Source of the DNA: an uncultured Clostridia bacterium
GTDB taxonomy: Bacteria; Bacillota; Clostridia; Oscillospirales; Acutalibacteraceae
Assembly (NCBI GenBank): GCA_945787805.1
Contig: CALZID010000001.1
Location: 248,001 to 312,000 of the forward strand
Length of the DNA stretch: 64,000 nt
Direction: 5' to 3'
Shown: positions 1 through 64,000 of the stretch, in pieces
How the letters are laid out: every line of letters starts with the position of its first letter
Position numbering within the stretch: the first letter of the stretch is position 1
Program-made: the position numbers and the translations under genes
The notes under the pieces: generated by a model
Seen by the model: only the letters and a program-made list of their open reading frames with translations
Databases searched by the model: none
Told to the model about the DNA's origin: nothing

Positions 1-2854
1 TAAATTCATAAGCAGGATATGTTTTACCCGCAGTTTTAATATTACAAGAATAAACCGGTTCAAGCTTATCTTCATAAGTTTTAAGAAGTGAGTCCAGCGA
101 GATGGCATTACCCTTATATTCAATCGCCTTTGCATCCGTTGTATAACCGATTACAGTACCGATATCCGTATCGTCATTAAGCTCTATTACAAAGCTTCCG
201 TATGCATAGTTGAACATATCATTCATTGAGCAGTTATCATCATATTTAAAGCCGATATCATTACCGAATGCCATTTTCATAACCGCTTCTGCGACGCCGC
301 CGTATGTTACTGTGTAGCAAGACACAATTTTGCCTGCGCGTGCAAGTTCGGTGACTTTATTAAATGTTTCAATAAGAGAATTTGTAACGGGAACACCGTT
401 CTCATTGTATTCGGGCTTGAGAATAACTGTTTTGTGTCCTGCCGATTTAAACTCAGGTGTAATAACTTCGTCAACTTCCCCGGTTGTAACAGCAAAAGAA
501 ACGAGCGTTGGCGGAACATCTATATTTTCAAAAGTTCCGCTCATTGAGTCTTTACCGCCAATGGAAGCAACTCCTAAATCAAGCTGTGCATCATAAGCAC
601 CGAGAAGTGCTGCAAGGGGTTTACCCCAACGCTTAGGTTCTTTCATCGGCTTTTCAAAGTATTCCTGGAAAGTGAGATAAACATCTTCAAACTTTGCACC
701 TGTGGCAATAAGCTTTGAAATGGATTCAACAACCGCAAGATAAGCGCCGTTGTACTGGTTCTTTTCAAATACGAACGGGTTGTAGCCCCATGCCATATAA
801 GAACAGGTTTTTGTTTGATTATTCTCAACCGAAATTTTATGAACCATTGACTGAATCGGTGTCAGCTGGTTTTTACCGCCGAAGGGCATAAGTACCGTAC
901 CAGCACCGATTGTAGAGTCAAACCGTTCAGAAAGTCCGCGCTTTGAACATACATTAAGGTCATCGGCAAGCTTGTTGTATTCGGCAACAAAGTCATTTGA
1001 TATTTCTTTACTGTATTCAAGAGATTTAGCAGTTTCAATATCAATATGCTTTTCTGCACCGTTAGAATTTAAGAATTCTCTTGAAATATCTACAATAGTG
1101 TTGCCGTTCCAATTCATTCTGAGTCTTGGCTCTGCGGTAATCTTAGCCACCACAGTAGCTTCAAGATTTTCCGTTTCGGCAAGCTGTAAAAATCTTGCAA
1201 CATCTTTCGGCTCAACTACAACAGCCATTCTCTCTTGAGATTCACTGATTGCAAGCTCTGTACCGTCAAGACCGTCATATTTCTTCGGTACTGCATTCAA
1301 ATCAATTTCAAGTCCGTCTGCAAGCTCACCGATAGCGACAGATACGCCGCCTGCACCAAAGTCATTACAACGCTTAATAAGGCGAGATGCTTCTTCATTT
1401 CTGAATAGTCTTTGAAGCTTTCTCTCTTCGGGAGCATTACCCTTTTGTACTTCAGCACCGCAGCTTTCAAGGGATTGCAAGGTGTGTGATTTTGAAGAGC
1501 CTGTCGCACCGCCGCAACCGTCACGGCCTGTTCTGCCGCCGAGAAGAATAACAACATCATCGGGTTCGGGAACTTCACGGCGAACATTTCTCGCAGGAGC
1601 AGCAGCAATGACAGCGCCGATTTCCATACGCTTTGCAACATAACCGTCGTGATAAATTTCATCAACCTGACCTGTTGCAAGACCGATTTGATTACCGTAA
1701 GATGAATAACCCGCAGCAGCAGTCTGAACAATCTTTCTCTGAGGAAGCTTGCCCTCCATTGTCTCTGAAACGGCCTTTAAAGGATTTCCTGCACCTGTAA
1801 CTCTCATTGCGGCATATACATAAGAACGGCCTGAAAGCGGGTCACGGATTGCACCGCCGATACAAGTAGCCGCACCACCGAAAGGTTCAATTTCAGTCGG
1901 GTGGTTATGAGTTTCATTTTTAAAGAGAAGAAGCCATTCTTCGTCTTTGCCGTCAACATCAACAGTAATTTTTACTGTACAAGCGTTTATTTCTTCGGAC
2001 TCATCAAGCTTGTCGAGTTTTCCGGCTTTTTTGAGTACCTTAGGAGCCATTGTGGCAATATCCATAAGGTTAATCGGCTTTGTTCTGTTAAGGTCTTTAC
2101 GAGCATCTAAATAGCGCTCCCAAGCCTTTTGAATATACTCATCATTAAATTTAACTGAATCAATTGTGGTTAAAAATGTTGTATGACGGCAATGGTCGGA
2201 CCAATATGTGTCAATCATACGAATTTCAGTGATTGTAGGGTCACGGTCTTCGGATTTGAAATAGTTTTGACAGAATTTGATATCATCCTTATCCATTGCC
2301 AGACCGTATTCCGCAACAAAATTTGCAAGCTCGTCATCATTGAGCTTTAAAAATCCGTCGAGAGTTTTGACTGTTGTCGGTATTTCATATTCAACTGCAA
2401 GTGTTTCATAAGTATCAAGTGTAGCTTCTCGAGCTTCAACCGCATTGATAACATATTTCTTGATTTCAGCCAATTCATCGGCAGATACATTGCCATAAAT
2501 AGCATAAATCTTTGCAGTTTTTACAAGAGGTCTGTCCCCTTTTGAAATAATCTGAATACATTGAGCGGCTGAGTCTGCACGCTGGTCGAACTGACCGGGA
2601 AGATATTCAACGGCAAATACAGTTGCATTGTCGTCGCTGAATGTATCGGTGACAATGTCCAACTGCGGCTCAGCAAACACTGTCATTTTACAGTAGTCAA
2701 ACAATTCCTTATCAATATTTTCAACATCGTATCTGTTAAGAATACGAATATCTTTCACAGAGTCAATAAGGAGAAGTGAATTAATATCGGAAAGTAAAGC
2801 CTTAGCTTCGTGGGCAAGCCCTTCTTTTTTTTCAACGAATATACGATAAACCAT
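1..2854 (-). CDS. purL: Phosphoribosylformylglycinamidine synthase PurL (3' end beyond window)
   Basis: Converts FGAR, glutamine and ATP to FGAM in purine synthesis. About 951 codons are visible and the frame is open to the left edge. Family motifs seen include SDHCRHTTF near residue 213 and ETHNHPTEIEPFGG near residue 313, in the nucleotide-binding core. The N-terminal length fits the long single-chain PurL, whose C-terminal glutamine amidotransferase domain would lie outside the window; that last point is inference. The ATG at 2854 follows purD by 2 bases, and its AGGAGG ribosome site lies inside the last purD codons, so the two are translationally coupled. It is the last purine gene visible here. 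Confidence 0.96.
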   Translation of the reverse strand, partial: MVYRIFVEKKEGLAHEAKALLSDINSLLLIDSVKDIRILNRYDVENIDKELFDYCKMTVFAEPQLDIVTDTFSDDNATVFAVEYLPGQFDQRADSAAQCIQIISKGDRPLVKTAKIYAIYGNVSADELAEIKKYVINAVEAREATLDTYETLAVEYEIPTTVKTLDGFLKLNDDELANFVAEYGLAMDKDDIKFCQNYFKSEDRDPTITEIRMIDTYWSDHCRHTTFLTTIDSVKFNDEYIQKAWERYLDARKDLNRTKPINLMDIATMAPKVLKKAGKLDKLDESEEINACTVKITVDVDGKDEEWLLLFKNETHNHPTEIEPFGGAATCIGGAIRDPLSGRSYVYAAMRVTGAGNPLKAVSETMEGKLPQRKIVQTAAAGYSSYGNQIGLATGQVDEIYHDGYVAKRMEIGAVIAAAPARNVRREVPEPDDVVILLGGRTGRDGCGGATGSSKSHTLQSLESCGAEVQKGNAPEERKLQRLFRNEEASRLIKRCNDFGAGGVSVAIGELADGLEIDLNAVPKKYDGLDGTELAISESQERMAVVVEPKDVARFLQLAETENLEATVVAKITAEPRLRMNWNGNTIVDISREFLNSNGAEKHIDIETAKSLEYSKEISNDFVAEYNKLADDLNVCSKRGLSERFDSTIGAGTVLMPFGGKNQLTPIQSMVHKISVENNQTKTCSYMAWGYNPFVFEKNQYNGAYLAVVESISKLIATGAKFEDVYLTFQEYFEKPMKEPKRWGKPLAALLGAYDAQLDLGVASIGGKDSMSGTFENIDVPPTLVSFAVTTGEVDEVITPEFKSAGHKTVILKPEYNENGVPVTNSLIETFNKVTELARAGKIVSCYTVTYGGVAEAVMKMAFGNDIGFKYDDNCSMNDMFNYAYGSFVIELNDDTDIGTVIGYTTDAKAIEYKGNAISLDSLLKTYEDKLEPVYSCNIKTAGKTYPAYEF

Positions 2855-2856
2855 CC

Positions 2857-4131
2857 TTATCTATCCTCCTTTAATACTTTAAGTGCTTTTGCACCAATAT
2901 CATTTCTGTAAAACGCATTATCAAAATGCACCTTTTTAACTGAAGAATATGATTTTTTCACAGCAGAAACAAGGTCATTTTCTACTGCTACAACGCCAAG
3001 TACACGACCGCCTGCCGTTACAACATCATCTCCGTTAAGTTTTGCGCCCGCAATATAGAGATTATCGTCAAAATCAGCGTCAACTGTGATTTTAAAACCG
3101 CTTTCATATTTGACGGGATAACCCTTTGACGCCATAACAACACAGCAAGCAGATTTATCTGAGAATTTAACCATATCAGGACTCAAATTTTCGTTTTCAA
3201 CCGCAAGCATAATATCAAGCAAATCACTTTCAAGAAGCGGAAGAACAACTTGTGTTTCCGGGTCACCGAAACGGCAGTTGTATTCAATAACTTTGGGTCC
3301 TTTAGGTGTGAGCATAAGTCCGAAATAAAGGCAACCCTTAAATGTTCTGCCTTCTGATTTCATTGCATTGATTGTTGGAATGAAAATTGTTTCCATACAT
3401 TCTTTTGCAATATCGTCAGTATAGTACGGGTTTGGGGCGATTGTACCCATTCCGCCTGTATTAAGTCCTTCGTCATTATCAAGTGCTCTCTTGTGGTCCA
3501 TTGAAGAAATCATAGGAACAACAGTATTACCGTCTGTGAATGAAAGTACGGAAACTTCGGGACCTGTCAAAAATTCTTCAATGACAATGTTATTACCGCT
3601 TTCACCGAAAATTTTATCTTCCATAATCGACTTAACAGCATTGACAGCTTCTTGGCGAGTCATTGCAATAATTACGCCCTTACCGAGAGCCAAACCGTCA
3701 GCCTTAACTACTGTCGGAATCGGTGCGGTTTCAAGATACTTGATTGCATCTTCGGCATTATTAAAAATTTCAAATGATGCAGTGGGAATATTGTACTTTT
3801 TCATCAAATTTTTAGAAAAAGCTTTGCTGCCTTCTATTATTGCGGCATTCTTTTTAGGGCCAAAGCATTTGATGCCAACATTGTTGAGTGCATCGACACA
3901 ACCGAGTACCAACGGGTCGTCAGGAGCAACAACCGCAAAATCGACCTTATTATCTACGGCAAATTTTACAATATTATCAATGTCCTTTGCACCGATATTA
4001 ACAATTGTTGCATCATCTTTCATACCGCCGTTACCGGGTAAAGCAAAGATTTCAGTTACATTTTTATTTTCTTTAATTTTTTTGATGATAGCGTGTTCTC
4101 TACCGCCACCACCAACAACCATTATTTTCAT
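2857..4131 (-). CDS. purD: Phosphoribosylamine-glycine ligase (GAR synthetase) PurD
   Basis: ATP-grasp enzyme joining phosphoribosylamine to glycine. The 424-residue product starts MKIMVVGGGGREHAI, the typical N-terminal nucleotide-binding segment, and contains KADGLALGKGV and a CRFGDPETQ block, as expected for PurD. Length is normal for the family. A TTG at 4143 in the same frame is less likely because a TGAGG ribosome site sits just before the ATG at 4131. It lies 15 bases after the AICAR transformylase gene and just before purL in the purine operon. Confidence 0.96.
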   Translation of the reverse strand: MKIMVVGGGGREHAIIKKIKENKNVTEIFALPGNGGMKDDATIVNIGAKDIDNIVKFAVDNKVDFAVVAPDDPLVLGCVDALNNVGIKCFGPKKNAAIIEGSKAFSKNLMKKYNIPTASFEIFNNAEDAIKYLETAPIPTVVKADGLALGKGVIIAMTRQEAVNAVKSIMEDKIFGESGNNIVIEEFLTGPEVSVLSFTDGNTVVPMISSMDHKRALDNDEGLNTGGMGTIAPNPYYTDDIAKECMETIFIPTINAMKSEGRTFKGCLYFGLMLTPKGPKVIEYNCRFGDPETQVVLPLLESDLLDIMLAVENENLSPDMVKFSDKSACCVVMASKGYPVKYESGFKITVDADFDDNLYIAGAKLNGDDVVTAGGRVLGVVAVENDLVSAVKKSYSSVKKVHFDNAFYRNDIGAKALKVLKEDR

Positions 4132-4146
4132 AGCAAACCTCAAAAA

Positions 4147-5331
4147 TTAGTGGTGGAATAAACGCATACCGGTAAATGCCATTGCAATTCCGTATTTGTT
4201 ACAACAATCAATAACTACATCATCACGGATTGAGCCGCCGGGTTCGGCAATATATGAAACACCGCTCTTGCGTGCTCTTTCAATATTGTCGCTGAACGGG
4301 AAGAACGCATCCGAACCAACTGAAACACCTGTGATTGTGTCAAGATATGCTCTTGCTTCTTCTGCGGTAAGCGGTTCGGGCTGTGTTTTGAAATATTTTT
4401 GCCAAATACCGTCAGCGCAAACATCTTCTTCATTCTTATTGATATAGCCGTCAATAACATTATCTCTGTCAGGACGGCGGATTTCGTCTTTAAAAGGAAG
4501 ACTAAGTACTTTTGGATGCTGACGAAGATGCCAAGTATCAGCCTTTGTACCCGCAAGTCTTGTGCAGTGAATTCTCGACTGTTGACCTGCACCTACGCCG
4601 ATTGCCTGTCCGTCATAAGCATAGCAAACTGAGTTTGACTGTGTATATTTAAGAGTAATAAGAGCGATTATAAGGTCACGCTTTGCTTCTTCGGGAAGCT
4701 CTTTATTTTCAGTAACCATATTTGAAAGAAGCTCTTCATCAATTCTGAAATTATTTCTGCCTTGTTCAAAAGTGATGCCAAATACTTGCTTTTTTTCCTG
4801 AACAGCGGGAACATAATCTGCATCAATTTTAACGATATTGTAGTTACCGTTTCTCTTGCCCTTGAGAATTTCAAGAGCATCTGCGGAATATCCGGGAGCA
4901 ATAATACCGTCGGAAACTTCACGGGCAACAAGCTTTGCTGTTGTAGCGTCACATTCATCACTGAGTGCAATCCAGTCGCCGAAGGATGACATTCTGTCGG
5001 TGCCTCTGGCTCTTGCATAAGCACAGGCAAGGGGTGAATCATCAAGACCTTCGATATCATCTACAAAGCAAGCCTTTTTAAGATTATCTGAAAGCTTTAC
5101 TCCCACCGCTGCCGATGTTGGGCTAACATGCTTAAATGATGTTGCAGCAGGCATACCGAGAATATCTTTAATTTCTTTTACTAACTGCCATGAATTAAAT
5201 GCATCAAGGAAATTTATGTAACCCGGTTTTCCGTTAAGAATTTCAATGGGAAGCTCGCTGCCGTCTTCCATATAAATTTTTGAAGGTTTTTGGTTAGGAT
5301 TGCAACCGTATTTTAACTCAAATTCTTTCAT
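4147..5331 (-). CDS. purH: Stand-alone AICAR formyltransferase (PurH C-terminal domain type)
   Basis: Transfers a formyl group from 10-formyl-tetrahydrofolate to AICAR, giving FAICAR. At 394 residues it corresponds only to the transformylase half of bifunctional PurH; the roughly 200-residue IMP cyclohydrolase half is absent. Signature blocks include AGQQSRIHCTRLAGTKAD, SDAFFPFSDNIERA and a GMRLFHH C-terminus. The missing cyclohydrolase activity is supplied by the next gene upstream, a PurO-type protein, 11 bases away. The ATG is preceded by AAGGAG. Stand-alone forms of this enzyme are known in Clostridia. Confidence 0.93.
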   Translation of the reverse strand: MKEFELKYGCNPNQKPSKIYMEDGSELPIEILNGKPGYINFLDAFNSWQLVKEIKDILGMPAATSFKHVSPTSAAVGVKLSDNLKKACFVDDIEGLDDSPLACAYARARGTDRMSSFGDWIALSDECDATTAKLVAREVSDGIIAPGYSADALEILKGKRNGNYNIVKIDADYVPAVQEKKQVFGITFEQGRNNFRIDEELLSNMVTENKELPEEAKRDLIIALITLKYTQSNSVCYAYDGQAIGVGAGQQSRIHCTRLAGTKADTWHLRQHPKVLSLPFKDEIRRPDRDNVIDGYINKNEEDVCADGIWQKYFKTQPEPLTAEEARAYLDTITGVSVGSDAFFPFSDNIERARKSGVSYIAEPGGSIRDDVVIDCCNKYGIAMAFTGMRLFHH

Positions 5332-5342
5332 TTCAAATCTCC

Positions 5343-6059
5343 TTATACATTCTTATTAACAATTCGTGTATCTGCCTCACCAGTTGCCAAGTCAATGTAT
5401 CTGACAAAAAGTGAAACCTTATTATCTTCGTTTAGGTTATTCCAAATAATATCGGTCATTTTGTCAATGTCAACATCGGGAAGTTCAAGAGTTTTCGGTT
5501 CACCCTCAAAGCTCGGAAGCGGATTGCCGTCGCATTTATATGTATGAATAAATTTGGCTCTGCCGGCAATGGGATTTGAATAAGCATAAGTATATCTTTG
5601 GCAAGATGAACCGTCGCCTTCAGCTGATTTAAGAATTGACAAGGCGTAATTCATATCGCCGTTTTCATGGTGAATAATGCCTGAAATTCTCGGCGTGTAG
5701 TTTGGAGCGTCATCTTCAAATTCTCTGGTACGAAGAGCCTGCTCAAAGGTCATCTGCTTATCCATTAAATCATAGATTGTGTCGGTCTGGTCGCCGTTTG
5801 TAACAATAGTTTTATTTCCAAGAACTCTTACCGGATAATAGATAATGAGATGGGGGTCAGTCATTTTTGACTCGTCAAAAGCCTTTGTACGCATTGCATC
5901 GCCTTCGGCAACAAAAATTCTGTTGCGACTGTTTACGCTTCTGCCCATGATAAAATACGCGGCAATTGCTTTTTTACCGTCGGCACTTTTTCCGATTATG
6001 ATTCCCCTACCGTGATAAGCGAGAGAGTTAAGCTCGTTTTCAATAGATTTAATTTCCAT
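5343..6059 (-). CDS. purO: Archaeal-type IMP cyclohydrolase (PurO family)
   Basis: Closes the ring of FAICAR to form IMP, the last step of de novo purine synthesis. The 238-residue protein resembles PurO rather than the PurH N-terminal domain: a GRGIIIGKSADGKKAIAAYF start, VRVLGNKTIVTNGDQTD, and PNYTPRISGII correspond to conserved PurO blocks. Placement next to an AICAR transformylase that lacks a cyclohydrolase domain supports the function. A GGAGG ribosome site precedes the ATG. Function is inferred from remembered family patterns; a profile search against PF07826 would confirm it. Confidence 0.85.
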   Translation of the reverse strand: MEIKSIENELNSLAYHGRGIIIGKSADGKKAIAAYFIMGRSVNSRNRIFVAEGDAMRTKAFDESKMTDPHLIIYYPVRVLGNKTIVTNGDQTDTIYDLMDKQMTFEQALRTREFEDDAPNYTPRISGIIHHENGDMNYALSILKSAEGDGSSCQRYTYAYSNPIAGRAKFIHTYKCDGNPLPSFEGEPKTLELPDVDIDKMTDIIWNNLNEDNKVSLFVRYIDLATGEADTRIVNKNV

Positions 6060-6076
6060 TTGAAAAGTCCTCCAAA

Positions 6077-6709
6077 TTATTTAATATATGTTTTATGATT
6101 TTCAACAATAATTCTATCATCACAAAAAAGCTGAACTGCCTTTGGAAGTATCTTCCATTCAGCTTGTTCCATAATTCTTTTCTGCAGTGTTTCGGGTGTA
6201 TCGTCATTCATAACTTCAACTGCTTTTTGCAAGATTATAGGTCCTGCATCACATTCGGCAGTAACAAAATGAACTGTTGCACCGGACACCTTTACACCTT
6301 TTTTGAGCGCTTCTTCATGCACATGCAAGCCGTAGTATCCTTTTCCGCAAAAAGAGGGAATAAGTGCCGGATGCACATTTATCATTTTGTATTGAAAAGC
6401 GTTGCAGACGTTTTCATCGAGAATTGTCATAAACCCTGCATAAACGATTAAATCTGCTTTTTCTTCTAAGAGCAAATCTCTCATTGCACAGCTGTAAGAT
6501 GAAATATCCGAATATTCTTTTCTAACAAGTGTTCGGGTTTTAATTCCGTTATTTTCAGCACGGGTGAGAGCATAAGCGTCGTCTTTTGATGAAATTACAC
6601 ATGTAATTTTTCCGTTGCCCAGCTCTCCCTTGTTTTGTGCATCAATAAGCGCCTGCAAATTTGTTCCGCCACCCGAAACTAAAACAACAATATTTTTAGT
6701 ATTACTCAA
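6077..6709 (-). CDS. purN: GAR transformylase PurN
   Basis: Formyl-tetrahydrofolate-dependent formylation of GAR. The product has [11 protein letters not shown] at the N-terminus, the catalytic [12 protein letters not shown] segment with the Asn and His, and the catalytic Asp in TAECDAGPI, all matching PurN. The likely start is TTG at 6709, which overlaps the purM stop and has GAGG about 9 bases upstream. A GTG at 6718 touches that ribosome site and is less likely. Length of 210 residues is normal. Confidence 0.94.
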
Positions 6710-7739
6710 TGATAACACCCTCGTCGCTCTTAATAACAGTACCGATTACATAAGCATCTTCACCGTTGGCCCGGAGCACTTCCAAGGCCTTATCAACATC
6801 ATCTGCTGAGACTACAACACTCATACCGACACCCATATTAAATGTGTTGAACATATCTCTTTCAGGAATATTGCCTGTCTTTTGGATAAGATTGAAAATC
6901 GGAAGGATTTTAAGTGAAGATTTATCAACTTTCACAGAATACCCTTTCGGCAAGCTTCTCGGAATATTTTCATAGAAGCCGCCGCCTGTAATGTGAGAAA
7001 CTGCCTTAACTGTAACTTCATCAAATAAAGCAAGCATGGGTTTAACATAAATTTTTGTAGGAGTCAAAAGAGTTTCACCGATGGATTTTCCGCCAAGCTC
7101 TTCAACAGGAGCTTTAATATCGGCATTTTCAATATCAAATACTTTTCTGACAAGAGAGAATCCGTTTGAGTGAACACCGCTTGACGGAAGAGCAATAACA
7201 ACATCTCCTGCTTGAACCTTTGTATTATCAAGGACATTTTCTTTGTCGACAATACCTACCGAGAATCCGGCAAGGTCATATTCGTCAACCGGATAAAATC
7301 CCGGCATTTCAGCAGTTTCGCCACCGATAAGTGCCGCACCTGACTGAACGCATCCTTCGGCAATACCTGAAACAATGTCGGCAATTTTTTCGGGATAGTT
7401 TTTACCGCAAGCAATGTAATCAAGAAAGAGTAACGGCTTTGCACCGACGCAGATAATATCATTCACGCACATTGCAACGCAGTCAATGCCGACTGTATCG
7501 TGCTTATCCATCAAAAAAGCCATTTTAAGCTTTGTTCCTACACCATCGGTACCGCTGACAAGAATTGGTTTTTTATAGCCCTCGGGAAGTTCAAAAAGAC
7601 CGCCAAAACCGCCGACATCGGAACAAACTCCTTCAGTCATTGTTCTTGCAACATGTTTTTTCATAAGCTCAACAGCTTTGTAACCGGCAGTAATATCAAC
7701 ACCGGCCGCTGCGTAGCTCTCTGACATAGAATTTTTCAT
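6702..7739 (-). CDS. purM: AIR synthetase PurM
   Basis: Phosphoribosylaminoimidazole synthetase, converting FGAM to AIR with ATP. The 345-residue protein carries [11 protein letters not shown] near residue 60, [16 protein letters not shown] and [11 protein letters not shown], the usual PurM phosphate and substrate motifs, and has the family's usual length. An AAGGAG ribosome site precedes the ATG at 7739. Its 3' end overlaps the purN start, indicating coupled translation. The order purF-purM-purN is as in B. subtilis. Confidence 0.96.
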
Positions 7740-7772
7740 ATTAGTTCTCCTTTTGAAGAATTGTTTTTAGAA

Positions 7773-9197
7773 TTAACCTTTTCCGTTCCAACAGTATGTG
7801 CAAATACAATCTGCCGGAAGTCCGATTGCATCAATTATTCCGTCAATTGACTGAAATTCAAGTGATGTAAAATGAAGTTTTTCAGAAATAGATTTTCTCA
7901 GGTTTTGACCGCGCTCAGTGGCGGAATCAATATACTCGTCAATGTGATTAAATCCGTCTTCGCCCTCAAGCTCTGCAATTGTGCTTCTGGCAATGAGCTC
8001 CATATCTGAAGTAGCTCTTGAGAAATTCAAATATTTGCAGCCATACATAATCGGCGGACAAGCCGAGCGGATATGCACTTCTTTTGCACCGTTTTCGTAA
8101 AGAAATTCAACAGTTTCACGAAGCTGCGTGCCACGGACAATACTGTCGTCTACGAAAAGCAATTTCTTGTCCTTAATCAAATCGTGAACGGGAATTTGCT
8201 TCATTTTTGCAACACGGTTTCTCTCGCTTTGATTGGTAGGAATGAAACTTCTCGACCAAGTAGGCGTATATTTAATAAACGGGCGTGCAAATTGAATTCC
8301 GCTTTCGTTAGCATAGCCGATGGCGTGTGGCGTGCCCGAATCGGGAACACCGCTAACATAGTCAATATCTTGTGCAACACCGTTTTTTCTATCGGTTTGT
8401 GCCATAATTTTACCGTTCTTATATCGCATTACTTCAACATTTACACCTTCATAGCATGATGTTGAATATCCGTAATATGACCAAAGGAATGCACAAATCT
8501 TCATTTGTTTACCTGCTTCTCGAAGAACGGTTGCGCTATCCTGTTTAAGCTCAACAATCTCACCGGGACCGAGTTCTTTGTAATCAACATAACCAAGCTT
8601 TTTATAGGCAAAATCTTCAAATGAAACACAGAAACCGTCATCACGCTTACCGATTAAAACAGGAATTCTGCCCAATCTGTCACGGGCAGCAATAATTCTG
8701 CAATCATTTGTGAGTATTAAAATTGAAGCAGTACCGTCAATCAGACTTTGAGCGTATGCAATACCGTCAACAAAATTATCTTTCTGGTTAATCATTGCCG
8801 CAACAAGTTCGGTGGAATTTATGCCTTCATTTGTCATTGCACCGAAATGCCCGCCGTTTGCAAAAAGATATTCTTCAACTAATTTTTCTTTATTGTTTAT
8901 TATACCGATAATACAAATGGCATATAGTCCTAATTTTGAACGAACAAGCAACGGCTGAGCGTCTGAGTCGCTGATACAACCGATTGCCGCATTGCCTTTC
9001 ATTTGATTTGAAATATTTTCAAATTTTGTTCTGAAAGGAGAATTTTCAATTTTATGAATTTTCCGTTGTAATCCGATACTTTCGTCAAATGCCGCCATGC
9101 CGCCGCGACGGGTACCGAGATGAGAATGATAGTCAGTTCCGAAGAATACGTCTAAAACAGCATCGTTTTTACTGACTGCGCCGAAAAAACCGCCCAT
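7773..9197 (-). CDS. purF: Amidophosphoribosyltransferase PurF with degenerate glutaminase domain
   Basis: PurF normally makes phosphoribosylamine from PRPP and glutamine-derived ammonia. The PRPP loop LLFVDDSIVRGT is intact. All four cysteines matching the B. subtilis iron-sulfur ligands can be aligned: one in KICAFL, one in YGCKYL, and two in the final CICTYC. The glutaminase half is not intact. The mature N-terminus is MGGFFG instead of (M)CG, the GHxRY segment has become GCISD, and the HNGN segment has become IIGIIN. The start is firm: AAAGGAG lies before the ATG at 9197, and purC ends just upstream. It may use free ammonia or a partner glutaminase (inference). See findings. Confidence 0.92.
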   Translation of the reverse strand: MGGFFGAVSKNDAVLDVFFGTDYHSHLGTRRGGMAAFDESIGLQRKIHKIENSPFRTKFENISNQMKGNAAIGCISDSDAQPLLVRSKLGLYAICIIGIINNKEKLVEEYLFANGGHFGAMTNEGINSTELVAAMINQKDNFVDGIAYAQSLIDGTASILILTNDCRIIAARDRLGRIPVLIGKRDDGFCVSFEDFAYKKLGYVDYKELGPGEIVELKQDSATVLREAGKQMKICAFLWSYYGYSTSCYEGVNVEVMRYKNGKIMAQTDRKNGVAQDIDYVSGVPDSGTPHAIGYANESGIQFARPFIKYTPTWSRSFIPTNQSERNRVAKMKQIPVHDLIKDKKLLFVDDSIVRGTQLRETVEFLYENGAKEVHIRSACPPIMYGCKYLNFSRATSDMELIARSTIAELEGEDGFNHIDEYIDSATERGQNLRKSISEKLHFTSLEFQSIDGIIDAIGLPADCICTYCWNGKG

Positions 9198-9214
9198 GGT
9201 TTAGCTCCTTTAAA

Positions 9215-9895
9215 TTATGCAAAGAAAAGTTCTGAAAGTGTCATCGGGTCAATGTATTTTCCGTCTTTATAAACACGCATATTACCTGATGCAATTTCGT
9301 CAATAAGCATTACATTACCGTCAGCGTCATAACCGAATTCAAACTTAATATCATAAAGAATAAGTCCCTTTTCTTTAAGGTCATCAGCTACGATTTGAGT
9401 AATACCCTGTGTCATTTTCTTAATATCATCATATTGTTTATCTGTCATAACGCCAAGAGCTTCAAGTGCGTCTTTTGTAACAAGCGGATCGCCCTTAGCA
9501 TCATCTTTAAATGTCATTTCAACATATGCGGGAAGGTCAGCACCCTCTTCAATATAGTCACCGTAACGACGGATAAAGCTGCCGACTGCCTTATGACGGC
9601 AAATAACCTCAAGACCGTGACCGAATACTTTTGCAGGAAGAACTTCCATAGTTGTATCATCAAGGTTAGCGCTGACATAATGAGTCTTAATACCGGCTGC
9701 ATTAACTTTTTCAAAGAAGTAAATTGACATGCGAAGATTAACATCACCGACGCCGTCTATTGTAAGACCTACTGAATTTTCGCCCGGGTCAAATACTCCG
9801 TCTTTTCCCGTGCAATCGTCCTTAAATTTAAGAAGGCAATTGCCGTTATCAAGTTTAAATACGTCCTTTGTTTTACCTGTGTAAATTTTTTCCAT
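9215..9895 (-). CDS. purC: SAICAR synthetase PurC
   Basis: Ligates aspartate to CAIR. The 226-residue protein begins [13 protein letters not shown], has the [11 protein letters not shown] loop near residue 27, a GSFIRRYG substrate-binding stretch and [11 protein letters not shown] near the C-terminus, all typical of the short bacterial PurC. An AAAGGAG site precedes the ATG. It lies between purE and purF, with 17- and 29-base gaps, in the ZTP-controlled operon. purB, the next enzyme of the pathway, is not in this window. Confidence 0.95.
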
Positions 9896-9924
9896 GGTTA
9901 TTCTCCTTTATATAAATAAATATT

Positions 9925-10419
9925 TTATGAATTTAATTTCGACATAACTTCCGCATCTTTTTTAAGAACGGTTTCAGCCGCAACTTTACGCATTTTGTCA
10001 AGTTTTTCGGCTAATTCTTTATCTTCAACTGCAATAATCTGAGCTGCAAGCAACGCAGCATTTGCACCGCCGTTAACAGCGACTGTTGCAACAGGAATGC
10101 CCGATGGCATTTGAACAGTTGAAAGCAAAGCGTCCATTCCGTCAAAATATTGCGAAGCACAAGGAATGCCGATTACCGGAAGAGTTGTGTTTGCGGCAAT
10201 TGCACCCGCCAAATGCGCCGCCATACCTGCCGCCGCAATAATTGCGCCGTAACCGTTCGCTCTTGCATTTACTGAAAAGTCACGAGCTTCTGCCGGCGTT
10301 CTGTGTGCCGAATAAATATTAACTGTGTACTCAACACCTAAATCATCTAACACAGCAGTTGCTTTTTTTATGATTGGAAGGTCACTGTCACTTCCCATTA
10401 CAATACCGATTTTTTTCAT
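9925..10419 (-). CDS. purE: AIR carboxylase / N5-CAIR mutase PurE
   Basis: First gene of the purine operon; moves a carboxyl group onto AIR, directly or through N5-CAIR. The 164-residue product has [23 protein letters not shown] and an AAHLAG motif, closer to class I PurE than to the animal class II type. Class I enzymes usually need PurK, but no purK is adjacent or elsewhere in the window. The ATG at 10419 has GGAGG 5 bases upstream; a TTG at 10431 lies inside that ribosome site and is rejected. It is directly downstream of a ZTP riboswitch and terminator. Confidence 0.95.
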
Positions 10420-10426
10420 AATTTCC

Positions 10427-10480
10427 TCCAAAAAAATAAATAAAGGCAGTACTACCCCATTTTGTTAAGATAGAACTGCC
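10427..10480 (-). terminator. Riboswitch-controlled intrinsic terminator before purE
   Basis: On the minus strand a stem pairs GGCAGTTCTATC with GGGTAGTACTGCC and is followed by a U-rich tract (TTTATTTATTTTTT) ending at the purE ribosome site. Its 5' arm shares the GGCA at the 3' edge of the ZTP aptamer. Ligand binding should therefore compete with terminator formation, making this the expression platform of an ON switch. Confidence 0.85.
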
Positions 10481-10552
10481 CAGACGGTCGGCTAAAATAT
10501 ATAAACGCCGTGCTCCTCTGTGGTACTCCACTTAACTCCGTCAGTAACACGG
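10477..10552 (-). ncRNA. ZTP (pfl-type) riboswitch aptamer
   Basis: The minus-strand leader has the family layout. P1 is CCGTG pairing with CACGG. An internal GTGG-agta-CCAC hairpin is followed by GAGGAGCACGGCG. A linker of about 15 bases leads to the conserved 3' block GCCGACCGTCTGGGCA. ZTP/ZMP riboswitches control purine and one-carbon genes and turn them on when 10-formyl-tetrahydrofolate is scarce. Position between the promoter and purE fits this exactly. A covariance-model search would confirm the family. Confidence 0.9.
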
Positions 10553-10571
10553 TTAATTTATCAACATAAAT

Positions 10572-10600
10572 ATTATATAAAAATCGTCATATTATGTCAA
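10572..10600 (-). promoter_or_regulatory. Promoter of the purine operon
   Basis: Perfect sigma-A type elements on the minus strand: TTGACA at 10600-10595 and TATAAT at 10577-10572, with 17 bases between them. Transcription would begin about 10 bases before the riboswitch. No clear PurR box was recognised. Confidence 0.9.
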
Positions 10601-10674
10601 TTAAAAAACCTTAAAAACAACATTATAAAATGTCAAAAATACGCTGTTAAATAACGACATTTTTGGTTATTTTT

Positions 10675-11091
10675 CTATTTTGCTTTACTTTCACAATAAA
10701 GACATCTGTAAACACGATTTTCTCTGTCTCTCAATGTGAAAATATGCGGTAATTCTTGCTCAACAGTAGTAATACAACGGGGATTTTTGCACTTGATAAC
10801 ATTTTCAATCCTTTGGGGAATGTCAAGATTTTCTCTTTTGGCAAGCTTTCCGTCTTTAATAATATTTACGGTTACACCCGGGTCAAGATATCCGAGTGCA
10901 TCCATATTTAAGTCAATTACTCTGTCAATTTTAATAATGTCTTTTTTACCCATTTTTACACTATCGGCATTTTTAATTAGTGCGACCTGACATTCAAGTT
11001 CATCAAGGCCTAAAAAATTGTAGAGCGTCATGCCGTGACCGGCTGTAATATGGTCTAAAACGATTCCGTCTTTAATTTGCCCGATAATCAT
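10675..11091 (-). CDS. pyrI: Aspartate carbamoyltransferase regulatory subunit PyrI
   Basis: Allosteric nucleotide-binding subunit that pairs with PyrB. The 138 residues are a little shorter than the enterobacterial protein. The C-terminal zinc site is visible as CKNPRC and CLYC (Cys-X4-Cys and Cys-X2-Cys), which contacts the catalytic subunit. The ATG directly abuts the pyrB stop. It is the last gene of the pyr operon; only a weak inverted repeat follows it. Confidence 0.93.
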   Translation of the reverse strand: MIIGQIKDGIVLDHITAGHGMTLYNFLGLDELECQVALIKNADSVKMGKKDIIKIDRVIDLNMDALGYLDPGVTVNIIKDGKLAKRENLDIPQRIENVIKCKNPRCITTVEQELPHIFTLRDRENRVYRCLYCESKAK

Positions 11092-12006
11092 TTATTTTAC
11101 CTCCAACAACTTCATAATGAGAGCCATTCTTATAAATTTCCCGTTATTTACTTGCTTGAAATAGCATGCTCTCGGGTCACTGTCAACTGCGACAGAAATT
11201 TCATTAACCCTCGGGAGCGGATGCATTATACACAAATCAGTCTTTGCAGTTTCAAGCTTTTGCGGTGTAAGAATATAACTGTCTTTTAACCGAATATAAT
11301 CTTGCTCGTTAAAAAATCTTTCACGCTGAACTCTGGTCATATAGAGAATGTCAAGGTCAGGCATAGCTTCTTCAAGAGAAGTTGTTTCAATGTATTGAAG
11401 ATTTTTAGCTACAAATTCGGTTTGTTTGATATATTCGGGTACTTTCAATTCTTCAGGTGAAATGAGCACAAATTTAACATTTTCATATCTCGACATAGCA
11501 CCGATAAGTGAATGAACAGTTCTGCCGAACTTTAAGTCACCGCAAAAGCCGATTGTAATATTATCAAATCTGCCTTTTTCACGCTGAATTGTAAGCAAAT
11601 CGGTAAGGGTTTGTGTGGGGTGATTATGACCGCCGTCGCCTGCGTTGATAACAGGTATATCGGTATTCATTGACGCAACCATGGGTGCGCCTTCTTTCGG
11701 GTGGCGCATTGCGATAATATCGGCATAATAACCAACTGTACGGATTGTGTCGGCAACGCTCTCGCCTTTTGCAGATGATGAGCTTTGTGCCTCTGAAAAG
11801 CCAAGCACATTACCGCCTAAATTATACATTGCGGATTCAAAGCTCAATCTTGTTCTTGTTGACGGCTCAAAGAAAAGTGTTGCGAGAATCTTTCCTTTAC
11901 ACTTTTCACTGTATTTTCCCGGATTTTCAATTATATCGTTTGCAACGGCAATAAGCTCATCAATTTCAGTTACTGTAAGCTCTTGAATATCAATAAGACT
12001 TCTCAT
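11092..12006 (-). CDS. pyrB: Aspartate carbamoyltransferase catalytic subunit PyrB
   Basis: Commits carbamoyl phosphate and aspartate to pyrimidine synthesis. The 304-residue protein has the carbamoyl-phosphate motif [11 protein letters not shown], the [12 protein letters not shown] motif and [10 protein letters not shown] near the C-terminus. The adjacent pyrI indicates the regulated dodecameric form rather than the unregulated Bacillus type (inference from family knowledge). It follows pyrE by 11 bases. Confidence 0.96.
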
Positions 12007-12017
12007 AATAAACTTCC

Positions 12018-12674
12018 TTATTCTTTAGCACCGTTAATTTCAAGGTACTTTTTAATTCTATCTACATTTTCACGGTTAGCTTCGTCTTCTTCAAGGTATT
12101 CGATTATATCATATACATCAACAACCGAATAAACAGGAAAGCCGTATTCTTCGGCAACTTCAGCCATGGCAGATTTTTCGGTTTTTCCTTTTTCTTTTCT
12201 GTCTACCATAACGAATGTTGCGGCAACCTTTGTACCTTCAAGTCCCGAAAGAATAGACATACTTTCGCGAATGGCGGTACCTGCTGTGATAACATCTTCA
12301 ACGATTACGATTTCTTCGCCGGACTGTGGCTTATATCCAACAAACACACCGCCTTCGCCGTGGTCCTTTTCTTCTTTTCTGTTAAAGAAGAACGGAACAT
12401 CAAGCCCGTTTTTGGCAAGCGCTACCGCAACCGACACCGCAATCGGAATACCTTTGTATGCGGGGCCGTAAAGAACGGTCTTTTTATTACCGACTTTTTC
12501 AAAATAAGCTTTTGCATAGAATTCACCTAATTTGCAAATCTGTTCACCGGTTTTTATATCTCCTGCATTGATAAAATACGGGATTTTTCTGCCGCTTTTT
12601 GCAGTAAAATCACCGAATTTAAGAACTCCGGCGCTCTCTAAAAATTGTATAAACTCTCTTTTATAAGCTTCCAT
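12018..12674 (-). CDS. pyrE: Orotate phosphoribosyltransferase PyrE
   Basis: Joins orotate to PRPP to give OMP. The 218-residue protein shows the PRPP-binding signature [16 protein letters not shown] in its centre and [10 protein letters not shown] upstream, typical of OPRTase. It lies between pyrF and pyrB in the operon, 13 bases after pyrF, with a GGAG ribosome site. Confidence 0.95.
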
Positions 12675-12687
12675 TTATATTCTCCTT

Positions 12688-13386
12688 TTATCCGACAAAT
12701 TCTTTAACACAGCGCTTATATGCTGCAACAGGGTCATCTGCAGCCGTAATCGGTCTGCCGACAACAATATAGTCAGAGCCCGCTTCCTTTGCTTTTTCAG
12801 GCGTCATAACACGAACCTGGTCACCGATTTCACCGTCAGCGAAGCGAATACCCGGTGTAACGGTAAGGAAATTCTTACCGCATTTATTATGCACTTTATC
12901 TGCTTCAAGGGGTGAACAAACTACACCGTCAAGACCTGCAATTTTCGCATTATGAGCATAATGCATAACAACTTCGTCAATGGGTTCTTTGATGAGCAAA
13001 TCTCTTTCCATTACTTCTTGACTTGTTGATGTGAGCTGTGTTACTGCAATGAGAATAGGTCTTGTTCCGTCTGCACGGGTTAAACCCTCCAAAGCACCTT
13101 CCATCATAGGAATTGCACCGCCTGCATGAAGGTTTGTCATATCAACATCAAGGTTTGAAAGGACTGCCATAGATTTTTTTACCGTATTGGGAATGTCGTG
13201 AAGCTTAAGGTCAAGAAAAATTTTATGTCCCCTTGCCTTAATTTCTTTAACAATTGACGGACCTTCAGCATAGAAAAGCTCCATGCCGATTTTTACGAAA
13301 GGTTTTACATCTGTAAATTTATCAAGGAACGCCAGAACATCGGCTTTGCTTGAAAAATCACATGCAATAATTACATCTTTTCCCAT
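12688..13386 (-). CDS. pyrF: OMP decarboxylase PyrF
   Basis: Decarboxylates OMP to UMP. Residues [13 protein letters not shown] carry the catalytic Lys/Asp cluster, and [10 protein letters not shown] and DYIVVGRPI are phosphate-binding loops of this TIM-barrel family. At 232 residues it is the short bacterial type. Its ATG overlaps the pyrD stop as TAATG, so translation is coupled. Confidence 0.95.
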
Positions 13387-14297
13387 TAGTGAGCGCCTCC
13401 TATAATTTCATTTATATCTTTAATATTAAGCTTTGCTAATTCATCAGGCAAGTCATGTATAATAGTTTTACAAGCATAAGGGTCAACAAGGTTAGCGGCA
13501 CCAATCTGTACCGCAGTTGCGCCTGCCAACATAAGTTCTATTACATCTTTTGCGTTTGCAACGCCACCCATACCGATAATCGGTATTTTAACTGCATCAT
13601 AAACCTGATATACCATTCTGACAGCAATCGGGAATATTGCCGAGCCTGAGAAACCGCCCATCTTATTTGCAATCACAGGCCGACGGCGGTTAATGTCAAT
13701 TCTCATACCGAGTAATGTGTTTATTAAGCTAATACCGTCTGCTCCTGCTGATTCCGCAGCCTTTGCAATTGATACAATATCCGTGACATTTGGAGAAAGC
13801 TTAATTATTATCGGTTTTGTTGTAACTGCTTTAACGGCTTTAACTACATTTTCGACGGCTGACGGTTCGGTGCCGAAGCTCATACCGCCGTTATGAACAT
13901 TTGGACAGGAAACATTTACTTCAATCCAACCGACTTGCTCACAGGCGTTTATTTTTTCGCAGGTATATGCATATTCTTCTACCGAAAATCCACTGACATT
14001 TGCCATTACGGGTTTGTGAAATACTTTTGCAAGCTTAGGTAATTCTTCATCGATTACTTTATCAACACCCGGATTTTGAAGCCCGACAGAGTTAATCATA
14101 CCGGAAGTACATTCGGCAATTCTCGGTGTAGGATTACCGAAACGAGGTTCCTTGGTTGTACCCTTAAATGAAAATGTGCCGAGAATGTTTATATCATAAA
14201 GCTCTGCAAACTCATAACCGAAGCCGAAAGTACCGCTTGCGGGAATAATCGGATTATCGATTTCTATTCCGAGAAGATTTACTTTTGTGTTTACCAT
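13386..14297 (-). CDS. pyrD: Dihydroorotate dehydrogenase B catalytic subunit PyrD
   Basis: Flavoprotein oxidising dihydroorotate to orotate. The 303-residue sequence has [13 protein letters not shown] at the N-terminus, the active-site cysteine in [11 protein letters not shown] and the FMN-binding [10 protein letters not shown] block. With PyrK next to it, this is the class 1B NAD-linked heterotetramer. Its ATG lies within the end of pyrK, and GGGAGGAG serves as ribosome site. Confidence 0.95.
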
Positions 14298-15022
14298 ATT
14301 ATCTCCTCCCTTTCAAGCACCGGACCGTCTTTGCAAATTCTCTTATTGCCGTATTTTGTCTTGCACGAGCAACCCATACAAGCACCGAATCCGCAGCCCA
14401 TTCTTTCTTCAAAGCTATATTGTCCGCTTGTAGCAGCAGTAGCTTCAATTGCTTTGAACATCGGCATTGGACCGCAGGTGTAAAAATATGTGTAGTCAAG
14501 CTGTTTAAGTGCGTCAGTTACATAGCCTTTGATTCCGTATGAGCCGTCAACCGTTGTAACAATAACATCTGCGCCGAGTTTTTTGAACTCGTCTTCATAG
14601 AAAATTTCTTCTTTTTTATTGAAGCCGAGAATTACAGTAACACTTTTGCCTTCCGCAATAAGCTTTTTACAAAGGTTATACATTGGCGGCACACCGACGC
14701 CTCCGCCGATAAGCACGGGCTTGTCCATAGATTTCGAGGTATCAAAGCCGTTGCCGAGTCCGCAAAGAACATCAAGCTCTTTGCCTGTGTTCAGTTGACT
14801 CATTTTTTCTGTGCCTTCGCCGACAACCTTATAAATGATTGTGATAGATTTTTCATCATAATCGCAGATTGAAATCGGTCTGCGAAGATATAAACCATCG
14901 AGTTTTATATTGATAAACTGACCCGGTGCAGTTATTGAAGATGTATCTCCTGCAAGCACCATTTCATAAATGCTGTCAGTCAATTTTACATTGGATTTTA
15001 TTTCATAAAAACCCTGATACAT
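14291..15022 (-). CDS. pyrK: Dihydroorotate dehydrogenase B electron-transfer subunit PyrK
   Basis: Passes electrons from PyrD to NAD through FAD and a 2Fe-2S cluster. The 243-residue product has LYLRRPISICDYD for FAD binding, GGGVGVPPMYNLCKKL for the nucleotide, and a C-terminal cluster GCGFGACMGCSC followed by another Cys. The start at 15022 is chosen because GGGAGG lies 8 bases upstream; an ATG at 15037 overlaps that site. The ATG overlaps the pyrC stop as TAATG. Confidence 0.94.
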   Translation of the reverse strand: MYQGFYEIKSNVKLTDSIYEMVLAGDTSSITAPGQFINIKLDGLYLRRPISICDYDEKSITIIYKVVGEGTEKMSQLNTGKELDVLCGLGNGFDTSKSMDKPVLIGGGVGVPPMYNLCKKLIAEGKSVTVILGFNKKEEIFYEDEFKKLGADVIVTTVDGSYGIKGYVTDALKQLDYTYFYTCGPMPMFKAIEATAATSGQYSFEERMGCGFGACMGCSCKTKYGNKRICKDGPVLEREEIIW

Positions 15023-16287
15023 TATTTTGCCTCCCATACAATATTTCCGTTACACATTGTCATAATACATTTGCCAAAAACATCCATATCTTCAAAAGGC
15101 GTACTTCTGCCTTTTGAGAGAAATTCATTCGGGTTAATTCTATATCTGCTGTTTAAATCAAATACAGTTAAATCAGCCTTTTGATCTATTTCGATGCCAC
15201 TGCCGATATTAAATCTTTTGTTAGCATTTATTGAAAGCAATTCTATAAGTTTTTCAAGTGAAATTATACCGGTTTTTACGAAATATGTATACATAACAGA
15301 GAATGCCGTTTCTATGCCCACAACACCCATATTACTCTTTTCGAGCCCCTTTGATTTTTCTTCGGCACTGTGCGGAGCATGGTCAGTTGCAATCATATCG
15401 ATTGTACCGTCAAGAACACCTTGAATAAGTGCTTCTTTATCGCTTTCATCACGAAGCGGCGGATTCATTTTAAATCGCCCGTGCTCCTGCAAATCCTTAT
15501 CGGAAAGAACGAGATAATGCGGTCCAGTTTCACAGGTAATATCTACGCCGACTTTTTTCGCCTGACGAATGAGCTCGACACTTTCTTTTGTTGAAATATG
15601 GCACACATGATATGCACAACCGGTTTTCTTTGCGAGTTCAATATCCCGTTCAATCTGTTTCCATTCGCTTTCGGAACAGATACCTTTGTGTCCGTGTTCT
15701 TCGGCATATTTACCCTTGTGTATGTAACCGCCGTCAAGCAAATCGTTCACTTCACAATGGGCTACAATCATCTTGTTGTGCTCTTTTGCAATTTTCATAG
15801 CTTCAAGCATCGTTTCACCGTTTTGGACTCCCCTGCCGTCATCTGAAAAAGCAACACACATATCTGCCATTCCCGACAAATCGGAAAGCTCTTCGCCCAT
15901 TTGTTTTACGGTTATTGATGCATAAGGATGAACATTTATTACCGCATCTCTCTTAATTATATCAATCTGTTCTCTTAAATGTTCAACCGAATCGGGTACG
16001 GGATTTAAGTTAGGCATTGAACACACAGTTGTATAGCCCCCGTGAGCACAGGCTTTTGTTCCGCTTAAAATTGTCTCTTTATAAGAAAAACCCGGCTCTC
16101 TGAGATGCACATGCACATCTGTAAAACCGGGAAATACAAAATAATCATCAAAACAATAAACATTATCAGCATCACATGGTGCTAATGAGTCAGAAATTTC
16201 GGCAATAATTCCGTTGTCAATCAAAATGTCTTTTCTGACAAACTGTGAATCGTAATAAACTTTTGCGTTTTTAATTAACTGTTTCAT
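15022..16287 (-). CDS. pyrC: Dihydroorotase PyrC (class I)
   Basis: Cyclises carbamoyl-aspartate to dihydroorotate. The 421-residue amidohydrolase has the metal motif DVHVHLREPG near residue 57 and TDHAPHSAEEK near residue 300, plus a zinc-binding HCEVND segment. First gene of the pyr operon, behind a promoter with a leader of only about 26 bases, so no PyrR-type attenuator is visible. The order pyrC-K-D-F-E-B-I lacks carbamoyl-phosphate synthase genes. Confidence 0.95.
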   Translation of the reverse strand: MKQLIKNAKVYYDSQFVRKDILIDNGIIAEISDSLAPCDADNVYCFDDYFVFPGFTDVHVHLREPGFSYKETILSGTKACAHGGYTTVCSMPNLNPVPDSVEHLREQIDIIKRDAVINVHPYASITVKQMGEELSDLSGMADMCVAFSDDGRGVQNGETMLEAMKIAKEHNKMIVAHCEVNDLLDGGYIHKGKYAEEHGHKGICSESEWKQIERDIELAKKTGCAYHVCHISTKESVELIRQAKKVGVDITCETGPHYLVLSDKDLQEHGRFKMNPPLRDESDKEALIQGVLDGTIDMIATDHAPHSAEEKSKGLEKSNMGVVGIETAFSVMYTYFVKTGIISLEKLIELLSINANKRFNIGSGIEIDQKADLTVFDLNSRYRINPNEFLSKGRSTPFEDMDVFGKCIMTMCNGNIVWEAK

Positions 16288-16320
16288 TTAATCACCTAAA
16301 GCCGAATTATCATCGGTAAA

Positions 16321-16350
16321 ATAATAACATAATTATATATTGTATGTCAA
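16321..16350 (-). promoter_or_regulatory. Promoter of the pyr operon
   Basis: Minus-strand TTGACA at 16350-16345 and TATTAT at 16326-16321, separated by 18 bases. The expected transcript start leaves about 26 bases before pyrC. This short leader contains a small CCGA-tgataat-TCGG hairpin just before the ribosome site; whether it regulates is unknown. Confidence 0.75.
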
Positions 16351-16372
16351 TAAATTACAAGCACAATATATG

Positions 16373-16400
16373 TAAAAAAGCGGAGTATTTCTACTCCACT
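16373..16400 (-). terminator. Terminator of rubrerythrin gene
   Basis: On the minus strand AGTGGAGTA-gaaa-TACTCCGCT forms a 9-bp stem with one G-U pair and is followed by seven T. It lies 12 bases after the rubrerythrin stop and just before the pyr promoter, insulating the two units. Confidence 0.88.
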
Positions 16401-16411
16401 TTTTGTAAGAT

Positions 16412-16951
16412 TTAATAGTTATTTGCCTTTTCCATAAAATAAGCCTGAGGATGAGCGCAAACAGGACAAATTTCAGGCGCTTTTTTGCCTATGTGGATAT
16501 GACCGCAGTTTGAGCAAATCCAAACCATATCGTTTTCTTTTGAGAATACAACGCCTTCTTGAATATTACTCAATAACTTCTTATATCTTTCTTCATGCTC
16601 TTTTTCAATTGCCCCGACCATTTCGAAGAGTGATGCAATATTGTCAAAGCCTTCTTCTTTGGCTACCTTGGCGAATTCAGCATACATTTCTGTCCATTCA
16701 TAATTCTCGCCTTCTGCGGCATCTTTAAGATTTTCAACAGTTGTCGGAACACCACCGTCATGAAGAAGCTTAAACCAAATTTTAGCGTGTTCTTTTTCAT
16801 TATTGGCAGTTTCTTCAAAAATCTGTGCTATTTGAACATATCCGTCTTTTTTAGCTTTTGACGCATAATAAGTGTATTTGTTTCTTGCCTGTGACTCACC
16901 TGCAAAAGCGGTCATAAGATTAGCTTCGGTTCTTGAACCTTTAAGTTCCAT
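16412..16951 (-). CDS. rbr: Rubrerythrin
   Basis: Non-haem diiron peroxidase that detoxifies hydrogen peroxide in anaerobes. The 179-residue product has an N-terminal ferritin-like domain with iron ligands in [17 protein letters not shown] and [10 protein letters not shown], and a C-terminal rubredoxin-like domain with CSNC and CPVC. This is the classical domain order, opposite to the second rubrerythrin at 36275. ATG at 16951 is preferred over GTG at 16960 because AAGGAG lies 8 bases before the ATG. Monocistronic, with its own promoter and terminator. Confidence 0.96.
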
Positions 16952-16980
16952 TAAAATCACTCCTTAAATTTTATATTTAT

Positions 16981-17008
16981 ATTCTACCATATTTTAAAAA
17001 AAATGCAA
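16981..17008 (-). promoter_or_regulatory. Promoter of rubrerythrin gene
   Basis: Minus-strand TTGCAT at 17008-17003 and TAGAAT at 16986-16981 with a 16-base spacer. A possible plus-strand TATAAT for trmO lies at 17029-17034, but no good -35 element was seen for it. No clear PerR box could be recognised here. Confidence 0.65.
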
Positions 17009-17049
17009 CAAAAAACATAAAAATATGATATAATCTTTTCGGTGATTGT

Positions 17050-17730
17050 ATGACACATTTTGAGATTAACCCAATCGGATATATTTATAATGATTTCATA
17101 GAAAAATTCGGTGTACCAAGACAGAGCGGATTGGCCGGCAGTGTTATATCAAAAATAGTTTTTGAAAAAGAATTCAGTTCAAAAGATTACTTTAAAGGTT
17201 TGGAGCAATTTACTCACATTTGGCTTTTATGGCAATTCTCTGAAACAATCGGAAAAGATATAACTCCAACCGTAAGACCGCCAAAATTAGGCGGAAACGA
17301 GCGCATGGGAGTATTTGCTACACGCTCTCCGTTCAGACCGAATAATATTGGGCTTTCATCGGTTAAAATAGAAAAAATTGATTTTGATGAAAAATCGGGA
17401 ACAGTGCTCTATGTCAGCGGTGCCGATTTAATGAACGGAACACCGATTTATGATATTAAGCCATATCTTCCGTACACGGACTGTCATATTGACGCATCAA
17501 ACGGATTTGCACTTGATGACACCGACGGACTTATTAATATTAAATGCACCGATATACTTTTAAAGAAACTTCCGCAAGAGAAAATTGACGGTCTGTTTGA
17601 AGTTTTAAAGCAAGACCCGAGGCCATCATATCAAAATGACTCCGAGCGGATTTACGGTATGAGCTATGGGGAATTTCAAGTTAAGTTCCAAGTTAATGAC
17701 AATGAGCTCACAATTATCGACATTATATGA
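17050..17730 (+). CDS. trmO: tRNA (N6-threonylcarbamoyl-A37) methyltransferase TrmO (TsaA family)
   Basis: Predicted SAM-dependent methyltransferase adding the N6 methyl group to t6A37 of threonine tRNA. The 226-residue protein shows the family motif GVFATRSPFRPNNIGLSSVK near residue 88 and a YLPYTD segment near residue 140 in a beta-barrel fold. Divergent from rubrerythrin. Start ATG has a GGTGA site. Monocistronic, followed by a strong terminator. Confidence 0.88.
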   Translation: MTHFEINPIGYIYNDFIEKFGVPRQSGLAGSVISKIVFEKEFSSKDYFKGLEQFTHIWLLWQFSETIGKDITPTVRPPKLGGNERMGVFATRSPFRPNNIGLSSVKIEKIDFDEKSGTVLYVSGADLMNGTPIYDIKPYLPYTDCHIDASNGFALDDTDGLINIKCTDILLKKLPQEKIDGLFEVLKQDPRPSYQNDSERIYGMSYGEFQVKFQVNDNELTIIDII

Positions 17731-17735
17731 AAATG

Positions 17736-17762
17736 CCACACTTCAAGTGTGGTCTTTTTTAT
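17736..17762 (+). terminator. Terminator of trmO
   Basis: Perfect stem CCACACT-tca-AGTGTGG followed by TCTTTTTTAT, five bases after the trmO stop. In the other direction the U-tract is weaker, so it may only partly serve the small minus-strand gene at 17809. Confidence 0.92.
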
Positions 17763-17808
17763 AGATTGATTTTTCTGTCTTTAAAATAATACTTTTTGTC
17801 GTGCTCAT

Positions 17809-17994
17809 TTATTTCACGCAAAACAAAGCATTTTCAATAGGAATGCTGATATTTTCATTTATGTATTTTCCATAAGGGATATTTTCATAAAAATCGCCGT
17901 CATAAACTTCGGTGAAAATTTCACCGTCATATATTTTAAAATCTTTTTGCAGTTTCGGAATAAAAGAGCCTATATGATTTACAAATCGTGACAT
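17809..17994 (-). CDS. Small uncharacterized protein (61 aa)
   Basis: I do not recognise this family. The frame begins MSRFVNHIGSFIPKL and ends ALFCVK. It is rich in Tyr, Ile and Asp/Glu and has no membrane segment. Support for being real: an AGAGGTGA ribosome site 5 bases before the ATG at 17994, and a base composition like its neighbours. It sits alone in the gap between trmO and asnB on the opposite strand. An in-frame ATG at 18021 lacks a ribosome site. Confidence 0.5.
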   Translation of the reverse strand: MSRFVNHIGSFIPKLQKDFKIYDGEIFTEVYDGDFYENIPYGKYINENISIPIENALFCVK

Positions 17995-18029
17995 CAAATC
18001 ACCTCTTAGATATATTATCATAATAATTT

Positions 18030-18058
18030 TTGAATTAAAAGAATAAATAAAGTATTTT
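18030..18058 (+). promoter_or_regulatory. Possible asnB promoter
   Basis: TTGAAT at 18030-18035 and TATTTT at 18053-18058 with 17 bases between. Each matches consensus at four positions only. The surrounding region is very A/T-rich, so chance matches are common. Confidence 0.3.
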
Positions 18059-18110
18059 TTAAATTGATTTTCATATTCTATTATGAAGCAATATTTTTAG
18101 AGGTGATTGT

Positions 18111-19940
18111 ATGTGCGGTATCGCAGGAGAAGTATCGTTTGGGGGTTCAATAATAAAGAACAAAGACTCGTTTTTAAAAATGCAAAAAGTATTAGCGCCG
18201 CGCGGCCCCGACCAAAACGGAATTTATATAAAAAACAATGTTGCACTTATTCATTCCCGACTTTGTGTAATTGATATTGAAAACGGAATACAACCAATGA
18301 GCGCCAAATATGCCGATAAAGAATATACCCTTGTTTATAACGGAGAGCTATACAATACTGATGAAATCCGCGACGAGTTAATCAGAAACGGACATAAGTT
18401 TTTAGGACATTCCGACACCGAAGTTGTTTTGAAATCTTACATTCAATGGAAAGCTGAATGTGTTAAAAGGTTTAACGGAATATTTGCCTTTGCCGTTTGG
18501 GACGATGCGGAACAAAAGCTATTTTTTGCCCGTGACAGAATCGGTGTTAAGCCTTTGTTTTATACTGTTACGGATAATTCTTTTATTTTCGGTTCCGAAA
18601 TCAAAGCTTTGCTTGCACATAAAAGTATTGAACCTATTATCGATGAAAACTCCATAGCGGAAATTATGTTTATAGGTCCGGGCAGAACGCCCGGCTGCGG
18701 CGTATTTAAAGGTATCAATGAAATAAAACCGGCTTGCTGCGGATATTATTCCCACAGCGGAATAAGAATTCAAAAATATTGGACGCTGAAAGACAGAGAA
18801 CATAAAGATAGCTTTGAACAAACAGTTGAAAAAGTCAGGGAACTTGTAAAAGACGCAATCACAAGACAATTAGTATCGGATGTACCCGTAGGTACTTTTC
18901 TTTCCGGTGGGCTTGATTCCAGCATTATTTCATCAGTTGCAAGCTCATATTTTAAAGAGAAAAATAAGCAGTTAAAAACTTTTTCGGTAACATACGAAGA
19001 TAACGACAAATTCTTCAAGTCAAGCAAATTTCAACCAAACAGCGACACGGAATATATCAAAGAAATGGTGAAATATCTTGACTGTGAGCACCACTTAATT
19101 ACATTAAAAAACTCTGACCTGGCAAATGCGTTGTTAGACGCAGTTGACGCTCGGGATTTACCGGGTATGAGCGATGTTGATTCATCATTACTGTTGTTTT
19201 GCAAAGAAATAAAAAAACACTGTACCGTTGCTTTGTCGGGCGAATGTGCAGATGAAATATTCGGCGGATATCCCTGGTATCGTGACAAGGATATCAGAGC
19301 AATAAACGGTTTTCCGTGGGCACAGTCAACACAATACAGAAAATCATTTATAAGAGATGATATTCACTTGCCGAATGCCGAAGATTATGTGAACGACAGA
19401 TATAAAAACACATTGATAAACACATCTAAAACAGACGGAATTTCTCCGCTTGAATCCCGAATGAAAGAAATGATGAAATTAAATCTTGACTGGTTTATGC
19501 AAACACTTCTTGACAGAAAAGACAGAATGAGTATGTATAATGCACTTGAAGTCAGAGTCCCTTTCTGCGATTACAGAATCGCCGAGTATCTTTATTCTGT
19601 ACCCTGGGAATATAAGGATTATAAATCCTATGAAAAAGGGCTGTTAAGAGAAGCTGTGAAAGGCATTCTGCCGGATGAAGTTTTATGGCGAAAGAAAAGT
19701 CCTTATCCTAAAACGCATAATCCCGAATATCTCAGATTAGTGTCAAATATGCTTCGTGAAATTTTGGAAAACCCCTCCGCTAAAATTTTTGAATTCATAA
19801 AAAAGGACGAATTGGAAAAACTATTGACAACAAATCGAAATGAGCCGTGGTACGGTCAGTTAATGACCACGCCGCAAACAATAGCTTATTTTGTACAGAT
19901 AAACTATTGGCTTGAAAAATATGATATTTCAATTATTTAA
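18111..19940 (+). CDS. asnB: Asparagine synthetase, glutamine-hydrolysing AsnB
   Basis: Makes asparagine from aspartate, ATP and glutamine. The N-terminus MCGIAG supplies the catalytic cysteine of a class II glutaminase domain (about residues 1-200), with VYNGELYN and SDTEVVLKSY also conserved. The synthetase domain follows with the ATP pyrophosphatase loop TFLSGGLDSSIIS near residue 267. At 609 residues it has the normal length. An AGAGGTGA site precedes the ATG. It forms a two-gene unit with ldh, 11 bases downstream. Its intact glutaminase contrasts with PurF in this window. Confidence 0.96.
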   Translation: MCGIAGEVSFGGSIIKNKDSFLKMQKVLAPRGPDQNGIYIKNNVALIHSRLCVIDIENGIQPMSAKYADKEYTLVYNGELYNTDEIRDELIRNGHKFLGHSDTEVVLKSYIQWKAECVKRFNGIFAFAVWDDAEQKLFFARDRIGVKPLFYTVTDNSFIFGSEIKALLAHKSIEPIIDENSIAEIMFIGPGRTPGCGVFKGINEIKPACCGYYSHSGIRIQKYWTLKDREHKDSFEQTVEKVRELVKDAITRQLVSDVPVGTFLSGGLDSSIISSVASSYFKEKNKQLKTFSVTYEDNDKFFKSSKFQPNSDTEYIKEMVKYLDCEHHLITLKNSDLANALLDAVDARDLPGMSDVDSSLLLFCKEIKKHCTVALSGECADEIFGGYPWYRDKDIRAINGFPWAQSTQYRKSFIRDDIHLPNAEDYVNDRYKNTLINTSKTDGISPLESRMKEMMKLNLDWFMQTLLDRKDRMSMYNALEVRVPFCDYRIAEYLYSVPWEYKDYKSYEKGLLREAVKGILPDEVLWRKKSPYPKTHNPEYLRLVSNMLREILENPSAKIFEFIKKDELEKLLTTNRNEPWYGQLMTTPQTIAYFVQINYWLEKYDISII

Positions 19941-19951
19941 CAGGAGTTAAA

Positions 19952-20917
19952 ATGAAAAACACGGATTTAAAAAAAGTAGCCCTTGTAGGAACAGGTTTTG
20001 TCGGTATGAGCTTTGCTTATGCGCTCTTAAACAGCGGAGACTGCGACCAACTGGTTTTAATAGATATTAACAAAGAAAAAGCCCACGGAGAAGCCATGGA
20101 TTTAAACCACGGACTTTCCTTTGCAAAAAGAAATATGTTAATCTATGACGGCGACTACACGGATTGTCACGATGCGGACATTGTAGTTATTGCAGCGGGT
20201 GTTAATCAAAAAGAAGGCGAAGACAGAATTTCTCTGCTTCACAGAAATTTCAAAGTATTCAAAACAATAATTGAACCCGTTATAGAAAGCGGCTTTAACG
20301 GGATATTTTTAGTAGCCACTAACCCTGTTGATATTATGACAAAAATAACTCTTGAATTATCAGGCTTTGACAGTTCGAGAGTTATCGGAAGCGGCACAAC
20401 CCTGGACACCGCAAGGCTTCGTTATCTTATGGGAGATTATTTCGGCATAGACCCGAGAAATGTTCACGCCTATGTTATCGGTGAGCATGGCGACAGCGAA
20501 ATTATCCCCTGGTCACAAGCGTATGTAACGACAAAAAGTGTCTACGATATTGTTGAGTATTCAAAAGGAAAGTTTTCTTTTAACGAATTGAATAACATAA
20601 GCAAAAATGTCACCCGTGCGGCACAAGAAATAATCAAAGCAAAAGGCGCAACATATTACGGCATCGGCATGTCGCTTGTAAGAATAGTCAGAGCCATATT
20701 TGGTGATGAAAAAAGTGCATTGACAGTATCTGTAATGATGAACGGACAATACGGTGTAGACGATGTTTATGTTGGTATGCCCGCAATCATCGGCAGAAAA
20801 GGTATTGAAGACATTATTGTTTTGGATTTAACGGAAGACGAAAAAAACAGTTTTATCAATTCATGCAATTTTCTTAAAGAAACAACAAAAGAAATAAAAT
20901 GTATAAAGCACGACTGA
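19952..20917 (+). CDS. ldh: L-lactate dehydrogenase
   Basis: NADH-dependent reduction of pyruvate to lactate. The 321-residue protein has the Rossmann start KVALVGTGFVGMSFAY, the specificity loop AGVNQKEGEDR with Gln (lactate rather than malate dehydrogenase), VATNPVDIMT and the catalytic His in GEHGDSE. Preceded by CAGGAG and translated with asnB. Its last codons and stop lie inside a long terminator hairpin shared with the convergent gene. Pairing with asnB is unusual and suggests no obvious shared pathway. Confidence 0.95.
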   Translation: MKNTDLKKVALVGTGFVGMSFAYALLNSGDCDQLVLIDINKEKAHGEAMDLNHGLSFAKRNMLIYDGDYTDCHDADIVVIAAGVNQKEGEDRISLLHRNFKVFKTIIEPVIESGFNGIFLVATNPVDIMTKITLELSGFDSSRVIGSGTTLDTARLRYLMGDYFGIDPRNVHAYVIGEHGDSEIIPWSQAYVTTKSVYDIVEYSKGKFSFNELNNISKNVTRAAQEIIKAKGATYYGIGMSLVRIVRAIFGDEKSALTVSVMMNGQYGVDDVYVGMPAIIGRKGIEDIIVLDLTEDEKNSFINSCNFLKETTKEIKCIKHD

Positions 20918-20942
20918 CAGCCGTGCTTTATACATTTTTACT
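20896..20942. terminator. Bidirectional terminator overlapping ends of ldh and mreB-like genes
   Basis: AAAATGTATAAAGCACG (20896-20912) pairs perfectly with CGTGCTTTATACATTTT (20922-20938), a 17-bp stem with A- and T-runs on its two sides. The ldh stop codon lies in the 9-base loop and reaches within 10 bases of the convergent gene's end at 20928, so the hairpin is built into both coding regions. Confidence 0.9.
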
Positions 20943-21983
20943 GTTCATTTTTCTGATTCGCTCTCTGACCTCATCTTTGAAAATAAATCTGTATCCGTTA
21001 TTTTCAAGCAATTTTTCATTGTTTATAAGTTGGCCCAAACCGTTTACTTTTGCTAATGTGGGTTCATCAACAACTTCACAGCGAATATTGATTTCTTGCT
21101 CAAGTCTCTCGGCAATATCAAAAATCAGCGAACCGCCGCCGCACAGATAAATTCCGTGGTCAGCCGCATCGGACAATAATTCGGGCGGTACAGTTTTCAA
21201 AAGTGTATTGATTTCTGCAACTAAAAGCGAAATTTGTTCATCAATATACGGATAAATCTCATTAGAAGTGATTTCAAAGGAAATAGGCATTTCATCCAGA
21301 TTACTTTTGCCGGATATGAATAAAGCAGTTTCACAGTCACGACGGATTGCTGAAATTATTTTATCTTTAACCTCTCGCAGAGTGTGCGGACCTATGAGAA
21401 TATCTCTGTCTCTTTTCAAATGCTGCTCTATAGCCTTATCGATATCATTGCTGCCGCGTTTTATTGCGCCGGAATTCACAATGCTGCCCATTGAAATAAT
21501 CGCAAATTCGGTAATATGATGACCGATATCCAACACCATTCTGCCACCGATTTTCTCTGTTTCAATACCGCAGCCGAAAGCGGATGCTAAAATTCCTTCA
21601 ACCAAACATACTCTGCCGGCACCTGCCAGAGTTATTGCATCAAGCATTGTTTTCTTCTCAAAGCTCGTTGCATTTGTTGACAGAGATACTAAAACATTGG
21701 GCTTATAAACCCGTGTTCCGCAGACTTTCTTGATATAATATCTTAACATTTTTTCTGCAAGAACAAAGTCGGATATGACGCCGTTTCTAATAACATCAAC
21801 CACTTTAATTTCTGCCGGGCATCTGCCCGAAAGCTCATATGCATCGCTGCCGAAAGCAATCGGCTGCTGCGTTTCGCAATCTATTGCTGCAACTGACGGT
21901 TCGTCAATAACCATCCCCTTGTTTTCAGCATAGATTTTAATTGAATAAGAGCCGAAATCAATGCCAAGCTTCATTCCTTTCAC
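20928..21983 (-). CDS. Divergent MreB-like actin homologue
   Basis: Actin-fold protein of 351 residues related to the rod-shape proteins MreB/Mbl. It has a LGIDFGSYSIKIY phosphate-1 motif, EPSVAAID, and YLCGGGSLIFDIAERL (adenosine motif) near residue 300. The phosphate-2 motif, normally DIGGGTTD, reads DIGHHITEFAIIS here, so nucleotide hydrolysis may be altered. GTG at 21983 is the likely start because AGGAGG lies 7 bases upstream; ATG at 21974 is possible. It is 30 bases downstream of typA and not beside mreC/mreD. Role in shape or polarity is inference. Confidence 0.8.
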   Translation of the reverse strand: MKGMKLGIDFGSYSIKIYAENKGMVIDEPSVAAIDCETQQPIAFGSDAYELSGRCPAEIKVVDVIRNGVISDFVLAEKMLRYYIKKVCGTRVYKPNVLVSLSTNATSFEKKTMLDAITLAGAGRVCLVEGILASAFGCGIETEKIGGRMVLDIGHHITEFAIISMGSIVNSGAIKRGSNDIDKAIEQHLKRDRDILIGPHTLREVKDKIISAIRRDCETALFISGKSNLDEMPISFEITSNEIYPYIDEQISLLVAEINTLLKTVPPELLSDAADHGIYLCGGGSLIFDIAERLEQEINIRCEVVDEPTLAKVNGLGQLINNEKLLENNGYRFIFKDEVRERIRKMNSKNV

Positions 21984-22013
21984 GGTGTCACCTCCTATAA
22001 AAAATATATAAAC

Positions 22014-23834
22014 TTATTTTTTCTTAAACTGTTGCTTTAAGCGTAAATCTTTTGAAAGAATTGTCTTTCTTAAACGAATACTTGTCGGTGTAACTTCCAT
22101 AAGCTCATCGTCTTTAATAAATTCCATTGACTGTTCAAGGCTTAATACAGTGTGCGGAACTAATCTCAAAGCATCGTCAGAACCTGATGCACGGGTGTTT
22201 GTAAGATGTTTTGCTTTACATATATTGCAAGTCAAATCTTCATTTTTTGAACATTCACCGACAATCATACCCTCATACACAGGAACACCGGGACCTATAA
22301 ACAGTCTTCCTCTGTCTTGCGTATTGAAAAGTCCGTATGCGGTGCTCTCACCTGATTCATGTGCTACAATCGAGCCTCTTTCTCTTGTTTCTATATCACC
22401 TTTATACGGCTCATATCCTGCAAAAAGATTATTCATTATTCCGTTGCCGTTAGTGTCTGTCATAAATTCAGAGCGATAACCGATAAGACCGCGTGCGGGG
22501 ATTTTAAATTCAAGATGTGTTGAACCGCCGTCACGAGTGCCCATATTTTCAAGCTCACCGCGACGGGCGCCGATTTTCATCATAACTGAACCGACATATT
22601 CTTCGGGCACTTCAACAATTAAAAGCTCCATCGGCTCTAAGAGTACGCCGTCTTCAACTTTGGTAATAACTTTCGGTCTTGAAACCTGGAACTCGTAGCC
22701 CTGTCTTCGCATAGTTTCAATTAGAATTGAAAGATGTAATTCACCGCGACCTGAAACCTTGAAAGTATCGGTTGAGTCTGTTTCTTCAACTCGCATACTT
22801 ACATTTGTTTCAACTTCTTTAAATAATCTGTCTCGAAGATTTCTCGATGTTACAAATTTGCCTTCTTTTCCCGCAAAAGGACTGTCATTAACAATGAAAT
22901 TCATTGAAATTGTAGGCTCATCAATTTTGATAAAGGGTAACGGTTCAATGCAATCAGGAGAACAAATAGTTTCGCCGATATTAAGGTCCGCAATACCGGA
23001 AACACAAATTATATCTCCGACTGACGCAGAATCAACTTCAACTCTTTTCAACCCGTCAAATTGATAAAGCCGGGATATTTTTACATTTTCAAAGCTACCG
23101 TCTGTCTTACATAAAGTTACCGAATCGTTTCGTCTGATTGTGCCGCGCTCAACTCTTCCCACACCGATTCTTCCGACATAATCATCATAATCAAGGCTTG
23201 AGAAAAGCACTTGCAGCGGTGCTTCACAGTCACCCTTTGGCGGTTCGATATTTTCTATAATCGCATCAAATAAGGGGCGCATATTTTCGCCCTTTACGCT
23301 TGCATCGGCTGACGCATATCCGTCACGGGCAGAAGCGTAAATCACGGGGAATTCCAGCTGGTCATCATTTGCGCCCAGCTCAATAAACAAGTCTAAAACC
23401 TCGTCGACAACTTCAGCGGGACGAGCACCCGGACGGTCAATCTTATTTACGACAACTAAAACTTTCTTTTCAAGTCCAAGAGCCTTTTTAAGAACAAATC
23501 TTGTCTGCGGCATACAACCTTCAAAAGCGTCAACAAGCAATAAAACGCCGTCAACCATCATAAGAATTCGTTCAACTTCACCGCCGAAATCGGCATGACC
23601 CGGGGTGTCAACAATATTTATTTTTATATCGTTGTAATGTACAGATGTATTCTTTGAAAGTATAGTGATTCCGCGCTCTCTTTCAAGGTCATTTGAATCC
23701 ATCACTCTATCCTGTACCATTTCATTTTGTCTGAAAATACCACTCTGTTTTAAAAGCTCGTCAACTAAAGTTGTTTTACCGTGGTCAACGTGTGCAATAA
23801 TTGCAATATTTCTAATATCTTCTCTCGATTTCAA
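22014..23834 (-). CDS. typA: Ribosome-binding translational GTPase TypA/BipA
   Basis: EF-G-like GTPase involved in ribosome assembly and stress adaptation. Domain G has AHVDHGKTTLVDELL (G1), DTPGHADFGGEVER (G3) and VVNKIDRPGARP (G4), then EF-G-like domains and a C-terminal YEGMIVGECSKNEDL-type BipA domain. TTG at 23834 gives MKSREDIRNIAI, like B. subtilis TypA, and has AAGGTGA upstream. A TTG at 23864 would lie at the transcript start and is rejected. The product is 606 residues. Confidence 0.95.
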   Translation of the reverse strand: MKSREDIRNIAIIAHVDHGKTTLVDELLKQSGIFRQNEMVQDRVMDSNDLERERGITILSKNTSVHYNDIKINIVDTPGHADFGGEVERILMMVDGVLLLVDAFEGCMPQTRFVLKKALGLEKKVLVVVNKIDRPGARPAEVVDEVLDLFIELGANDDQLEFPVIYASARDGYASADASVKGENMRPLFDAIIENIEPPKGDCEAPLQVLFSSLDYDDYVGRIGVGRVERGTIRRNDSVTLCKTDGSFENVKISRLYQFDGLKRVEVDSASVGDIICVSGIADLNIGETICSPDCIEPLPFIKIDEPTISMNFIVNDSPFAGKEGKFVTSRNLRDRLFKEVETNVSMRVEETDSTDTFKVSGRGELHLSILIETMRRQGYEFQVSRPKVITKVEDGVLLEPMELLIVEVPEEYVGSVMMKIGARRGELENMGTRDGGSTHLEFKIPARGLIGYRSEFMTDTNGNGIMNNLFAGYEPYKGDIETRERGSIVAHESGESTAYGLFNTQDRGRLFIGPGVPVYEGMIVGECSKNEDLTCNICKAKHLTNTRASGSDDALRLVPHTVLSLEQSMEFIKDDELMEVTPTSIRLRKTILSKDLRLKQQFKKK

Positions 23835-23867
23835 AAATTTCACCTTCAATTTTAAACTTGACAATAT

Positions 23868-23896
23868 ATTTTACCACTATGTCTTATATTTCGCAA
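23868..23896 (-). promoter_or_regulatory. Promoter of typA
   Basis: Minus-strand TTGCGA at 23896-23891 and TAAAAT at 23873-23868 with exactly 17 bases between. The expected transcript start near 23861 supports the TTG start at 23834. Confidence 0.7.
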
Positions 23897-23928
23897 GGTG
23901 CAAAACTTATAAAATAATAATTCTAATC

Positions 23929-23957
23929 TTTACAAAACAGTTAAAATATTCTAAAAT
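23929..23957 (+). promoter_or_regulatory. Promoter of the DUF4091-rodA operon
   Basis: TTTACA at 23929-23934 and TAAAAT at 23952-23957 with a 17-base spacer, 30 bases before the first ATG. It is divergent from the typA promoter in the same gap. Confidence 0.72.
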
Positions 23958-23986
23958 AAGAGTACAATCAAATTTGGGGTGAACTA

Positions 23987-25606
23987 ATGAGCAACTTATC
24001 CGGAATCAAGATAATTTCTTCTCTTGAAAAAGTATATAGTAATGACAATGTTCCGTCTGATTCTCTTGAATATATTTCTCTTTTGAAAAATGAGAGAAAA
24101 TCCTTTCAAGTTGTTATTGAATCGAAAGAAGAAGCATTTGCTAACAGCATTATTGAAACAGATTTAGTTAATTATAAAATATACAGAGTAGTTGATGTAA
24201 AATCAGATTTACCCATGACCAAAACCGGTGCGGATGACTACTTTAAATTCAGTGACAACGGTTACTATCCCGACCTTTTAATTCCTGTCACAAATGAAAT
24301 TGAATTATTAAAGGGCAAAAATATTTTCTGGATTGAAATTGATGCTGAAAACAACTGTATCGGTCAACATAGTTTTAAATTTTGCATTGAAGAATTATAT
24401 GCAGAAATCAGCATAGAGATTATTGATGCCGAGTTGGATTTTTCTGATTTTGTGTACACAAACTGGTTTCATACGGACTGTCTGATGTCATATTACGGAT
24501 TTGATGCCTTTTCCGAAGAATATTGGCGTGTAACGGAAAATTTCTTAAAAACAGCCTCCGAGCACGGAATGAATTGTGTTTTGACGCCTATTTTCACTCC
24601 GCCGCTTGATACGGCTGTCGGCAGTGAAAGACCGACCGTGCAGTTAGTCGGCATTGAGTGTAATAACGGTGAATACTCTTTTAATTTCGACAGGCTGACA
24701 CAGTGGATTGATATGGCTCACAGATGCAATATTGAATATTTTGAGTTATCTCACTTCTACACACAGTGGGGTGCAAAAAATGCGCCGAAAATTATGGCAA
24801 CCGTCAACGGAGAATACAAACAGATTTTCGGTTGGGATACTAAATCTACATCAAAAGAATATAAAACTTTTTTATCGGCGCTTTCAATAAAACTCAATGA
24901 ATATTTTGAAAGCAAAAATTTAAAGGATAAGGTTTTTATTCATGTCAGCGACGAACCAAATTTTTCAGTTATTTCCACTTATGCAAAAGCGTCAAAATAT
25001 ATTCATAAGATTTTTCGGGGCTATAAAATTATTGACGCTCTTTCAGATTATTGGTTTTATAAGCTGAAAATTATATCGAACCCCATTCCCGCTAACAATC
25101 ACATAGATAAGTTCCTCGGAAAAGTTGATAATCTGTGGACTTACTATTGCAGCTCACAAAAGAATAAAAATGTATCTAACAGATTTTTCTGCAACAGCTC
25201 TTTAAGAAACCGAGTTATAGGATATCAAATGTATAAGTTCAATATAAAAGGATTTTTACATTGGGGTTATAACTTCTACTACACTCAACTTTCAAAAGAG
25301 ACGATAAATCCCTTTGAAGTTACCGATGCGGGCAAAAGCTTTCCGTCGGGCGATTCGTTTGTTGTGTATCCCGGAGAAAACGGTACACCGTTAGAGTCAA
25401 TAAGATTAAAAGTATTTTATGATGCTATACAAGATATGGCGGCACTTAAAACTCTTGAGAAATTAACCGACAAAAGCACTTGTCTTAATATTATTGAAAA
25501 TAATGGTGAATTCAATTTAACATTCAGCGAATATCCGCATAACGACGATTGGTTATTAGCCACAAGAGAAAAGATAAACGAGCTAATCAAAACAAAAAAC
25601 AGGTGA
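23987..25606 (+). CDS. DUF4091-type putative glycoside hydrolase, cytoplasmic
   Basis: A 539-residue protein with an N-terminal beta-rich region (about 1-150), a probable TIM barrel containing YTNWFHTDCLMSYYG, and a C-terminal region with FLHWGYNFYYTQ and LKVFYDAIQDMAALKTLEKL, the pattern of DUF4091 proteins. The barrel segment HVSDEPNF could hold catalytic acids. Members are often annotated as glycoside hydrolases, but substrate is unknown. There is no signal peptide, so it should act in the cytoplasm. A GGGGTGA site precedes the ATG; rodA follows after 4 bases. Confidence 0.78.
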   Translation: MSNLSGIKIISSLEKVYSNDNVPSDSLEYISLLKNERKSFQVVIESKEEAFANSIIETDLVNYKIYRVVDVKSDLPMTKTGADDYFKFSDNGYYPDLLIPVTNEIELLKGKNIFWIEIDAENNCIGQHSFKFCIEELYAEISIEIIDAELDFSDFVYTNWFHTDCLMSYYGFDAFSEEYWRVTENFLKTASEHGMNCVLTPIFTPPLDTAVGSERPTVQLVGIECNNGEYSFNFDRLTQWIDMAHRCNIEYFELSHFYTQWGAKNAPKIMATVNGEYKQIFGWDTKSTSKEYKTFLSALSIKLNEYFESKNLKDKVFIHVSDEPNFSVISTYAKASKYIHKIFRGYKIIDALSDYWFYKLKIISNPIPANNHIDKFLGKVDNLWTYYCSSQKNKNVSNRFFCNSSLRNRVIGYQMYKFNIKGFLHWGYNFYYTQLSKETINPFEVTDAGKSFPSGDSFVVYPGENGTPLESIRLKVFYDAIQDMAALKTLEKLTDKSTCLNIIENNGEFNLTFSEYPHNDDWLLATREKINELIKTKNR

Positions 25607-25610
25607 AAAA

Positions 25611-26798
25611 ATGAAAAATATTTTTAAAGCACTTAAGAATTTTATAATTGAAACCGATAATATTCTGCTGTTTTTTTGCCTTATTACATCTGCATTCGGC
25701 TGTATAACCGTGTTAAGTGCAACACTTCAAAATGTTACCGACGGCGGAAGATTCAGCCGTGACTTTATTGTTATGGCAGCGGCGGTTATTCTCGGCATAA
25801 TTATAGCAATTATTATTTCCTTAATTGACTATGAATTCATAATGAAGCTTTGGCCCGTAATTGCAATATTCTGCGTAGGAATTATGCTGATAACATTAAA
25901 ATTCGGTATCGGTCCGCCGGAAAGACCCGATGCTCGAACCTGGTTGAAGCTGGGCGGATTGGGTATTTATTTTCAGCCGTCTGAAATAGTTAAAATCGGA
26001 TTTATCATTACTTTCGGTGTTCATTTAGATAAGGTAAAAAACCACATTAACAGCTTTTTAAATGTGATTTTGCTTGCTCTTCACGCAATTATTCCCATAG
26101 GCCTCGTTATAGTCTCGGGTGACCTTGGTTCCGCGCTTGTATTTATGATAATAACAATTGTAATGCTTTTTGTTGCAGGACTTCATTGGGGATATTTTCT
26201 CGGCGGCGGACTTTTAGTAGGTGCTTCTTTGCCTTTAATTTGGATGTACTTGTTGGGAAACATTCAAAAGCAACGGTTTTTAGCACTCGCCTATCCCGAG
26301 CTATATCCTGACATAATTTACCAGCAAGAGCGCGGAATGGCTGCGATTAAAGGCGGCGGAATAACAGGACAGGGACTGTTTCACGGTATCTACACCCAAA
26401 CACGAAACGGTATTCCCGAAAGTGAAAATGATATGATTTTTTCGGTTATAGGTGAAGAACTCGGATTTATCGGTTGCGCTGTAGCCTTGCTTCTTCTGAC
26501 CGCTATTACAATAAGAATTGCCAGAACCGGAAAGCACGATAAAATCGGCAACACGAAAGTTATGTGCTACGGTGTTGCGGGCATGATTGCCGGACAAGTT
26601 ATCATAAATGTCGGTATGTGTCTTATGCTTCTTCCCGTTATCGGTATTACGCTCCCCTTTTTCAGCGCCGGCGGTTCGTCAAATCTTTGCATATATTTTG
26701 CTATCGGTTTGATTATGAGCTTTTACCGATATAATCAGCAACGGGATATGATAAATGTTAATTTTTCTAATATTACAAATCCGTTTATGGACATTTAA
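25611..26798 (+). CDS. rodA: RodA-type peptidoglycan glycosyltransferase (SEDS family)
   Basis: Polytopic membrane enzyme that polymerises lipid II during elongation, normally with a class B penicillin-binding protein. About ten hydrophobic segments are visible in 395 residues. SEDS signatures are FQPSEIVKIGFII, GDLGSALVFM, PESENDMIFSVIGEELGF and LPFFSAGGSSNL. The start follows GGTGAAAAA and is 4 bases after the upstream gene. No PBP2 or mreC/D is adjacent. Immediately downstream comes the first copy of the 237-bp repeat. Confidence 0.93.
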   Translation: MKNIFKALKNFIIETDNILLFFCLITSAFGCITVLSATLQNVTDGGRFSRDFIVMAAAVILGIIIAIIISLIDYEFIMKLWPVIAIFCVGIMLITLKFGIGPPERPDARTWLKLGGLGIYFQPSEIVKIGFIITFGVHLDKVKNHINSFLNVILLALHAIIPIGLVIVSGDLGSALVFMIITIVMLFVAGLHWGYFLGGGLLVGASLPLIWMYLLGNIQKQRFLALAYPELYPDIIYQQERGMAAIKGGGITGQGLFHGIYTQTRNGIPESENDMIFSVIGEELGFIGCAVALLLLTAITIRIARTGKHDKIGNTKVMCYGVAGMIAGQVIINVGMCLMLLPVIGITLPFFSAGGSSNLCIYFAIGLIMSFYRYNQQRDMINVNFSNITNPFMDI

Positions 26799-26800
26799 AA

Positions 26801-27037
26801 GGGGTTGTAAAAAAAGTGTAGACCGCATAAAGCCCAATATATAAAGGCTTTTTAATACCCCAAAACAATATTTAATCGCATAAGAGTAATAAAAAACAAA
26901 ACAGAAAAAATAATGTTTTATGCTATGAACAAACTTCGCCGCTCGGCGTACCTTTGTACGCCGTCGGGTAACCGATAACAAGGCAAAAGCCTTGTTATCG
27001 CTCAGTTTGTCCATTCTACGCATTTTTTCCTAACCCC
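26801..27037. repeat. Structured intergenic repeat, copy 1 (237 bp)
   Basis: First of three same-orientation copies. It begins GGGGTTGTAAAAAAAG and ends TTTTTTCCTAACCCC, imperfect inverted ends with internal GTGTAGA/TCTACGC. The right 115 bases are almost identical in all copies; the left half is A-rich and varies. Internal pairings are GCATAAA with TTTATGC enclosing AAAGCC/GGCTTT, and ACAAACT with AGTTTGT enclosing GGCGTAC/GTACGCC and a 12-bp CGATAACAAGGC hairpin. No transposase lies nearby. It fills the gap between convergent rodA and pcrA. A MITE or a structured RNA element are the two main readings. Confidence 0.88.
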
Positions 27038-27040
27038 AAA

Positions 27041-27081
27041 AAGTGGCTGTAAAAAACTTCCGTTTTTTACAGCCACTTTTT
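27041..27081. terminator. Bidirectional terminator between rodA and pcrA
   Basis: Perfect 15-bp stem GTGGCTGTAAAAAAC / GTTTTTTACAGCCAC (27043-27076) with loop ttcc, flanked by A-runs on the left and five T on the right. It can stop both convergent genes. The same hairpin design follows the other two repeat copies. Confidence 0.92.
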
Positions 27082-29422
27082 ACGCCTTTTTAACAGCGCC
27101 CATATTTGCCATAATCTTTTTTGTGCCGACTTTTTCAAATGCAATTTCCATTAACACATCATTGCCCATCGGTTTAAGTGAAACTATCATACCCTTACCG
27201 AATACACGGTGCACAACTTGTTCACCGACCATAAAGTTTTCAGTAGATTTAGGCGCAGAATTTGATAATCCGAATCCACGGTTTATCGGTTTATTAGGCT
27301 GAGTAACAGGCTTGCCGATAGGTTTCGGCGGTTTAACAAGATATTGACTGCATTCGTCGGGTATTTCTTTTAAGAACCGTGACGGCTGATTATACCTTGT
27401 TGAGCCGAAAATCATTCTTGAACGGGTATTTAGCAAATAGAGATTTTTCTTTGCTCTTGTAATGCCGACATAAGCAAGCCGTCTTTCTTCTTCAATTTCA
27501 CTCGGTTCGTAAAGTGCTTGCATTCCCGGGAATACCCCTTCTTCCATACCCGGAATAAACACAACGGGAAATTCAAGACCTTTTGATGAGTGGAGCGTCA
27601 TCATAACAACTGCGTCGGTATCGGAATTATAATTGTCGATATCGGTCATCAAGGCGACATCTTCCAAGAAATCAGACAAGTCAGAATCTGGATTTTCCTC
27701 TTTAAATCTGATTAAGTTTGAATTCAATTCGTCAATGTTTTGAATTCTGTCTTCATAGGTTTCTTTATCGGACATAAGAGAAGCCTTATATCCGGTTTCG
27801 TCAAGCAAAGAAACAAACACAGATGACGGTGACTCTCGCTGGGCAAGTTCCGTAAAGCCTTCTATAAGTCTTGTAAATTCAATTAGCTTTTGCGAGCTTC
27901 TTTTAAGCTTTTCATATTCATCGGATGTTTTAAATACCTGAAATAAAGATATGCCGAGTCCATCGGCTATTTCTTTTGCTGTTGCTATTGTTGTAGCGCC
28001 GATTCCCCTTTTCGGCGTATTTATAATTCTTTCAAGACGAACATTATCATCGTGATTGGCAATAACAGAAAGATATGCCAAGCAGTCTTTAATCTCCATT
28101 CTGTCATAGAATTTATGTCCGCCGATAATTCTGTAAGGAATACCGCTTTTGACAAACATTCTTTCAATTGAGTTCGACATTGAATTCATTCTGTAAAGAA
28201 CGGCAAAATCGCTGAATTTTGCATCATCGCCTTTTTTATTCATAATACTCATAATTTCATCGGCGATATATTTGCTTTCGGCGTATTCATCATTCAAGGT
28301 ATTAACTTTTATTTTGTCGCCTGCTCCGTTTGCCGTCCAGAGATTTTTACCTTTTCTTTGTTCGTTATGAGCGATAACAGCGTTTGCGCCGTCAAGAATA
28401 TTTTGCGTAGAGCGATAATTCTGCTCTAAACGAATTACTGTTGCATTGGCAAAATTCTTTTCAAAGCTCAATATATTTTCAATAGTAGCACCGCGGAATT
28501 TATAAATACTTTGGTCATCGTCACCGACAACGCAAATATTATTGTATCCGCTCGATAAAAGCTTTGTCAAAACAAACTGAGCATGGTTAGTGTCTTGATA
28601 TTCGTCAACTAAAACATACTTGAATTTGTTTTGATAGTACTCTCTAATCTGCTCATTATCTTCTAAAAGCTTGACAGTATTAAAAATAATATCGTCAAAG
28701 TCCATAGCGTCAGCATTTTTCAGCAAAGACTGATATTTTTTGTAACACTCGGCAACCTGTCGCTCTCGGTAATTACCGCTACTGAGATTTAAGTATTCAT
28801 CGGGAGGGACAAGAGAATCCTTTGCTCTGCTTATTTCGCCTAAAATTGATTTATGGGGCAAAAACTTGTCATCAATGTTTAAAAGACGCTGACATTCTTT
28901 CATAACCCGTTTACTGTCGTCGGTATCATAGATAGTGAAATGCTTAGAATAGCCCAAGTATTCGGCATTTCTGCGAAGAATTCGCACACATATTGAATGG
29001 AATGTCCCCGCCCAAATATCATTGGCAGCTTCACCGATACGCAAAACAAGTCGTTCTTTTAATTCATTTGCAGCCTTATTAGTGAAAGTGAATGCTAAAA
29101 TTTCCCAGGGCTTAGGCGCATCAACAGACAAAACTCTTTTGATTCTTTCATATACTTCGTTATTACCGTTGTAATATGTATTTAACAAATTAAAAGTATC
29201 ATCGTCAATTCTGTTTTCGATAATATTTGAATTATATGCGCTGCCGTATTTAATCAGATTTGCAATTCTGTTTACAAGTACGGTTGTTTTTCCGCTGCCT
29301 GCACCTGCAAGAATTAAAAGCGGTCCGTCAACCGATAAGACCGCCTTTAATTGCATATCATTCATTCTGTTAAATTCTTTTAAGATTATTTTATTTCTTA
29401 ATTCACAAATTTGTGATTGCAT
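27080..29422 (-). CDS. pcrA: ATP-dependent DNA helicase PcrA/UvrD
   Basis: Superfamily 1 3'-5' helicase for repair and transcription-replication conflicts. Of 780 residues, AGAGSGKTTVLVNRI near residue 40 is Walker A, VDEYQDTNHAQ is Walker B, GDDDQSIYKFRGA is motif III, and VGITRAKKNLYLL is motif VI. The C-terminus (VVHRVFGKGMIVSLKP) is the PcrA Tudor-like domain that binds RNA polymerase. The ATG overlaps the stop of the upstream fumarase gene as TAATG, with AGGAGAG as ribosome site. Confidence 0.96.
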   Translation of the reverse strand: MQSQICELRNKIILKEFNRMNDMQLKAVLSVDGPLLILAGAGSGKTTVLVNRIANLIKYGSAYNSNIIENRIDDDTFNLLNTYYNGNNEVYERIKRVLSVDAPKPWEILAFTFTNKAANELKERLVLRIGEAANDIWAGTFHSICVRILRRNAEYLGYSKHFTIYDTDDSKRVMKECQRLLNIDDKFLPHKSILGEISRAKDSLVPPDEYLNLSSGNYRERQVAECYKKYQSLLKNADAMDFDDIIFNTVKLLEDNEQIREYYQNKFKYVLVDEYQDTNHAQFVLTKLLSSGYNNICVVGDDDQSIYKFRGATIENILSFEKNFANATVIRLEQNYRSTQNILDGANAVIAHNEQRKGKNLWTANGAGDKIKVNTLNDEYAESKYIADEIMSIMNKKGDDAKFSDFAVLYRMNSMSNSIERMFVKSGIPYRIIGGHKFYDRMEIKDCLAYLSVIANHDDNVRLERIINTPKRGIGATTIATAKEIADGLGISLFQVFKTSDEYEKLKRSSQKLIEFTRLIEGFTELAQRESPSSVFVSLLDETGYKASLMSDKETYEDRIQNIDELNSNLIRFKEENPDSDLSDFLEDVALMTDIDNYNSDTDAVVMMTLHSSKGLEFPVVFIPGMEEGVFPGMQALYEPSEIEEERRLAYVGITRAKKNLYLLNTRSRMIFGSTRYNQPSRFLKEIPDECSQYLVKPPKPIGKPVTQPNKPINRGFGLSNSAPKSTENFMVGEQVVHRVFGKGMIVSLKPMGNDVLMEIAFEKVGTKKIMANMGAVKKA

Positions 29423-29958
29423 TATTTCTCTCCTATGTCAAATAAATTTCCGCCGTTTGAATCTATCGCAACAATTAAAGGAAAATTCTTAAAAGTAAGC
29501 TTCTTAACAGACTCACACCCTAAATCTTCAAAGGCTATGACTTCTGCTTCAACAATAGATTTTGATGCAAGGGCTCCCGCCCCGCCTGTTGCACAAAAAT
29601 ATATTGCGTTATTTTTTTTAATCGCTTCACAAACTTCTTTTGAACGCGGACCTTTACCAATCATCGCCTTTAACCCTAAATCAAGAAGAGTGGGAGCAAA
29701 TTTATCCATTCTGCTTGATGTTGTAGGTCCACAACTGCCTATAGCTGAATTCTCGGGTGTAGGAGTCGGACCTGCATAATATATCGCCGCACCGTTAATA
29801 TCAAACGGCAATATTTCACCGTTTTCAATTAGGTTTATAATTCTTTTATGAGCAGCGTCACGGGCTGTATAAACAGTGCCAGACAGATAAACTCTGTCCC
29901 CGGCTTTAAGCTTTGAAACTGACTCGTTTAATTTAGATGTATGAATGGAATATTCCAT
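29422..29958 (-). CDS. Class I fumarate hydratase beta subunit (FumA C-terminal type)
   Basis: C-terminal, substrate-binding half of iron-sulfur fumarase or a related tartrate dehydratase. The 178-residue protein has LKAGDRVYLSGTVYTARDAA, YYAGPTPTPENSAIGSCGPT and TGGAGALASKSI, typical of this subunit. The alpha subunit carrying the cluster cysteines is usually directly upstream, but here the upstream neighbour is a DivIVA-like gene and no alpha gene exists in the window. Assignment to fumarase rather than tartrate dehydratase is uncertain. Confidence 0.85.
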   Translation of the reverse strand: MEYSIHTSKLNESVSKLKAGDRVYLSGTVYTARDAAHKRIINLIENGEILPFDINGAAIYYAGPTPTPENSAIGSCGPTTSSRMDKFAPTLLDLGLKAMIGKGPRSKEVCEAIKKNNAIYFCATGGAGALASKSIVEAEVIAFEDLGCESVKKLTFKNFPLIVAIDSNGGNLFDIGEK

Positions 29959-29959
29959 C

Positions 29960-30724
29960 TTAATCTTCTCCGTTTGGTTGTATATTCAAATCTGCATTAA
30001 ACTCTGTGTTTGATTCATAAGATATAAATGTAAGTCCGCTGCCGTCATCGGTTCGCTCTACACGGATTGCGTCTTCAGGTATATCCTTATCAAAATTCAC
30101 GGTATGTGCTTCAATTCCGGTTAAGTCCGTATGTAAATTGAGAAGTAACGATGCCGAGTTGTTAAGCTTGCTGCCGAGCGCATAAACATCTTTATGAAGC
30201 TGTTCAAGAGAAGAATTAAATTTTCTTGAAATTGCATCAACATCTTTGAGAAGCTGTTCAATTTCATTTGCTTCCCGTTTAACATCCTGTGATGCGATTG
30301 CGCCAATGTCTTTCGCCTTTGATTTTGCACTGTCAACAAGCTCGTCAGAATATCTTCTCGCATCAATATATGCAGCACCTATTTGTTTTTCTGCTCTTTT
30401 TAGTTTTTCGGATTTTTCTTCAAAGCCGTTAATTCTTTCAATATATTGAGCATTCTCTTTAAGTGCAACTTCTAACTTAACGGAGAGTTCATTTACTTCT
30501 TTTTCTTTTTCTTCCAATTTTTCGTTAACGGCACAAAGATTTTCGATTCGCATTTCAAGCTCATCAATTTTGTGCTTTAATTCAAGCGATTCATTTCTCT
30601 TGCTTTCGAGCTGTTCTTTAACATCTGCGGTTTCGGTCTGTAATTTTTCAACATAAGCCAACACATCGGACTTTTTAAAACCGCCGAATATAGAAGTTTT
30701 CATTACTGTAATATCGTTGCTCAT
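29960..30724 (-). CDS. DivIVA-like coiled-coil protein
   Basis: 254 residues. The start SIFGGFKKSDVLAYVEKLQ matches the membrane-binding N-terminal motif of DivIVA/GpsB proteins. From about residue 25 to 190 it is a Glu/Lys-rich coiled coil with heptad character, then an acidic tail. A scaffold at curved membrane or septa is the family role; the exact function here is unknown. The ATG at 30724 is preferred to the GTG directly before it. First gene of a three-gene unit with fumarase beta and pcrA. Confidence 0.72.
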   Translation of the reverse strand: MSNDITVMKTSIFGGFKKSDVLAYVEKLQTETADVKEQLESKRNESLELKHKIDELEMRIENLCAVNEKLEEKEKEVNELSVKLEVALKENAQYIERINGFEEKSEKLKRAEKQIGAAYIDARRYSDELVDSAKSKAKDIGAIASQDVKREANEIEQLLKDVDAISRKFNSSLEQLHKDVYALGSKLNNSASLLLNLHTDLTGIEAHTVNFDKDIPEDAIRVERTDDGSGLTFISYESNTEFNADLNIQPNGED

Positions 30725-30756
30725 CACTACAACCCCGTATAAAAATTATTATTTAT

Positions 30757-30785
30757 ATTTTAACAGATAATTTTCATTATGACAA
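30757..30785 (-). promoter_or_regulatory. Promoter of divIVA-like/fumarase/pcrA unit
   Basis: Minus-strand TTGTCA at 30785-30780 and TAAAAT at 30762-30757, spacer 17 bases, about 33 bases before the ATG. Confidence 0.7.
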
Positions 30786-30864
30786 CTATTTGTTAAAATA
30801 AAGACAAAAAAATATGGACTTTTGTTGAATAAGGTTGTAAAATACAAATTAGAGGTGATATTTT

Positions 30865-31836
30865 ATGAAGAAAAATACAAAGAAAGTGTTAAAGACTGTC
30901 GGTATTGCAGGGGCGCTCGCATCGGCTTCATATTTTCTTATAGGAAATATTTTCTACGCTTTAACCTTGACAAAGCAAGGCATAAACGGAAACATCTCAA
31001 CAAAGGTTGTAAAACCCAATAAAGCGGTTGATGATTATACTCAATATCTCAATGATGAGCTTGATAAGGGAAAAGTATGGTTTGATGAAATAAAGAAAGA
31101 AAAAATTGCTATTCGTTCATCAAGCGACAAGAAAAATCTTCATGCCGATTACATTTTTGCCGACAAACCGACTGATATTTGCGCATTGGTTGTTCACGGC
31201 TACACTTCGTCACCGAGAAATATGGGAATCTATGCAAAAAAATATCACGAGCTGGGATATGATGTTGTAATGCCCAGTCTTAACGGTCACGCAGACAGCG
31301 AAACAGGATATGTAACAATGGGCTGGGATGATAGGCTTGATGTAATTGACTGGATAAATTTTATTGTAGATAATAATCCAAATGTAAAGATTTTAATACA
31401 CGGAGTTTCAATGGGTGCGGCAACAACCATGATGGCAACCGGTGAAGATTTACCCGAAAATGTCAAAGTTGCCGTTGCTGACTGCGGCTATTCATCTGTT
31501 TGGGATATTTTCAGTAACAAGCTTCAGAACAGCTTTAAGCTTCACGAGTTCCCTACTTTATATTCCGCAAATGCGGTTAATAAATTGTATTCGGGTTTTG
31601 ATTTCAAAGAAGCGTCGTCAATCGAACAGTTGAAAAAATCAAAAACACCGACTATTTTCCTGCACGGTGAAAAAGACACCTTTGTGCCTTATGAAATGCT
31701 TGATAAGGTTTATGAGGCTGCCGCTTGTGAAAAAGAAAAAGTTACGATTCCAAATGCGCCACATGCCAGAAACGCTTGTGCTGACCCGGAGCTTTATTGG
31801 AGCTCAATTCAAAACTTTATAAACAGGTACTTATAA
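30865..31836 (+). CDS. Membrane-anchored alpha/beta hydrolase
   Basis: 323 residues with a single N-terminal hydrophobic helix (about 11-33) after MKKNTKK, so the enzyme likely faces outside. The hydrolase core shows LVVHGYTSSPRNMGIY (oxyanion region), the nucleophile elbow GVSMGAATTM, FLHGEKDTFVP with the acid, and a final His in NAPHARN. This arrangement matches serine hydrolases of the YqkD/acyl-peptidase-like group; substrate unknown. AGAGGTGA precedes the ATG. Monocistronic, and followed by repeat copy 2 four bases after its stop. Confidence 0.88.
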   Translation: MKKNTKKVLKTVGIAGALASASYFLIGNIFYALTLTKQGINGNISTKVVKPNKAVDDYTQYLNDELDKGKVWFDEIKKEKIAIRSSSDKKNLHADYIFADKPTDICALVVHGYTSSPRNMGIYAKKYHELGYDVVMPSLNGHADSETGYVTMGWDDRLDVIDWINFIVDNNPNVKILIHGVSMGAATTMMATGEDLPENVKVAVADCGYSSVWDIFSNKLQNSFKLHEFPTLYSANAVNKLYSGFDFKEASSIEQLKKSKTPTIFLHGEKDTFVPYEMLDKVYEAAACEKEKVTIPNAPHARNACADPELYWSSIQNFINRYL

Positions 31837-31840
31837 GATT

Positions 31841-32080
31841 GGGGTTGTAAAAAAGTGTAGACCGCATAAAACCCTATAAGTAAAGGTTTTTTAGTACCCC
31901 AAAACAGCATTAAATCAAATAAAAGTAATAAAAATCAAAAAACAGATAAAAAATAATGTTTTATGCTATGAACAAACTTCGCCGCTCGGCGTACCTTTGT
32001 ACGCCGTCGGGTAACCGATAACAAGGCAAAAGCCTTGTTATCGCTCAGTTTGTCCATTCTACGCATTTTTTCCTAACCCC
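31841..32080. repeat. Structured intergenic repeat, copy 2 (240 bp)
   Basis: Same orientation and ends as copy 1. In the variable left half the small stem is AAAACC/GGTTTT instead of AAAGCC/GGCTTT, a compensated base-pair change. The right half is identical to copy 1 across the hairpin region. Lies between the alpha/beta hydrolase and the convergent glucosaminidase gene; with the hairpin at 32087 it fills this 305-base gap. Confidence 0.88.
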
Positions 32081-32086
32081 ACAAAC

Positions 32087-32124
32087 AGGGGCTGTAAAAA
32101 AACGAAAGTTTTTTTACAGCCCCT
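32087..32124. terminator. Hairpin terminator after repeat copy 2
   Basis: 17-bp stem AGGGGCTGTAAAAAAAC / GTTTTTTTACAGCCCCT with loop gaaa, then TTAATTTTAAT on the plus side. Probably ends the hydrolase transcript; the minus-side U-tract is poor. Confidence 0.8.
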
Positions 32125-32141
32125 TAATTTTAATATATTCG

Positions 32142-34538
32142 TTACGGTATCCAAACACCATTTGAGTCAAAGTGATATTCCTTTCCGTCAATTACCTTGG
32201 TACCGGTTACCATATATCCGTTAGCGTCGAGATAATACCATTTATTATTCCATTCCAGCCAACTGTCAGTCATCATTCTGCCGTTTGAGTCAAGGTAACA
32301 CCAACCGACTGAGTCTTTAACCCATTCATTTGTAACCAAATGGCCGTTTGAGCCAAGATAACACCAGCCAACGCTGTCCTTAACCCATTTGTTATATAGC
32401 CAATGACCGTTTGAGTCAAGATAACACCAACCGACTGAGTCTTTAACCCAATGACCTTTTGAATCGTGTAAACAATCAATTTCACCGCTTTTATATTTAA
32501 AAATTTTAAGAGCATCGGCAAGCTCAACTTTACCGTTTATATCAGTATCGGCAGCTAATAACGATAAAGCCGTAAGAGAAGAAATCTCACCTGTTTTATA
32601 TTTAAAAATCAGCAGTGCGTCTGCAATTGTAACAGAATCGTCAGCGTCAATATCACCTAAAATTACATCTGCGGTAACAGTAATTTTGCAGGTGGCTTTA
32701 AAATTGCCGACTTGTGCCGTAATGGTTGCTTCGCCCTTACCGACAGCAGTTACTTTACCGTTTGATACCGTTGCCACAGAAGTATTTGAAGATGACCATT
32801 TTACTGTTTTATCGTCCGTAGTATTTGAAGGTTGATAACTGACAGAAAGAGTTGATGTATCGCCTTTAAACAATGAACGCGATGTCGAATTTAGAGTAAT
32901 TCCCGTCATTGGAATTTGTTGCTGATTGCTTCTGACAATGTTGATTGTATATGTACGCACATTGCCGTTCTCTGCTTTTACAATAACAGATACAGTATTG
33001 TTACCGTCTTTAAGCGCTATATTACCGACACCGTTGGTAATTTTTGCTTTTGAATTGATTGTTGTAGCCGCAATATTAACAGAAGATACATTTGAAGCAA
33101 CAGTATATGAATATCCTTCGGTTTTTGCAGAATCAAAGCCAATAGAATTTCCGTCAATTGTCAAGGTTTTTAACCAATTGTTAGGATTATAACTGTTTGC
33201 TTCCGGTAACTTACAAGGCTTTTCAGGCATATTTCTGTAATATGGGATAATAAAGGTAAAACTATTGTCAATAATTCCCAGCTCAATATATGATTTTTTA
33301 ATATTGGGCGCTTCGTGTGAAGGTGCTACAATATTTGTCATATACTGATGATAAAAGTTTGACGGGTCACTATTTGAAGTATTGAATTTTTGAAAATACA
33401 GTGTATTTTGCTTATGGATACTGTTTATGTATGACATACCAATCCAGTAGGCGCCGCCCACAATAGACCTATACTGAGTATTCCACGGAATATAACAAAG
33501 AGCTTTTTTCTCATTTGACATAGAACCGCCGTTTTTCGCAAAATTCAAACCGTTTGCAATAGGGTCTGACCCTGCAGAGGCACCTATATTATAAAAATTG
33601 TAATAACCGGCATAGCTACCGTAATTACCGCTTGTTGAACCACTGCCTTTATATCCGACTTCTTGGATAGTTCTCGACGCCAAATGATATGGGCTCACTT
33701 TTGAATAAACAGCCGCATCAATATATGCTTGTGTATATAAAACATCTGCACCGTCAAAGTTTTTGATGGTTTTATTGTTCATAAAAGAATTTTTAAGAAT
33801 ACTTGAAACACCGTTAATGTTTTGTGTTGAAGTATCATAAGAAAGATTTTCAAACATGAAAATTGTGTTTTCATTCAGAAAATTTCTGGGGTCCATATAA
33901 TATGCAACGGTTTCTTTATTAGCCTGATACCAAGATGAACCGTCATGTGCAATCCACTTATCTTCACGCCAGTTATAGCAATCACTTGCTGTCGAACGGT
34001 ATGAAAGCGGTGGATTTTGCATTAGGCTGCGGCCTGTATAGCATTGGCCGTATTTTGTTGTTACAAACAAGTCATCCCAGTTATATCCTGTATCATAAAA
34101 TACAAACTTCCAATTAGGGTGAAAACTTAAAAGCTGTTCAATATACGGTTTATAGATTTCAGGAACACCTTCAGGCATTTCAAAATCATCCGATATATTC
34201 TGTATTGTAACATATTGCGCTGCTACATATCCCTTATAAGATTTACCGCTATAAGTAAACTCAACATAGCACCATCTGGGGTTTGTAGAATCGTTAGAAG
34301 AATTAACTGTATCAAGAACAGTAACAGAATGACCTGTTTGAAGCTGAACCTTAGTACCGTTAACATATAACTTGTTATCGCCGTCTTTTGTGGACGGTGA
34401 AGTTCTAACATGGACATTGGTGTTGTTAATATATCCGGCTTTTGACTCAGCATAAACAAAAAAAGATGCTGAAAGAGAAAATAATATTGATAGTGTTAAA
34501 AGTAACGACATAATGCTCTTAAAAATATTTTGTTTCAC
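32142..34538 (-). CDS. Secreted multidomain glucosaminidase with dockerin and wall-binding repeats
   Basis: 798 residues from GTG 34538. Order: signal peptide (about 1-30); SH3b-like domain with NVHVRTSPSTKDG; a LytD-like glucosaminidase core with MDPRNFLNENTIFMFENLSY and ASRTIQEVGYKG (about 110-400); a cadherin-like beta-sandwich; a BIG2 Ig-like domain (WSSSNTSVATVSNGKVTAVG); two dockerin repeats (GDIDADDSVTIADALLIFKY and ADTDINGKVELADALKIFKY); then choline-binding-type repeats such as DSVGWCYLDSNGH. Likely cuts or remodels peptidoglycan outside the cell. GTG is chosen since GGAAGTGAG precedes it, and the ATG at 34556 would sit at the transcript start. Confidence 0.9.
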   Translation of the reverse strand: MKQNIFKSIMSLLLTLSILFSLSASFFVYAESKAGYINNTNVHVRTSPSTKDGDNKLYVNGTKVQLQTGHSVTVLDTVNSSNDSTNPRWCYVEFTYSGKSYKGYVAAQYVTIQNISDDFEMPEGVPEIYKPYIEQLLSFHPNWKFVFYDTGYNWDDLFVTTKYGQCYTGRSLMQNPPLSYRSTASDCYNWREDKWIAHDGSSWYQANKETVAYYMDPRNFLNENTIFMFENLSYDTSTQNINGVSSILKNSFMNNKTIKNFDGADVLYTQAYIDAAVYSKVSPYHLASRTIQEVGYKGSGSTSGNYGSYAGYYNFYNIGASAGSDPIANGLNFAKNGGSMSNEKKALCYIPWNTQYRSIVGGAYWIGMSYINSIHKQNTLYFQKFNTSNSDPSNFYHQYMTNIVAPSHEAPNIKKSYIELGIIDNSFTFIIPYYRNMPEKPCKLPEANSYNPNNWLKTLTIDGNSIGFDSAKTEGYSYTVASNVSSVNIAATTINSKAKITNGVGNIALKDGNNTVSVIVKAENGNVRTYTINIVRSNQQQIPMTGITLNSTSRSLFKGDTSTLSVSYQPSNTTDDKTVKWSSSNTSVATVSNGKVTAVGKGEATITAQVGNFKATCKITVTADVILGDIDADDSVTIADALLIFKYKTGEISSLTALSLLAADTDINGKVELADALKIFKYKSGEIDCLHDSKGHWVKDSVGWCYLDSNGHWLYNKWVKDSVGWCYLGSNGHLVTNEWVKDSVGWCYLDSNGRMMTDSWLEWNNKWYYLDANGYMVTGTKVIDGKEYHFDSNGVWIP
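32281..32451 (-). repeat. In-gene 63-bp tandem repeats (wall-binding module)
   Basis: Near-identical units start at 32281, 32344 and 32407, spaced exactly 63 bases, each encoding a 21-residue WVKDSVGWCYL-type repeat. The DNA identity is higher than function alone needs, suggesting recent duplication. Confidence 0.9.
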
Positions 34539-34567
34539 ATTCTCACTTCCCAGCATAATATATGCTT

Positions 34568-34596
34568 ATTTTACCAAAAAAGTCAGAAATCGTCAA
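34568..34596 (-). promoter_or_regulatory. Promoter of glucosaminidase gene
   Basis: Minus-strand TTGACG at 34596-34591 and TAAAAT at 34573-34568, spacer 17. It begins just after the end of the upstream lipoprotein gene at 34607, so the gene has its own promoter. Confidence 0.78.
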
Positions 34597-34606
34597 GTTA
34601 CATATA

Positions 34607-35785
34607 TTACCATTGTTGATTATTCTTCAAAATATTTTCCTTTTCCAATCGTGTTTCGTCATAGTCGTTATACAGATATGAAGCTGAATAATAAACATAA
34701 CCGTCAAAATTGTTTTGTTTTATACATTGTATTTGCCTGAATATTACATCATTATTTAGGGTCCATTCATCACTGCCGGTTTTTGCGTAAAAATCCGTTT
34801 TACCTGCTTTATAAATTGGCAGTCCAACTGCAATTTTTACTTTACTGTTCAAATTTTTCCATTCATCAATACAATTTTCAAACGGCATTGTACCATGTTC
34901 AAATCCAAAATATATTTGCGGAATAATATAATCAGCATATCCCATTGTTGCAGACCATTTTATTATGTCGGCATATTTTTCATTGTAATTCTTTTCTATA
35001 TCGGCAGACGGGCTTATTGAAAAAATCAAATTTCTGCTTTTACACAGACTGTATACAGAAGAAATGAATGTATTGACTGATTCCCGTCTTATATCTTCGA
35101 CTGTCAGCTTTCCCCCATTTGCACAGTATTCATCATAAAAATTTTTATCAATATTTTTGTCGGTTGTAGGATAAAAATAATCATCAAAGTGAATTCCGTC
35201 TACATCATAATTATCAATAATTTCTCTGATACCCGTCAGAACATACTTTTGAACATCAAGAAAAACGGGATTATAATATATGCCGTTTTCACAAATAATC
35301 AATTTTTCAATTTCTTCATTGTTTGAATAAATTTTATAAGCAAATGACTCTGAACTGATTTTTGAAATATCCGATTGATTTGATATTCTAAACGGATTTA
35401 TCCATGCATGTACTTTTATGCTTTTTGAATGGGCACAGCTGACAAACACTGATAATATATCAAAAAACTCATTTTGTTTATTGCAAGCATATTTACTCTT
35501 AACAAAAATATTTGAAGAATAAAAAGCATCGTCAAATGCTCTTGAGTGAAGAAAAATATTGTTAATGTTATATTTTATTAAAATATCCAAAATACTGTTA
35601 ATTTTCATTATCAATTGTTCTGTATTATCAACGGAATTAACAATTTCTGAAATTTCATTATAATTTATCCAAGCACCGACAAAGCTTTCATTATTAACTT
35701 CAAAATTCGAGTCATTTTCTTTGTTTAATGTACACGAAGACAACAACAATACAACTGATAAAATGCAAATTATGTATTTTTTCAA
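34607..35785 (-). CDS. Lipoprotein, GH10-like hydrolase family (YngK/DUF187)
   Basis: 392 residues. A lipoprotein signal ends in LLLLSSC, so the enzyme is anchored outside the membrane. The body is a TIM barrel like 'glycosyl hydrolase-like 10' proteins: FVGAWINYNEI, NIFLHSRAFDDAFY, KVHAWINPFRIS, DVDGIHFDDYFYPT and GYADYIIPQIYFGFEHG. Substrate is unknown; related proteins are thought to act on cell-surface glycans. TTG start at 35785 has AAAGGAG 7 bases upstream. Divergent from perR, with a shared 89-base gap. Confidence 0.88.
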   Translation of the reverse strand: MKKYIICILSVVLLLSSCTLNKENDSNFEVNNESFVGAWINYNEISEIVNSVDNTEQLIMKINSILDILIKYNINNIFLHSRAFDDAFYSSNIFVKSKYACNKQNEFFDILSVFVSCAHSKSIKVHAWINPFRISNQSDISKISSESFAYKIYSNNEEIEKLIICENGIYYNPVFLDVQKYVLTGIREIIDNYDVDGIHFDDYFYPTTDKNIDKNFYDEYCANGGKLTVEDIRRESVNTFISSVYSLCKSRNLIFSISPSADIEKNYNEKYADIIKWSATMGYADYIIPQIYFGFEHGTMPFENCIDEWKNLNSKVKIAVGLPIYKAGKTDFYAKTGSDEWTLNNDVIFRQIQCIKQNNFDGYVYYSASYLYNDYDETRLEKENILKNNQQW

Positions 35786-35813
35786 ATTTATTCTCCTTTT
35801 ATATAAAAAACTA

Positions 35814-35841
35814 TTGACTTTTATTCAAAAAATGTTATAAT
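35814..35841 (+). promoter_or_regulatory. Promoter of perR-reverse rubrerythrin operon
   Basis: TTGACT at 35814-35819 and TATAAT at 35836-35841, 16-base spacer. The palindrome that follows lies over the expected transcription start. Confidence 0.85.
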
Positions 35842-35843
35842 AA

Positions 35844-35858
35844 CAGTAATCATTACTG
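35844..35858 (+). promoter_or_regulatory. Fur/PerR-type operator palindrome
   Basis: CAGTAAT-c-ATTACTG is a perfect 7-1-7 inverted repeat, the layout of PerR/Fur boxes, placed just after the -10 element and before a Fur-family gene. Autorepression is the likely role. It could also affect the divergent lipoprotein gene. Confidence 0.8.
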
Positions 35859-35874
35859 ATAGAGAGGTGAAAAA

Positions 35875-36255
35875 ATGCCAATAGAAAGAAAAAGCAAACA
35901 GAGAGATGCAATTATAAATGAATTGTGTTCAAGAGATGACCATCCCACAGCAATGGAGCTTTATCTTTCTGTTCGCGAAGTTATTCCAAATCTCAGTTTA
36001 GGAACTCTTTATCGCAATCTATCTCAGCTTGAAGAAAGCGGTATGGTTTTAAGAATTCCCGACGGTTCTAACGACAGGTTTGACGGCAATATTAATCCCC
36101 ACGCTCATTTTAAGTGTACTGTCTGCGGTAAAGTATATGATTTAATGTCTTTTAAAAATGACTCTGTCTCTTTTTCGGATGACATTATCGGAAATGTTGT
36201 AAATTACAGTTTAATGGCTTTTGGCCAATGTAAACATTGTAATAAATTAAATTAA
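35875..36255 (+). CDS. perR: Fur-family peroxide-responsive repressor, PerR-like
   Basis: 126-residue winged-helix repressor. The structural zinc site is CTVC (81-84) and CKHC (119-122). Probable regulatory metal ligands are H23 in DDHPTA, D70 in DRFDG and H76/H78 in NPHAHF, like the histidines that oxidise in PerR. Its operon partner is reverse rubrerythrin, the main PerR target in Clostridium, which favours PerR over Fur. GAGAGGTGA precedes the ATG. Confidence 0.88.
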
Positions 36256-36274
36256 ATATTTTGGAGGAAAAATT

Positions 36275-36820
36275 ATGAAAAAATTTGTATGTTCAGTATG
36301 CGGTTATGTTCACTACGGTGATTCGGCACCCGAAAGATGCCCTCAGTGTAAAGTTCCTGCAGACAAGTTCAATGAAGTTAACGAAGACGAGAGAACTTGG
36401 GCAGCAGAACATGTTGTAGGCGTTGCAAAAGGTGTTTCTGAAGACATCATTAAAGATCTCCGTGCAAACTTTGAAGGTGAATGTTCAGAAGTAGGTATGT
36501 ATCTTGCTATGGCAAGAGTTGCACACCGTGAAGGTTATCCCGAAATCGGTCTTTATTGGGAAAAGGCTGCTTGGGAAGAAGCAGAACACGCTGCAAAATT
36601 TGCAGAGCTTCTCGGTGAGGTTGTAACAGACAGCACAAAGAAAAACCTTGAAATGAGAGTTGACGCTGAAAATGGTGCAACTGCCGGTAAGTTTGACCTT
36701 GCAAAGCGTGCAAAGGAACAAGGTCTTGATGCAATTCATGACACAGTTCACGAAATGGCAAGAGATGAAGCAAGACACGGCAAGGCATTTGAAGGTCTTC
36801 TCAACAGATACTTCAAATAA
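36275..36820 (+). CDS. Reverse rubrerythrin
   Basis: Peroxide and oxygen reductase of anaerobes. The 181-residue protein has an N-terminal rubredoxin domain (CSVC at 6-9, CPQC at 22-25) followed by the ferritin-like diiron domain with [20 protein letters not shown] and [12 protein letters not shown]. This order is reversed relative to the rubrerythrin at 16412. A GGAGG site precedes the ATG, 19 bases after perR. A strong terminator follows. Codon use looks biased to high expression (many GAA, GCA, CGT/AGA codons), by eye only. Confidence 0.95.
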
Positions 36821-36840
36821 ACCAAACAAAAAATACTATC

Positions 36841-36874
36841 AGGGACTTGTCCGATGCGGCAAGTCCCTTTTTTC
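36841..36874 (+). terminator. Terminator of perR-reverse rubrerythrin operon
   Basis: GGGACTTG pairs with CAAGTCCC around a short inner stem-loop (tccgatgcgg), then TTTTTT. Twenty bases after the rubrerythrin stop. The gap 36821-37212 holds this, repeat copy 3 and a second hairpin. Confidence 0.92.
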
Positions 36875-36922
36875 ACCTTTCAATTATATTCTGTCAAGTA
36901 TTTAAATATCGTAAAAGAAAAA

Positions 36923-37161
36923 GGGGTTGTAAAAAAAGTGTAGACCGCATAAAACACCATAATAAAGGCTTTTTAATACCCAAAACAGCATTTTATCAAA
37001 TAAAAGTAATAAAAAACAAAAAACAGATAAAAAATAATGTTTTATGCTATGAACAAACTTCGCCTCTCGGCGTACCTTTGTACGCCGTCGGGTAACCGAT
37101 AACAAGGCAAAAGCCTTGTTATCGCTCAGTTTGTCCATTCTACGCATTTTTTCCTAACCCC
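36923..37161. repeat. Structured intergenic repeat, copy 3 (239 bp)
   Basis: Same orientation and ends as the other copies. One substitution (CGCCTCTCGG for CGCCGCTCGG) lies in the conserved right half. The small left stem is poorly kept here (AAAACACC against GGCTTT). It sits between the end of the reverse rubrerythrin operon and the end of the minus-strand spoVM cluster. Confidence 0.88.
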
Positions 37162-37163
37162 AC

Positions 37164-37204
37164 AAAAGGGGCTGTAAAAAAACTTTCATTTTTTTACAGC
37201 CCCT
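37164..37204 (-). terminator. Terminator of the spoVM end of the minus cluster
   Basis: AGGGGCTGTAAAAAAA / TTTTTTTACAGCCCCT with loop ctttca; on the minus strand it is followed by TTTTG and lies 8 bases after the spoVM stop. Same hairpin family as at 27041 and 32087. Confidence 0.82.
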
Positions 37205-37212
37205 TATCGGAG

Positions 37213-37293
37213 TTAAGTTGATTTTTTAATTCCAAAGACCATTCTCAAAATTCCGCTTATAAGTTTTGGACTTTTTACTAAAACAACTTTCAT
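37213..37293 (-). CDS. spoVM: Stage V sporulation protein M (26 aa)
   Basis: Tiny amphipathic peptide that marks the curved forespore membrane for coat assembly. Translation gives MKVVLVKSPKLISGILRMVF plus GIKKST, 26 residues, the exact length of B. subtilis SpoVM and with the same pattern (MK-x3-hK-x-PK-hh-GI-hR). AGGGGAG lies 7 bases before the ATG. Its place at the end of a prpC-prkC-rsgA-thiN cluster matches B. subtilis gene order. This is the clearest sign that the organism can sporulate. Confidence 0.92.
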   Translation of the reverse strand: MKVVLVKSPKLISGILRMVFGIKKST

Positions 37294-37304
37294 AAGACTC
37301 TCCC

Positions 37305-37454
37305 CTAATTCTTGCAAAGAGAAACACCGCATATTATTAACAGTATTGCCAATAACACAACAATGAATTTATAGGGAAAAACAAAGGTTATCATAAGACC
37401 GACGCCAAGAGCTACAAAAATCAAGCCCTTAAAATTTGACCTATGCTTTCCCAT
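37305..37454 (-). CDS. 49-aa two-helix membrane protein between thiN and spoVM
   Basis: Family not recognised. The frame begins MGKHRSNFKGLIFVALG, has hydrophobic stretches at about 10-26 and 30-46, and ends SLCKN. Ribosome site GGGGGA lies 6 bases before the ATG. It ends 11 bases before the spoVM start, so the two are probably co-translated. B. subtilis has no such gene at this spot to my knowledge. Its ribosome site lies in the 3' arm of a strong hairpin. Confidence 0.72.
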   Translation of the reverse strand: MGKHRSNFKGLIFVALGVGLMITFVFPYKFIVVLLAILLIICGVSLCKN

Positions 37455-37461
37455 AAAAATT

Positions 37462-37500
37462 CCCCCTGCAAATGTATTTCACTACATTATACGCAGAGGG
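37462..37500 (-). terminator. Hairpin between thiN and the 49-aa ORF
   Basis: Minus-strand CCCTCTGC pairs with GCAGGGGG (one G-U pair), with an inner AATGTA/TACATT stem. It is followed by AATTTTTA and starts 10 bases after thiN. It may be an intrinsic terminator for the cluster, or may mask the ribosome site of the 49-aa ORF; both are possible. Confidence 0.65.
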
Positions 37501-37510
37501 ATTTATTTTG

Positions 37511-38149
37511 CTACAATTTAGTTTCAATAATTACTAATGTACCATTTTCAACAGTGATTTTACCGTAGTCATCAACAATATCGTTGCTTGTGCCCAAGCA
37601 TCCGTCAAATGGGTCAAGCGTATAATCGGTTAACGGATAATGAAATCCGATTTCAGTAACACCAAAGGCTTTTTCACCGAATGCAAAAACAGATATTTGC
37701 TGATTATCCTTTTTAGCGATTTCAACTGTTGAGTTCGTAATTGCTCTGAAAATATGTTTTTCATCAATAATTACAAGCTCGATATTATCTTTTGAAGCCT
37801 TCGCCATCAATGAAACATTTGCAAAAGTATGCTCAAAACGGCCACCGGTACCGCCGAAAAGCACAAATGAAGAAAATTTTTGATTAACGCCTTCGTTAAA
37901 TGCCGCCACGGAGTCTGTAACATCTTTTTCAACAGGGAGTGTGACTTTTCTCATATTTTTCGGAATAGCCTTTATAGAGTCAAAATCGCCGATTAAAAGG
38001 TCGGGAGTAATCCCGGCGCTGATTGCATAGTCATATCCGCTGTCTGCACAGATAATATAATCGGAATCAACCTTAATGTTTTCTTTTAATATATCGTCGG
38101 AACAATCGCCGCCGCCAATAATAACACACCGTGTTTTTAAAGTTCCCAT
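37511..38149 (-). CDS. thiN: Thiamine pyrophosphokinase
   Basis: Makes thiamine diphosphate from thiamine and ATP. The 212-residue protein has CADSGYDYAISAGITPDLLIGDFDSI near residue 34 (quoted in part: ADSGYDYA and LIGDFDS) and GGTGGRFEHTFANV near residue 98, standard for the family. Its ATG lies 13 bases inside the end of rsgA. Matches B. subtilis thiN (yloS) in position. Should be active in the cytoplasm. Confidence 0.92.
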   Translation of the reverse strand: MGTLKTRCVIIGGGDCSDDILKENIKVDSDYIICADSGYDYAISAGITPDLLIGDFDSIKAIPKNMRKVTLPVEKDVTDSVAAFNEGVNQKFSSFVLFGGTGGRFEHTFANVSLMAKASKDNIELVIIDEKHIFRAITNSTVEIAKKDNQQISVFAFGEKAFGVTEIGFHYPLTDYTLDPFDGCLGTSNDIVDDYGKITVENGTLVIIETKL

Positions 38150-39009
38150 TCTTTAATTTCCTTTGCCAGATTATAAAGTGCAACATAATTATCATGTCTT
38201 ACAGAGCTGATTTCACCGTTTTCAACTGCTTCACAAATTTTGCACCCCTTATCACAAGTGTGGGAACAAGTTGAGAATTTACAATCACCCAAATATTTCC
38301 TAAATTCTCTGAAACAATAAGGCAAATCGTCTTTTTTGATAATCTCTGTTTTATCAAATTCAAAAGAAGAAAATCCCGGAGTATCAATTACATATCCGCC
38401 GCAAACATTGAATAGCTGCGCTTCACGGGTTGTGTGCCTTCCCCTGCCAAGCTTATTACTGATTTTTCCTGTTGCTAAATTAAGATTAGAGTCCAATTTA
38501 TTTAGCAAGGTAGTTTTGCCGACACCCGAATTACCTGTAAAAGCAGTAATTTTATTTTCCATCAGCAATTTGATTTTTTCTAAATCGCTTTCATTCGATG
38601 TATTAAGCACGGCAATACCGCTTTTTTCATAAACATTAACAATTTCGTTTATTGAGGCTAAATCGCTTTTTGTAATAATAATTGTCGGTTCGATACTTTT
38701 ATACTCTGCGGTTGCAACAAGCTTATCAATTATTAAAAAGTTTGGTTTTGGTTCAACCGTTGCTACAACAATAAATAAATTATCAATATTCGCCACAGGC
38801 GGTCTGTTAAGAGAATTCTTTCTATCATATATTATATCTATTGTGTTTTCAGCGTTTTCGTTGATTGAAATTTCAACAGTGTCACCGACCAAAGGGGCTA
38901 TTCTCTCTTTTCTGAATACTCCCCTTGCCTTACATTCATAAGTCGTATTGGCGACTTCAACATAGTAGAAGCCGCCAATTCCTTTAGTTATTATTCCTTT
39001 AAAACTCAT
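38137..39009 (-). CDS. rsgA: Ribosome small-subunit GTPase RsgA
   Basis: Circularly permuted GTPase that matures the 30S subunit. The 290-residue protein has an N-terminal OB fold, TKSDLA (G4) ahead of GNSGVGKTTLLNKL (G1, near residue 165) and DTPGFSSF (G3), then a zinc knuckle with CKFSTCSHTCDKGC. Starts 1 base after prkC, and overlaps thiN. In B. subtilis the homologue (cpgA) is phosphorylated by PrkC; the same link is plausible here. Confidence 0.95.
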   Translation of the reverse strand: MSFKGIITKGIGGFYYVEVANTTYECKARGVFRKERIAPLVGDTVEISINENAENTIDIIYDRKNSLNRPPVANIDNLFIVVATVEPKPNFLIIDKLVATAEYKSIEPTIIITKSDLASINEIVNVYEKSGIAVLNTSNESDLEKIKLLMENKITAFTGNSGVGKTTLLNKLDSNLNLATGKISNKLGRGRHTTREAQLFNVCGGYVIDTPGFSSFEFDKTEIIKKDDLPYCFREFRKYLGDCKFSTCSHTCDKGCKICEAVENGEISSVRHDNYVALYNLAKEIKEWEL

Positions 39010-39010
39010 A

Positions 39011-41146
39011 TCAATCTGCCGCCATATCTGTACCGAGACTGACCGTCAAAACAATTTCCTGGCTAACAGGATATTTTGTCACTCCATCGCCGGAAGGTGT
39101 TTGCGAAATAACTGTACCCACCGGTGTTGCGTCCTCAACTTCAATGATTCTGATATTTTTAAAACCGGCAGCATTTAATTTTGCTACAGCAGAGTCTTTT
39201 GTTTCACCGATAACACTTGTTAATACTTGTGAGCCGTCATTGTTTTTTACATCAGTAACAACAGCAGGAATCTTTGTGAAATCAACTTTGCCTTCTTGAA
39301 TAACTGTGTCATCAACAATTACACGGTAACTGTTGTTGGCGCCTTTGCCTTTAAGAGTATAAGTTTTGTTTGCACCGTCAAGATATAATTCACCGGATGT
39401 ATAATACAACTCACTATTGATATAAATTTTCAATGTTCCGGTTTTTTTTGTGGACGGTAATGTTACAACAATATCAACAGACGATTCACTTGGAATTCCG
39501 TTACTGATTTCAATATCTATCTTTGTGCCAATTGGTACACCGGTATCTTTTTCTATGCTTTGAGAAACAACGACACCTTTTTCTAAATCGCTGTCAACTT
39601 CTGTAATTGTGCCGATTTCAAGGTCAGAAGCTTTTAAAAGCTGTTCTGCCGCTTCTTTACTGCAACCAACAAGTGTTGGAACCTTAACTGTTTCTTGTTT
39701 ATTGGTTGCAATATAAATTGTAACCTGCCCGCCAACTCTTACGGTACCGCCTACTTGCGGGTCTGTTCTAACAACAAAACCGGGCTCAACAGTTTCAGAA
39801 TATTCCGGAATCACAGTTGGAATTACACCGCGAGAAATGAAATAATTTTTAGCATTTTCTTCACTCATACCAATAATTGAGGCGTCAATTGTGACTCCGT
39901 CTTTCTGTACGATTGTCAGAGTAATTTTTGAGCCTTTCTTAACTTTTTCACTTGCTTCGGGTTTTTGTTCCAAAACAGTACCTTCTTCAAGTGTTGATGT
40001 TTCATCATATTTGAATTCAAACTCAAAATCATCAAACTCTGATTTATTTTCAATATCAGTGTAATAGTTCATATTCACAAAATTCGGCACTTCGATTTTA
40101 CGGTTATTCATAATACCGAGTACACCCGCAATTACAAGAGCAAGCACAATAACGCCTGCAATTGCGCCAAGCATTATAGCAGTTGTTTTGTTAATTGTCT
40201 TTTTTTCTTCAGTACTGTCGTCGTTATTATTTAACTGACTTCTGACTTGTTCGGAATCTCCTTTTACATATTTTGTAGGTTCACGGTCAACAAAATAAGT
40301 ATAGTTAAACTTAATGGACGGATTTCTTTTAAATTCATTTATATCCATCAACATTTCGGCTGAAGAACGGTATCTGTCGTTAGGGTTCTTTTGCATTGCT
40401 CTCATCGTAATCTGTTCAAGACCCAAAGGCAGTGTAGGAACAATTTCACGGGGCTTTTTAGGGTCTTGTTGAAGTTGCATCAATGCAACTGAAACCGCAT
40501 TATCTGATTGGAACGGCAATGTACCGGTTAGCATTTCATACATAACCACACCAACAGAATAAATGTCGGCTTTATCATCTGTCATTTCGCCTCTCGCCTG
40601 TTCGGGACTGATATAATGAACAGAACCGATTGCATTTTCAGATGTAGTGTTTGAATCCATTCTGCTAAATCTTGCAATACCGAAATCAGTGACTTTAATA
40701 GTTCCATCTTGCAATAACATAATGTTTTGCGGCTTGATATCTTGATGTACAATACCTTTATCGTGTGCATGCTGAAGTGCAGCTAAAATCTGACCGGTAA
40801 AATGCACTGCTTCTTTCCAGTTAATTACACCTTGCTGTTCGATGTACTCTTTCAAAGTAATACCATCAACATATTCCATTACAATATATTGAAGTCTGTC
40901 GCCAAAACTGACATTATAAACCCTAACTATGTTCGGATGTGATAAAACAGCAATTGCCTTTGATTCGTTTTTAAATCTTCGTTTAAAATCTTCATTTGAA
41001 AGATATTCATCCTTCAAAATTTTTATTGCAACAATTCTGTCATCAATATTGTCATAGGCTTTATAAACAACAGCCATTCCGCCTACACCGATTATTTCTC
41101 TGATTTCATATCTACCGTCAAGGCGCTTTCCGCAGAAATTATCCAT
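39011..41146 (-). CDS. prkC: Serine/threonine kinase PrkC with PASTA domains
   Basis: Transmembrane kinase sensing peptidoglycan fragments or lipid II. The 711 residues comprise a kinase domain (1-275) with GVGGMAVVYKA, catalytic Lys42, and DFGIARF; a membrane helix at about 322-346; and PASTA modules beginning near VEVPNFVNMNYYTD, followed by two more, a linker of about 80 residues and a last PASTA-like module (SVIGETKDSAVAKLNAAGF). The catalytic loop reads IVHQDIKPQN, so Arg of HRD is Gln135 (a non-RD kinase). It is paired with PrpC, 19 bases upstream. Confidence 0.95.
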   Translation of the reverse strand: MDNFCGKRLDGRYEIREIIGVGGMAVVYKAYDNIDDRIVAIKILKDEYLSNEDFKRRFKNESKAIAVLSHPNIVRVYNVSFGDRLQYIVMEYVDGITLKEYIEQQGVINWKEAVHFTGQILAALQHAHDKGIVHQDIKPQNIMLLQDGTIKVTDFGIARFSRMDSNTTSENAIGSVHYISPEQARGEMTDDKADIYSVGVVMYEMLTGTLPFQSDNAVSVALMQLQQDPKKPREIVPTLPLGLEQITMRAMQKNPNDRYRSSAEMLMDINEFKRNPSIKFNYTYFVDREPTKYVKGDSEQVRSQLNNNDDSTEEKKTINKTTAIMLGAIAGVIVLALVIAGVLGIMNNRKIEVPNFVNMNYYTDIENKSEFDDFEFEFKYDETSTLEEGTVLEQKPEASEKVKKGSKITLTIVQKDGVTIDASIIGMSEENAKNYFISRGVIPTVIPEYSETVEPGFVVRTDPQVGGTVRVGGQVTIYIATNKQETVKVPTLVGCSKEAAEQLLKASDLEIGTITEVDSDLEKGVVVSQSIEKDTGVPIGTKIDIEISNGIPSESSVDIVVTLPSTKKTGTLKIYINSELYYTSGELYLDGANKTYTLKGKGANNSYRVIVDDTVIQEGKVDFTKIPAVVTDVKNNDGSQVLTSVIGETKDSAVAKLNAAGFKNIRIIEVEDATPVGTVISQTPSGDGVTKYPVSQEIVLTVSLGTDMAAD

Positions 41147-41165
41147 AATTTATACTCCTTCCGAC

Positions 41166-41894
41166 TCAATAAGAAAGTGTAACGACTGTAATATTGTCGC
41201 CACCACCGTTGTTATTAGCGCGATTAACAAGTTGTTCTGCATATTCATAGTAACTGTTATCTCTTGCAATTTCACATATTTCAAGTTCAGTCACATAATT
41301 TGTCAAACCGTCTGTACAAATCAACAGCACATCACTGTCACTAAGAAACTCTTCACAAAAATCTATTCTGATTTCTTCATCAACACCCAAAGCGCGAGTG
41401 ATAATGTTCTTTCTCGGGTCGTGCTTTGCTTCATCTTCTGTAAGTCTTCCGTTATCAACCATCTCTTGAACAAAAGAATGGTCTTTTGTTAATTGTTTTA
41501 ATTTACCTTCAGATAATAAATATGCTCTGGAATCTCCTGCATGAGCAATGCAGGCAACACCGTCAACAAGAATGACCGCAACAACCGTTGTACCCATACC
41601 TGTAAGCTCGGGATTATTCTTGCCTGCTTCATATACGCAATAGTTCGCAGCGGTTATCGCCGATGTTAATATATTTCTAATTGAATTGGTTGACATTCCT
41701 TTACGATATCCTGACGAAATTCTTTCGGAAATCAGTTTTACAGCAGTTGAACTGGCTACATTACCACCTGCCGAACCACCCATTCCGTCACAAACAACTG
41801 CCCACGCAACCGAGCCCGGTAATTCTCCCGCTGCATATGAATCTTCATTAGAGGTTCTTGTTAAACCTATATCGGTTTTTGCTACTATTCTCAA
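41166..41894 (-). CDS. prpC: PP2C-family protein phosphatase PrpC
   Basis: Metal-dependent phosphatase reversing PrkC phosphorylation. The 242-residue protein shows RTSNEDSY, VVCDGMGGSAGGNVAS, AHAGDSRAYLL, CTDGLTNYV and GGGDNITVV, the metal-binding aspartates of PP2C. Cytoplasmic. It lies 4 bases after rlmN. Confidence 0.95.
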   Translation of the reverse strand: MRIVAKTDIGLTRTSNEDSYAAGELPGSVAWAVVCDGMGGSAGGNVASSTAVKLISERISSGYRKGMSTNSIRNILTSAITAANYCVYEAGKNNPELTGMGTTVVAVILVDGVACIAHAGDSRAYLLSEGKLKQLTKDHSFVQEMVDNGRLTEDEAKHDPRKNIITRALGVDEEIRIDFCEEFLSDSDVLLICTDGLTNYVTELEICEIARDNSYYEYAEQLVNRANNNGGGDNITVVTLSY

Positions 41895-41898
41895 AAAG

Positions 41899-42933
41899 TC
41901 ACCTACTTTTCTTTGTTGACGCTCTCAATTGACCGCATGAAGCGTTAATATCACTGCCGAGTGTTCGTCTAACGGTTGCAGTTATTCCGCGAGAAGCTAA
42001 AATATCAATAAATCTTTTCTGTCTTTCGACAGTACTTTTTACAAAATTTGTTTCTCTGACATTATTTACGGGAATTAAATTAACATGACACAAAATACCT
42101 TTTAGCCTATTTGCTAATTCATATGCGCACTCGTCACTGTCATTTACATTTTTTATCATGGCATATTCAAAGGAAATACGACGGTTAGTAGTTGTTGCAT
42201 AATATCTGCAAGCTTTTAATAATTCGTCTATATCATATTTTTGATTTATCGGCATTGAATTGCTTCTAATAGTATTATTTGAAGCGTGAAGTGAAACAGA
42301 AAGTGTTAAGCCTAACTTTTTATCTGCTAATTCATATATTTTGGGAACAATTCCGCAAGTTGAAAGAGAAATGTGACGCATACTCATATTTTGACCGTTT
42401 TCATCGGTTAAAATTTCAAGCATTTTCATTACATTTGCGTAATTATCAAGAGGTTCGCCTGTTCCCATTAGCACCAAATGATTGATTTTTACTTTTAAAT
42501 CGTTTTGTGCAGTAAAAATTTCGGAAAGCATTTCACCGGCATCAAGATTTCTTACAAAGCCACCGATTGCTGACGCACAGAAAGTGCACCCCATTTTACA
42601 GCCCACTTGCGTAGAAATGCAGATAGAATAACCGTATTTATATTTCATTACAACACTTTCAACATATTCTCCGTCATTTAATTCAAACAAATATTTTACG
42701 GTTTCGTCAATTTTTGATACAAGCTTTTTATTTATTTTACAGTTGTTCAAGGTATAATTCCGAGCGAGTTTTTCTCTCATATCCTTTGAAAGATTAGTCA
42801 TTTCATCAAAGGATTCGACACCTTTTTCCTGCACCCATGAATACACTTGATTTGCCCTGAATTTTTGAAAACCCAGCGCTAAAAAATCATTTTTAAGTTC
42901 TTCAAGCGTCAGAGAACGAATATTTTTGAGCAT
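41899..42933 (-). CDS. rlmN: 23S rRNA A2503/tRNA A37 methyltransferase RlmN
   Basis: Radical-SAM methyltransferase. The 344-residue protein has the cluster motif CKMGCTFCASAIGG (Cys-X3-Cys-X2-Cys) near residue 118, LMGTGEPLDNY and SLHASNN, and a late Cys (DINASCGQLR) that forms the methyl-enzyme link. Length is normal. It follows rsmB by 5 bases, as in B. subtilis. Confidence 0.95.
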   Translation of the reverse strand: MLKNIRSLTLEELKNDFLALGFQKFRANQVYSWVQEKGVESFDEMTNLSKDMREKLARNYTLNNCKINKKLVSKIDETVKYLFELNDGEYVESVVMKYKYGYSICISTQVGCKMGCTFCASAIGGFVRNLDAGEMLSEIFTAQNDLKVKINHLVLMGTGEPLDNYANVMKMLEILTDENGQNMSMRHISLSTCGIVPKIYELADKKLGLTLSVSLHASNNTIRSNSMPINQKYDIDELLKACRYYATTTNRRISFEYAMIKNVNDSDECAYELANRLKGILCHVNLIPVNNVRETNFVKSTVERQKRFIDILASRGITATVRRTLGSDINASCGQLRASTKKSR

Positions 42934-42938
42934 ACTTA

Positions 42939-44210
42939 TTACCTTTTTTGAAATTTTGCGATAAAAAATCCATCCGTACCGTTCTTGTGCGGCATTAGTG
43001 TAACATATTCATTTATTTTTATAAAGTCGGGATTATTATTTAAAAATCTGTCACAAACTTCCTCATTTTCTTTCTTGCTCAATGAACAAGTTGAGTAAAC
43101 AATTGTGCCTGTGTTTTTTAAATATTTTGCTGAACAGCTTAGAATATTGTACTGTAATTCACACAAATTGTCAATAAAATCAAAATCTTTATAGCGAATT
43201 TCGGGTTTTCTCCTGATAACACCGAGTCCGCTGCAAGGAACATCACAGAGTATTTTATCAGCTAACGGAAGCTTATCGTTAAACTCTGCCGAATTGCCTG
43301 TATAAGCGTTTATTATATCAATTCCCAAGCGCTTTGCGCCGTCGGATATAAGCTTAACTCTGTGCTCATATAAATCAAAGGAATAAACTCTTCCTCTGTT
43401 TTCCATAATTTCGGCAATAGTAAAGGACTTTCCGCCGGGTGAAGCGCACATATCAAAAACGGTGTCTCCGGGTTTGGGAGCAAGCTCGGAAATACAAATC
43501 TGAGATGCTTTATCCTGAACATGAAAAAGACCGTCTTTATATGCTTTTGATTTAAAAACCGCACCACCGTCGGTTAGTTTAACTGCATTATCCAAATCCG
43601 AGCACAATTCAGCTTGTATTCCCTCACTTGACAGCTCATAAATCAGTTGCACGGCGGAGCATTTTAAGGTATTTACTCTTAAAAATATCGGTGAAGTGCC
43701 CAGTGAATCTTTAAGAATATTTTCAGCATCGACTAATCCGTAATCATCTATATAATGCTTAACTAAAATCTCAGGACAAGAATACTTAATACTAAAATCG
43801 AAAATTTTGTTATCGGTATCGGGATATTCAATACCGTTAGAGCAAACTTTTCTTAAAACAGAGTTTATAAGCCCCGAAGCATAAGCGCATTTGACTTTTT
43901 TAACAAGCTTCACAGATTCATTAACAGCGGCAGAATCAGGTACTTTGTCCATAAATTTTATCTGGTAAGCACCCATTCTCAGTATTGTCAAAACTTGAGG
44001 GTTCAGTTTTTTTAAAGGCTGTGTTAAAAACTGTGATAATATGTAGTCAAGTGTTATTTTTCTCTCAATAACACCATAAACAATCTGACATACAAAAGGA
44101 GCGGAAACTGCCTCATTATTTTTTAAAACAGAATCTACCGTTATATTTGAATATGCTTTATCTCTTTCGATTTTTAATAGAATTTTATATGCTAAAAATC
44201 TGTCATCCAT
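42939..44210 (-). CDS. rsmB: 16S rRNA m5C967 methyltransferase RsmB
   Basis: 423 residues: an N-terminal NusB-like RNA-binding domain (about 1-140) and a NOL1/NOP2 methyltransferase domain with MCASPGGKSFTIAEIM, DVPCSGLGVIRRKPEIR and the catalytic Cys in VYSTCSLSKKENEEV. ATG at 44210 is preferred over TTG at 44216. It begins just after the zinc metallopeptidase gene. Confidence 0.94.
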   Translation of the reverse strand: MDDRFLAYKILLKIERDKAYSNITVDSVLKNNEAVSAPFVCQIVYGVIERKITLDYILSQFLTQPLKKLNPQVLTILRMGAYQIKFMDKVPDSAAVNESVKLVKKVKCAYASGLINSVLRKVCSNGIEYPDTDNKIFDFSIKYSCPEILVKHYIDDYGLVDAENILKDSLGTSPIFLRVNTLKCSAVQLIYELSSEGIQAELCSDLDNAVKLTDGGAVFKSKAYKDGLFHVQDKASQICISELAPKPGDTVFDMCASPGGKSFTIAEIMENRGRVYSFDLYEHRVKLISDGAKRLGIDIINAYTGNSAEFNDKLPLADKILCDVPCSGLGVIRRKPEIRYKDFDFIDNLCELQYNILSCSAKYLKNTGTIVYSTCSLSKKENEEVCDRFLNNNPDFIKINEYVTLMPHKNGTDGFFIAKFQKR

Positions 44211-44212
44211 AA

Positions 44213-44917
44213 TCAATCTCTACGCCTATTTACAATAAAAATCAGTCTTAGCAGGTTGCCTATACTAACCGCAAGTGCTGCAACATAAGTCATTGCGGCT
44301 GCTGTCAAAACCTTTTTCGCACCGTTTCTTTCGTCAATATCTAAAATATCGGTCTCATCAATTACACTTAACGCCCGCCTGCTTGCGTTAAATTCAACAG
44401 GTAATGTTGCCAGTTGAAAAAGCACGGCAAAGCAGAAGAAAGCAACACCGGCAACCGCAATCGGTTGAAAGCCGAGAAAAAATCCCAAAACAGCCAACGG
44501 AAAGCCTAATTTTGAGCCGAGAGAAGCAACGGGAAATATAAAATTTCTAATCTTTATCGGTACATAGTTTTCCGCATATTGAGCGGCGTGCCCTGCCTCA
44601 TGACACGCAACGCCGATTGCTGCAACAGATGTTGAATCGTATACTTTTTCGGATAGCCTGATAACATTTGCTCTTGGGTCAAAATGGTCGGTTAAATTAC
44701 CTGAAACACGCTCGATTTTTACATTTGTTATTCCGTAATATCTGAGCACATCAAAGGCTGCCTGTGCACCGGTCAATCCTCTGCTTGATAATACTGAAGA
44801 ATACTTCTTAAATGATGAATTAACACGGGCAGAAGCAATCAGAGAAAGAATAACAAAAGGTAAAACAAAAATTATATAACTGTAATTAGATAAATAATAA
44901 TATGAAAAATAATTCAT
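44213..44917 (-). CDS. Zinc metallopeptidase, YugP family
   Basis: 234-residue membrane protein. Hydrophobic segments at about 12-28 and several after residue 125 flank the zinc motif CHEAGHAAQYAE (HEXXH) near residue 106. The overall pattern fits the YugP/DUF neutral zinc peptidase family, whose substrate is unknown. It lies between fmt and rsmB with gaps of 4 and 2 bases, a placement I do not recall from Bacillus. Confidence 0.88.
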   Translation of the reverse strand: MNYFSYYYLSNYSYIIFVLPFVILSLIASARVNSSFKKYSSVLSSRGLTGAQAAFDVLRYYGITNVKIERVSGNLTDHFDPRANVIRLSEKVYDSTSVAAIGVACHEAGHAAQYAENYVPIKIRNFIFPVASLGSKLGFPLAVLGFFLGFQPIAVAGVAFFCFAVLFQLATLPVEFNASRRALSVIDETDILDIDERNGAKKVLTAAAMTYVAALAVSIGNLLRLIFIVNRRRD

Positions 44918-44921
44918 ATAA

Positions 44922-45854
44922 TTAATCTCCTAAAATGGTTCCTAACTCAATTTTATTACCGCGAAGGTAGCTTGCAGAATCCGTTCTTTTTTTGCCTTCA
45001 GCCTGAAGCTCTGAAATTTCAATGCAATTACCGTCTCCGCAGCATACTACAAGTCTGTTATTATTATCAACAATTTCGCCGCAAACACCCGAAATTTTTT
45101 CATCCAAAATTTTGGATTTATGGATTTTAATATTTTTACCGTTAATTTTAGTTGTTGCAACAGGCCAAGGGGATAATCCGCGGATATGATTATGCACATC
45201 CTTTGCTGACTTATTAAAATCAATCGGGCAGAGCTCTTTTGTAAGAATTGATGCATAGGTTGACTGTGAATCATCTTGTTTAACAGGATTTAAAGTTCCC
45301 CTCTCAACATTTTTCACAGTGTCTATTAAAACCTTAGCGCCGATTTCCGATAACTTGTCAAAAAGCTCGCCGGCATTCATTTCGTCATCAATTTCAATTT
45401 TTTCTTTTAAAAGCATATCACCTGTATCAAGGCCTATATCCATCTGCATTGATGTTACGCCCGTCTCGGTGTCACCGTTTAAGATACTCCATTGAATTGG
45501 GGCAGCGCCGCGAAGCTTAGGTAAAAGCGATGCGTGAATGTTAATGCAACCGTATTTTACACTTTCAAGAATTTCTTTCGGTAAAATCTTGCCGAAAGCA
45601 ACAACGATAATCAAATCGGCATTTAAAGATTTAATTATTTCAAGCGCTTCACCGTCACGCATGGATTTCGGTTGAAATACGGGAAGCTTGTTTTCAACAG
45701 CACAAATCTTCACCGGCGGCGGAGCAAGCTCATAGCCTCTGCCTTTGGGTTTGTCCGGCTGTGTAAAAACGCCGACCACTTCATATTCACTGTTTATCAA
45801 CGCTTTTAAACACGGAACAGAAAAATCGGGTGTTCCCATAAAAATAATTCGCAT
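44922..45854 (-). CDS. fmt: Methionyl-tRNA formyltransferase
   Basis: Formylates initiator Met-tRNA using 10-formyl-tetrahydrofolate. The 310-residue protein has FMGTPDFSVPCL at the start, NIHASLLPKLRGAAPIQWS with the catalytic Asn/His, and DTGDMLLKE with the catalytic Asp. It follows def by 3 bases, so formylation and deformylation genes are coupled. Confidence 0.96.
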   Translation of the reverse strand: MRIIFMGTPDFSVPCLKALINSEYEVVGVFTQPDKPKGRGYELAPPPVKICAVENKLPVFQPKSMRDGEALEIIKSLNADLIIVVAFGKILPKEILESVKYGCINIHASLLPKLRGAAPIQWSILNGDTETGVTSMQMDIGLDTGDMLLKEKIEIDDEMNAGELFDKLSEIGAKVLIDTVKNVERGTLNPVKQDDSQSTYASILTKELCPIDFNKSAKDVHNHIRGLSPWPVATTKINGKNIKIHKSKILDEKISGVCGEIVDNNNRLVVCCGDGNCIEISELQAEGKKRTDSASYLRGNKIELGTILGD

Positions 45855-45857
45855 AAA

Positions 45858-46334
45858 TCAGTCTTCCTTTTCTGCGTATTGTTCAATCTCTTCTTTTGTT
45901 GCATTTCTGTCGGTATAAATAACGCCGTCAAGATGGTCAATTTCATGGCAAAAAGCCTTTGCTTTTAATCCTGTTCCTTTATACACACACCAGTTACCGT
46001 CACGGTTTTGCGCTTTAACTTTAACAGTCATAGGACGCATTGTATATGACTGCTTTCCGGGTAACGAAAGACAACCTTCTACGCCGCATTGTATACCCTC
46101 TTCTTCAATTATTTCGGGATTTATAAGTTCAAGCAAACCGTCTCCAACATCAATAATAACAATTCTGCGAAGCACACCGACTTGAACGGCAGCAAGTCCA
46201 ACGCCATCGGCATTATACATAGTATCTGCCATATCGTCAAGCAACTGAATAACACGGTCGTCAATATTTTCAACTTTTCTGCTCTTTTTTCTTAAAATTG
46301 CATCTTCTTCTGTTCTGATATTTCTAATTGCCAT
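45858..46334 (-). CDS. def: Peptide deformylase
   Basis: Removes the N-formyl group from new proteins. The 158-residue protein carries the three motifs [17 protein letters not shown] and CHEIDHLDG (metal ligands Cys and two His). Length fits the small class I or III type. Sits between priA and fmt, 7 bases after priA. Confidence 0.95.
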
Positions 46335-46341
46335 TTTACCC

Positions 46342-48795
46342 TCACATCACATTTTCAGGATTAAGCTCAGCAAAAATGCTTACATCCTTATATTTTGAGT
46401 TTTTTTCATAAGATTTTAAAAGACTGTCAATCATATTTCGAAATCTTTTACTGTCTTTGCATTTAATAATAATTCTGATTCTGTATTTACCGCCGATTTT
46501 TGCAACTCTTGGCGTAACAGGTCCCAATACAATTATGTTTTCATCGCTAAAATTCTGTGAATGAATTTGTTTTAATTCAGATAAAAACTCATTTGAAGCG
46601 GACAATACTCTCATTTCTTTTTCACCCGAAAAACCGATTACGCACAAATCGCAAAACGGCGGATATATCATTTCTTTTCTTATCGGCAACTCAAGATTAT
46701 AAAAAGATTTATAGTCCTGAGCCCTTGCAAGTGTTACAATTTCGCTATCGGGAAAAGCAGTCTGAATAAATGCTTTACCATGGAAATCTCCTCGACCGCT
46801 TCTGCCGACAACCTGAGTTATTAAATCAAATGCTCTTTCTCCGCTTTTATAATCATCATTAAAAAGCATTTGGTCAATGTTTAACACACCCACAAGCGTT
46901 ACATTGGGAAAATTCAATCCTTTTGCAACCATTTGTGTACCAACAAGTATGTCATATTCGCCTTTGCCGAATTTACTGAATTTTTCATCATAGGAATATC
47001 TTGATGATGTTGTATCCGTATCCATTCGCAGAACTCTTGCATCGGGAACAATCAAATTAAGCTCCTCTTCCAACTTTTGAGTGCCGGTTCCCGTAAATTT
47101 CATTGACTCCTTTCCGCAGTTGGAACATACTTTGGTAAACGGGACTGAATAGCCGCAATAATGACACATCAATCTGCCGTTTTTTATGTGATAGGTCAAC
47201 GAAATACTGCAATTCGGACAAGACATAACCGTGTTACATTCCGTACAAGCTGCATAAGTATTATAACCTCGTCTGTTCAACAGTAAAATTGACTGTTTAT
47301 TATTATTAAAATTCTCACGAAGCTCATCGGCCAAGCGCTTGCTTATACTTTCAAGAACCATATCACTTTGATATGTAGTATCAATAATTTCAACATCGGG
47401 TAATACTGCGTTACCGTATCTCTCGTTCAATTCAAAATACGAATATATGCCGTTTTGAGATTTTGTGAAAGAGTCGATTGACGGAGTAGCAGATGCCAAA
47501 AGAAGCAAACCGTTATTTTTAGATATTCTGTAACCTGCGACATCTCTTGCGTGAAATCGGGGTGACATTTCGGATTTATAGGTATGTTCCTGTTCTTCGT
47601 CAATAATAATCAATCCGATTTCATCAAAAGGTGCAAATACAGCTGAGCGGGTTCCGACAGCAATTTGGGCTTCGCCACGCTTAATTCGCTTCCATTCGTC
47701 AAGCCTCTCGCCCATTGATAATGCGCTGTGAAAAACAGCAACCTTATCGCCGTATCTCTCATGAAAGACAGACAATATCTGCGGCGTCAACGATATTTCG
47801 GGAATCATAACAATAATGCCTTTTGATGACTCCAAGGCTTTATCAATCAGCTTTAAGTAAACCTGCGTTTTTCCGCTGCCTGTAACGCCGTAAAGAAGTG
47901 CCGCTTCGGGTTTATCGGTACACATTAACCGCAGCAAGCCGTCAAATGCTGTGTTCTGCTCATTTGATAAAACAATTTCCCGCATTTTTTGACTGTCAAC
48001 CGAATAGGGGTTTCGATAAACTTCATCAATATATACTTCGACAAATCCTTTGTTTTCAAGAGCTGAAATAACTGCGGCAGAAAATCCTGTAAAATAACAG
48101 ATTTCACGAATAGAAGCGGAGCCAACATCCGCCAACACCTTTACTATTTCCTGTTGTTTTTTAGTCAGTTTAGAAATTATTTCTGCATCATTTTCAATAT
48201 CAATCTTAAGCCGAACCATTTTAACGGTTGCGTCACCGGTTCGTCTGTTTGTATCAATATTTCTAATTAAAGCGCCCTTTTCAGCCATTGTATCTAAAAG
48301 AGTGGTGCTTTTTTTCAGTTTACAGTCTTTAATTATATTTTCACTGTTGACAAAACCGCTTTTTAATTGCAAATATTCAAAAACCCGCAATTCTTCCGCA
48401 TTGAGATAGCTTGTATTATACTCATTATTGTTGGCATAAAGTACCTTTACATTCACAGACATTCCCAACGGTAAAAACATTCTGCACGAATCAAAATATG
48501 TGCAAAAGCATCTATCGTGAATGTAATTTGATGTCAACAGCATCTCACGGGTCAGCAGAGGCTCATCATCAAGTACACAACTGATTGATTTTAATTTTTT
48601 TGGCAAAATCTCGGTATTTGTAACCGAAAAGACCATACCGACGCGTTTTTTGGAAGTATTTCCAAAGGGTACGAGCACCCGTTTACCCGCTTCGACTTCG
48701 TTTATTAAAGAAGAAGGAACAGAATAATCGAATAACATATCAAAAGAATATGCCGTATTTTCAACAGCAACTTTTGCAACAGTTGTCATTCCCAT
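46342..48795 (-). CDS. priA: Primosomal helicase PriA
   Basis: Restarts stalled replication forks. The 817 residues include the DNA-binding N-terminus ([11 protein letters not shown]), Walker [16 protein letters not shown] near residue 300, [10 protein letters not shown] (Walker B), and a cysteine-rich insertion with [13 protein letters not shown] and CHYCGY...CSNC that binds zinc, then [27 protein letters not shown] precedes the ATG. Normal length. Confidence 0.95.
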
Positions 48796-48826
48796 AATCT
48801 GACCTCCTTGTATAGTTATTATTTAA

Positions 48827-49036
48827 TTATATATTTTGAATTTCATCAGGTTCAACAATCTCAATTTTGCCTAAAATTATTTCATCAAGTGCCAAGCTTA
48901 CCGGCTTGTCGTCAAGAATTTCACCGTTTTCTTCCGCTTCAAGTGCAATTTCTCTTGCTCTTTTTGCAACTGCCGTAACAAGTGAATATCTGCTCACATT
49001 GTTTTTCAGAACATTTCTTAAATCAGGATTAAACAT
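48827..49036 (-). CDS. rpoZ: RNA polymerase omega subunit
   Basis: 69-residue protein with SRYSLVTAVAKRAREI, the conserved omega segment that clamps the beta-prime C-terminus, then KPVSLALDEIILGKIEI. Position directly after gmk is the common gene order. Low complexity is absent and length is typical. Confidence 0.93.
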   Translation of the reverse strand: MFNPDLRNVLKNNVSRYSLVTAVAKRAREIALEAEENGEILDDKPVSLALDEIILGKIEIVEPDEIQNI

Positions 49037-49074
49037 TAAAATTACCTCGCTTAATTATAAATTATTTCATTGTT

Positions 49075-49647
49075 TTAATATGTAGAATTAAGTGATTTGA
49101 CGATTTCCAGCACATTATTTGACGCTGTTTCAACACTATCGTTGACAACCAAGAAATCGTAATCAACTCTACTTTCCATTTCAGTTTTTGCGATATCTAA
49201 ACGGCGCTGAATGTCAGCCTCGTCTTCGCTGCCTCTGAGTCTGAGTCTTCTCTCAAGCTCTTCCATTGACGGTGGCATAATAAAAATACCGACTGCGTCA
49301 GGATAAAGCTTTTTGATTTTTTTAGCACCCTGAACTTCAATTTTCAGAATGATAGTTTTGCCTTCGTCAAGCCATTTATCAATAGGAGCTTTTGGAGTTC
49401 CGTAAAAGCTTTCACCGTATTGAGCAAACTCGAGCACTTCGTTATTGTCTACCATTTCATCAAAGCGTGATTTTGAAACAAAATAGTAATCCTTACCGTC
49501 AGTTTCATTGTCTCTTATATCACGGGTTGTAAGGGAAACCGACTTTATAAGCTCTTTGTTTTTTTCAAGAACAACTTCAAGAACAGTATCTTTTCCCACG
49601 CCGGAGGGACCGGAAAATATTATCAGTATTCCTTTATTATTCGCCAT
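49075..49647 (-). CDS. gmk: Guanylate kinase
   Basis: Phosphorylates GMP to GDP. P-loop [16 protein letters not shown] near residue 10, [20 protein letters not shown] for GMP binding and [14 protein letters not shown]. The 190-residue form starts at ATG 49647 with CGGAGG 9 bases upstream; upstream GTG and ATG codons overlap that site. The start overlaps the remA stop by 11 bases. Confidence 0.95.
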
Positions 49648-49903
49648 TTGATTCATCCTCCGTATCACCGTTTGTTTCGGTGCGGTTCAAGATTGTTTCT
49701 GCTTTTAAATATGATGCGACAACATGATTACTATCCATAATAAGAACAGCATGAGTTTTTCTGCCCTGAGTAGCGTCAATCAACATACGATTTTCTTTTG
49801 CTTGAGCAATAATTCTTTTAACGGGTGCGGAATCTGTCGAAACAATCGCAATAACCCTATCAGCATTAACAGCATTACCAAAACCGACATTTATAAGCTT
49901 CAT
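49637..49903 (-). CDS. remA: RemA-family DNA-binding regulator (DUF370)
   Basis: 88 residues beginning [20 protein letters not shown], the RemA/YlzA signature. In B. subtilis it activates biofilm matrix and osmoprotection genes; its target here is unknown. The C-terminal tail is acidic (TEDESNGE). GAGG lies before the ATG. The order yicC-remA-gmk-rpoZ is the same as in B. subtilis. Confidence 0.93.
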
Positions 49904-49912
49904 TATAATACC

Positions 49913-50797
49913 TCATTCAATGTTTTGAATCTGCTCACGGATTTTCTCAATCTCAGCCTTGATATCAATTACATTTCTCGCAATTGCCACATCTTGAGCC
50001 TTTGAGCCTATTGTGTTTGCTTCACGGTTCATTTCTTGCACAAGAAAATCAATCTTTCGACCGACCGCCTCATCACTGTTTAAGAACAATCTTAACTGGT
50101 CGATATGACTGCGAAGTCTGACAGTTTCTTCCGCAACGGCAACCTTATCTGCGAATATTGCACATTCGGTCAATAAGCGTTGCTCGTCCACCTGAACTTC
50201 CGACAAAAATTCATTTATTCTCGCAAGCAGTCTGTCATTATATTCTTTAACAGTTTCCGGTGAGCGCTTTTCAATTTCCGCAACTTTACCGAGAATTACA
50301 TCTGCTCGGTATAAAACATCGGTTTTAAGCTTGTCGCCTTCCTGCTCGCGCATATCAATAAATTTATCAACGGCAGAGTTCGTTACGGTTTTAACGGCGT
50401 TCCATATTTTTTCTTCGTCAACTTCGTTTTTATGCACTGAAAAAATGTCGCTGTATCTTGAAAGCGATGACATAATATTATCATCGCGAAGACTTAAATT
50501 TAATCTTTCTGCAAGCTCTTTTAATGCATTGCAATAAGACTCGGCCAATGAATGGTTAACTGCAATTTCAACATCATCTTCTTCAAGATTTTCGATTGTT
50601 ACATAACACTCAATTTTGCCTCTTGACACACGAGAGCCTACAAAGCTCTTGAGTTTTTCTTCTAAGAAAGCATAATTTCTCGGAACCCGTGAACTAAATT
50701 CAAAATATCTGTGATTTACACTTTTTAACTCAACGGTTATATTCATCGAATCCACTGTTGACTGACAACGGCCGTAGCCCGTCATACTTCTAATCAT
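49913..50797 (-). CDS. yicC: YicC/YloC-family endoribonuclease
   Basis: 294 residues starting MIRSMTGYGR, the family hallmark, with VNHRYFEFSSRVPR and a C-terminal FLVQEMNREANTIGSKA block. E. coli YicC is an endoribonuclease; activity here is by homology. The ATG at 50797 has TTGGAG 8 bases upstream; the GTG at 50806 overlaps it. Confidence 0.93.
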   Translation of the reverse strand: MIRSMTGYGRCQSTVDSMNITVELKSVNHRYFEFSSRVPRNYAFLEEKLKSFVGSRVSRGKIECYVTIENLEEDDVEIAVNHSLAESYCNALKELAERLNLSLRDDNIMSSLSRYSDIFSVHKNEVDEEKIWNAVKTVTNSAVDKFIDMREQEGDKLKTDVLYRADVILGKVAEIEKRSPETVKEYNDRLLARINEFLSEVQVDEQRLLTECAIFADKVAVAEETVRLRSHIDQLRLFLNSDEAVGRKIDFLVQEMNREANTIGSKAQDVAIARNVIDIKAEIEKIREQIQNIE

Positions 50798-50812
50798 TTG
50801 TTTCACTCCAAA

Positions 50813-51187
50813 CTATTTACAGCAGCTGCCCTTTAAAAGCGTCGGAATATCGCCGCTGTAAATGTTATTTTTCTTTTCAAATCCAAGCATCGACAACACA
50901 TCGGAAATTTCTTCAATCTCACAATACGCAATATATGCATTTCTATTTGCACAGAAATTCAGTGAAGCACGGATATACCCTTCAATCAAAAGCTTGTCCG
51001 CACGGTCACAATCAATTGAAATAATATAGCAATTATAACCGTCTATCGAGAACAAACAATTACCTGCTTTCGTTCCGTCTTCTTCTACTCCGTAATATCC
51101 GCCGTAAATCAGCTTTTCATTAAAGCAATAACGGGGATAAAGCTCTTTGAGCTTTTTAATATCAAAAATCGGTTTATAACAAATCAT
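50813..51187 (-). CDS. Uncharacterized 124-aa protein, possibly GNAT-like
   Basis: I do not firmly recognise it. It starts MICYKPIFDIKKLKELYPRY, is rich in Tyr, Ile and Cys (eight Cys), and ends GSCCK. The segments GYYGVEEDGTKAGNCLFSID and IISIDCDRADKLLIEGYIRA followed by EEISDVLSMLGFEKK are reminiscent of a shortened GNAT acetyltransferase (inference). It lies 2 bases after rluB and 15 before yicC, so it belongs to this operon. Confidence 0.75.
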   Translation of the reverse strand: MICYKPIFDIKKLKELYPRYCFNEKLIYGGYYGVEEDGTKAGNCLFSIDGYNCYIISIDCDRADKLLIEGYIRASLNFCANRNAYIAYCEIEEISDVLSMLGFEKKNNIYSGDIPTLLKGSCCK

Positions 51188-51189
51188 TT

Positions 51190-51930
51190 TTACGCCTTTC
51201 TGTCGGCGGACGATGCAACAATGAGTTTATGAACTTCTTCTTCGGTGAGATTTCTCCAATCGCCCTGCTTCAACATTCCCAGCTTTACCGAACCGATTTG
51301 AGTTCTTTTAAGTCTGGCAACTTCAAGACCTAATGCTTCACACATCTTTCTGATTTGACGGTTTCTGCCTTCATAAATAATTATTTCAAGAACAACTCTG
51401 CCCTCTTGTTTGCTGATGACACGCACCTCAGACGGCAATGTCATTCTACCGTCAATTTCAATACCTGTTGTCAAAGCTGTAATTTGGTCTTCGGTAATTG
51501 ACGGACGAACCGTAACACGATATGTTTTCGGTACATGCTTTGACGGATGAGTCAATGCATTTGCAAATTCACCGTCATCGGTTAAAAGTAAAAGGCCTTC
51601 GGAATCACGGTCAAGTCTGCCCACCGGATAAACTCTTGTTCCCACATCTTCAATGAGCTGAGCGACGCATTTTCTGCCCATTTCATCATTGAGCGTAGTG
51701 ATAAATCCACGGGGTTTATGAAGCATAATATAAGTATTCTTTTTTATCTTAACTACCTTTTTGCCAAAAACAGTAACACTGTCTTTCTTCGGATTTATTT
51801 TATCGCCGACAGTCGCAACACGACCGTTTACTTTTACCTTTCCCGCTGCTATAAGGTCCTCTGCTTTTCTGCGGGAAGCCACGCCGCATTCTGAAAGAAA
51901 TTTTTGTAGCCTAACTTGGTTGTCTGCCAT
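51190..51930 (-). CDS. rluB: 23S rRNA pseudouridine synthase, RluB family
   Basis: 246 residues: an S4 RNA-binding domain (VRLQKFLSECGVASRRKAED) then the RsuA-type catalytic domain with VGRLDRDSEGLLLLTDDG including the catalytic Asp, and GRNRQIRKMCEALG. ATG at 51930 follows TAGGTGA; an upstream in-frame start would overlap dacF. In B. subtilis rluB lies near scpA/B and dacB, as here. Confidence 0.94.
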   Translation of the reverse strand: MADNQVRLQKFLSECGVASRRKAEDLIAAGKVKVNGRVATVGDKINPKKDSVTVFGKKVVKIKKNTYIMLHKPRGFITTLNDEMGRKCVAQLIEDVGTRVYPVGRLDRDSEGLLLLTDDGEFANALTHPSKHVPKTYRVTVRPSITEDQITALTTGIEIDGRMTLPSEVRVISKQEGRVVLEIIIYEGRNRQIRKMCEALGLEVARLKRTQIGSVKLGMLKQGDWRNLTEEEVHKLIVASSADRKA

Positions 51931-51934
51931 AATT

Positions 51935-53062
51935 TCACCTAAAATAATCAATAATCGTCCTAAATAATGTTTTATCTTCTTTTTCAATCGCTTCAATAGG
52001 TACAGAATAATCCGCACAAACAGAAGCCGTGGTTATTATTTTGCCGGTTTCATCGTAAAACTCGACAAAGCCCAGAATATCTCCTTTTTCAATCGGTGCA
52101 TATTCAAAAGGCTTCAAGAGTATTTTACATGTATAGTAAAAATCATTATTTGTCGTTGTAACACTCGGGTTTGAAGAAATATTCAGTTTTACAGAATTCT
52201 CCGAACCCCCGACAACCTTTACCGAGTGATTCTCAATATTGCACTCAAGATTGACCGAGCTGACCTTTTCAAAGCAATAATCATACATTTTTATATGGTC
52301 ATTCCAATCATCCGGTGCATTCAATGTAACTGCGACAAGTATTTTTCCGTCTTTTTCTACTGCTGAAACAAGGCATCTTCCACTTTTTTTGGTAAAACCT
52401 GTTTTTATTCCAAATGCACCGTCATAAAGCCTGAGTAATTTATTACTGTTTGAAAGCACACGCCTATACGGCTCATTACCATAATAAACGGTTTGCTCCT
52501 TAGATGAGCATATCTGCCTGAATACAGGATTTTTAATAGCATAAGAGCCTAACAGTGCCATATCAAATGCTGTGGAATAGTGATTTTCGCCGTCAAGTCC
52601 CGACGGTGTTTCAAATGAAGTTGACTTCATACCGATTTCTTTTGCCTTATAGTTCATCAAAGCAACAAAATCGGATATAGTTCCGCCGACAATATATGCC
52701 GTGGAATTCGCAGCATCGTTTCCCGATTCTAAAAGCATACCCTTAACCAATGTTTTCAATGATATTAAATCGTTTGGTAAAAGTCCGATTGAAGAACCTT
52801 CAACTGAAACCATTTCGTCTGTGACTTCAATATACTCATCGGAAGCACCGTATTCAAGCGCTAAGACAGATGTCATAATTTTTGTTGTACTCGCCATTGG
52901 CAGTTGTTGATACGGATTTTTTGAAAAAACTGTTTCGCCTGTTTCTGCGCAAATTACAACTGCTGATTTTGCAGAAATATCGGTATATTCCAATGCGTAT
53001 CCGTTAAAAGATGTACAACAAAGCAAAGCCAAAACCGCGAGAGTGCAAATTATTTTTTTCAT
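51935..53062 (-). CDS. dacF: D-alanyl-D-alanine carboxypeptidase (DacF/PBP5 type)
   Basis: Low-molecular-weight penicillin-binding protein trimming peptidoglycan stem peptides. 375 residues: signal peptide (about 1-24), the SXXK motif in MASTTKIMTSV, SGN in LLESGNDAANS, and KTGFTKKSG, then a C-terminal beta domain. A terminal hydrophobic anchor is short or absent. Next to gerW and ytfI-like genes, consistent with the sporulation carboxypeptidase DacF. Its ribosome site is inside an inverted repeat. Confidence 0.92.
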   Translation of the reverse strand: MKKIICTLAVLALLCCTSFNGYALEYTDISAKSAVVICAETGETVFSKNPYQQLPMASTTKIMTSVLALEYGASDEYIEVTDEMVSVEGSSIGLLPNDLISLKTLVKGMLLESGNDAANSTAYIVGGTISDFVALMNYKAKEIGMKSTSFETPSGLDGENHYSTAFDMALLGSYAIKNPVFRQICSSKEQTVYYGNEPYRRVLSNSNKLLRLYDGAFGIKTGFTKKSGRCLVSAVEKDGKILVAVTLNAPDDWNDHIKMYDYCFEKVSSVNLECNIENHSVKVVGGSENSVKLNISSNPSVTTTNNDFYYTCKILLKPFEYAPIEKGDILGFVEFYDETGKIITTASVCADYSVPIEAIEKEDKTLFRTIIDYFR

Positions 53063-53066
53063 TATA

Positions 53067-53103
53067 ATATCACCGAAATATTATATGCATATCTCAGTGA
53101 TAT
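53067..53103 (-). other. Inverted repeat covering the dacF ribosome site
   Basis: Minus-strand ATATCACTGA pairs with TCGGTGATAT (one G-U pair) across a 17-base loop containing TATAAT. The GGTGA ribosome site is in the 3' arm, 5 bases before the dacF ATG. It could be an mRNA hairpin or an operator around a weak promoter. Confidence 0.55.
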
Positions 53104-53112
53104 AAGACATAA

Positions 53113-53553
53113 TTACTCCTCTGTTTCTGCCGATGTTTCTGTATTTTTTATCAAAGCGTCGTTATATGCTTTATCCATCTTTGCTTTATTGACGGCATTT
53201 GATACTTTGTCAAACATTTCAGGAACGAGCCCGACAATGCGTTCTGCAGCATTATCAAAAGCAGTGATATGTTTGATATCAACATTGCCGTAAGCGTCAA
53301 TTATAAGAAATGCAACAGGTGTAATTGTAACGCCTGCGCCACCGCCGCCGCCAAAAATATCTTGATTGCTCTTTGACGGAAAATCTGAACCGCCTGATGC
53401 AAAACCATAAGTAACTTTTGAAACAGGGATAATTGTAACACCGTTATCAACTTTCATCGGTTCACCGATGATTGTGTTGACATTGACTAAATCTCTGACC
53501 TTTTCAATTGTAGTTTCAAGAATTCCTGCTGCTGATGATTTTTCTTTCATCAT
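53113..53553 (-). CDS. gerW: Sporulation protein GerW (YtfJ)
   Basis: 146 residues with VNTIIGEPMKVDNGVTIIPV, VTYGFASGGSDFP and the Gly-rich IFGGGGGAGVTITPVAFL, the family signature. In Bacillus it is needed for germination responses. Its start overlaps the stop of the DUF2953 gene (ATGATG), mirroring ytfI-ytfJ in B. subtilis. Supports a spore-forming host. Confidence 0.93.
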   Translation of the reverse strand: MMKEKSSAAGILETTIEKVRDLVNVNTIIGEPMKVDNGVTIIPVSKVTYGFASGGSDFPSKSNQDIFGGGGGAGVTITPVAFLIIDAYGNVDIKHITAFDNAAERIVGLVPEMFDKVSNAVNKAKMDKAYNDALIKNTETSAETEE

Positions 53554-54242
53554 AAAGCACCACCTTCATTTATATTTTCATTATTTTTATTACCGTTTTT
53601 AATTCCTTTCAGGAACTTAATTACAACATTAAATATCAATCGTAACACTAACATAATAGCCGCATTTAAAATAAAAATCGGTCTGACCGAAACAGAAAAA
53701 TCAAACTGTGCATTATTTTTTACGCCGATAAAATCAGGCTCAATTTCAACATCATATTTTTTGACGGTCAAATTTGAACAGATAAAAGACAGTGACGGAA
53801 ATACTTTTTGACATACTTTTCCGTAATCAATTGCAGTTTGCGCTGCGTCGCCGCTTGAAACCGTCATCCACAAATAAAGCTTTCGAAGTATAATATGCTT
53901 TTTTAAAGACGAAAGCATTTTGCCTAAATCGTATGCTGCGTTATTTATAAGCTCAATTACTGCGTTGAAGCCTTGATTTTTATAAAACTTTATAAATATG
54001 TTTTCTTTTTTCTCTGTTGTTGCTGCCGACTCTTCAACAACTTCTTCTTTATCTTTATTTTGCTTTTTATTCTTAGGCGGCTTATCTTTTTTAGGTTTTA
54101 AGGGAATCAATTGAATTTTAATAAAAAGCCACTGAACATTAAGTTTAAAGGAATCAAAATATTCACCGTTTATCGTAATTCTTATACTTAAAATAAGCGT
54201 AATAAATGCAATTATTCCAAGTAATATGTATAACAAAACCAC
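53550..54242 (-). CDS. DUF2953 membrane protein (YtfI-like)
   Basis: 230 residues: an N-terminal hydrophobic helix (about 2-20), a Lys/Glu-rich segment (about 48-80), a beta-rich domain with VKKYDVEIEPDF, and a C-terminal hydrophobic stretch near 190-212. The pattern and the overlap with gerW identify it as the DUF2953/YtfI family. Function unknown; a link to spores is inferred from the neighbour. Confidence 0.85.
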   Translation of the reverse strand: MVLLYILLGIIAFITLILSIRITINGEYFDSFKLNVQWLFIKIQLIPLKPKKDKPPKNKKQNKDKEEVVEESAATTEKKENIFIKFYKNQGFNAVIELINNAAYDLGKMLSSLKKHIILRKLYLWMTVSSGDAAQTAIDYGKVCQKVFPSLSFICSNLTVKKYDVEIEPDFIGVKNNAQFDFSVSVRPIFILNAAIMLVLRLIFNVVIKFLKGIKNGNKNNENINEGGAL

Positions 54243-54275
54243 TAAGCCACCTCCTATATAAAAAATTATATGTAA

Positions 54276-54839
54276 TTATTCTTCAGACTCTTCTTTTGTT
54301 AAATCTTCGGTACCGTCTTCTGTTTCTTCTTTTTGCGGAATTTCAGGTAATTCATCAAGGGATGAAATTGAGAAACAACGAAGAAAATCAGGTGTTGTTC
54401 CGTAAACTAACGGACGACCGGGTAAATCGAGTCTGCCTTTTTCTTCTATAAGTTTCTTTTGACACAAGGTTGATATTACACCCGAACAATCAACTCCGCG
54501 AACCTGTTCAACAAAAGATTTTGTGACAGGCTGATTATATGCAATAACCGCAAGAACTTCAAATGCCGCTTGTGACAAGGGAGTGTTTTTTCTCAACTCT
54601 AATACATCACGGATAACCTCTGCGTATTCACTTCGTGATGAAAGCTGATATTTATCGCCTAATTTCAAAACACAGATACCGCTGTTTATTTCATCAAGTT
54701 TTGCTGAAAGGTTATATAAAATTTGTTCACAAAGCTCGTTTTCAATTTCAAGAGCTTGCGCTATTCTATCCAATTCAACAGGCTCACCCGATGCAAAGAG
54801 AATTGCCTCAACGGCAGCCTGCAATTTGCTCGCTTTCAT
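54276..54839 (-). CDS. scpB: Chromosome segregation/condensation protein ScpB
   Basis: Kleisin-interacting subunit of the SMC condensin. The 187 residues hold two winged helices: AAVEAILFASGEPVELDRIA at the N-terminus and AYNQPVTKSFVEQVRGVDCS, then LPGRPLVYGTTPDFLRCF, the family hallmark. An acidic tail follows. Directly abuts scpA. Confidence 0.95.
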   Translation of the reverse strand: MKASKLQAAVEAILFASGEPVELDRIAQALEIENELCEQILYNLSAKLDEINSGICVLKLGDKYQLSSRSEYAEVIRDVLELRKNTPLSQAAFEVLAVIAYNQPVTKSFVEQVRGVDCSGVISTLCQKKLIEEKGRLDLPGRPLVYGTTPDFLRCFSISSLDELPEIPQKEETEDGTEDLTKEESEE

Positions 54840-55577
54840 TTAATTCCATTCCTCACTAACCTCTGAAAAATCAGAGTCTAATAATTCAACTTGAACTTCT
54901 TCACCGTCACCGATAACTTGAACTTTCTTGGACTTTGTAAGCTCTAATACCGCTAAAAATGTCGCAACAATATCAGACCTTGACTCAGCATCAGAAAACA
55001 AAGAGCTCAATTTTGCCTTGTGACCTTTTTTGTTAAGTTTTGTGAAAATCTTTGATATTCTCGAACCAACCGAAACCACTTTTCGAACGACAATTTCTTT
55101 AAACGCCTCAATTGGCGGCGGCAATGAACGATGCTTTTTGCCTGCCGCAGAAACATAGGCATTAAACAGTTCACCCGGCTCGTGAATTCTTTTATATGTC
55201 TGGTCAGGGTCAATTTTTTCGGGCATACGGATAAATTTACCAAACCCGTCAGTGTTTTCAGACAATTTTTCTGCAAGGATTTTCATATCACGATATTCGA
55301 TAAGCTCTCCCTGCAACTCTTGTTTTAATTCTTCTGCTTCGGTATATACCGGTAAAAGTGAAACAGATTTAAGATATACAAGTCTTGCCGCCATTTCAAG
55401 AAATTCCGCAGCAACATACATATCTTCTTCTTGCATCATTCTCACATACTCAACATACTGTTCAACCAAAGTTACAATAGGGATATCGTAAATATTCAAT
55501 TTATGTTTTGAAATTAAATGCAAGAGCAAGTCCATAGGACCTTCAAACACATCTAATTTATACGATATTTTTTCCAT
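54840..55577 (-). CDS. scpA: Chromosome segregation/condensation protein ScpA
   Basis: Kleisin subunit linking SMC heads. The 245 residues begin with YKLDVFEGPMDLLLHLISKH, have FLEMAARLVYLKSVSLLP, and a C-terminal winged helix with VATFLAVLELTKSKKVQV. Normal length. The scpB ATG follows immediately on its stop codon. Confidence 0.95.
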   Translation of the reverse strand: MEKISYKLDVFEGPMDLLLHLISKHKLNIYDIPIVTLVEQYVEYVRMMQEEDMYVAAEFLEMAARLVYLKSVSLLPVYTEAEELKQELQGELIEYRDMKILAEKLSENTDGFGKFIRMPEKIDPDQTYKRIHEPGELFNAYVSAAGKKHRSLPPPIEAFKEIVVRKVVSVGSRISKIFTKLNKKGHKAKLSSLFSDAESRSDIVATFLAVLELTKSKKVQVIGDGEEVQVELLDSDFSEVSEEWN

Positions 55578-55588
55578 AACAAACCTAC

Positions 55589-56266
55589 TTAAAAAAGATT
55601 AAACGGAACTTCTGCAATATTTGAGAATAAACTCAAAATTAGATTAGATAAAATTGCCAGCGGTCTTGATAAAACACCTGAAATGATTAAAACAAAGACA
55701 AGAATTGTTATATATCTTTCATATTGCAAAAATTTGTAATAGTATTTTGCGGGAATTAACAACTGTAAAATTCTTGAACCGTCCAACGGCGGAATCGGTA
55801 ACAGATTAAACACCGCAAGATTGACATTTATAGCTGCTGCAAAAAACAAAAATGAGTAAATCGGATATAAAAGCTCAATATTGACCTTAGAGAAAACAAC
55901 TTGCACCAAAACAGACAAGAAAACAAAAACAAATCCCATAATCAAATTTGAAATCGGCCCTGCAACAGCAGTAATCGCCATACCCTTTTTAGGGTCTTTA
56001 AAATTACGCGGATTTACACCGACGGGCTTCGCATAACCGAAGCCGCAAAGGAATATCATCAATGCACCCAAAAGGTCGATATGCGCCAACGGGTTAAGAG
56101 TTAATCTGCCTGACAGTCTCGGGGTATCATCGCCTAATTTTGTAGCAATCAGAGCATGAGCATATTCGTGAACGGGCATCGTGCAGAAAACTACAAATAA
56201 TCTTGAAAACAAGCCGACCATCAATTCCAAAAAATCATAATCGCCACGAAAAATATCAAAAAGCAT
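55589..56266 (-). CDS. Site-2 protease family M50 metallopeptidase
   Basis: 225-residue polytopic membrane protein. The zinc motif is PVHEYAHALIATKLGDDTPR near residue 33, and the third ligand lies in NLLPIPPLDGSRIL near residue 155. This is the short YwhC/Rip-like form without PDZ or CBS domains. Location next to scpA is common in Firmicutes. Substrate unknown. Confidence 0.92.
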   Translation of the reverse strand: MLFDIFRGDYDFLELMVGLFSRLFVVFCTMPVHEYAHALIATKLGDDTPRLSGRLTLNPLAHIDLLGALMIFLCGFGYAKPVGVNPRNFKDPKKGMAITAVAGPISNLIMGFVFVFLSVLVQVVFSKVNIELLYPIYSFLFFAAAINVNLAVFNLLPIPPLDGSRILQLLIPAKYYYKFLQYERYITILVFVLIISGVLSRPLAILSNLILSLFSNIAEVPFNLF

Positions 56267-56299
56267 ATATTTTCTCCATTCAGTTTTCTTAAAATATCA

Positions 56300-57130
56300 T
56301 TATATTCCAAATGTAACAATTCTGTCAATATTATTGAAATCAAAAATAACATTTGACGACTTATATTTTCCTTTAAAAATATCACAAATTGCGGCACTTT
56401 GGTTTTCACCGCATTCAAAAGCCGCATAACCGTTAGTTTTAACCTTTGACAACCATTTTTGACAGATAGCTCTATAAAAAATCAACCCGTCTTCACCGCC
56501 GTCAAGTGCTGTGTACGGTTCAAAATGCACTTCATTCTGCAAGGCGGATATTTCATCTGTTTCAATATAAGGCGGATTGGAAATCAAAATATCGCACTCA
56601 GGCAATAAAGACACATCATAACCAAAAATATCGGCCTTGATTAAGTTTGCATTATCAAGCCTGTATTTTTCTTTGTTTTTTAAAAGATATTCAAAGGCTT
56701 TATCTTCTTTTTCAAAAAGATAAACTCGAGCGTCGCTAATATGCTTTGCAATTGTTAAACCGATACAGCCGGTACCGGCACACAAATCATATATAATCGG
56801 CGATTTATTCTTCTTTAATTTTTCCAGAGCAAAATCAACAAGCATTTCGGTTTCCGGGCGCGGAATCAGAACTCCTTCACCAACATAATAAGTCATATCG
56901 TAAAAATCCCAATTACCGATTATATATTGCATAGGTTCACGGTTTTTTCTTCTTATAATTGCATTATTTATAGTTTGAATTTGTTCATCGGTCAATGAAA
57001 TATTACCGGTAATCAAGCTTTGCTTGTTAAGATTTAACAGTGACTCAAACAGACAAAGAGCTTCAAATTTTGCGTCATCGGTGAAATCTAATTCCTTGAT
57101 GCAAAAAGTATATAATTCGTTTGCCGTCAT
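56300..57130 (-). CDS. prmC: Release factor glutamine methyltransferase PrmC
   Basis: Methylates the GGQ glutamine of release factors. 276 residues: helical N-terminal domain, PMQYIIGNWDFYDM, LIPRPETEMLVDFAL, DLCAGTGCIGLTIA for SAM binding, and the catalytic ISNPPYIETDEI. The ATG at 57130 overlaps the stop of the DUF1385 gene as TGATG. prfA itself is not in the window. Confidence 0.94.
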   Translation of the reverse strand: MTANELYTFCIKELDFTDDAKFEALCLFESLLNLNKQSLITGNISLTDEQIQTINNAIIRRKNREPMQYIIGNWDFYDMTYYVGEGVLIPRPETEMLVDFALEKLKKNKSPIIYDLCAGTGCIGLTIAKHISDARVYLFEKEDKAFEYLLKNKEKYRLDNANLIKADIFGYDVSLLPECDILISNPPYIETDEISALQNEVHFEPYTALDGGEDGLIFYRAICQKWLSKVKTNGYAAFECGENQSAAICDIFKGKYKSSNVIFDFNNIDRIVTFGI

Positions 57131-58110
57131 CAAATTTTATCGTCCTCCGGATTATCGGTAATAACCGCTTTAATTGATTCAATAGCAACCTCTATTATAT
57201 CATCGGTAGGTTCAACTGTTGTAATTCTTTGCATCAAAAGACCCGGATATGATAATATTGAAACAATAAAATTATCATGTTTTCCCGCAAATTTGATAAA
57301 TTCGTAACCGATACCCATAACAAGCGGCAGAATTGCAAGCTTCAGTAATATCCAAAGGACTTTACTGATTGATTGCAGTTCCGGGAAAATAACAACCAGC
57401 GAGAAGGACAAAAACATACTGATTATCAGCATTACAAACATAAACGCCGTGCCGCATCTCGGGTGAAATCTTGACATTTTTCTAACATTTTCAACTGTTA
57501 GTTCAAGTCCGTTTTCATAGCAAAATATTGTTTTATGTTCCGCACCGTGATACATAAACACTCGCTTTATTGTTGACATTTTTGAGACAACTATCATATA
57601 AAGAATAAAAATTATTATTCTCAGAACACCTTCAAATATGGGATGATATTTCAAGATATCAACACTTTTTAAAATGTATTCATCAAATAAATCGACCAAA
57701 AGTGTCGGAATATACAAAAATATCAGCAGCGACAGACCTACACCGAAAACAGCTGAGATTACGCTTATAACTGCCATCATTTTTTCGCCCATATGGTCAT
57801 TTAACCATTTATCAAGCTTTGACATTTCTTCTTCTTTTTCTTCTTCGGTAAGGGTTTTATCGGCCGATTTCATCAAATACTTATAGCCCGTTATCATAGA
57901 CTCGGCAAAGCCTACCACACCGCGAATAAGCGGCAAACCTAAAATCTTGCACTTATTCTTCCACGGAATATACTCTTCTAATTCTGTTTCTATAGTTCCG
58001 TCAGGCAAGCGTACAGACATGGCGTTCCCTTTGGGACCACGCATCATTATGCCTTCAATTAAGGCCTGTCCGCCAACCGATGTTTTGTGTTGTTTTACAT
58101 TGTTGCTCAT
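57130..58110 (-). CDS. DUF1385 membrane protein (YqhQ-like)
   Basis: 326 residues with VGGQALIEGIMMRGPKGNAM at the N-terminus and MYHGAEHKTIFCYENG, both hallmarks of DUF1385, and four or so hydrophobic segments between residues 115 and 275. Biochemical role unknown; the gene is often beside prmC/prfA in Clostridia. ATG at 58110 has AAGGTGA upstream; GTG at 58119 overlaps it. Confidence 0.9.
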   Translation of the reverse strand: MSNNVKQHKTSVGGQALIEGIMMRGPKGNAMSVRLPDGTIETELEEYIPWKNKCKILGLPLIRGVVGFAESMITGYKYLMKSADKTLTEEEKEEEMSKLDKWLNDHMGEKMMAVISVISAVFGVGLSLLIFLYIPTLLVDLFDEYILKSVDILKYHPIFEGVLRIIIFILYMIVVSKMSTIKRVFMYHGAEHKTIFCYENGLELTVENVRKMSRFHPRCGTAFMFVMLIISMFLSFSLVVIFPELQSISKVLWILLKLAILPLVMGIGYEFIKFAGKHDNFIVSILSYPGLLMQRITTVEPTDDIIEVAIESIKAVITDNPEDDKI

Positions 58111-58115
58111 ATATT

Positions 58116-59534
58116 TCACCTTGTTTTACTGCTTTTCGGCAATACAATCGTCGTTGTTGTGCCTTTACCTATCTTGCTTTCAATAATCATTTCGCCGTTG
58201 TGCAGCTTAATAATTTCATCAGTAACGGCAAGACCTATGCCACTGCCGCGAACACTGTTATTTGCTTTATAAAATTTTTCCCGAACACGGGGCAAATCGT
58301 TCTTTGAAATTCCGCACCCATTATCACTTATTGTAATTTTGACAGAATTGTTTACATTTTCAAGGCTGACTTCAACAAAACCGCCTTTTTTATTATATTT
58401 AAAGCTATTATCAATAATATTGACAAATGCCTGTTTCAGTCTGTTGGAGTCGCCTGTGATTTTAATAGGATTATTCGGTATATTGGTAATCAATTCAATT
58501 CCGTCTCTTTCGGATCTTTCACGGAATACTTCAAGAACATCGGACAGCTCTTTGGTAATATCCAATATACCGTTTTTCAGAGAAAGTTTCCCGCTTTCCA
58601 TTCTGGAAAAGTCCAACAGCTCTTCAACAAGAGCCGTTAAACGCTCAGATTCATTGACAATTACATCAATACCTTTATCAATAATATCACTGTCAGTATC
58701 TTTTGCTAAACGAATTGTTTCTCCCCAGCCTTTAATAGCCGTCAATGGGGTTCTTAACTCATGTGAAACAGTTGATATAAACTCATTTTTCATACGCTCC
58801 GTTTCGCCAATTTCGTGAGCCATATTGTTAATTGTATCGCATAACAGACCTATCTCGTCATTATATTTATGTTTTTCGATAGAAACATTAAAATCACCTT
58901 TGGCAATTTTTGAAGCTGTTTCATTTATCTTCTTAACGGGCTTGATAATTGATTTAATAAAATATGCGCCGGATGTATATGTAAAGAAAATAAAAACCAA
59001 TACAAAAAATCCAATAGAAATGAATATTGAAGTCAGTTGTTTATCAATATCGTCAAGAGAAATAATATACCTGACAGCACCCATAGGTGCTCCGTCCGTC
59101 TTCGGTAACAGATATGATAGCGCCATAATTTTTTCGCCGCTTTGCATATTGCCTATCCATGTTCCCTTACCGTCTTCACTCATCAATGCATAATCATAAT
59201 CCGGGAATTTTTCGCCTACAACCGAAAACCCTGTTGACGACACAACAACATCGCCGGATTTGTCGATTACCCAAACCTCCATAATATTTTTATCAGAAAA
59301 ATTATTCACGAATTTTCTTGCTGCTTGGTTGAAGGTCTCATCGGTAATATGACCCAATGTGGAAAAATATGATACAACCATTGTAGTAGCGCGTGAATTT
59401 AAAGTCATTTCAACCGAATTGTAATATTGTCGTTGTAAAACAACGCCCACAGCAATACCAATTATGATAATTAAAACAATAATGCCAAGAAGTACAGAAA
59501 ATGCCCATCTTTTAACAATACTGTTCTTTATCAT
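58116..59534 (-). CDS. Sensor histidine kinase (HAMP, EnvZ/PhoR class)
   Basis: 472 residues: TM1 about 11-33, an extracellular sensor domain (34-167), TM2 168-187, HAMP about 190-245, HisKA with the phospho-acceptor His258 in VSHELRTPLTAIKGW, and an ATPase domain with NIIDNSFKYNKKGG (N box), DNGCGI (G1) and GSGIGLAVTDEI (G2). Forms a pair with the response regulator 17 bases upstream. The signal is unknown; similarity to PhoR/WalK is only at domain level. Confidence 0.93.
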   Translation of the reverse strand: MIKNSIVKRWAFSVLLGIIVLIIIIGIAVGVVLQRQYYNSVEMTLNSRATTMVVSYFSTLGHITDETFNQAARKFVNNFSDKNIMEVWVIDKSGDVVVSSTGFSVVGEKFPDYDYALMSEDGKGTWIGNMQSGEKIMALSYLLPKTDGAPMGAVRYIISLDDIDKQLTSIFISIGFFVLVFIFFTYTSGAYFIKSIIKPVKKINETASKIAKGDFNVSIEKHKYNDEIGLLCDTINNMAHEIGETERMKNEFISTVSHELRTPLTAIKGWGETIRLAKDTDSDIIDKGIDVIVNESERLTALVEELLDFSRMESGKLSLKNGILDITKELSDVLEVFRERSERDGIELITNIPNNPIKITGDSNRLKQAFVNIIDNSFKYNKKGGFVEVSLENVNNSVKITISDNGCGISKNDLPRVREKFYKANNSVRGSGIGLAVTDEIIKLHNGEMIIESKIGKGTTTTIVLPKSSKTR

Positions 59535-59551
59535 TTTGACACCACCTTATA

Positions 59552-60256
59552 TCATACAATCCATTTGTAACCCATACCCCAAACAGTTGTTAAGTGTTTG
59601 GGCTGTGAGGGTTCATCTTCAATTTTATTTCTTAATCTATGAATATTTACATCCACAACTTTTTCATCACCGTAATATGTGTCGCCCCAAACAAAACTCA
59701 AAATATCTTTTCTGTCTAACGCCACATTGGGATTTGAAAAGAAATATTCGATTATCTGGAACTCAACCTGCGTCAATTCTACCGGCTCACCGTTTTTTAA
59801 CAGAGTATGGCTTCTTAAGTCAAGTACAAACTCATTTAGCTCTATAGAGTTATCAGTCTTTGTTTCTTCGTCTTTCACATAAGTTAAAGACACTCTTCTG
59901 TAAATGGCGTCAATTCTTGCCATTAACTCAGAGGGCGAAAACGGTTTTGTTACATAATCGTCTGCGCCAACCATCAGTCCGGTAACCTTGTCCATCTCTT
60001 GAGTTCGGGCAGTCAACATTATAATACCGACACGCTTGTTTTTATTTCTGATGTATTTACAAGCCTCAAGTCCGTCAACCGTTGGCATCATTATGTCTAA
60101 AATTACCACATCAATTTTAGATTCAAATTCGTCAAAAAGTCTTATTGCTTCATCACCATTGGTCGCTTCAATTACTTCATAACCGCTTCTGTGAAGATTT
60201 ATAACAACAAAATCACGAATTGAAGATTCATCTTCCGCAACTAAAACATACTTCAT
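59552..60256 (-). CDS. OmpR/PhoB-family response regulator
   Basis: 234 residues. Receiver domain with acidic pocket AEDE and phospho-acceptor Asp54 in VILDIMMP, LTARTQEMD and TKPFSPSEL; C-terminal winged helix with LTQVEFQIIEYFFSNP and VVDVNIHRLRNKIE. Ends YKWIV. Lies between the histidine kinase and a lipoprotein gene of the cdaA-cdaR unit. Confidence 0.95.
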   Translation of the reverse strand: MKYVLVAEDESSIRDFVVINLHRSGYEVIEATNGDEAIRLFDEFESKIDVVILDIMMPTVDGLEACKYIRNKNKRVGIIMLTARTQEMDKVTGLMVGADDYVTKPFSPSELMARIDAIYRRVSLTYVKDEETKTDNSIELNEFVLDLRSHTLLKNGEPVELTQVEFQIIEYFFSNPNVALDRKDILSFVWGDTYYGDEKVVDVNIHRLRNKIEDEPSQPKHLTTVWGMGYKWIV

Positions 60257-60266
60257 AATAATTCTC

Positions 60267-61619
60267 CTAATTAACTATTACAAAATTTTTCAGCAGGTTT
60301 GTCTCATTATATCCTGAATCGTCATTGAACATATAAGCATATACGAAAATACCGTCTTCGGAAATCTTTGCAAATTTTCCGTTATAATCCCGCCATTCAT
60401 TTCTGTTAAACAGTTTGAAGGATATAATGTGGTTTTTTGTTCCGTCAGGAAGTATTTCGTAAAAACTTAACAGTGAGTCATTCTCATGGTAGCTTGCAGA
60501 AACCGTTTCAATCCAATCATCTGAAATCACATAAAAATAATTATACGATATGTTGTACAAGCATTTGAAATCTGTAACTAATCCACCTTCACTGATTTCG
60601 GACCAAACCGTCAATGACAGCGGAGTTGACTCGTCTGTATTATTAGAGATGTTTACAGCGTTAGGCCATGTTTCTTTGGTGGGAATTTCCACAACGCCGT
60701 CATTATCAACATCAAAACTGTAAATCTGCGAATCTCTCAAAGTTAAAGGACTGTCAGATGTATTCATGTCATACAATGGAAGACTTATTTGAAAATCATC
60801 TTGTTTAATATCAATAATCTCTGAAATAAATGTGTTTTCATTGATTGAACCGTCAATAAATATTCGCGTATGGCCGTCAACATTGTCCGTTACTATATTA
60901 TAAATGTTAATCATACTGCTCAATATTAGATTTTTGTCGATAATAACCTGATAGTCATTGTCAAATCTTAAAATTCTTGCAGTGGTTCTGCTGCTTAAAT
61001 TTGAATGATTTATATTTATTAAAAGAATTTCATCGCTTTTGTCATTGTTAAAATCATCAACAAAAACTTTTGTAAAGTATTCGGTTTTTATAAGGTTTAT
61101 ACCTACATCCGAATAATTATAAACAGTCAAAACTCTATCACTTGTTTTTGAAAAAGAATTATTAGAGTTTTTCTCATCATCTGACAGAAAAGTCCAGGAA
61201 ATTAGAATTTCTAAAATGCCGTCGCCGTTTAGGTCTGCAAAATCGATTTCATAGATTTCTTCTCCGCGCCCTTTTAAATTCGCAACTTGTATCCACTCAT
61301 TATTCACCATCTTAAAAACGCTGAAATAGGCGACTTCGCTGATTGAGGGGTCCGAATAAAAAGCAAACGCTTCTTGAATGTCGTCCGAATCTATATCATA
61401 AAACAAAAATGATGATCGGCTGTCACCGCTAATTGGATTTTTCATAACTATTGAATCAGAATTATCAAGTGATTTTTCAAAGGCAACTTGAAGAAGACTG
61501 CTTTCGCCACTGAGTTTTGGCGGTCTCATTAAATTGTCAACAGTATTTATTGAAAAATCGCAGGCAGAAAAGGAGAGACAAATTATAAACGCTAAACATA
61601 TTGCAATAATTTTTTTCAT
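60267..61619 (-). CDS. Lipoprotein with VCBS/FG-GAP-like repeats
   Basis: 450 residues, family uncertain. A lipoprotein signal ends CLSFSAC. Several Asp-rich loops recall calcium-binding beta-propeller repeats: YDIDSDDIQEAFAFY, DFADLNGDGILEILISW, VDDFNNDKSDEILLI and FDVDNDGVVEIPTKE. It should sit on the outer membrane face. Between cdaR and a two-component system, so it could be a sensor partner (inference). The gene lies where glmM would be in many cdaA-cdaR operons. Confidence 0.8.
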   Translation of the reverse strand: MKKIIAICLAFIICLSFSACDFSINTVDNLMRPPKLSGESSLLQVAFEKSLDNSDSIVMKNPISGDSRSSFLFYDIDSDDIQEAFAFYSDPSISEVAYFSVFKMVNNEWIQVANLKGRGEEIYEIDFADLNGDGILEILISWTFLSDDEKNSNNSFSKTSDRVLTVYNYSDVGINLIKTEYFTKVFVDDFNNDKSDEILLININHSNLSSRTTARILRFDNDYQVIIDKNLILSSMINIYNIVTDNVDGHTRIFIDGSINENTFISEIIDIKQDDFQISLPLYDMNTSDSPLTLRDSQIYSFDVDNDGVVEIPTKETWPNAVNISNNTDESTPLSLTVWSEISEGGLVTDFKCLYNISYNYFYVISDDWIETVSASYHENDSLLSFYEILPDGTKNHIISFKLFNRNEWRDYNGKFAKISEDGIFVYAYMFNDDSGYNETNLLKNFVIVN

Positions 61620-61636
61620 AATTTGTCCTCCTTTAA

Positions 61637-62929
61637 TTATTGATTAGATGTAGTTTTAATCTTTATATCATACTTGCCGAAAGCCCAGCAATTATTGCTT
61701 CCTACCACGGTAACATTTGCAGTAATTGTATTTGTATCATTTGTAATTTGTTTATCTGCCGTATCAATGATTACGGAAATATTATCAGCCGTTATTTTTT
61801 CAAGATCTGACGATGTGCCAACAACCGTAACTATAATATCCTTATTATCTTTCAAAGAAACATTAAAATCATTTCTGTTGTTTTTTAGAACTATATTACC
61901 GACAGGAACGGATATTGCTTTTGCATCAAATTCAGACGCATTTACACAAATAGTAAAGCGCTTGAGTGATTCATCAACAATTTTAAACGAATTTATTGAC
62001 TCGACATCAACATTAAAAGTGTTTTTGCTATTACTTATATCAGAAAAATCTATTGTATCAACAACAAAATGCTTTGTTGTTTCTATTGAGTCTACGGGTA
62101 CGGCAACCTTAACGGTTGAGGGGTAAACGCTGTATGAAAGCGGATTTTCAATAAAATATGACGGTGCATTTTTAAACTCAACAATTGCAGGTAAAGTCAC
62201 AATCTTCAACACGGGCACTGTCATAGTAATTTCAGACTCGTCAATTGACATTTTAGAATATTCAAGATTTGAACCGTCATTTGTAATCAGTTTGATTTCC
62301 GGGTCAAAGGTTGTTGTTTTTTCTAAAACTTCATTTACATTTACCGTTGCATAAACACCTGTAATTCGGTTGATTTCAGTCGTAGGTCCTGAAATTTTCA
62401 CAGTGTTTTTCGAAAAAACAGCATCTCCCATTATGCACCCCGTAGGAACAATAGCATCAAGATTTGTTTTAATATCACCGTTTAACGGCAATTCAATCTC
62501 TTTATATGTATCAAAGAAAATCTCAATATATGTTGACGATACACTTACAATATCAAAGGCATTTGAGTTGTTTGAGGGTGAAATTTTAAGCTGAAGTGTC
62601 TTTTTACCCGCACTGTCAACATAGTTTGTATTTGCTTCAACATGAATATCATCGGCGCTAAGGCTTGATAAAATATATTTTTTACCTGTAACCGTAACAT
62701 CAACGGTAAATTCTGATTCACCGAAAATCTGTAAGCCTAACTGCTGAGGAATACTGTTTTCAAGATTGATTGCGACAGGAACATTTGTGATAACCGTTTG
62801 TATTTCAGGGCTTTTATCAATTGCAACCCAAACCCATATTCCAAAAGCAATTAAAAGGGAAATAACCGTTAAGATGCGGCTGTTACCAAGAATACTGTCA
62901 AGTGAAATTTTATTATTCTTATTCTTCAT
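61637..62929 (-). CDS. cdaR: CdaR, YbbR-domain regulator of CdaA
   Basis: 430 residues: a single membrane helix (about 19-38) then about four extracellular YbbR-type beta domains, for example VTVTGKKYILSSLSADDIHV and VKISGPTTEINRITGVYATV. CdaR binds and modulates the diadenylate cyclase CdaA. ATG at 62929 follows AAGAGGTG and lies inside the end of cdaA, so the pair is coupled. Confidence 0.9.
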   Translation of the reverse strand: MKNKNNKISLDSILGNSRILTVISLLIAFGIWVWVAIDKSPEIQTVITNVPVAINLENSIPQQLGLQIFGESEFTVDVTVTGKKYILSSLSADDIHVEANTNYVDSAGKKTLQLKISPSNNSNAFDIVSVSSTYIEIFFDTYKEIELPLNGDIKTNLDAIVPTGCIMGDAVFSKNTVKISGPTTEINRITGVYATVNVNEVLEKTTTFDPEIKLITNDGSNLEYSKMSIDESEITMTVPVLKIVTLPAIVEFKNAPSYFIENPLSYSVYPSTVKVAVPVDSIETTKHFVVDTIDFSDISNSKNTFNVDVESINSFKIVDESLKRFTICVNASEFDAKAISVPVGNIVLKNNRNDFNVSLKDNKDIIVTVVGTSSDLEKITADNISVIIDTADKQITNDTNTITANVTVVGSNNCWAFGKYDIKIKTTSNQ

Positions 62930-63788
62930 TTTTGCCACCTCTTAATATTTTTTTGATTTTGTTGTCATTGTCGTTTGTTTTAACAAAATTCTTCATAAGA
63001 ATTTCACGAAGTACACCGGCTGATACATTTCGCTGCAGCTTGCCTTTTTCGGCTACGGAAATCGCACCGGTTTCTTCTGATACGACAGCAACAATTGCAT
63101 CACTGGATTCCGACATACCGATTGCAGCTCTGTGTCGGGTTCCCAATTCACTGTCTAAATCATTATTGGCGGTTAGAGGCAAAATGCAACCGGCAGCCGT
63201 TACCCGTCCGTCTTTAATAATTACTGCTCCGTCGTGCATTGGAGCCTTAGGGAAAAAAATGTTTTCGATAAGCTCTGTTGTAACCTGAGCATCAAGGAAT
63301 GTACCTGTTTTTGAAATCTCACCCAACAGTGCATCTTTTTCAAAGACAATAAGTGCACCGATTTTTTTGTCGCTCATATCACCGCAAGCTTTACAAATAC
63401 TGTTAATTGAAGTCACTATATTCTCTTGCTCTTCCACATCTATTCGGTTTTTAAAGTTAAACAGATTAAAATTTGATACCGAGCTTCTGCCCATACTTTC
63501 AAGAACATGCCTGATTTCGGGAGAAAAAATTATAACAATAATAATGAACAGATTACTGAAAATAAAATTCAAAATAAATTTACTCGCTTGCATATCAACA
63601 AGACTGACAATGGCATAAGCACCGACTAGCAAAACCAGTCCTTTTGCCAATTGCATTGCCCTTGTTTCACGAATCAGTTTTATTATATGAAAGATAACAA
63701 AAGCAACTAATAATATATCCAGCAAATCGCTGATACTGTCAAAAGAAAAAATAGCTTTTTTGAATTGTTCCAAGGATTCCATAAACAT
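62919..63788 (-). CDS. cdaA: Diadenylate cyclase CdaA
   Basis: Makes cyclic di-AMP, which controls potassium and wall homeostasis. About 289 residues: three membrane helices in the first 100, a short coiled linker, and the DAC domain with MHDGAVIIKDGRVTAAG (DGA motif) and LGTRHRAAIGMSE (RHR motif). The start is ambiguous: ATG 63788, ATG 63782 or GTG 63800 are all in frame; ATG 63788 is chosen on spacing to GAGAGTGAG. Confidence 0.93.
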   Translation of the reverse strand: MFMESLEQFKKAIFSFDSISDLLDILLVAFVIFHIIKLIRETRAMQLAKGLVLLVGAYAIVSLVDMQASKFILNFIFSNLFIIIVIIFSPEIRHVLESMGRSSVSNFNLFNFKNRIDVEEQENIVTSINSICKACGDMSDKKIGALIVFEKDALLGEISKTGTFLDAQVTTELIENIFFPKAPMHDGAVIIKDGRVTAAGCILPLTANNDLDSELGTRHRAAIGMSESSDAIVAVVSEETGAISVAEKGKLQRNVSAGVLREILMKNFVKTNDNDNKIKKILRGGKNEE

Positions 63789-63807
63789 AAAACGGCACAC
63801 TCACTCT

Positions 63808-63880
63808 CAAAAAAAAATACAATATATCGCAAATATCCGTAAAAAAGCATACAGATATACATATTCACGATATATTGTAT
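63808..63880 (-). terminator. Long inverted repeat with U-tract upstream of cdaA
   Basis: ATACAATATATCG (63817-63829) and its perfect complement (63868-63880), with an extra AATAT/ATATT pairing inside. On the minus strand it is followed by nine T. It likely ends the upstream aminotransferase transcript. The 38-base spacer is long for a simple terminator. Confidence 0.6.
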
Positions 63881-63891
63881 CATAAAACATT

Positions 63892-64000
63892 TCATTTTGC
63901 AATTTTTCTTACACATTTTATTAAAAAATCTATATCTTTTTTTTGCGTAAAAAATGACGGAGAAATTCTGACCGTTCCCGAATCAACAGTAGACATTTTT
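63892..64000 (-). CDS. Class V aminotransferase/cysteine desulfurase, C-terminal end (partial)
   Basis: Only the last 35 codons are in the window. The frame reads MSTVDSGTVRISPSFFTQKK then DIDFLIKCVRKIAK and stop. The TVRIS...T..DIDFL pattern is typical of the C-terminal end of NifS/IscS-like enzymes. The rest lies past the right edge, so function is tentative. Confidence 0.6.
   Translation of the reverse strand, partial: KMSTVDSGTVRISPSFFTQKKDIDFLIKCVRKIAK

Follow-up and report, generated by a model that had tools for sequence, protein, structure and literature searches.

REP and REPIN sequences are non-autonomous extragenic palindromes that occur with RAYT (Y1) transposases, and group IIC introns, which have a target-site specificity for terminators, are structured elements placed at intrinsic terminators. 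The repeat described here resembles REP/REPIN in that the Y1 transposase family is present in its source genome; however, it is much larger and has neither a family-wide GTAG tag nor a consistent Y1 partner. As with group IIC introns, a structured element is found at a putative intrinsic terminator, but no intron ORF was seen in it, no Rfam match was obtained, and its putative terminator comes after the element.

Parallels also come from small repeats of other bacteria. In the Bacillus cereus group, the intergenic repeats bcr1–bcr3 are described as structurally and functionally MITE-like and are often located in UTRs and operon gaps; bcr1, with a length of 147–167 bp, was scored as having a conserved structure (PMC3446304, PMC2267715). 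Our repeat is likewise an intergenic, MITE-like sequence of comparable size, the likeness being in mode of life and not in sequence. Unlike bcr1–bcr3 as they are presented in the cited sections, it has a probable built-in terminator and is placed directly behind stop codons, and it belongs to a different bacterial class. In Streptococcus pneumoniae, SPRITE, BOX and RUP are small MITE-like repeats; the ends of BOX and of RUP pair mutually, and BOX is modular. SPRITE, made up of an 18-bp duplex and a U-rich tract, is similar to an intrinsic terminator and over-represented near the 3′ ends of CDS (PMC3049150). By description, not by sequence, the repeat is similar to BOX and RUP in its pairing ends and to SPRITE in its location near CDS 3′ ends. 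It differs from SPRITE in uniting a three-way-junction core with a separate hairpin, and its family spans many genera.

The repeat was recognised in a window of 64,000 nucleotides, the whole stretch of DNA that was analysed. It is a widespread structured element without an Rfam entry, mostly at gene ends, in many Clostridia of the gut, and a literature search of a limited collection returned no description of it. If its terminator is carried along, the element would show how a selfish sequence avoids disturbing its neighbours, as well as a route by which new terminators are supplied to a genome.

Copies, fold and distribution of the repeat

Three copies lie in the window (Table 1), and the sequence-only reading was correct about their positions, common orientation, ends (GGGGTT and AACCCC) and nearly invariant right half. 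A search of the source genome (1.84 Mb) with the 240-bp unit gave 32 matches, consisting of 21 full copies and 11 fragments, which excludes a chance origin of the repeat. Each full copy matched at 87–100% over its full length, and the mean pairwise identity among them was 95.6%. The least conserved part was an A-rich stretch inside the P2 arm (89.9% identity); the left end and the segment of core plus right end reached 98.5–98.6%, the core itself being 98.6% identical. Terminal inverted repeats are present and imperfect (GGGG[TA]TGTAAAAAA versus TTTTTTCCTA[AT]CCCC). No coding capacity was seen in the unit, and a short reading frame from the conserved ATG of TATGAAC, noted by eye, was discarded, since relatives differ in length by single bases that put it out of frame. 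Arrays of tandem units occur elsewhere, some of them ending in a partial unit. Copies L024, L046, L050 and L156 are 5′-truncated, and L025 and L071 have internal deletions with both outer ends kept.

Table 1. Positions of the repeat copies, their structural parts and adjoining hairpins in the window
Feature	Position	Strand	Basis or setting
Copy 1, structured part	26801..27037	+	Left end to AACCCC; genome search
Copy 1, setting			RodA/FtsW-family gene (stop at 26798) on the left; convergent PcrA-type helicase gene on the right
Copy 1, terminator hairpin (putative)	27038..27081	.	20-bp perfect stem, loop 4
Copy 2, structured part	31841..32080	+	4 nt past the stop of an alpha/beta-hydrolase-like gene (family matches weak only)
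Copy 2, P1 5′ strand (left end)	31841..31861	+	Partner is the right end, ~32057–32080; fold of copy 2, and outer pairs tested against shuffled partners
Copy 2, P2 5′ strand GCATAAAAC	31864..31872	+	Partner 31958–31966, with a variable A-rich region between the strands; fold, covariation
Copy 2, P3 arm	31971..32053	+	Encloses P4 (CGGCGTAC/GTACGCCG) and P5 (CGATAACAAGGC/GCCTTGTTATCG); covariation, also in the larger set
Copy 2, terminator hairpin (putative)	32087..32124	.	17-bp perfect stem; −27.5 kcal/mol; loop flipped relative to most copies
Rubrerythrin-like gene, terminator-like hairpin and T-run	36841..36873	+	Upstream of copy 3; read by eye
Copy 3, structured part	36923..37161	+	102 nt downstream of the rubrerythrin-like gene stop
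Copy 3, terminator hairpin (putative)	37166..37205	.	17-bp perfect stem, adjoins the insert

The pairings proposed from the letters are present, and copy 2 folds as RNA at −71.8 kcal/mol, compared with −39.4 (sd 3.8) for shuffled sequences. In the core alignment, 94.0% of the cells were paired, and 17 of 28 core pairs were changed on both sides versus 7.9 in shuffles, none of the 500 shuffles reaching 17. The outer parts were compared with shuffled partners in 82 distinct units: P2 had 8.41 of 9 positions paired versus 6.92, and the outer pairs of P1 had 5.07 of 6 versus 4.64. The input to this comparison was 116 hits (106, with 10 added from the first set), the left end having been placed by sequence score in 85. 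The set designated A4 comprised 106 model hits at 100 loci, of which 80 were hand-picked among the covariance-model matches listed and 20 came directly with that model search; left ends were located for 91 of the 106 hits. An end-to-end fold is supported by covariation above these controls.

A search of Rfam with the window, with the copy 1 region (E up to 10) and with 7 and 10 loci with relatives gave no match to the element. Matches at the gathering score lay elsewhere only (ZTP riboswitch, tRNA, tmRNA and THF riboswitch), and miRNA models touched the hairpin in the copy 1 region below their own thresholds.

With the covariance model, family members were detected in 36 of the 394 genomes examined from the order and in 58 of 391 genomes of a class sample (34 of 318 among the better assemblies), mostly in multiple copies in both cases. 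In the genus sample, one full copy each was found in G008 (at 90%) and G031 (at 78%), and the other genomes gave partial or no matches. Of 92 copies, 62 had their closest counterpart within their own genome, as against 2.7 by label shuffling, and the nearest relative of the other 30 was in another genome. The gap of copy 1 is empty in G008, G017, G015 and G027, and that of copy 3 in G015, G008 and G021, each of which shows one terminator-like hairpin there. Both possibilities raised by the sequence-only reading have thus held up: a MITE-like element, through the many near-identical copies, the empty orthologous gaps at copies 1 and 3 and the lack of visible coding capacity, and a conserved structured motif, through the covariation and the lack of an Rfam match. 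The repeat did not prove to be limited to three copies without covariation, and no known Rfam or IS family was found to explain it. Tandem arrays and spread through the class had not been noticed in that reading, nor had the probable built-in terminator and the placement after stop codons described below.

The hairpin beyond the right end

A hairpin of a single sequence class with a perfect stem lies 0–9 nt past AACCCC in 20 of the 21 full copies. The unit very probably includes this terminator hairpin of 32–48 bp, which brings its length to ~285 bp in all; AACCCC is probably not the right limit.

We consider it rather likely that the repeat is a non-autonomous, MITE-like mobile element of ~285 bp that carries a travelling terminator and spreads within the genome near stop codons. 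Such a unit would run from the left end (a) through the P2 arm with its variable content and the P3/P4(/P5) core to the right end (b), followed by the hairpin (c–d), which is predicted to be an intrinsic terminator acting in both directions and would travel with the element. Its spread would consist of copying inside one genome. The short interval from a stop codon to the point where the transcription unit ends would be either where the element is tolerated or where it is aimed, and its hairpin would replace or duplicate the resident terminator, so that host genes would stay terminated; the carried terminator may be what makes the element harmless. Movement could be in trans, by a recombinase recognising the folded form as single-stranded DNA or RNA, and solo hairpins and partial units could have arisen when the repeated ends a and c recombined with each other.

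Another explanation, which seems unlikely to us, is that the 240-bp part alone is mobile and inserts specifically beside an existing class of palindromic terminators. From copy to copy, the hairpin is far more variable in its spacer and outer stem than the unit is elsewhere, in spite of the 98.6% identity of the core, and this would fit pre-existing terminators as targets and not as cargo. Moreover, copy L007 adjoins a hairpin unrelated to the class, as does copy L051 of G045, and 8 of the 27 sites of the hairpin class in the source genome (G000) are without the 240-bp part, one of them (L071) retaining 18 nt of the left end. However, the remaining 19 sites adjoin the element or a fragment of it, and a search of 39 genus genomes by sequence pattern, with up to 3 mismatches, found the class in five genomes, all of which hold the element or fragments of it: G000, G031 (4 sites) and G005, G008 and G014 (1 site each). 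By this pattern it is absent from the other 34 genomes. This association is weakened by G006, which has only a diverged element match and yet three weaker look-alikes that the pattern missed. Furthermore, the orientation of the loop follows that of the element in 18 of the 20 full copies with this class, and the hairpin native to the gene upstream of copy 3 persists beside that of the insert.

Placement relative to genes

In 45 of 56 loci with an upstream ORF on the same strand, the left end lies no more than 15 nt beyond the stop codon or overlaps it. Both neighbours were called at 73 loci, where 37 gaps were convergent, 18 and 15 were codirectional in the two orientations, and 3 were divergent; these loci remained after 6 with units over 330 in length, 5 with short flanks and 7 with an uncalled neighbour had been dropped from the left-end set. 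The pattern-derived hits outside A4 agreed (29 for +/−, 17 for +/+, 13 for −/− and 1 for −/+, with 16 further hits having short flanks and 2 being uncalled). Control gaps, which included the element gaps themselves and so give a background that is not independent, were distributed as 38, 33, 23 and 8 in the same order. The element is mostly tied to gene ends. The claim that all three window copies lie between convergent genes applies to copies 1 and 2; to the right of copy 3, the closest reading frames are a short one on the minus strand (37305–37454) and that of a thiamine pyrophosphokinase gene.

The tight spacing after stop codons, together with the covariation, would also be compatible with a host-functional 3′-UTR RNA with a stabilising or regulatory effect on the upstream gene's mRNA, possibly with strand exchange among the left end, the right end and the terminator. 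The left end is an inverted-repeat partner of the terminator 3′ arm as well (a:d, −20.9 kcal/mol), and this pairing might possibly serve antitermination. Nevertheless, such a role is improbable as the explanation of the repeat. The alternative arrangement is weaker in total energy (a:d + c:b, −28.7 kcal/mol, versus a:b + c:d, −38.5 kcal/mol), and the two codirectional orientations are about equal, so in many places the upstream mRNA would not contain the copy in a single, constant sense. Wobble pairs do not point to one transcribed strand either. The counts in the set designated A3, mostly selected by a fixed sequence pattern, leaned towards the minus strand (97 A.C and 11 G.T), with 66 of the 97 coming from one pair, and A4 leaned the same way (75 A.C and 20 G.T); when one event per genome and pair was counted and the dominant pair omitted, 28 A.C and 18 G.T were obtained. 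In addition, the genes upstream of the three window copies are mutually unrelated, and most of the genus members searched are without a close copy.

Candidate movers

Among the features by which MITEs are recognised, the travelling element that we favour is short, non-coding and present in many copies, with terminal inverted repeats and with orthologous sites empty for copies 1 and 3. The comparison of orthologous gaps suggested in the sequence-only reading yielded these empty sites, but no target-site duplication was seen by eye in the flanks of 21 copies or in two empty-site sets, where a short duplication could be missed because the relatives are distant. An autonomous partner, expected as a longer element with these ends, was not found in the 32 matches of the genome search; contig ends truncate, or may truncate, 9 of them.

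Transposase families were also considered. IS256 and ISL3, suspected as partner families on account of their end sequences, had no match in the source genome. Twelve element-rich genomes, hand-chosen among the 36 positive ones of the order sample and having at least 4 matches each, contained RVT_1 in 5, Y1_Tnp in 5, DDE_Tnp_ISL3 in 2 and Transposase_mut in none, so that no tested enzyme family was common to all 12. A wider reading is possible, and we offer it tentatively: these repeats may be class-wide mobile terminator cassettes of Clostridia, which insert behind the stop codon and ahead of the terminator, bring a terminator of their own and are moved by an enzyme outside the usual transposases, or by a host process, that recognises the three-way-junction fold, with tandem units and a folded-back left-end copy serving as terminator as by-products.

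Two explanations through resident enzymes fare worst. A retroelement copied from its own RNA by target-primed reverse transcription, with the terminator fixing the 3′ end, could leave the 5′-truncated copies and tandem arrays ending in partial units, but it is very improbable: a resident reverse transcriptase is missing, RVT_1 having no match in the source genome (98.4% complete) or in 7 of the 12 element-rich genomes, the internally deleted copies keep both outer ends, and 5′-truncated copies are over-represented because the covariance model spans right cores only. Mobilisation by Y1/RAYT-like transposases, as in REP/REPIN elements, has hardly more to recommend it; the source genome has five Y1_Tnp matches, three of them above the family cut-off, and two of the five matching genes share 95% identity and each begin where the preceding gene has its stop codon, but the GTAG-headed palindromes that both contain are unlike the element by eye, relatives do not conserve the GTAG found in the local copies, and Y1_Tnp is absent from 7 of the 12 element-rich genomes, including G127 (98% complete).

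The question of the mover is directly testable, given the many near-identical copies in several of the genomes. Searches of phage and plasmid collections by blastn gave no match; a pattern scan of IMG/VR matched 3 contigs.

Copies, fold and distribution of the element

The sequence-only reading had described three copies of 237–240 bp in shared orientation within the window, and these were confirmed (see table), with a mean column identity of 92% (20-nt flanks included). A search of the genome that contains the window, G000 (1.84 Mb, 23 contigs), with the unit enlarged the set to 32 matches, 21 covering the whole query and 11 partial. Eight of the partial matches reached within one base of a contig end, another lay on contig C15, and two were internal (L024, L025). 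Pairwise identity among the 21 full copies averaged 95.6% (minimum, 91.9%), with values of 98.5% for the left end, 98.6% for the core and right end, and 89.9% for the middle stretch.

The two element ends are paired together as the closing helix P1, the P2 arm (GCATAAAAC/GTTTTATGC in the window element) encloses a variable stretch, and the P3 arm bears hairpin P4 and, in some lineages, also P5. This end-to-end fold was supported by covariation in 14 sequences. Among them, 94.0% of cells paired, and 17 of 28 pairs showed changes on both sides, against a shuffled mean of 7.9 with 0 of 500 shuffles as high; relatedness is not preserved by this control. Sliding the partner by 1–3 columns lowered pairing to 33–41%, a flattering control because the structure was drawn from those same 14 sequences. 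In 82 distinct units, with left ends located by sequence alone, P2 formed 8.41 of 9 pairs, versus 6.92 (SD 0.09) after shuffling of the partners; for P1, the corresponding values over its six outer pairs were 5.07 and 4.64 (SD 0.05). Several pair types were found in many P3 and P5 columns and in a few of P4 among 103 distinct model hits, the alignment of which was fitted to the covariance model. Whole-unit RNA folding favored the form with P1 and the terminator; wobble counts singled out neither strand.

The element had no match in an Rfam covariance-model search, and a literature search returned no description of it. The ZMP/ZTP riboswitch of the window is ordinary.

At E ≤ 0.001 (model E-values are rough), the covariance model built from the core matched 36 of the 394 genomes sampled from the order, spread over 18 of 168 genera; in an overlapping class sample, 58 of 391 genomes matched, from 35 of 223 genera. 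Of these positive genomes, 29 and 52, respectively, had more than one match listed; nine candidates were scored per genome, and these copy numbers are therefore lower bounds. Scanning the GTDB species representatives for a sequence pattern yielded 87 stretches; the 80 listed bore the titles Clostridia, Clostridiales, Eubacteriales, Oscillospiraceae, and one Firmicutes bacterium, and many came from herbivore guts. In several genomes, full units stood in tandem at a spacing of about 120–245 bp, and in a number of loci (by eye, uncounted) the last unit was followed by a partial left-end copy. Some distant copies (L160, L179, L182, L217, and others) had an extra hairpin and T-run inside the P2 arm, directly before the P2 3′ strand, resembling an internal terminator. 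Two loci of G010 (L038, L047) carried CTCGGAGTACCTTTGTACGCCTTCGGG, a hairpin related to P4, set within a different structure.

Hairpin past the right end and position relative to genes

A hairpin of 32–48 bp lay 0–9 nt past the ...AACCCC of full G000 copies. In 20 of 21 it belonged to one class with a perfect stem, GCTGT(A)6-7-loop-(T)6-7ACAGC, the exception (L007) being unrelated. Read in element orientation, the loop was CTTTCG or a one-letter variant in 18 class hairpins and was flipped in two (L001, L017). A pattern search allowing up to 3 mismatches located 27 sites in G000, of which 19 adjoined a copy of the element or a fragment of it and 8 lacked such a neighbor; one of the latter (L071) retains 18 nt of the left end. 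The pattern occurred in 5 of 39 genus genomes (G000; G031, four sites; G005, G008, and G014, one each), all with element copies or fragments. At the same tolerance, it was not found in G006, G009, G010, or G027, whose element matches were all diverged, and G006 held three weaker look-alikes outside the pattern. At copy 3, the rubrerythrin-like gene's own hairpin was retained beside that of the insert, where relatives have one hairpin. Since the hairpin class tracks the element across the genus and copy 3 shows two hairpins against one, comparison of the sequences suggests that the full unit is probably about 285 bp, hairpin included. The 237–240-bp part stands as located, but AACCCC is probably not the unit's end.

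The spacer and outer stem were far more variable between copies than the core, with stem complementarity always kept. This counts against the hairpin as part of the unit, and the hairpins could be older terminators; alternatively, within the longer unit that we favor, the palindrome could have been remodeled during or after insertion. By eye, the hairpin arm resembled the same genome's left end in several lineages, with exceptions such as L129.

In G000, the left end lay 0–13 nt past a same-strand stop codon in 15 of 21 full copies, and a convergent ORF ended 42–64 nt beyond the right end in 16 of 21 (ORFs of ≥60 aa, some short and doubtful), a distance approximating the hairpin length plus a few bases. 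Among 73 loci with both neighbors called (crude calls, ≥70 aa), raw counts were 37 convergent, 18 and 15 codirectional (two orientations), and 3 divergent gaps. In this wider set, 56 loci had an upstream ORF on the same strand, and in 45 of them the left end overlapped the stop or lay ≤15 nt past it. Thus, the element sits where genes end and seldom occupies promoter gaps, and its sense relative to transcription is not fixed. The near equality of the codirectional orientations speaks against a role requiring the upstream mRNA.

Probable mobility and candidate movers

Orthologous gaps were empty at copy 1, between the RodA/FtsW-family and PcrA-type helicase genes, in G008, G017, G015, and G027, and at copy 3 in G015, G008, and G021; each was short, with an unrelated hairpin. 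In G035, both gaps lacked the element and were filled by longer unrelated sequence. Copies cluster by genome: in a sample of 100 loci from 32 genomes, the nearest relative lay within the same genome for 62 of 92 copies from multi-copy genomes (2.7 by label shuffling) and in another genome for 30, and identity was 0.80 within versus 0.64 between genomes. One copy in G045 (L033, contig C21), approximately 1 kb from a tmRNA gene, was 87% identical to the window element, and the other listed G045 matches were 74–83% identical; horizontal transfer is possible.

The earlier suggestion of a MITE-like element agrees with the way the element works. However, no target duplication was visible at the flanks of the copies or at the empty sites, and no autonomous partner with the same ends was found among the 32 genome matches; for these two reasons the element was not filed as a MITE. 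Movers were surveyed as four enzyme families in 12 element-rich genomes out of the 36 order-sample positives. Y1_Tnp (Y1/RAYT) matched in five and had no match in seven; G000 had five matches, three above the cut-off. RVT_1 (reverse transcriptase) matched in five genomes, DDE_Tnp_ISL3 (ISL3) in two, and Transposase_mut (IS256) in none. Resident enzymes of these three families are unlikely movers in G000 because searches there gave no match to RVT_1, Transposase_mut, or DDE_Tnp_ISL3.

The Y1 ORFs of L335 and L333 were 95% identical, and both begin at the upstream gene's stop codon; by eye, two inverted GTAG-headed palindromes of their own lie inside these frames. An apparently decayed gene of the same family was located directly behind one element copy.

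Coordinates of the element copies and other features in the window and G000
Feature	Sequence	Position	Strand
Element copy 1	window	26801-27037	
Element copy 2	window	31841-32080	
Element copy 3	window	36923-37161	
ZMP/ZTP riboswitch	window	10471-10558	-
Divergent Y1/RAYT-like ORF	G000 L335	1487-1978	
Divergent Y1/RAYT-like ORF	G000 L333	1740-2165	
Divergent Y1/RAYT-like ORF	G000 L334	1651-2196	
Divergent Y1/RAYT-like ORF	G000 L336	4422-4775	
Divergent Y1/RAYT-like ORF	G000 L332	1586-2338	
Apparently decayed Y1 gene	G000:C2 L002	about 1820-2135	

In mode of life, the element is closest to the bcr1-type repeats found in the Bacillus cereus group (PMC3446304, PMC2267715) and to the pneumococcal BOX/RUP/SPRITE repeats, among which SPRITE is described as resembling a terminator and as being enriched close to the 3′ ends of genes (PMC3049150).
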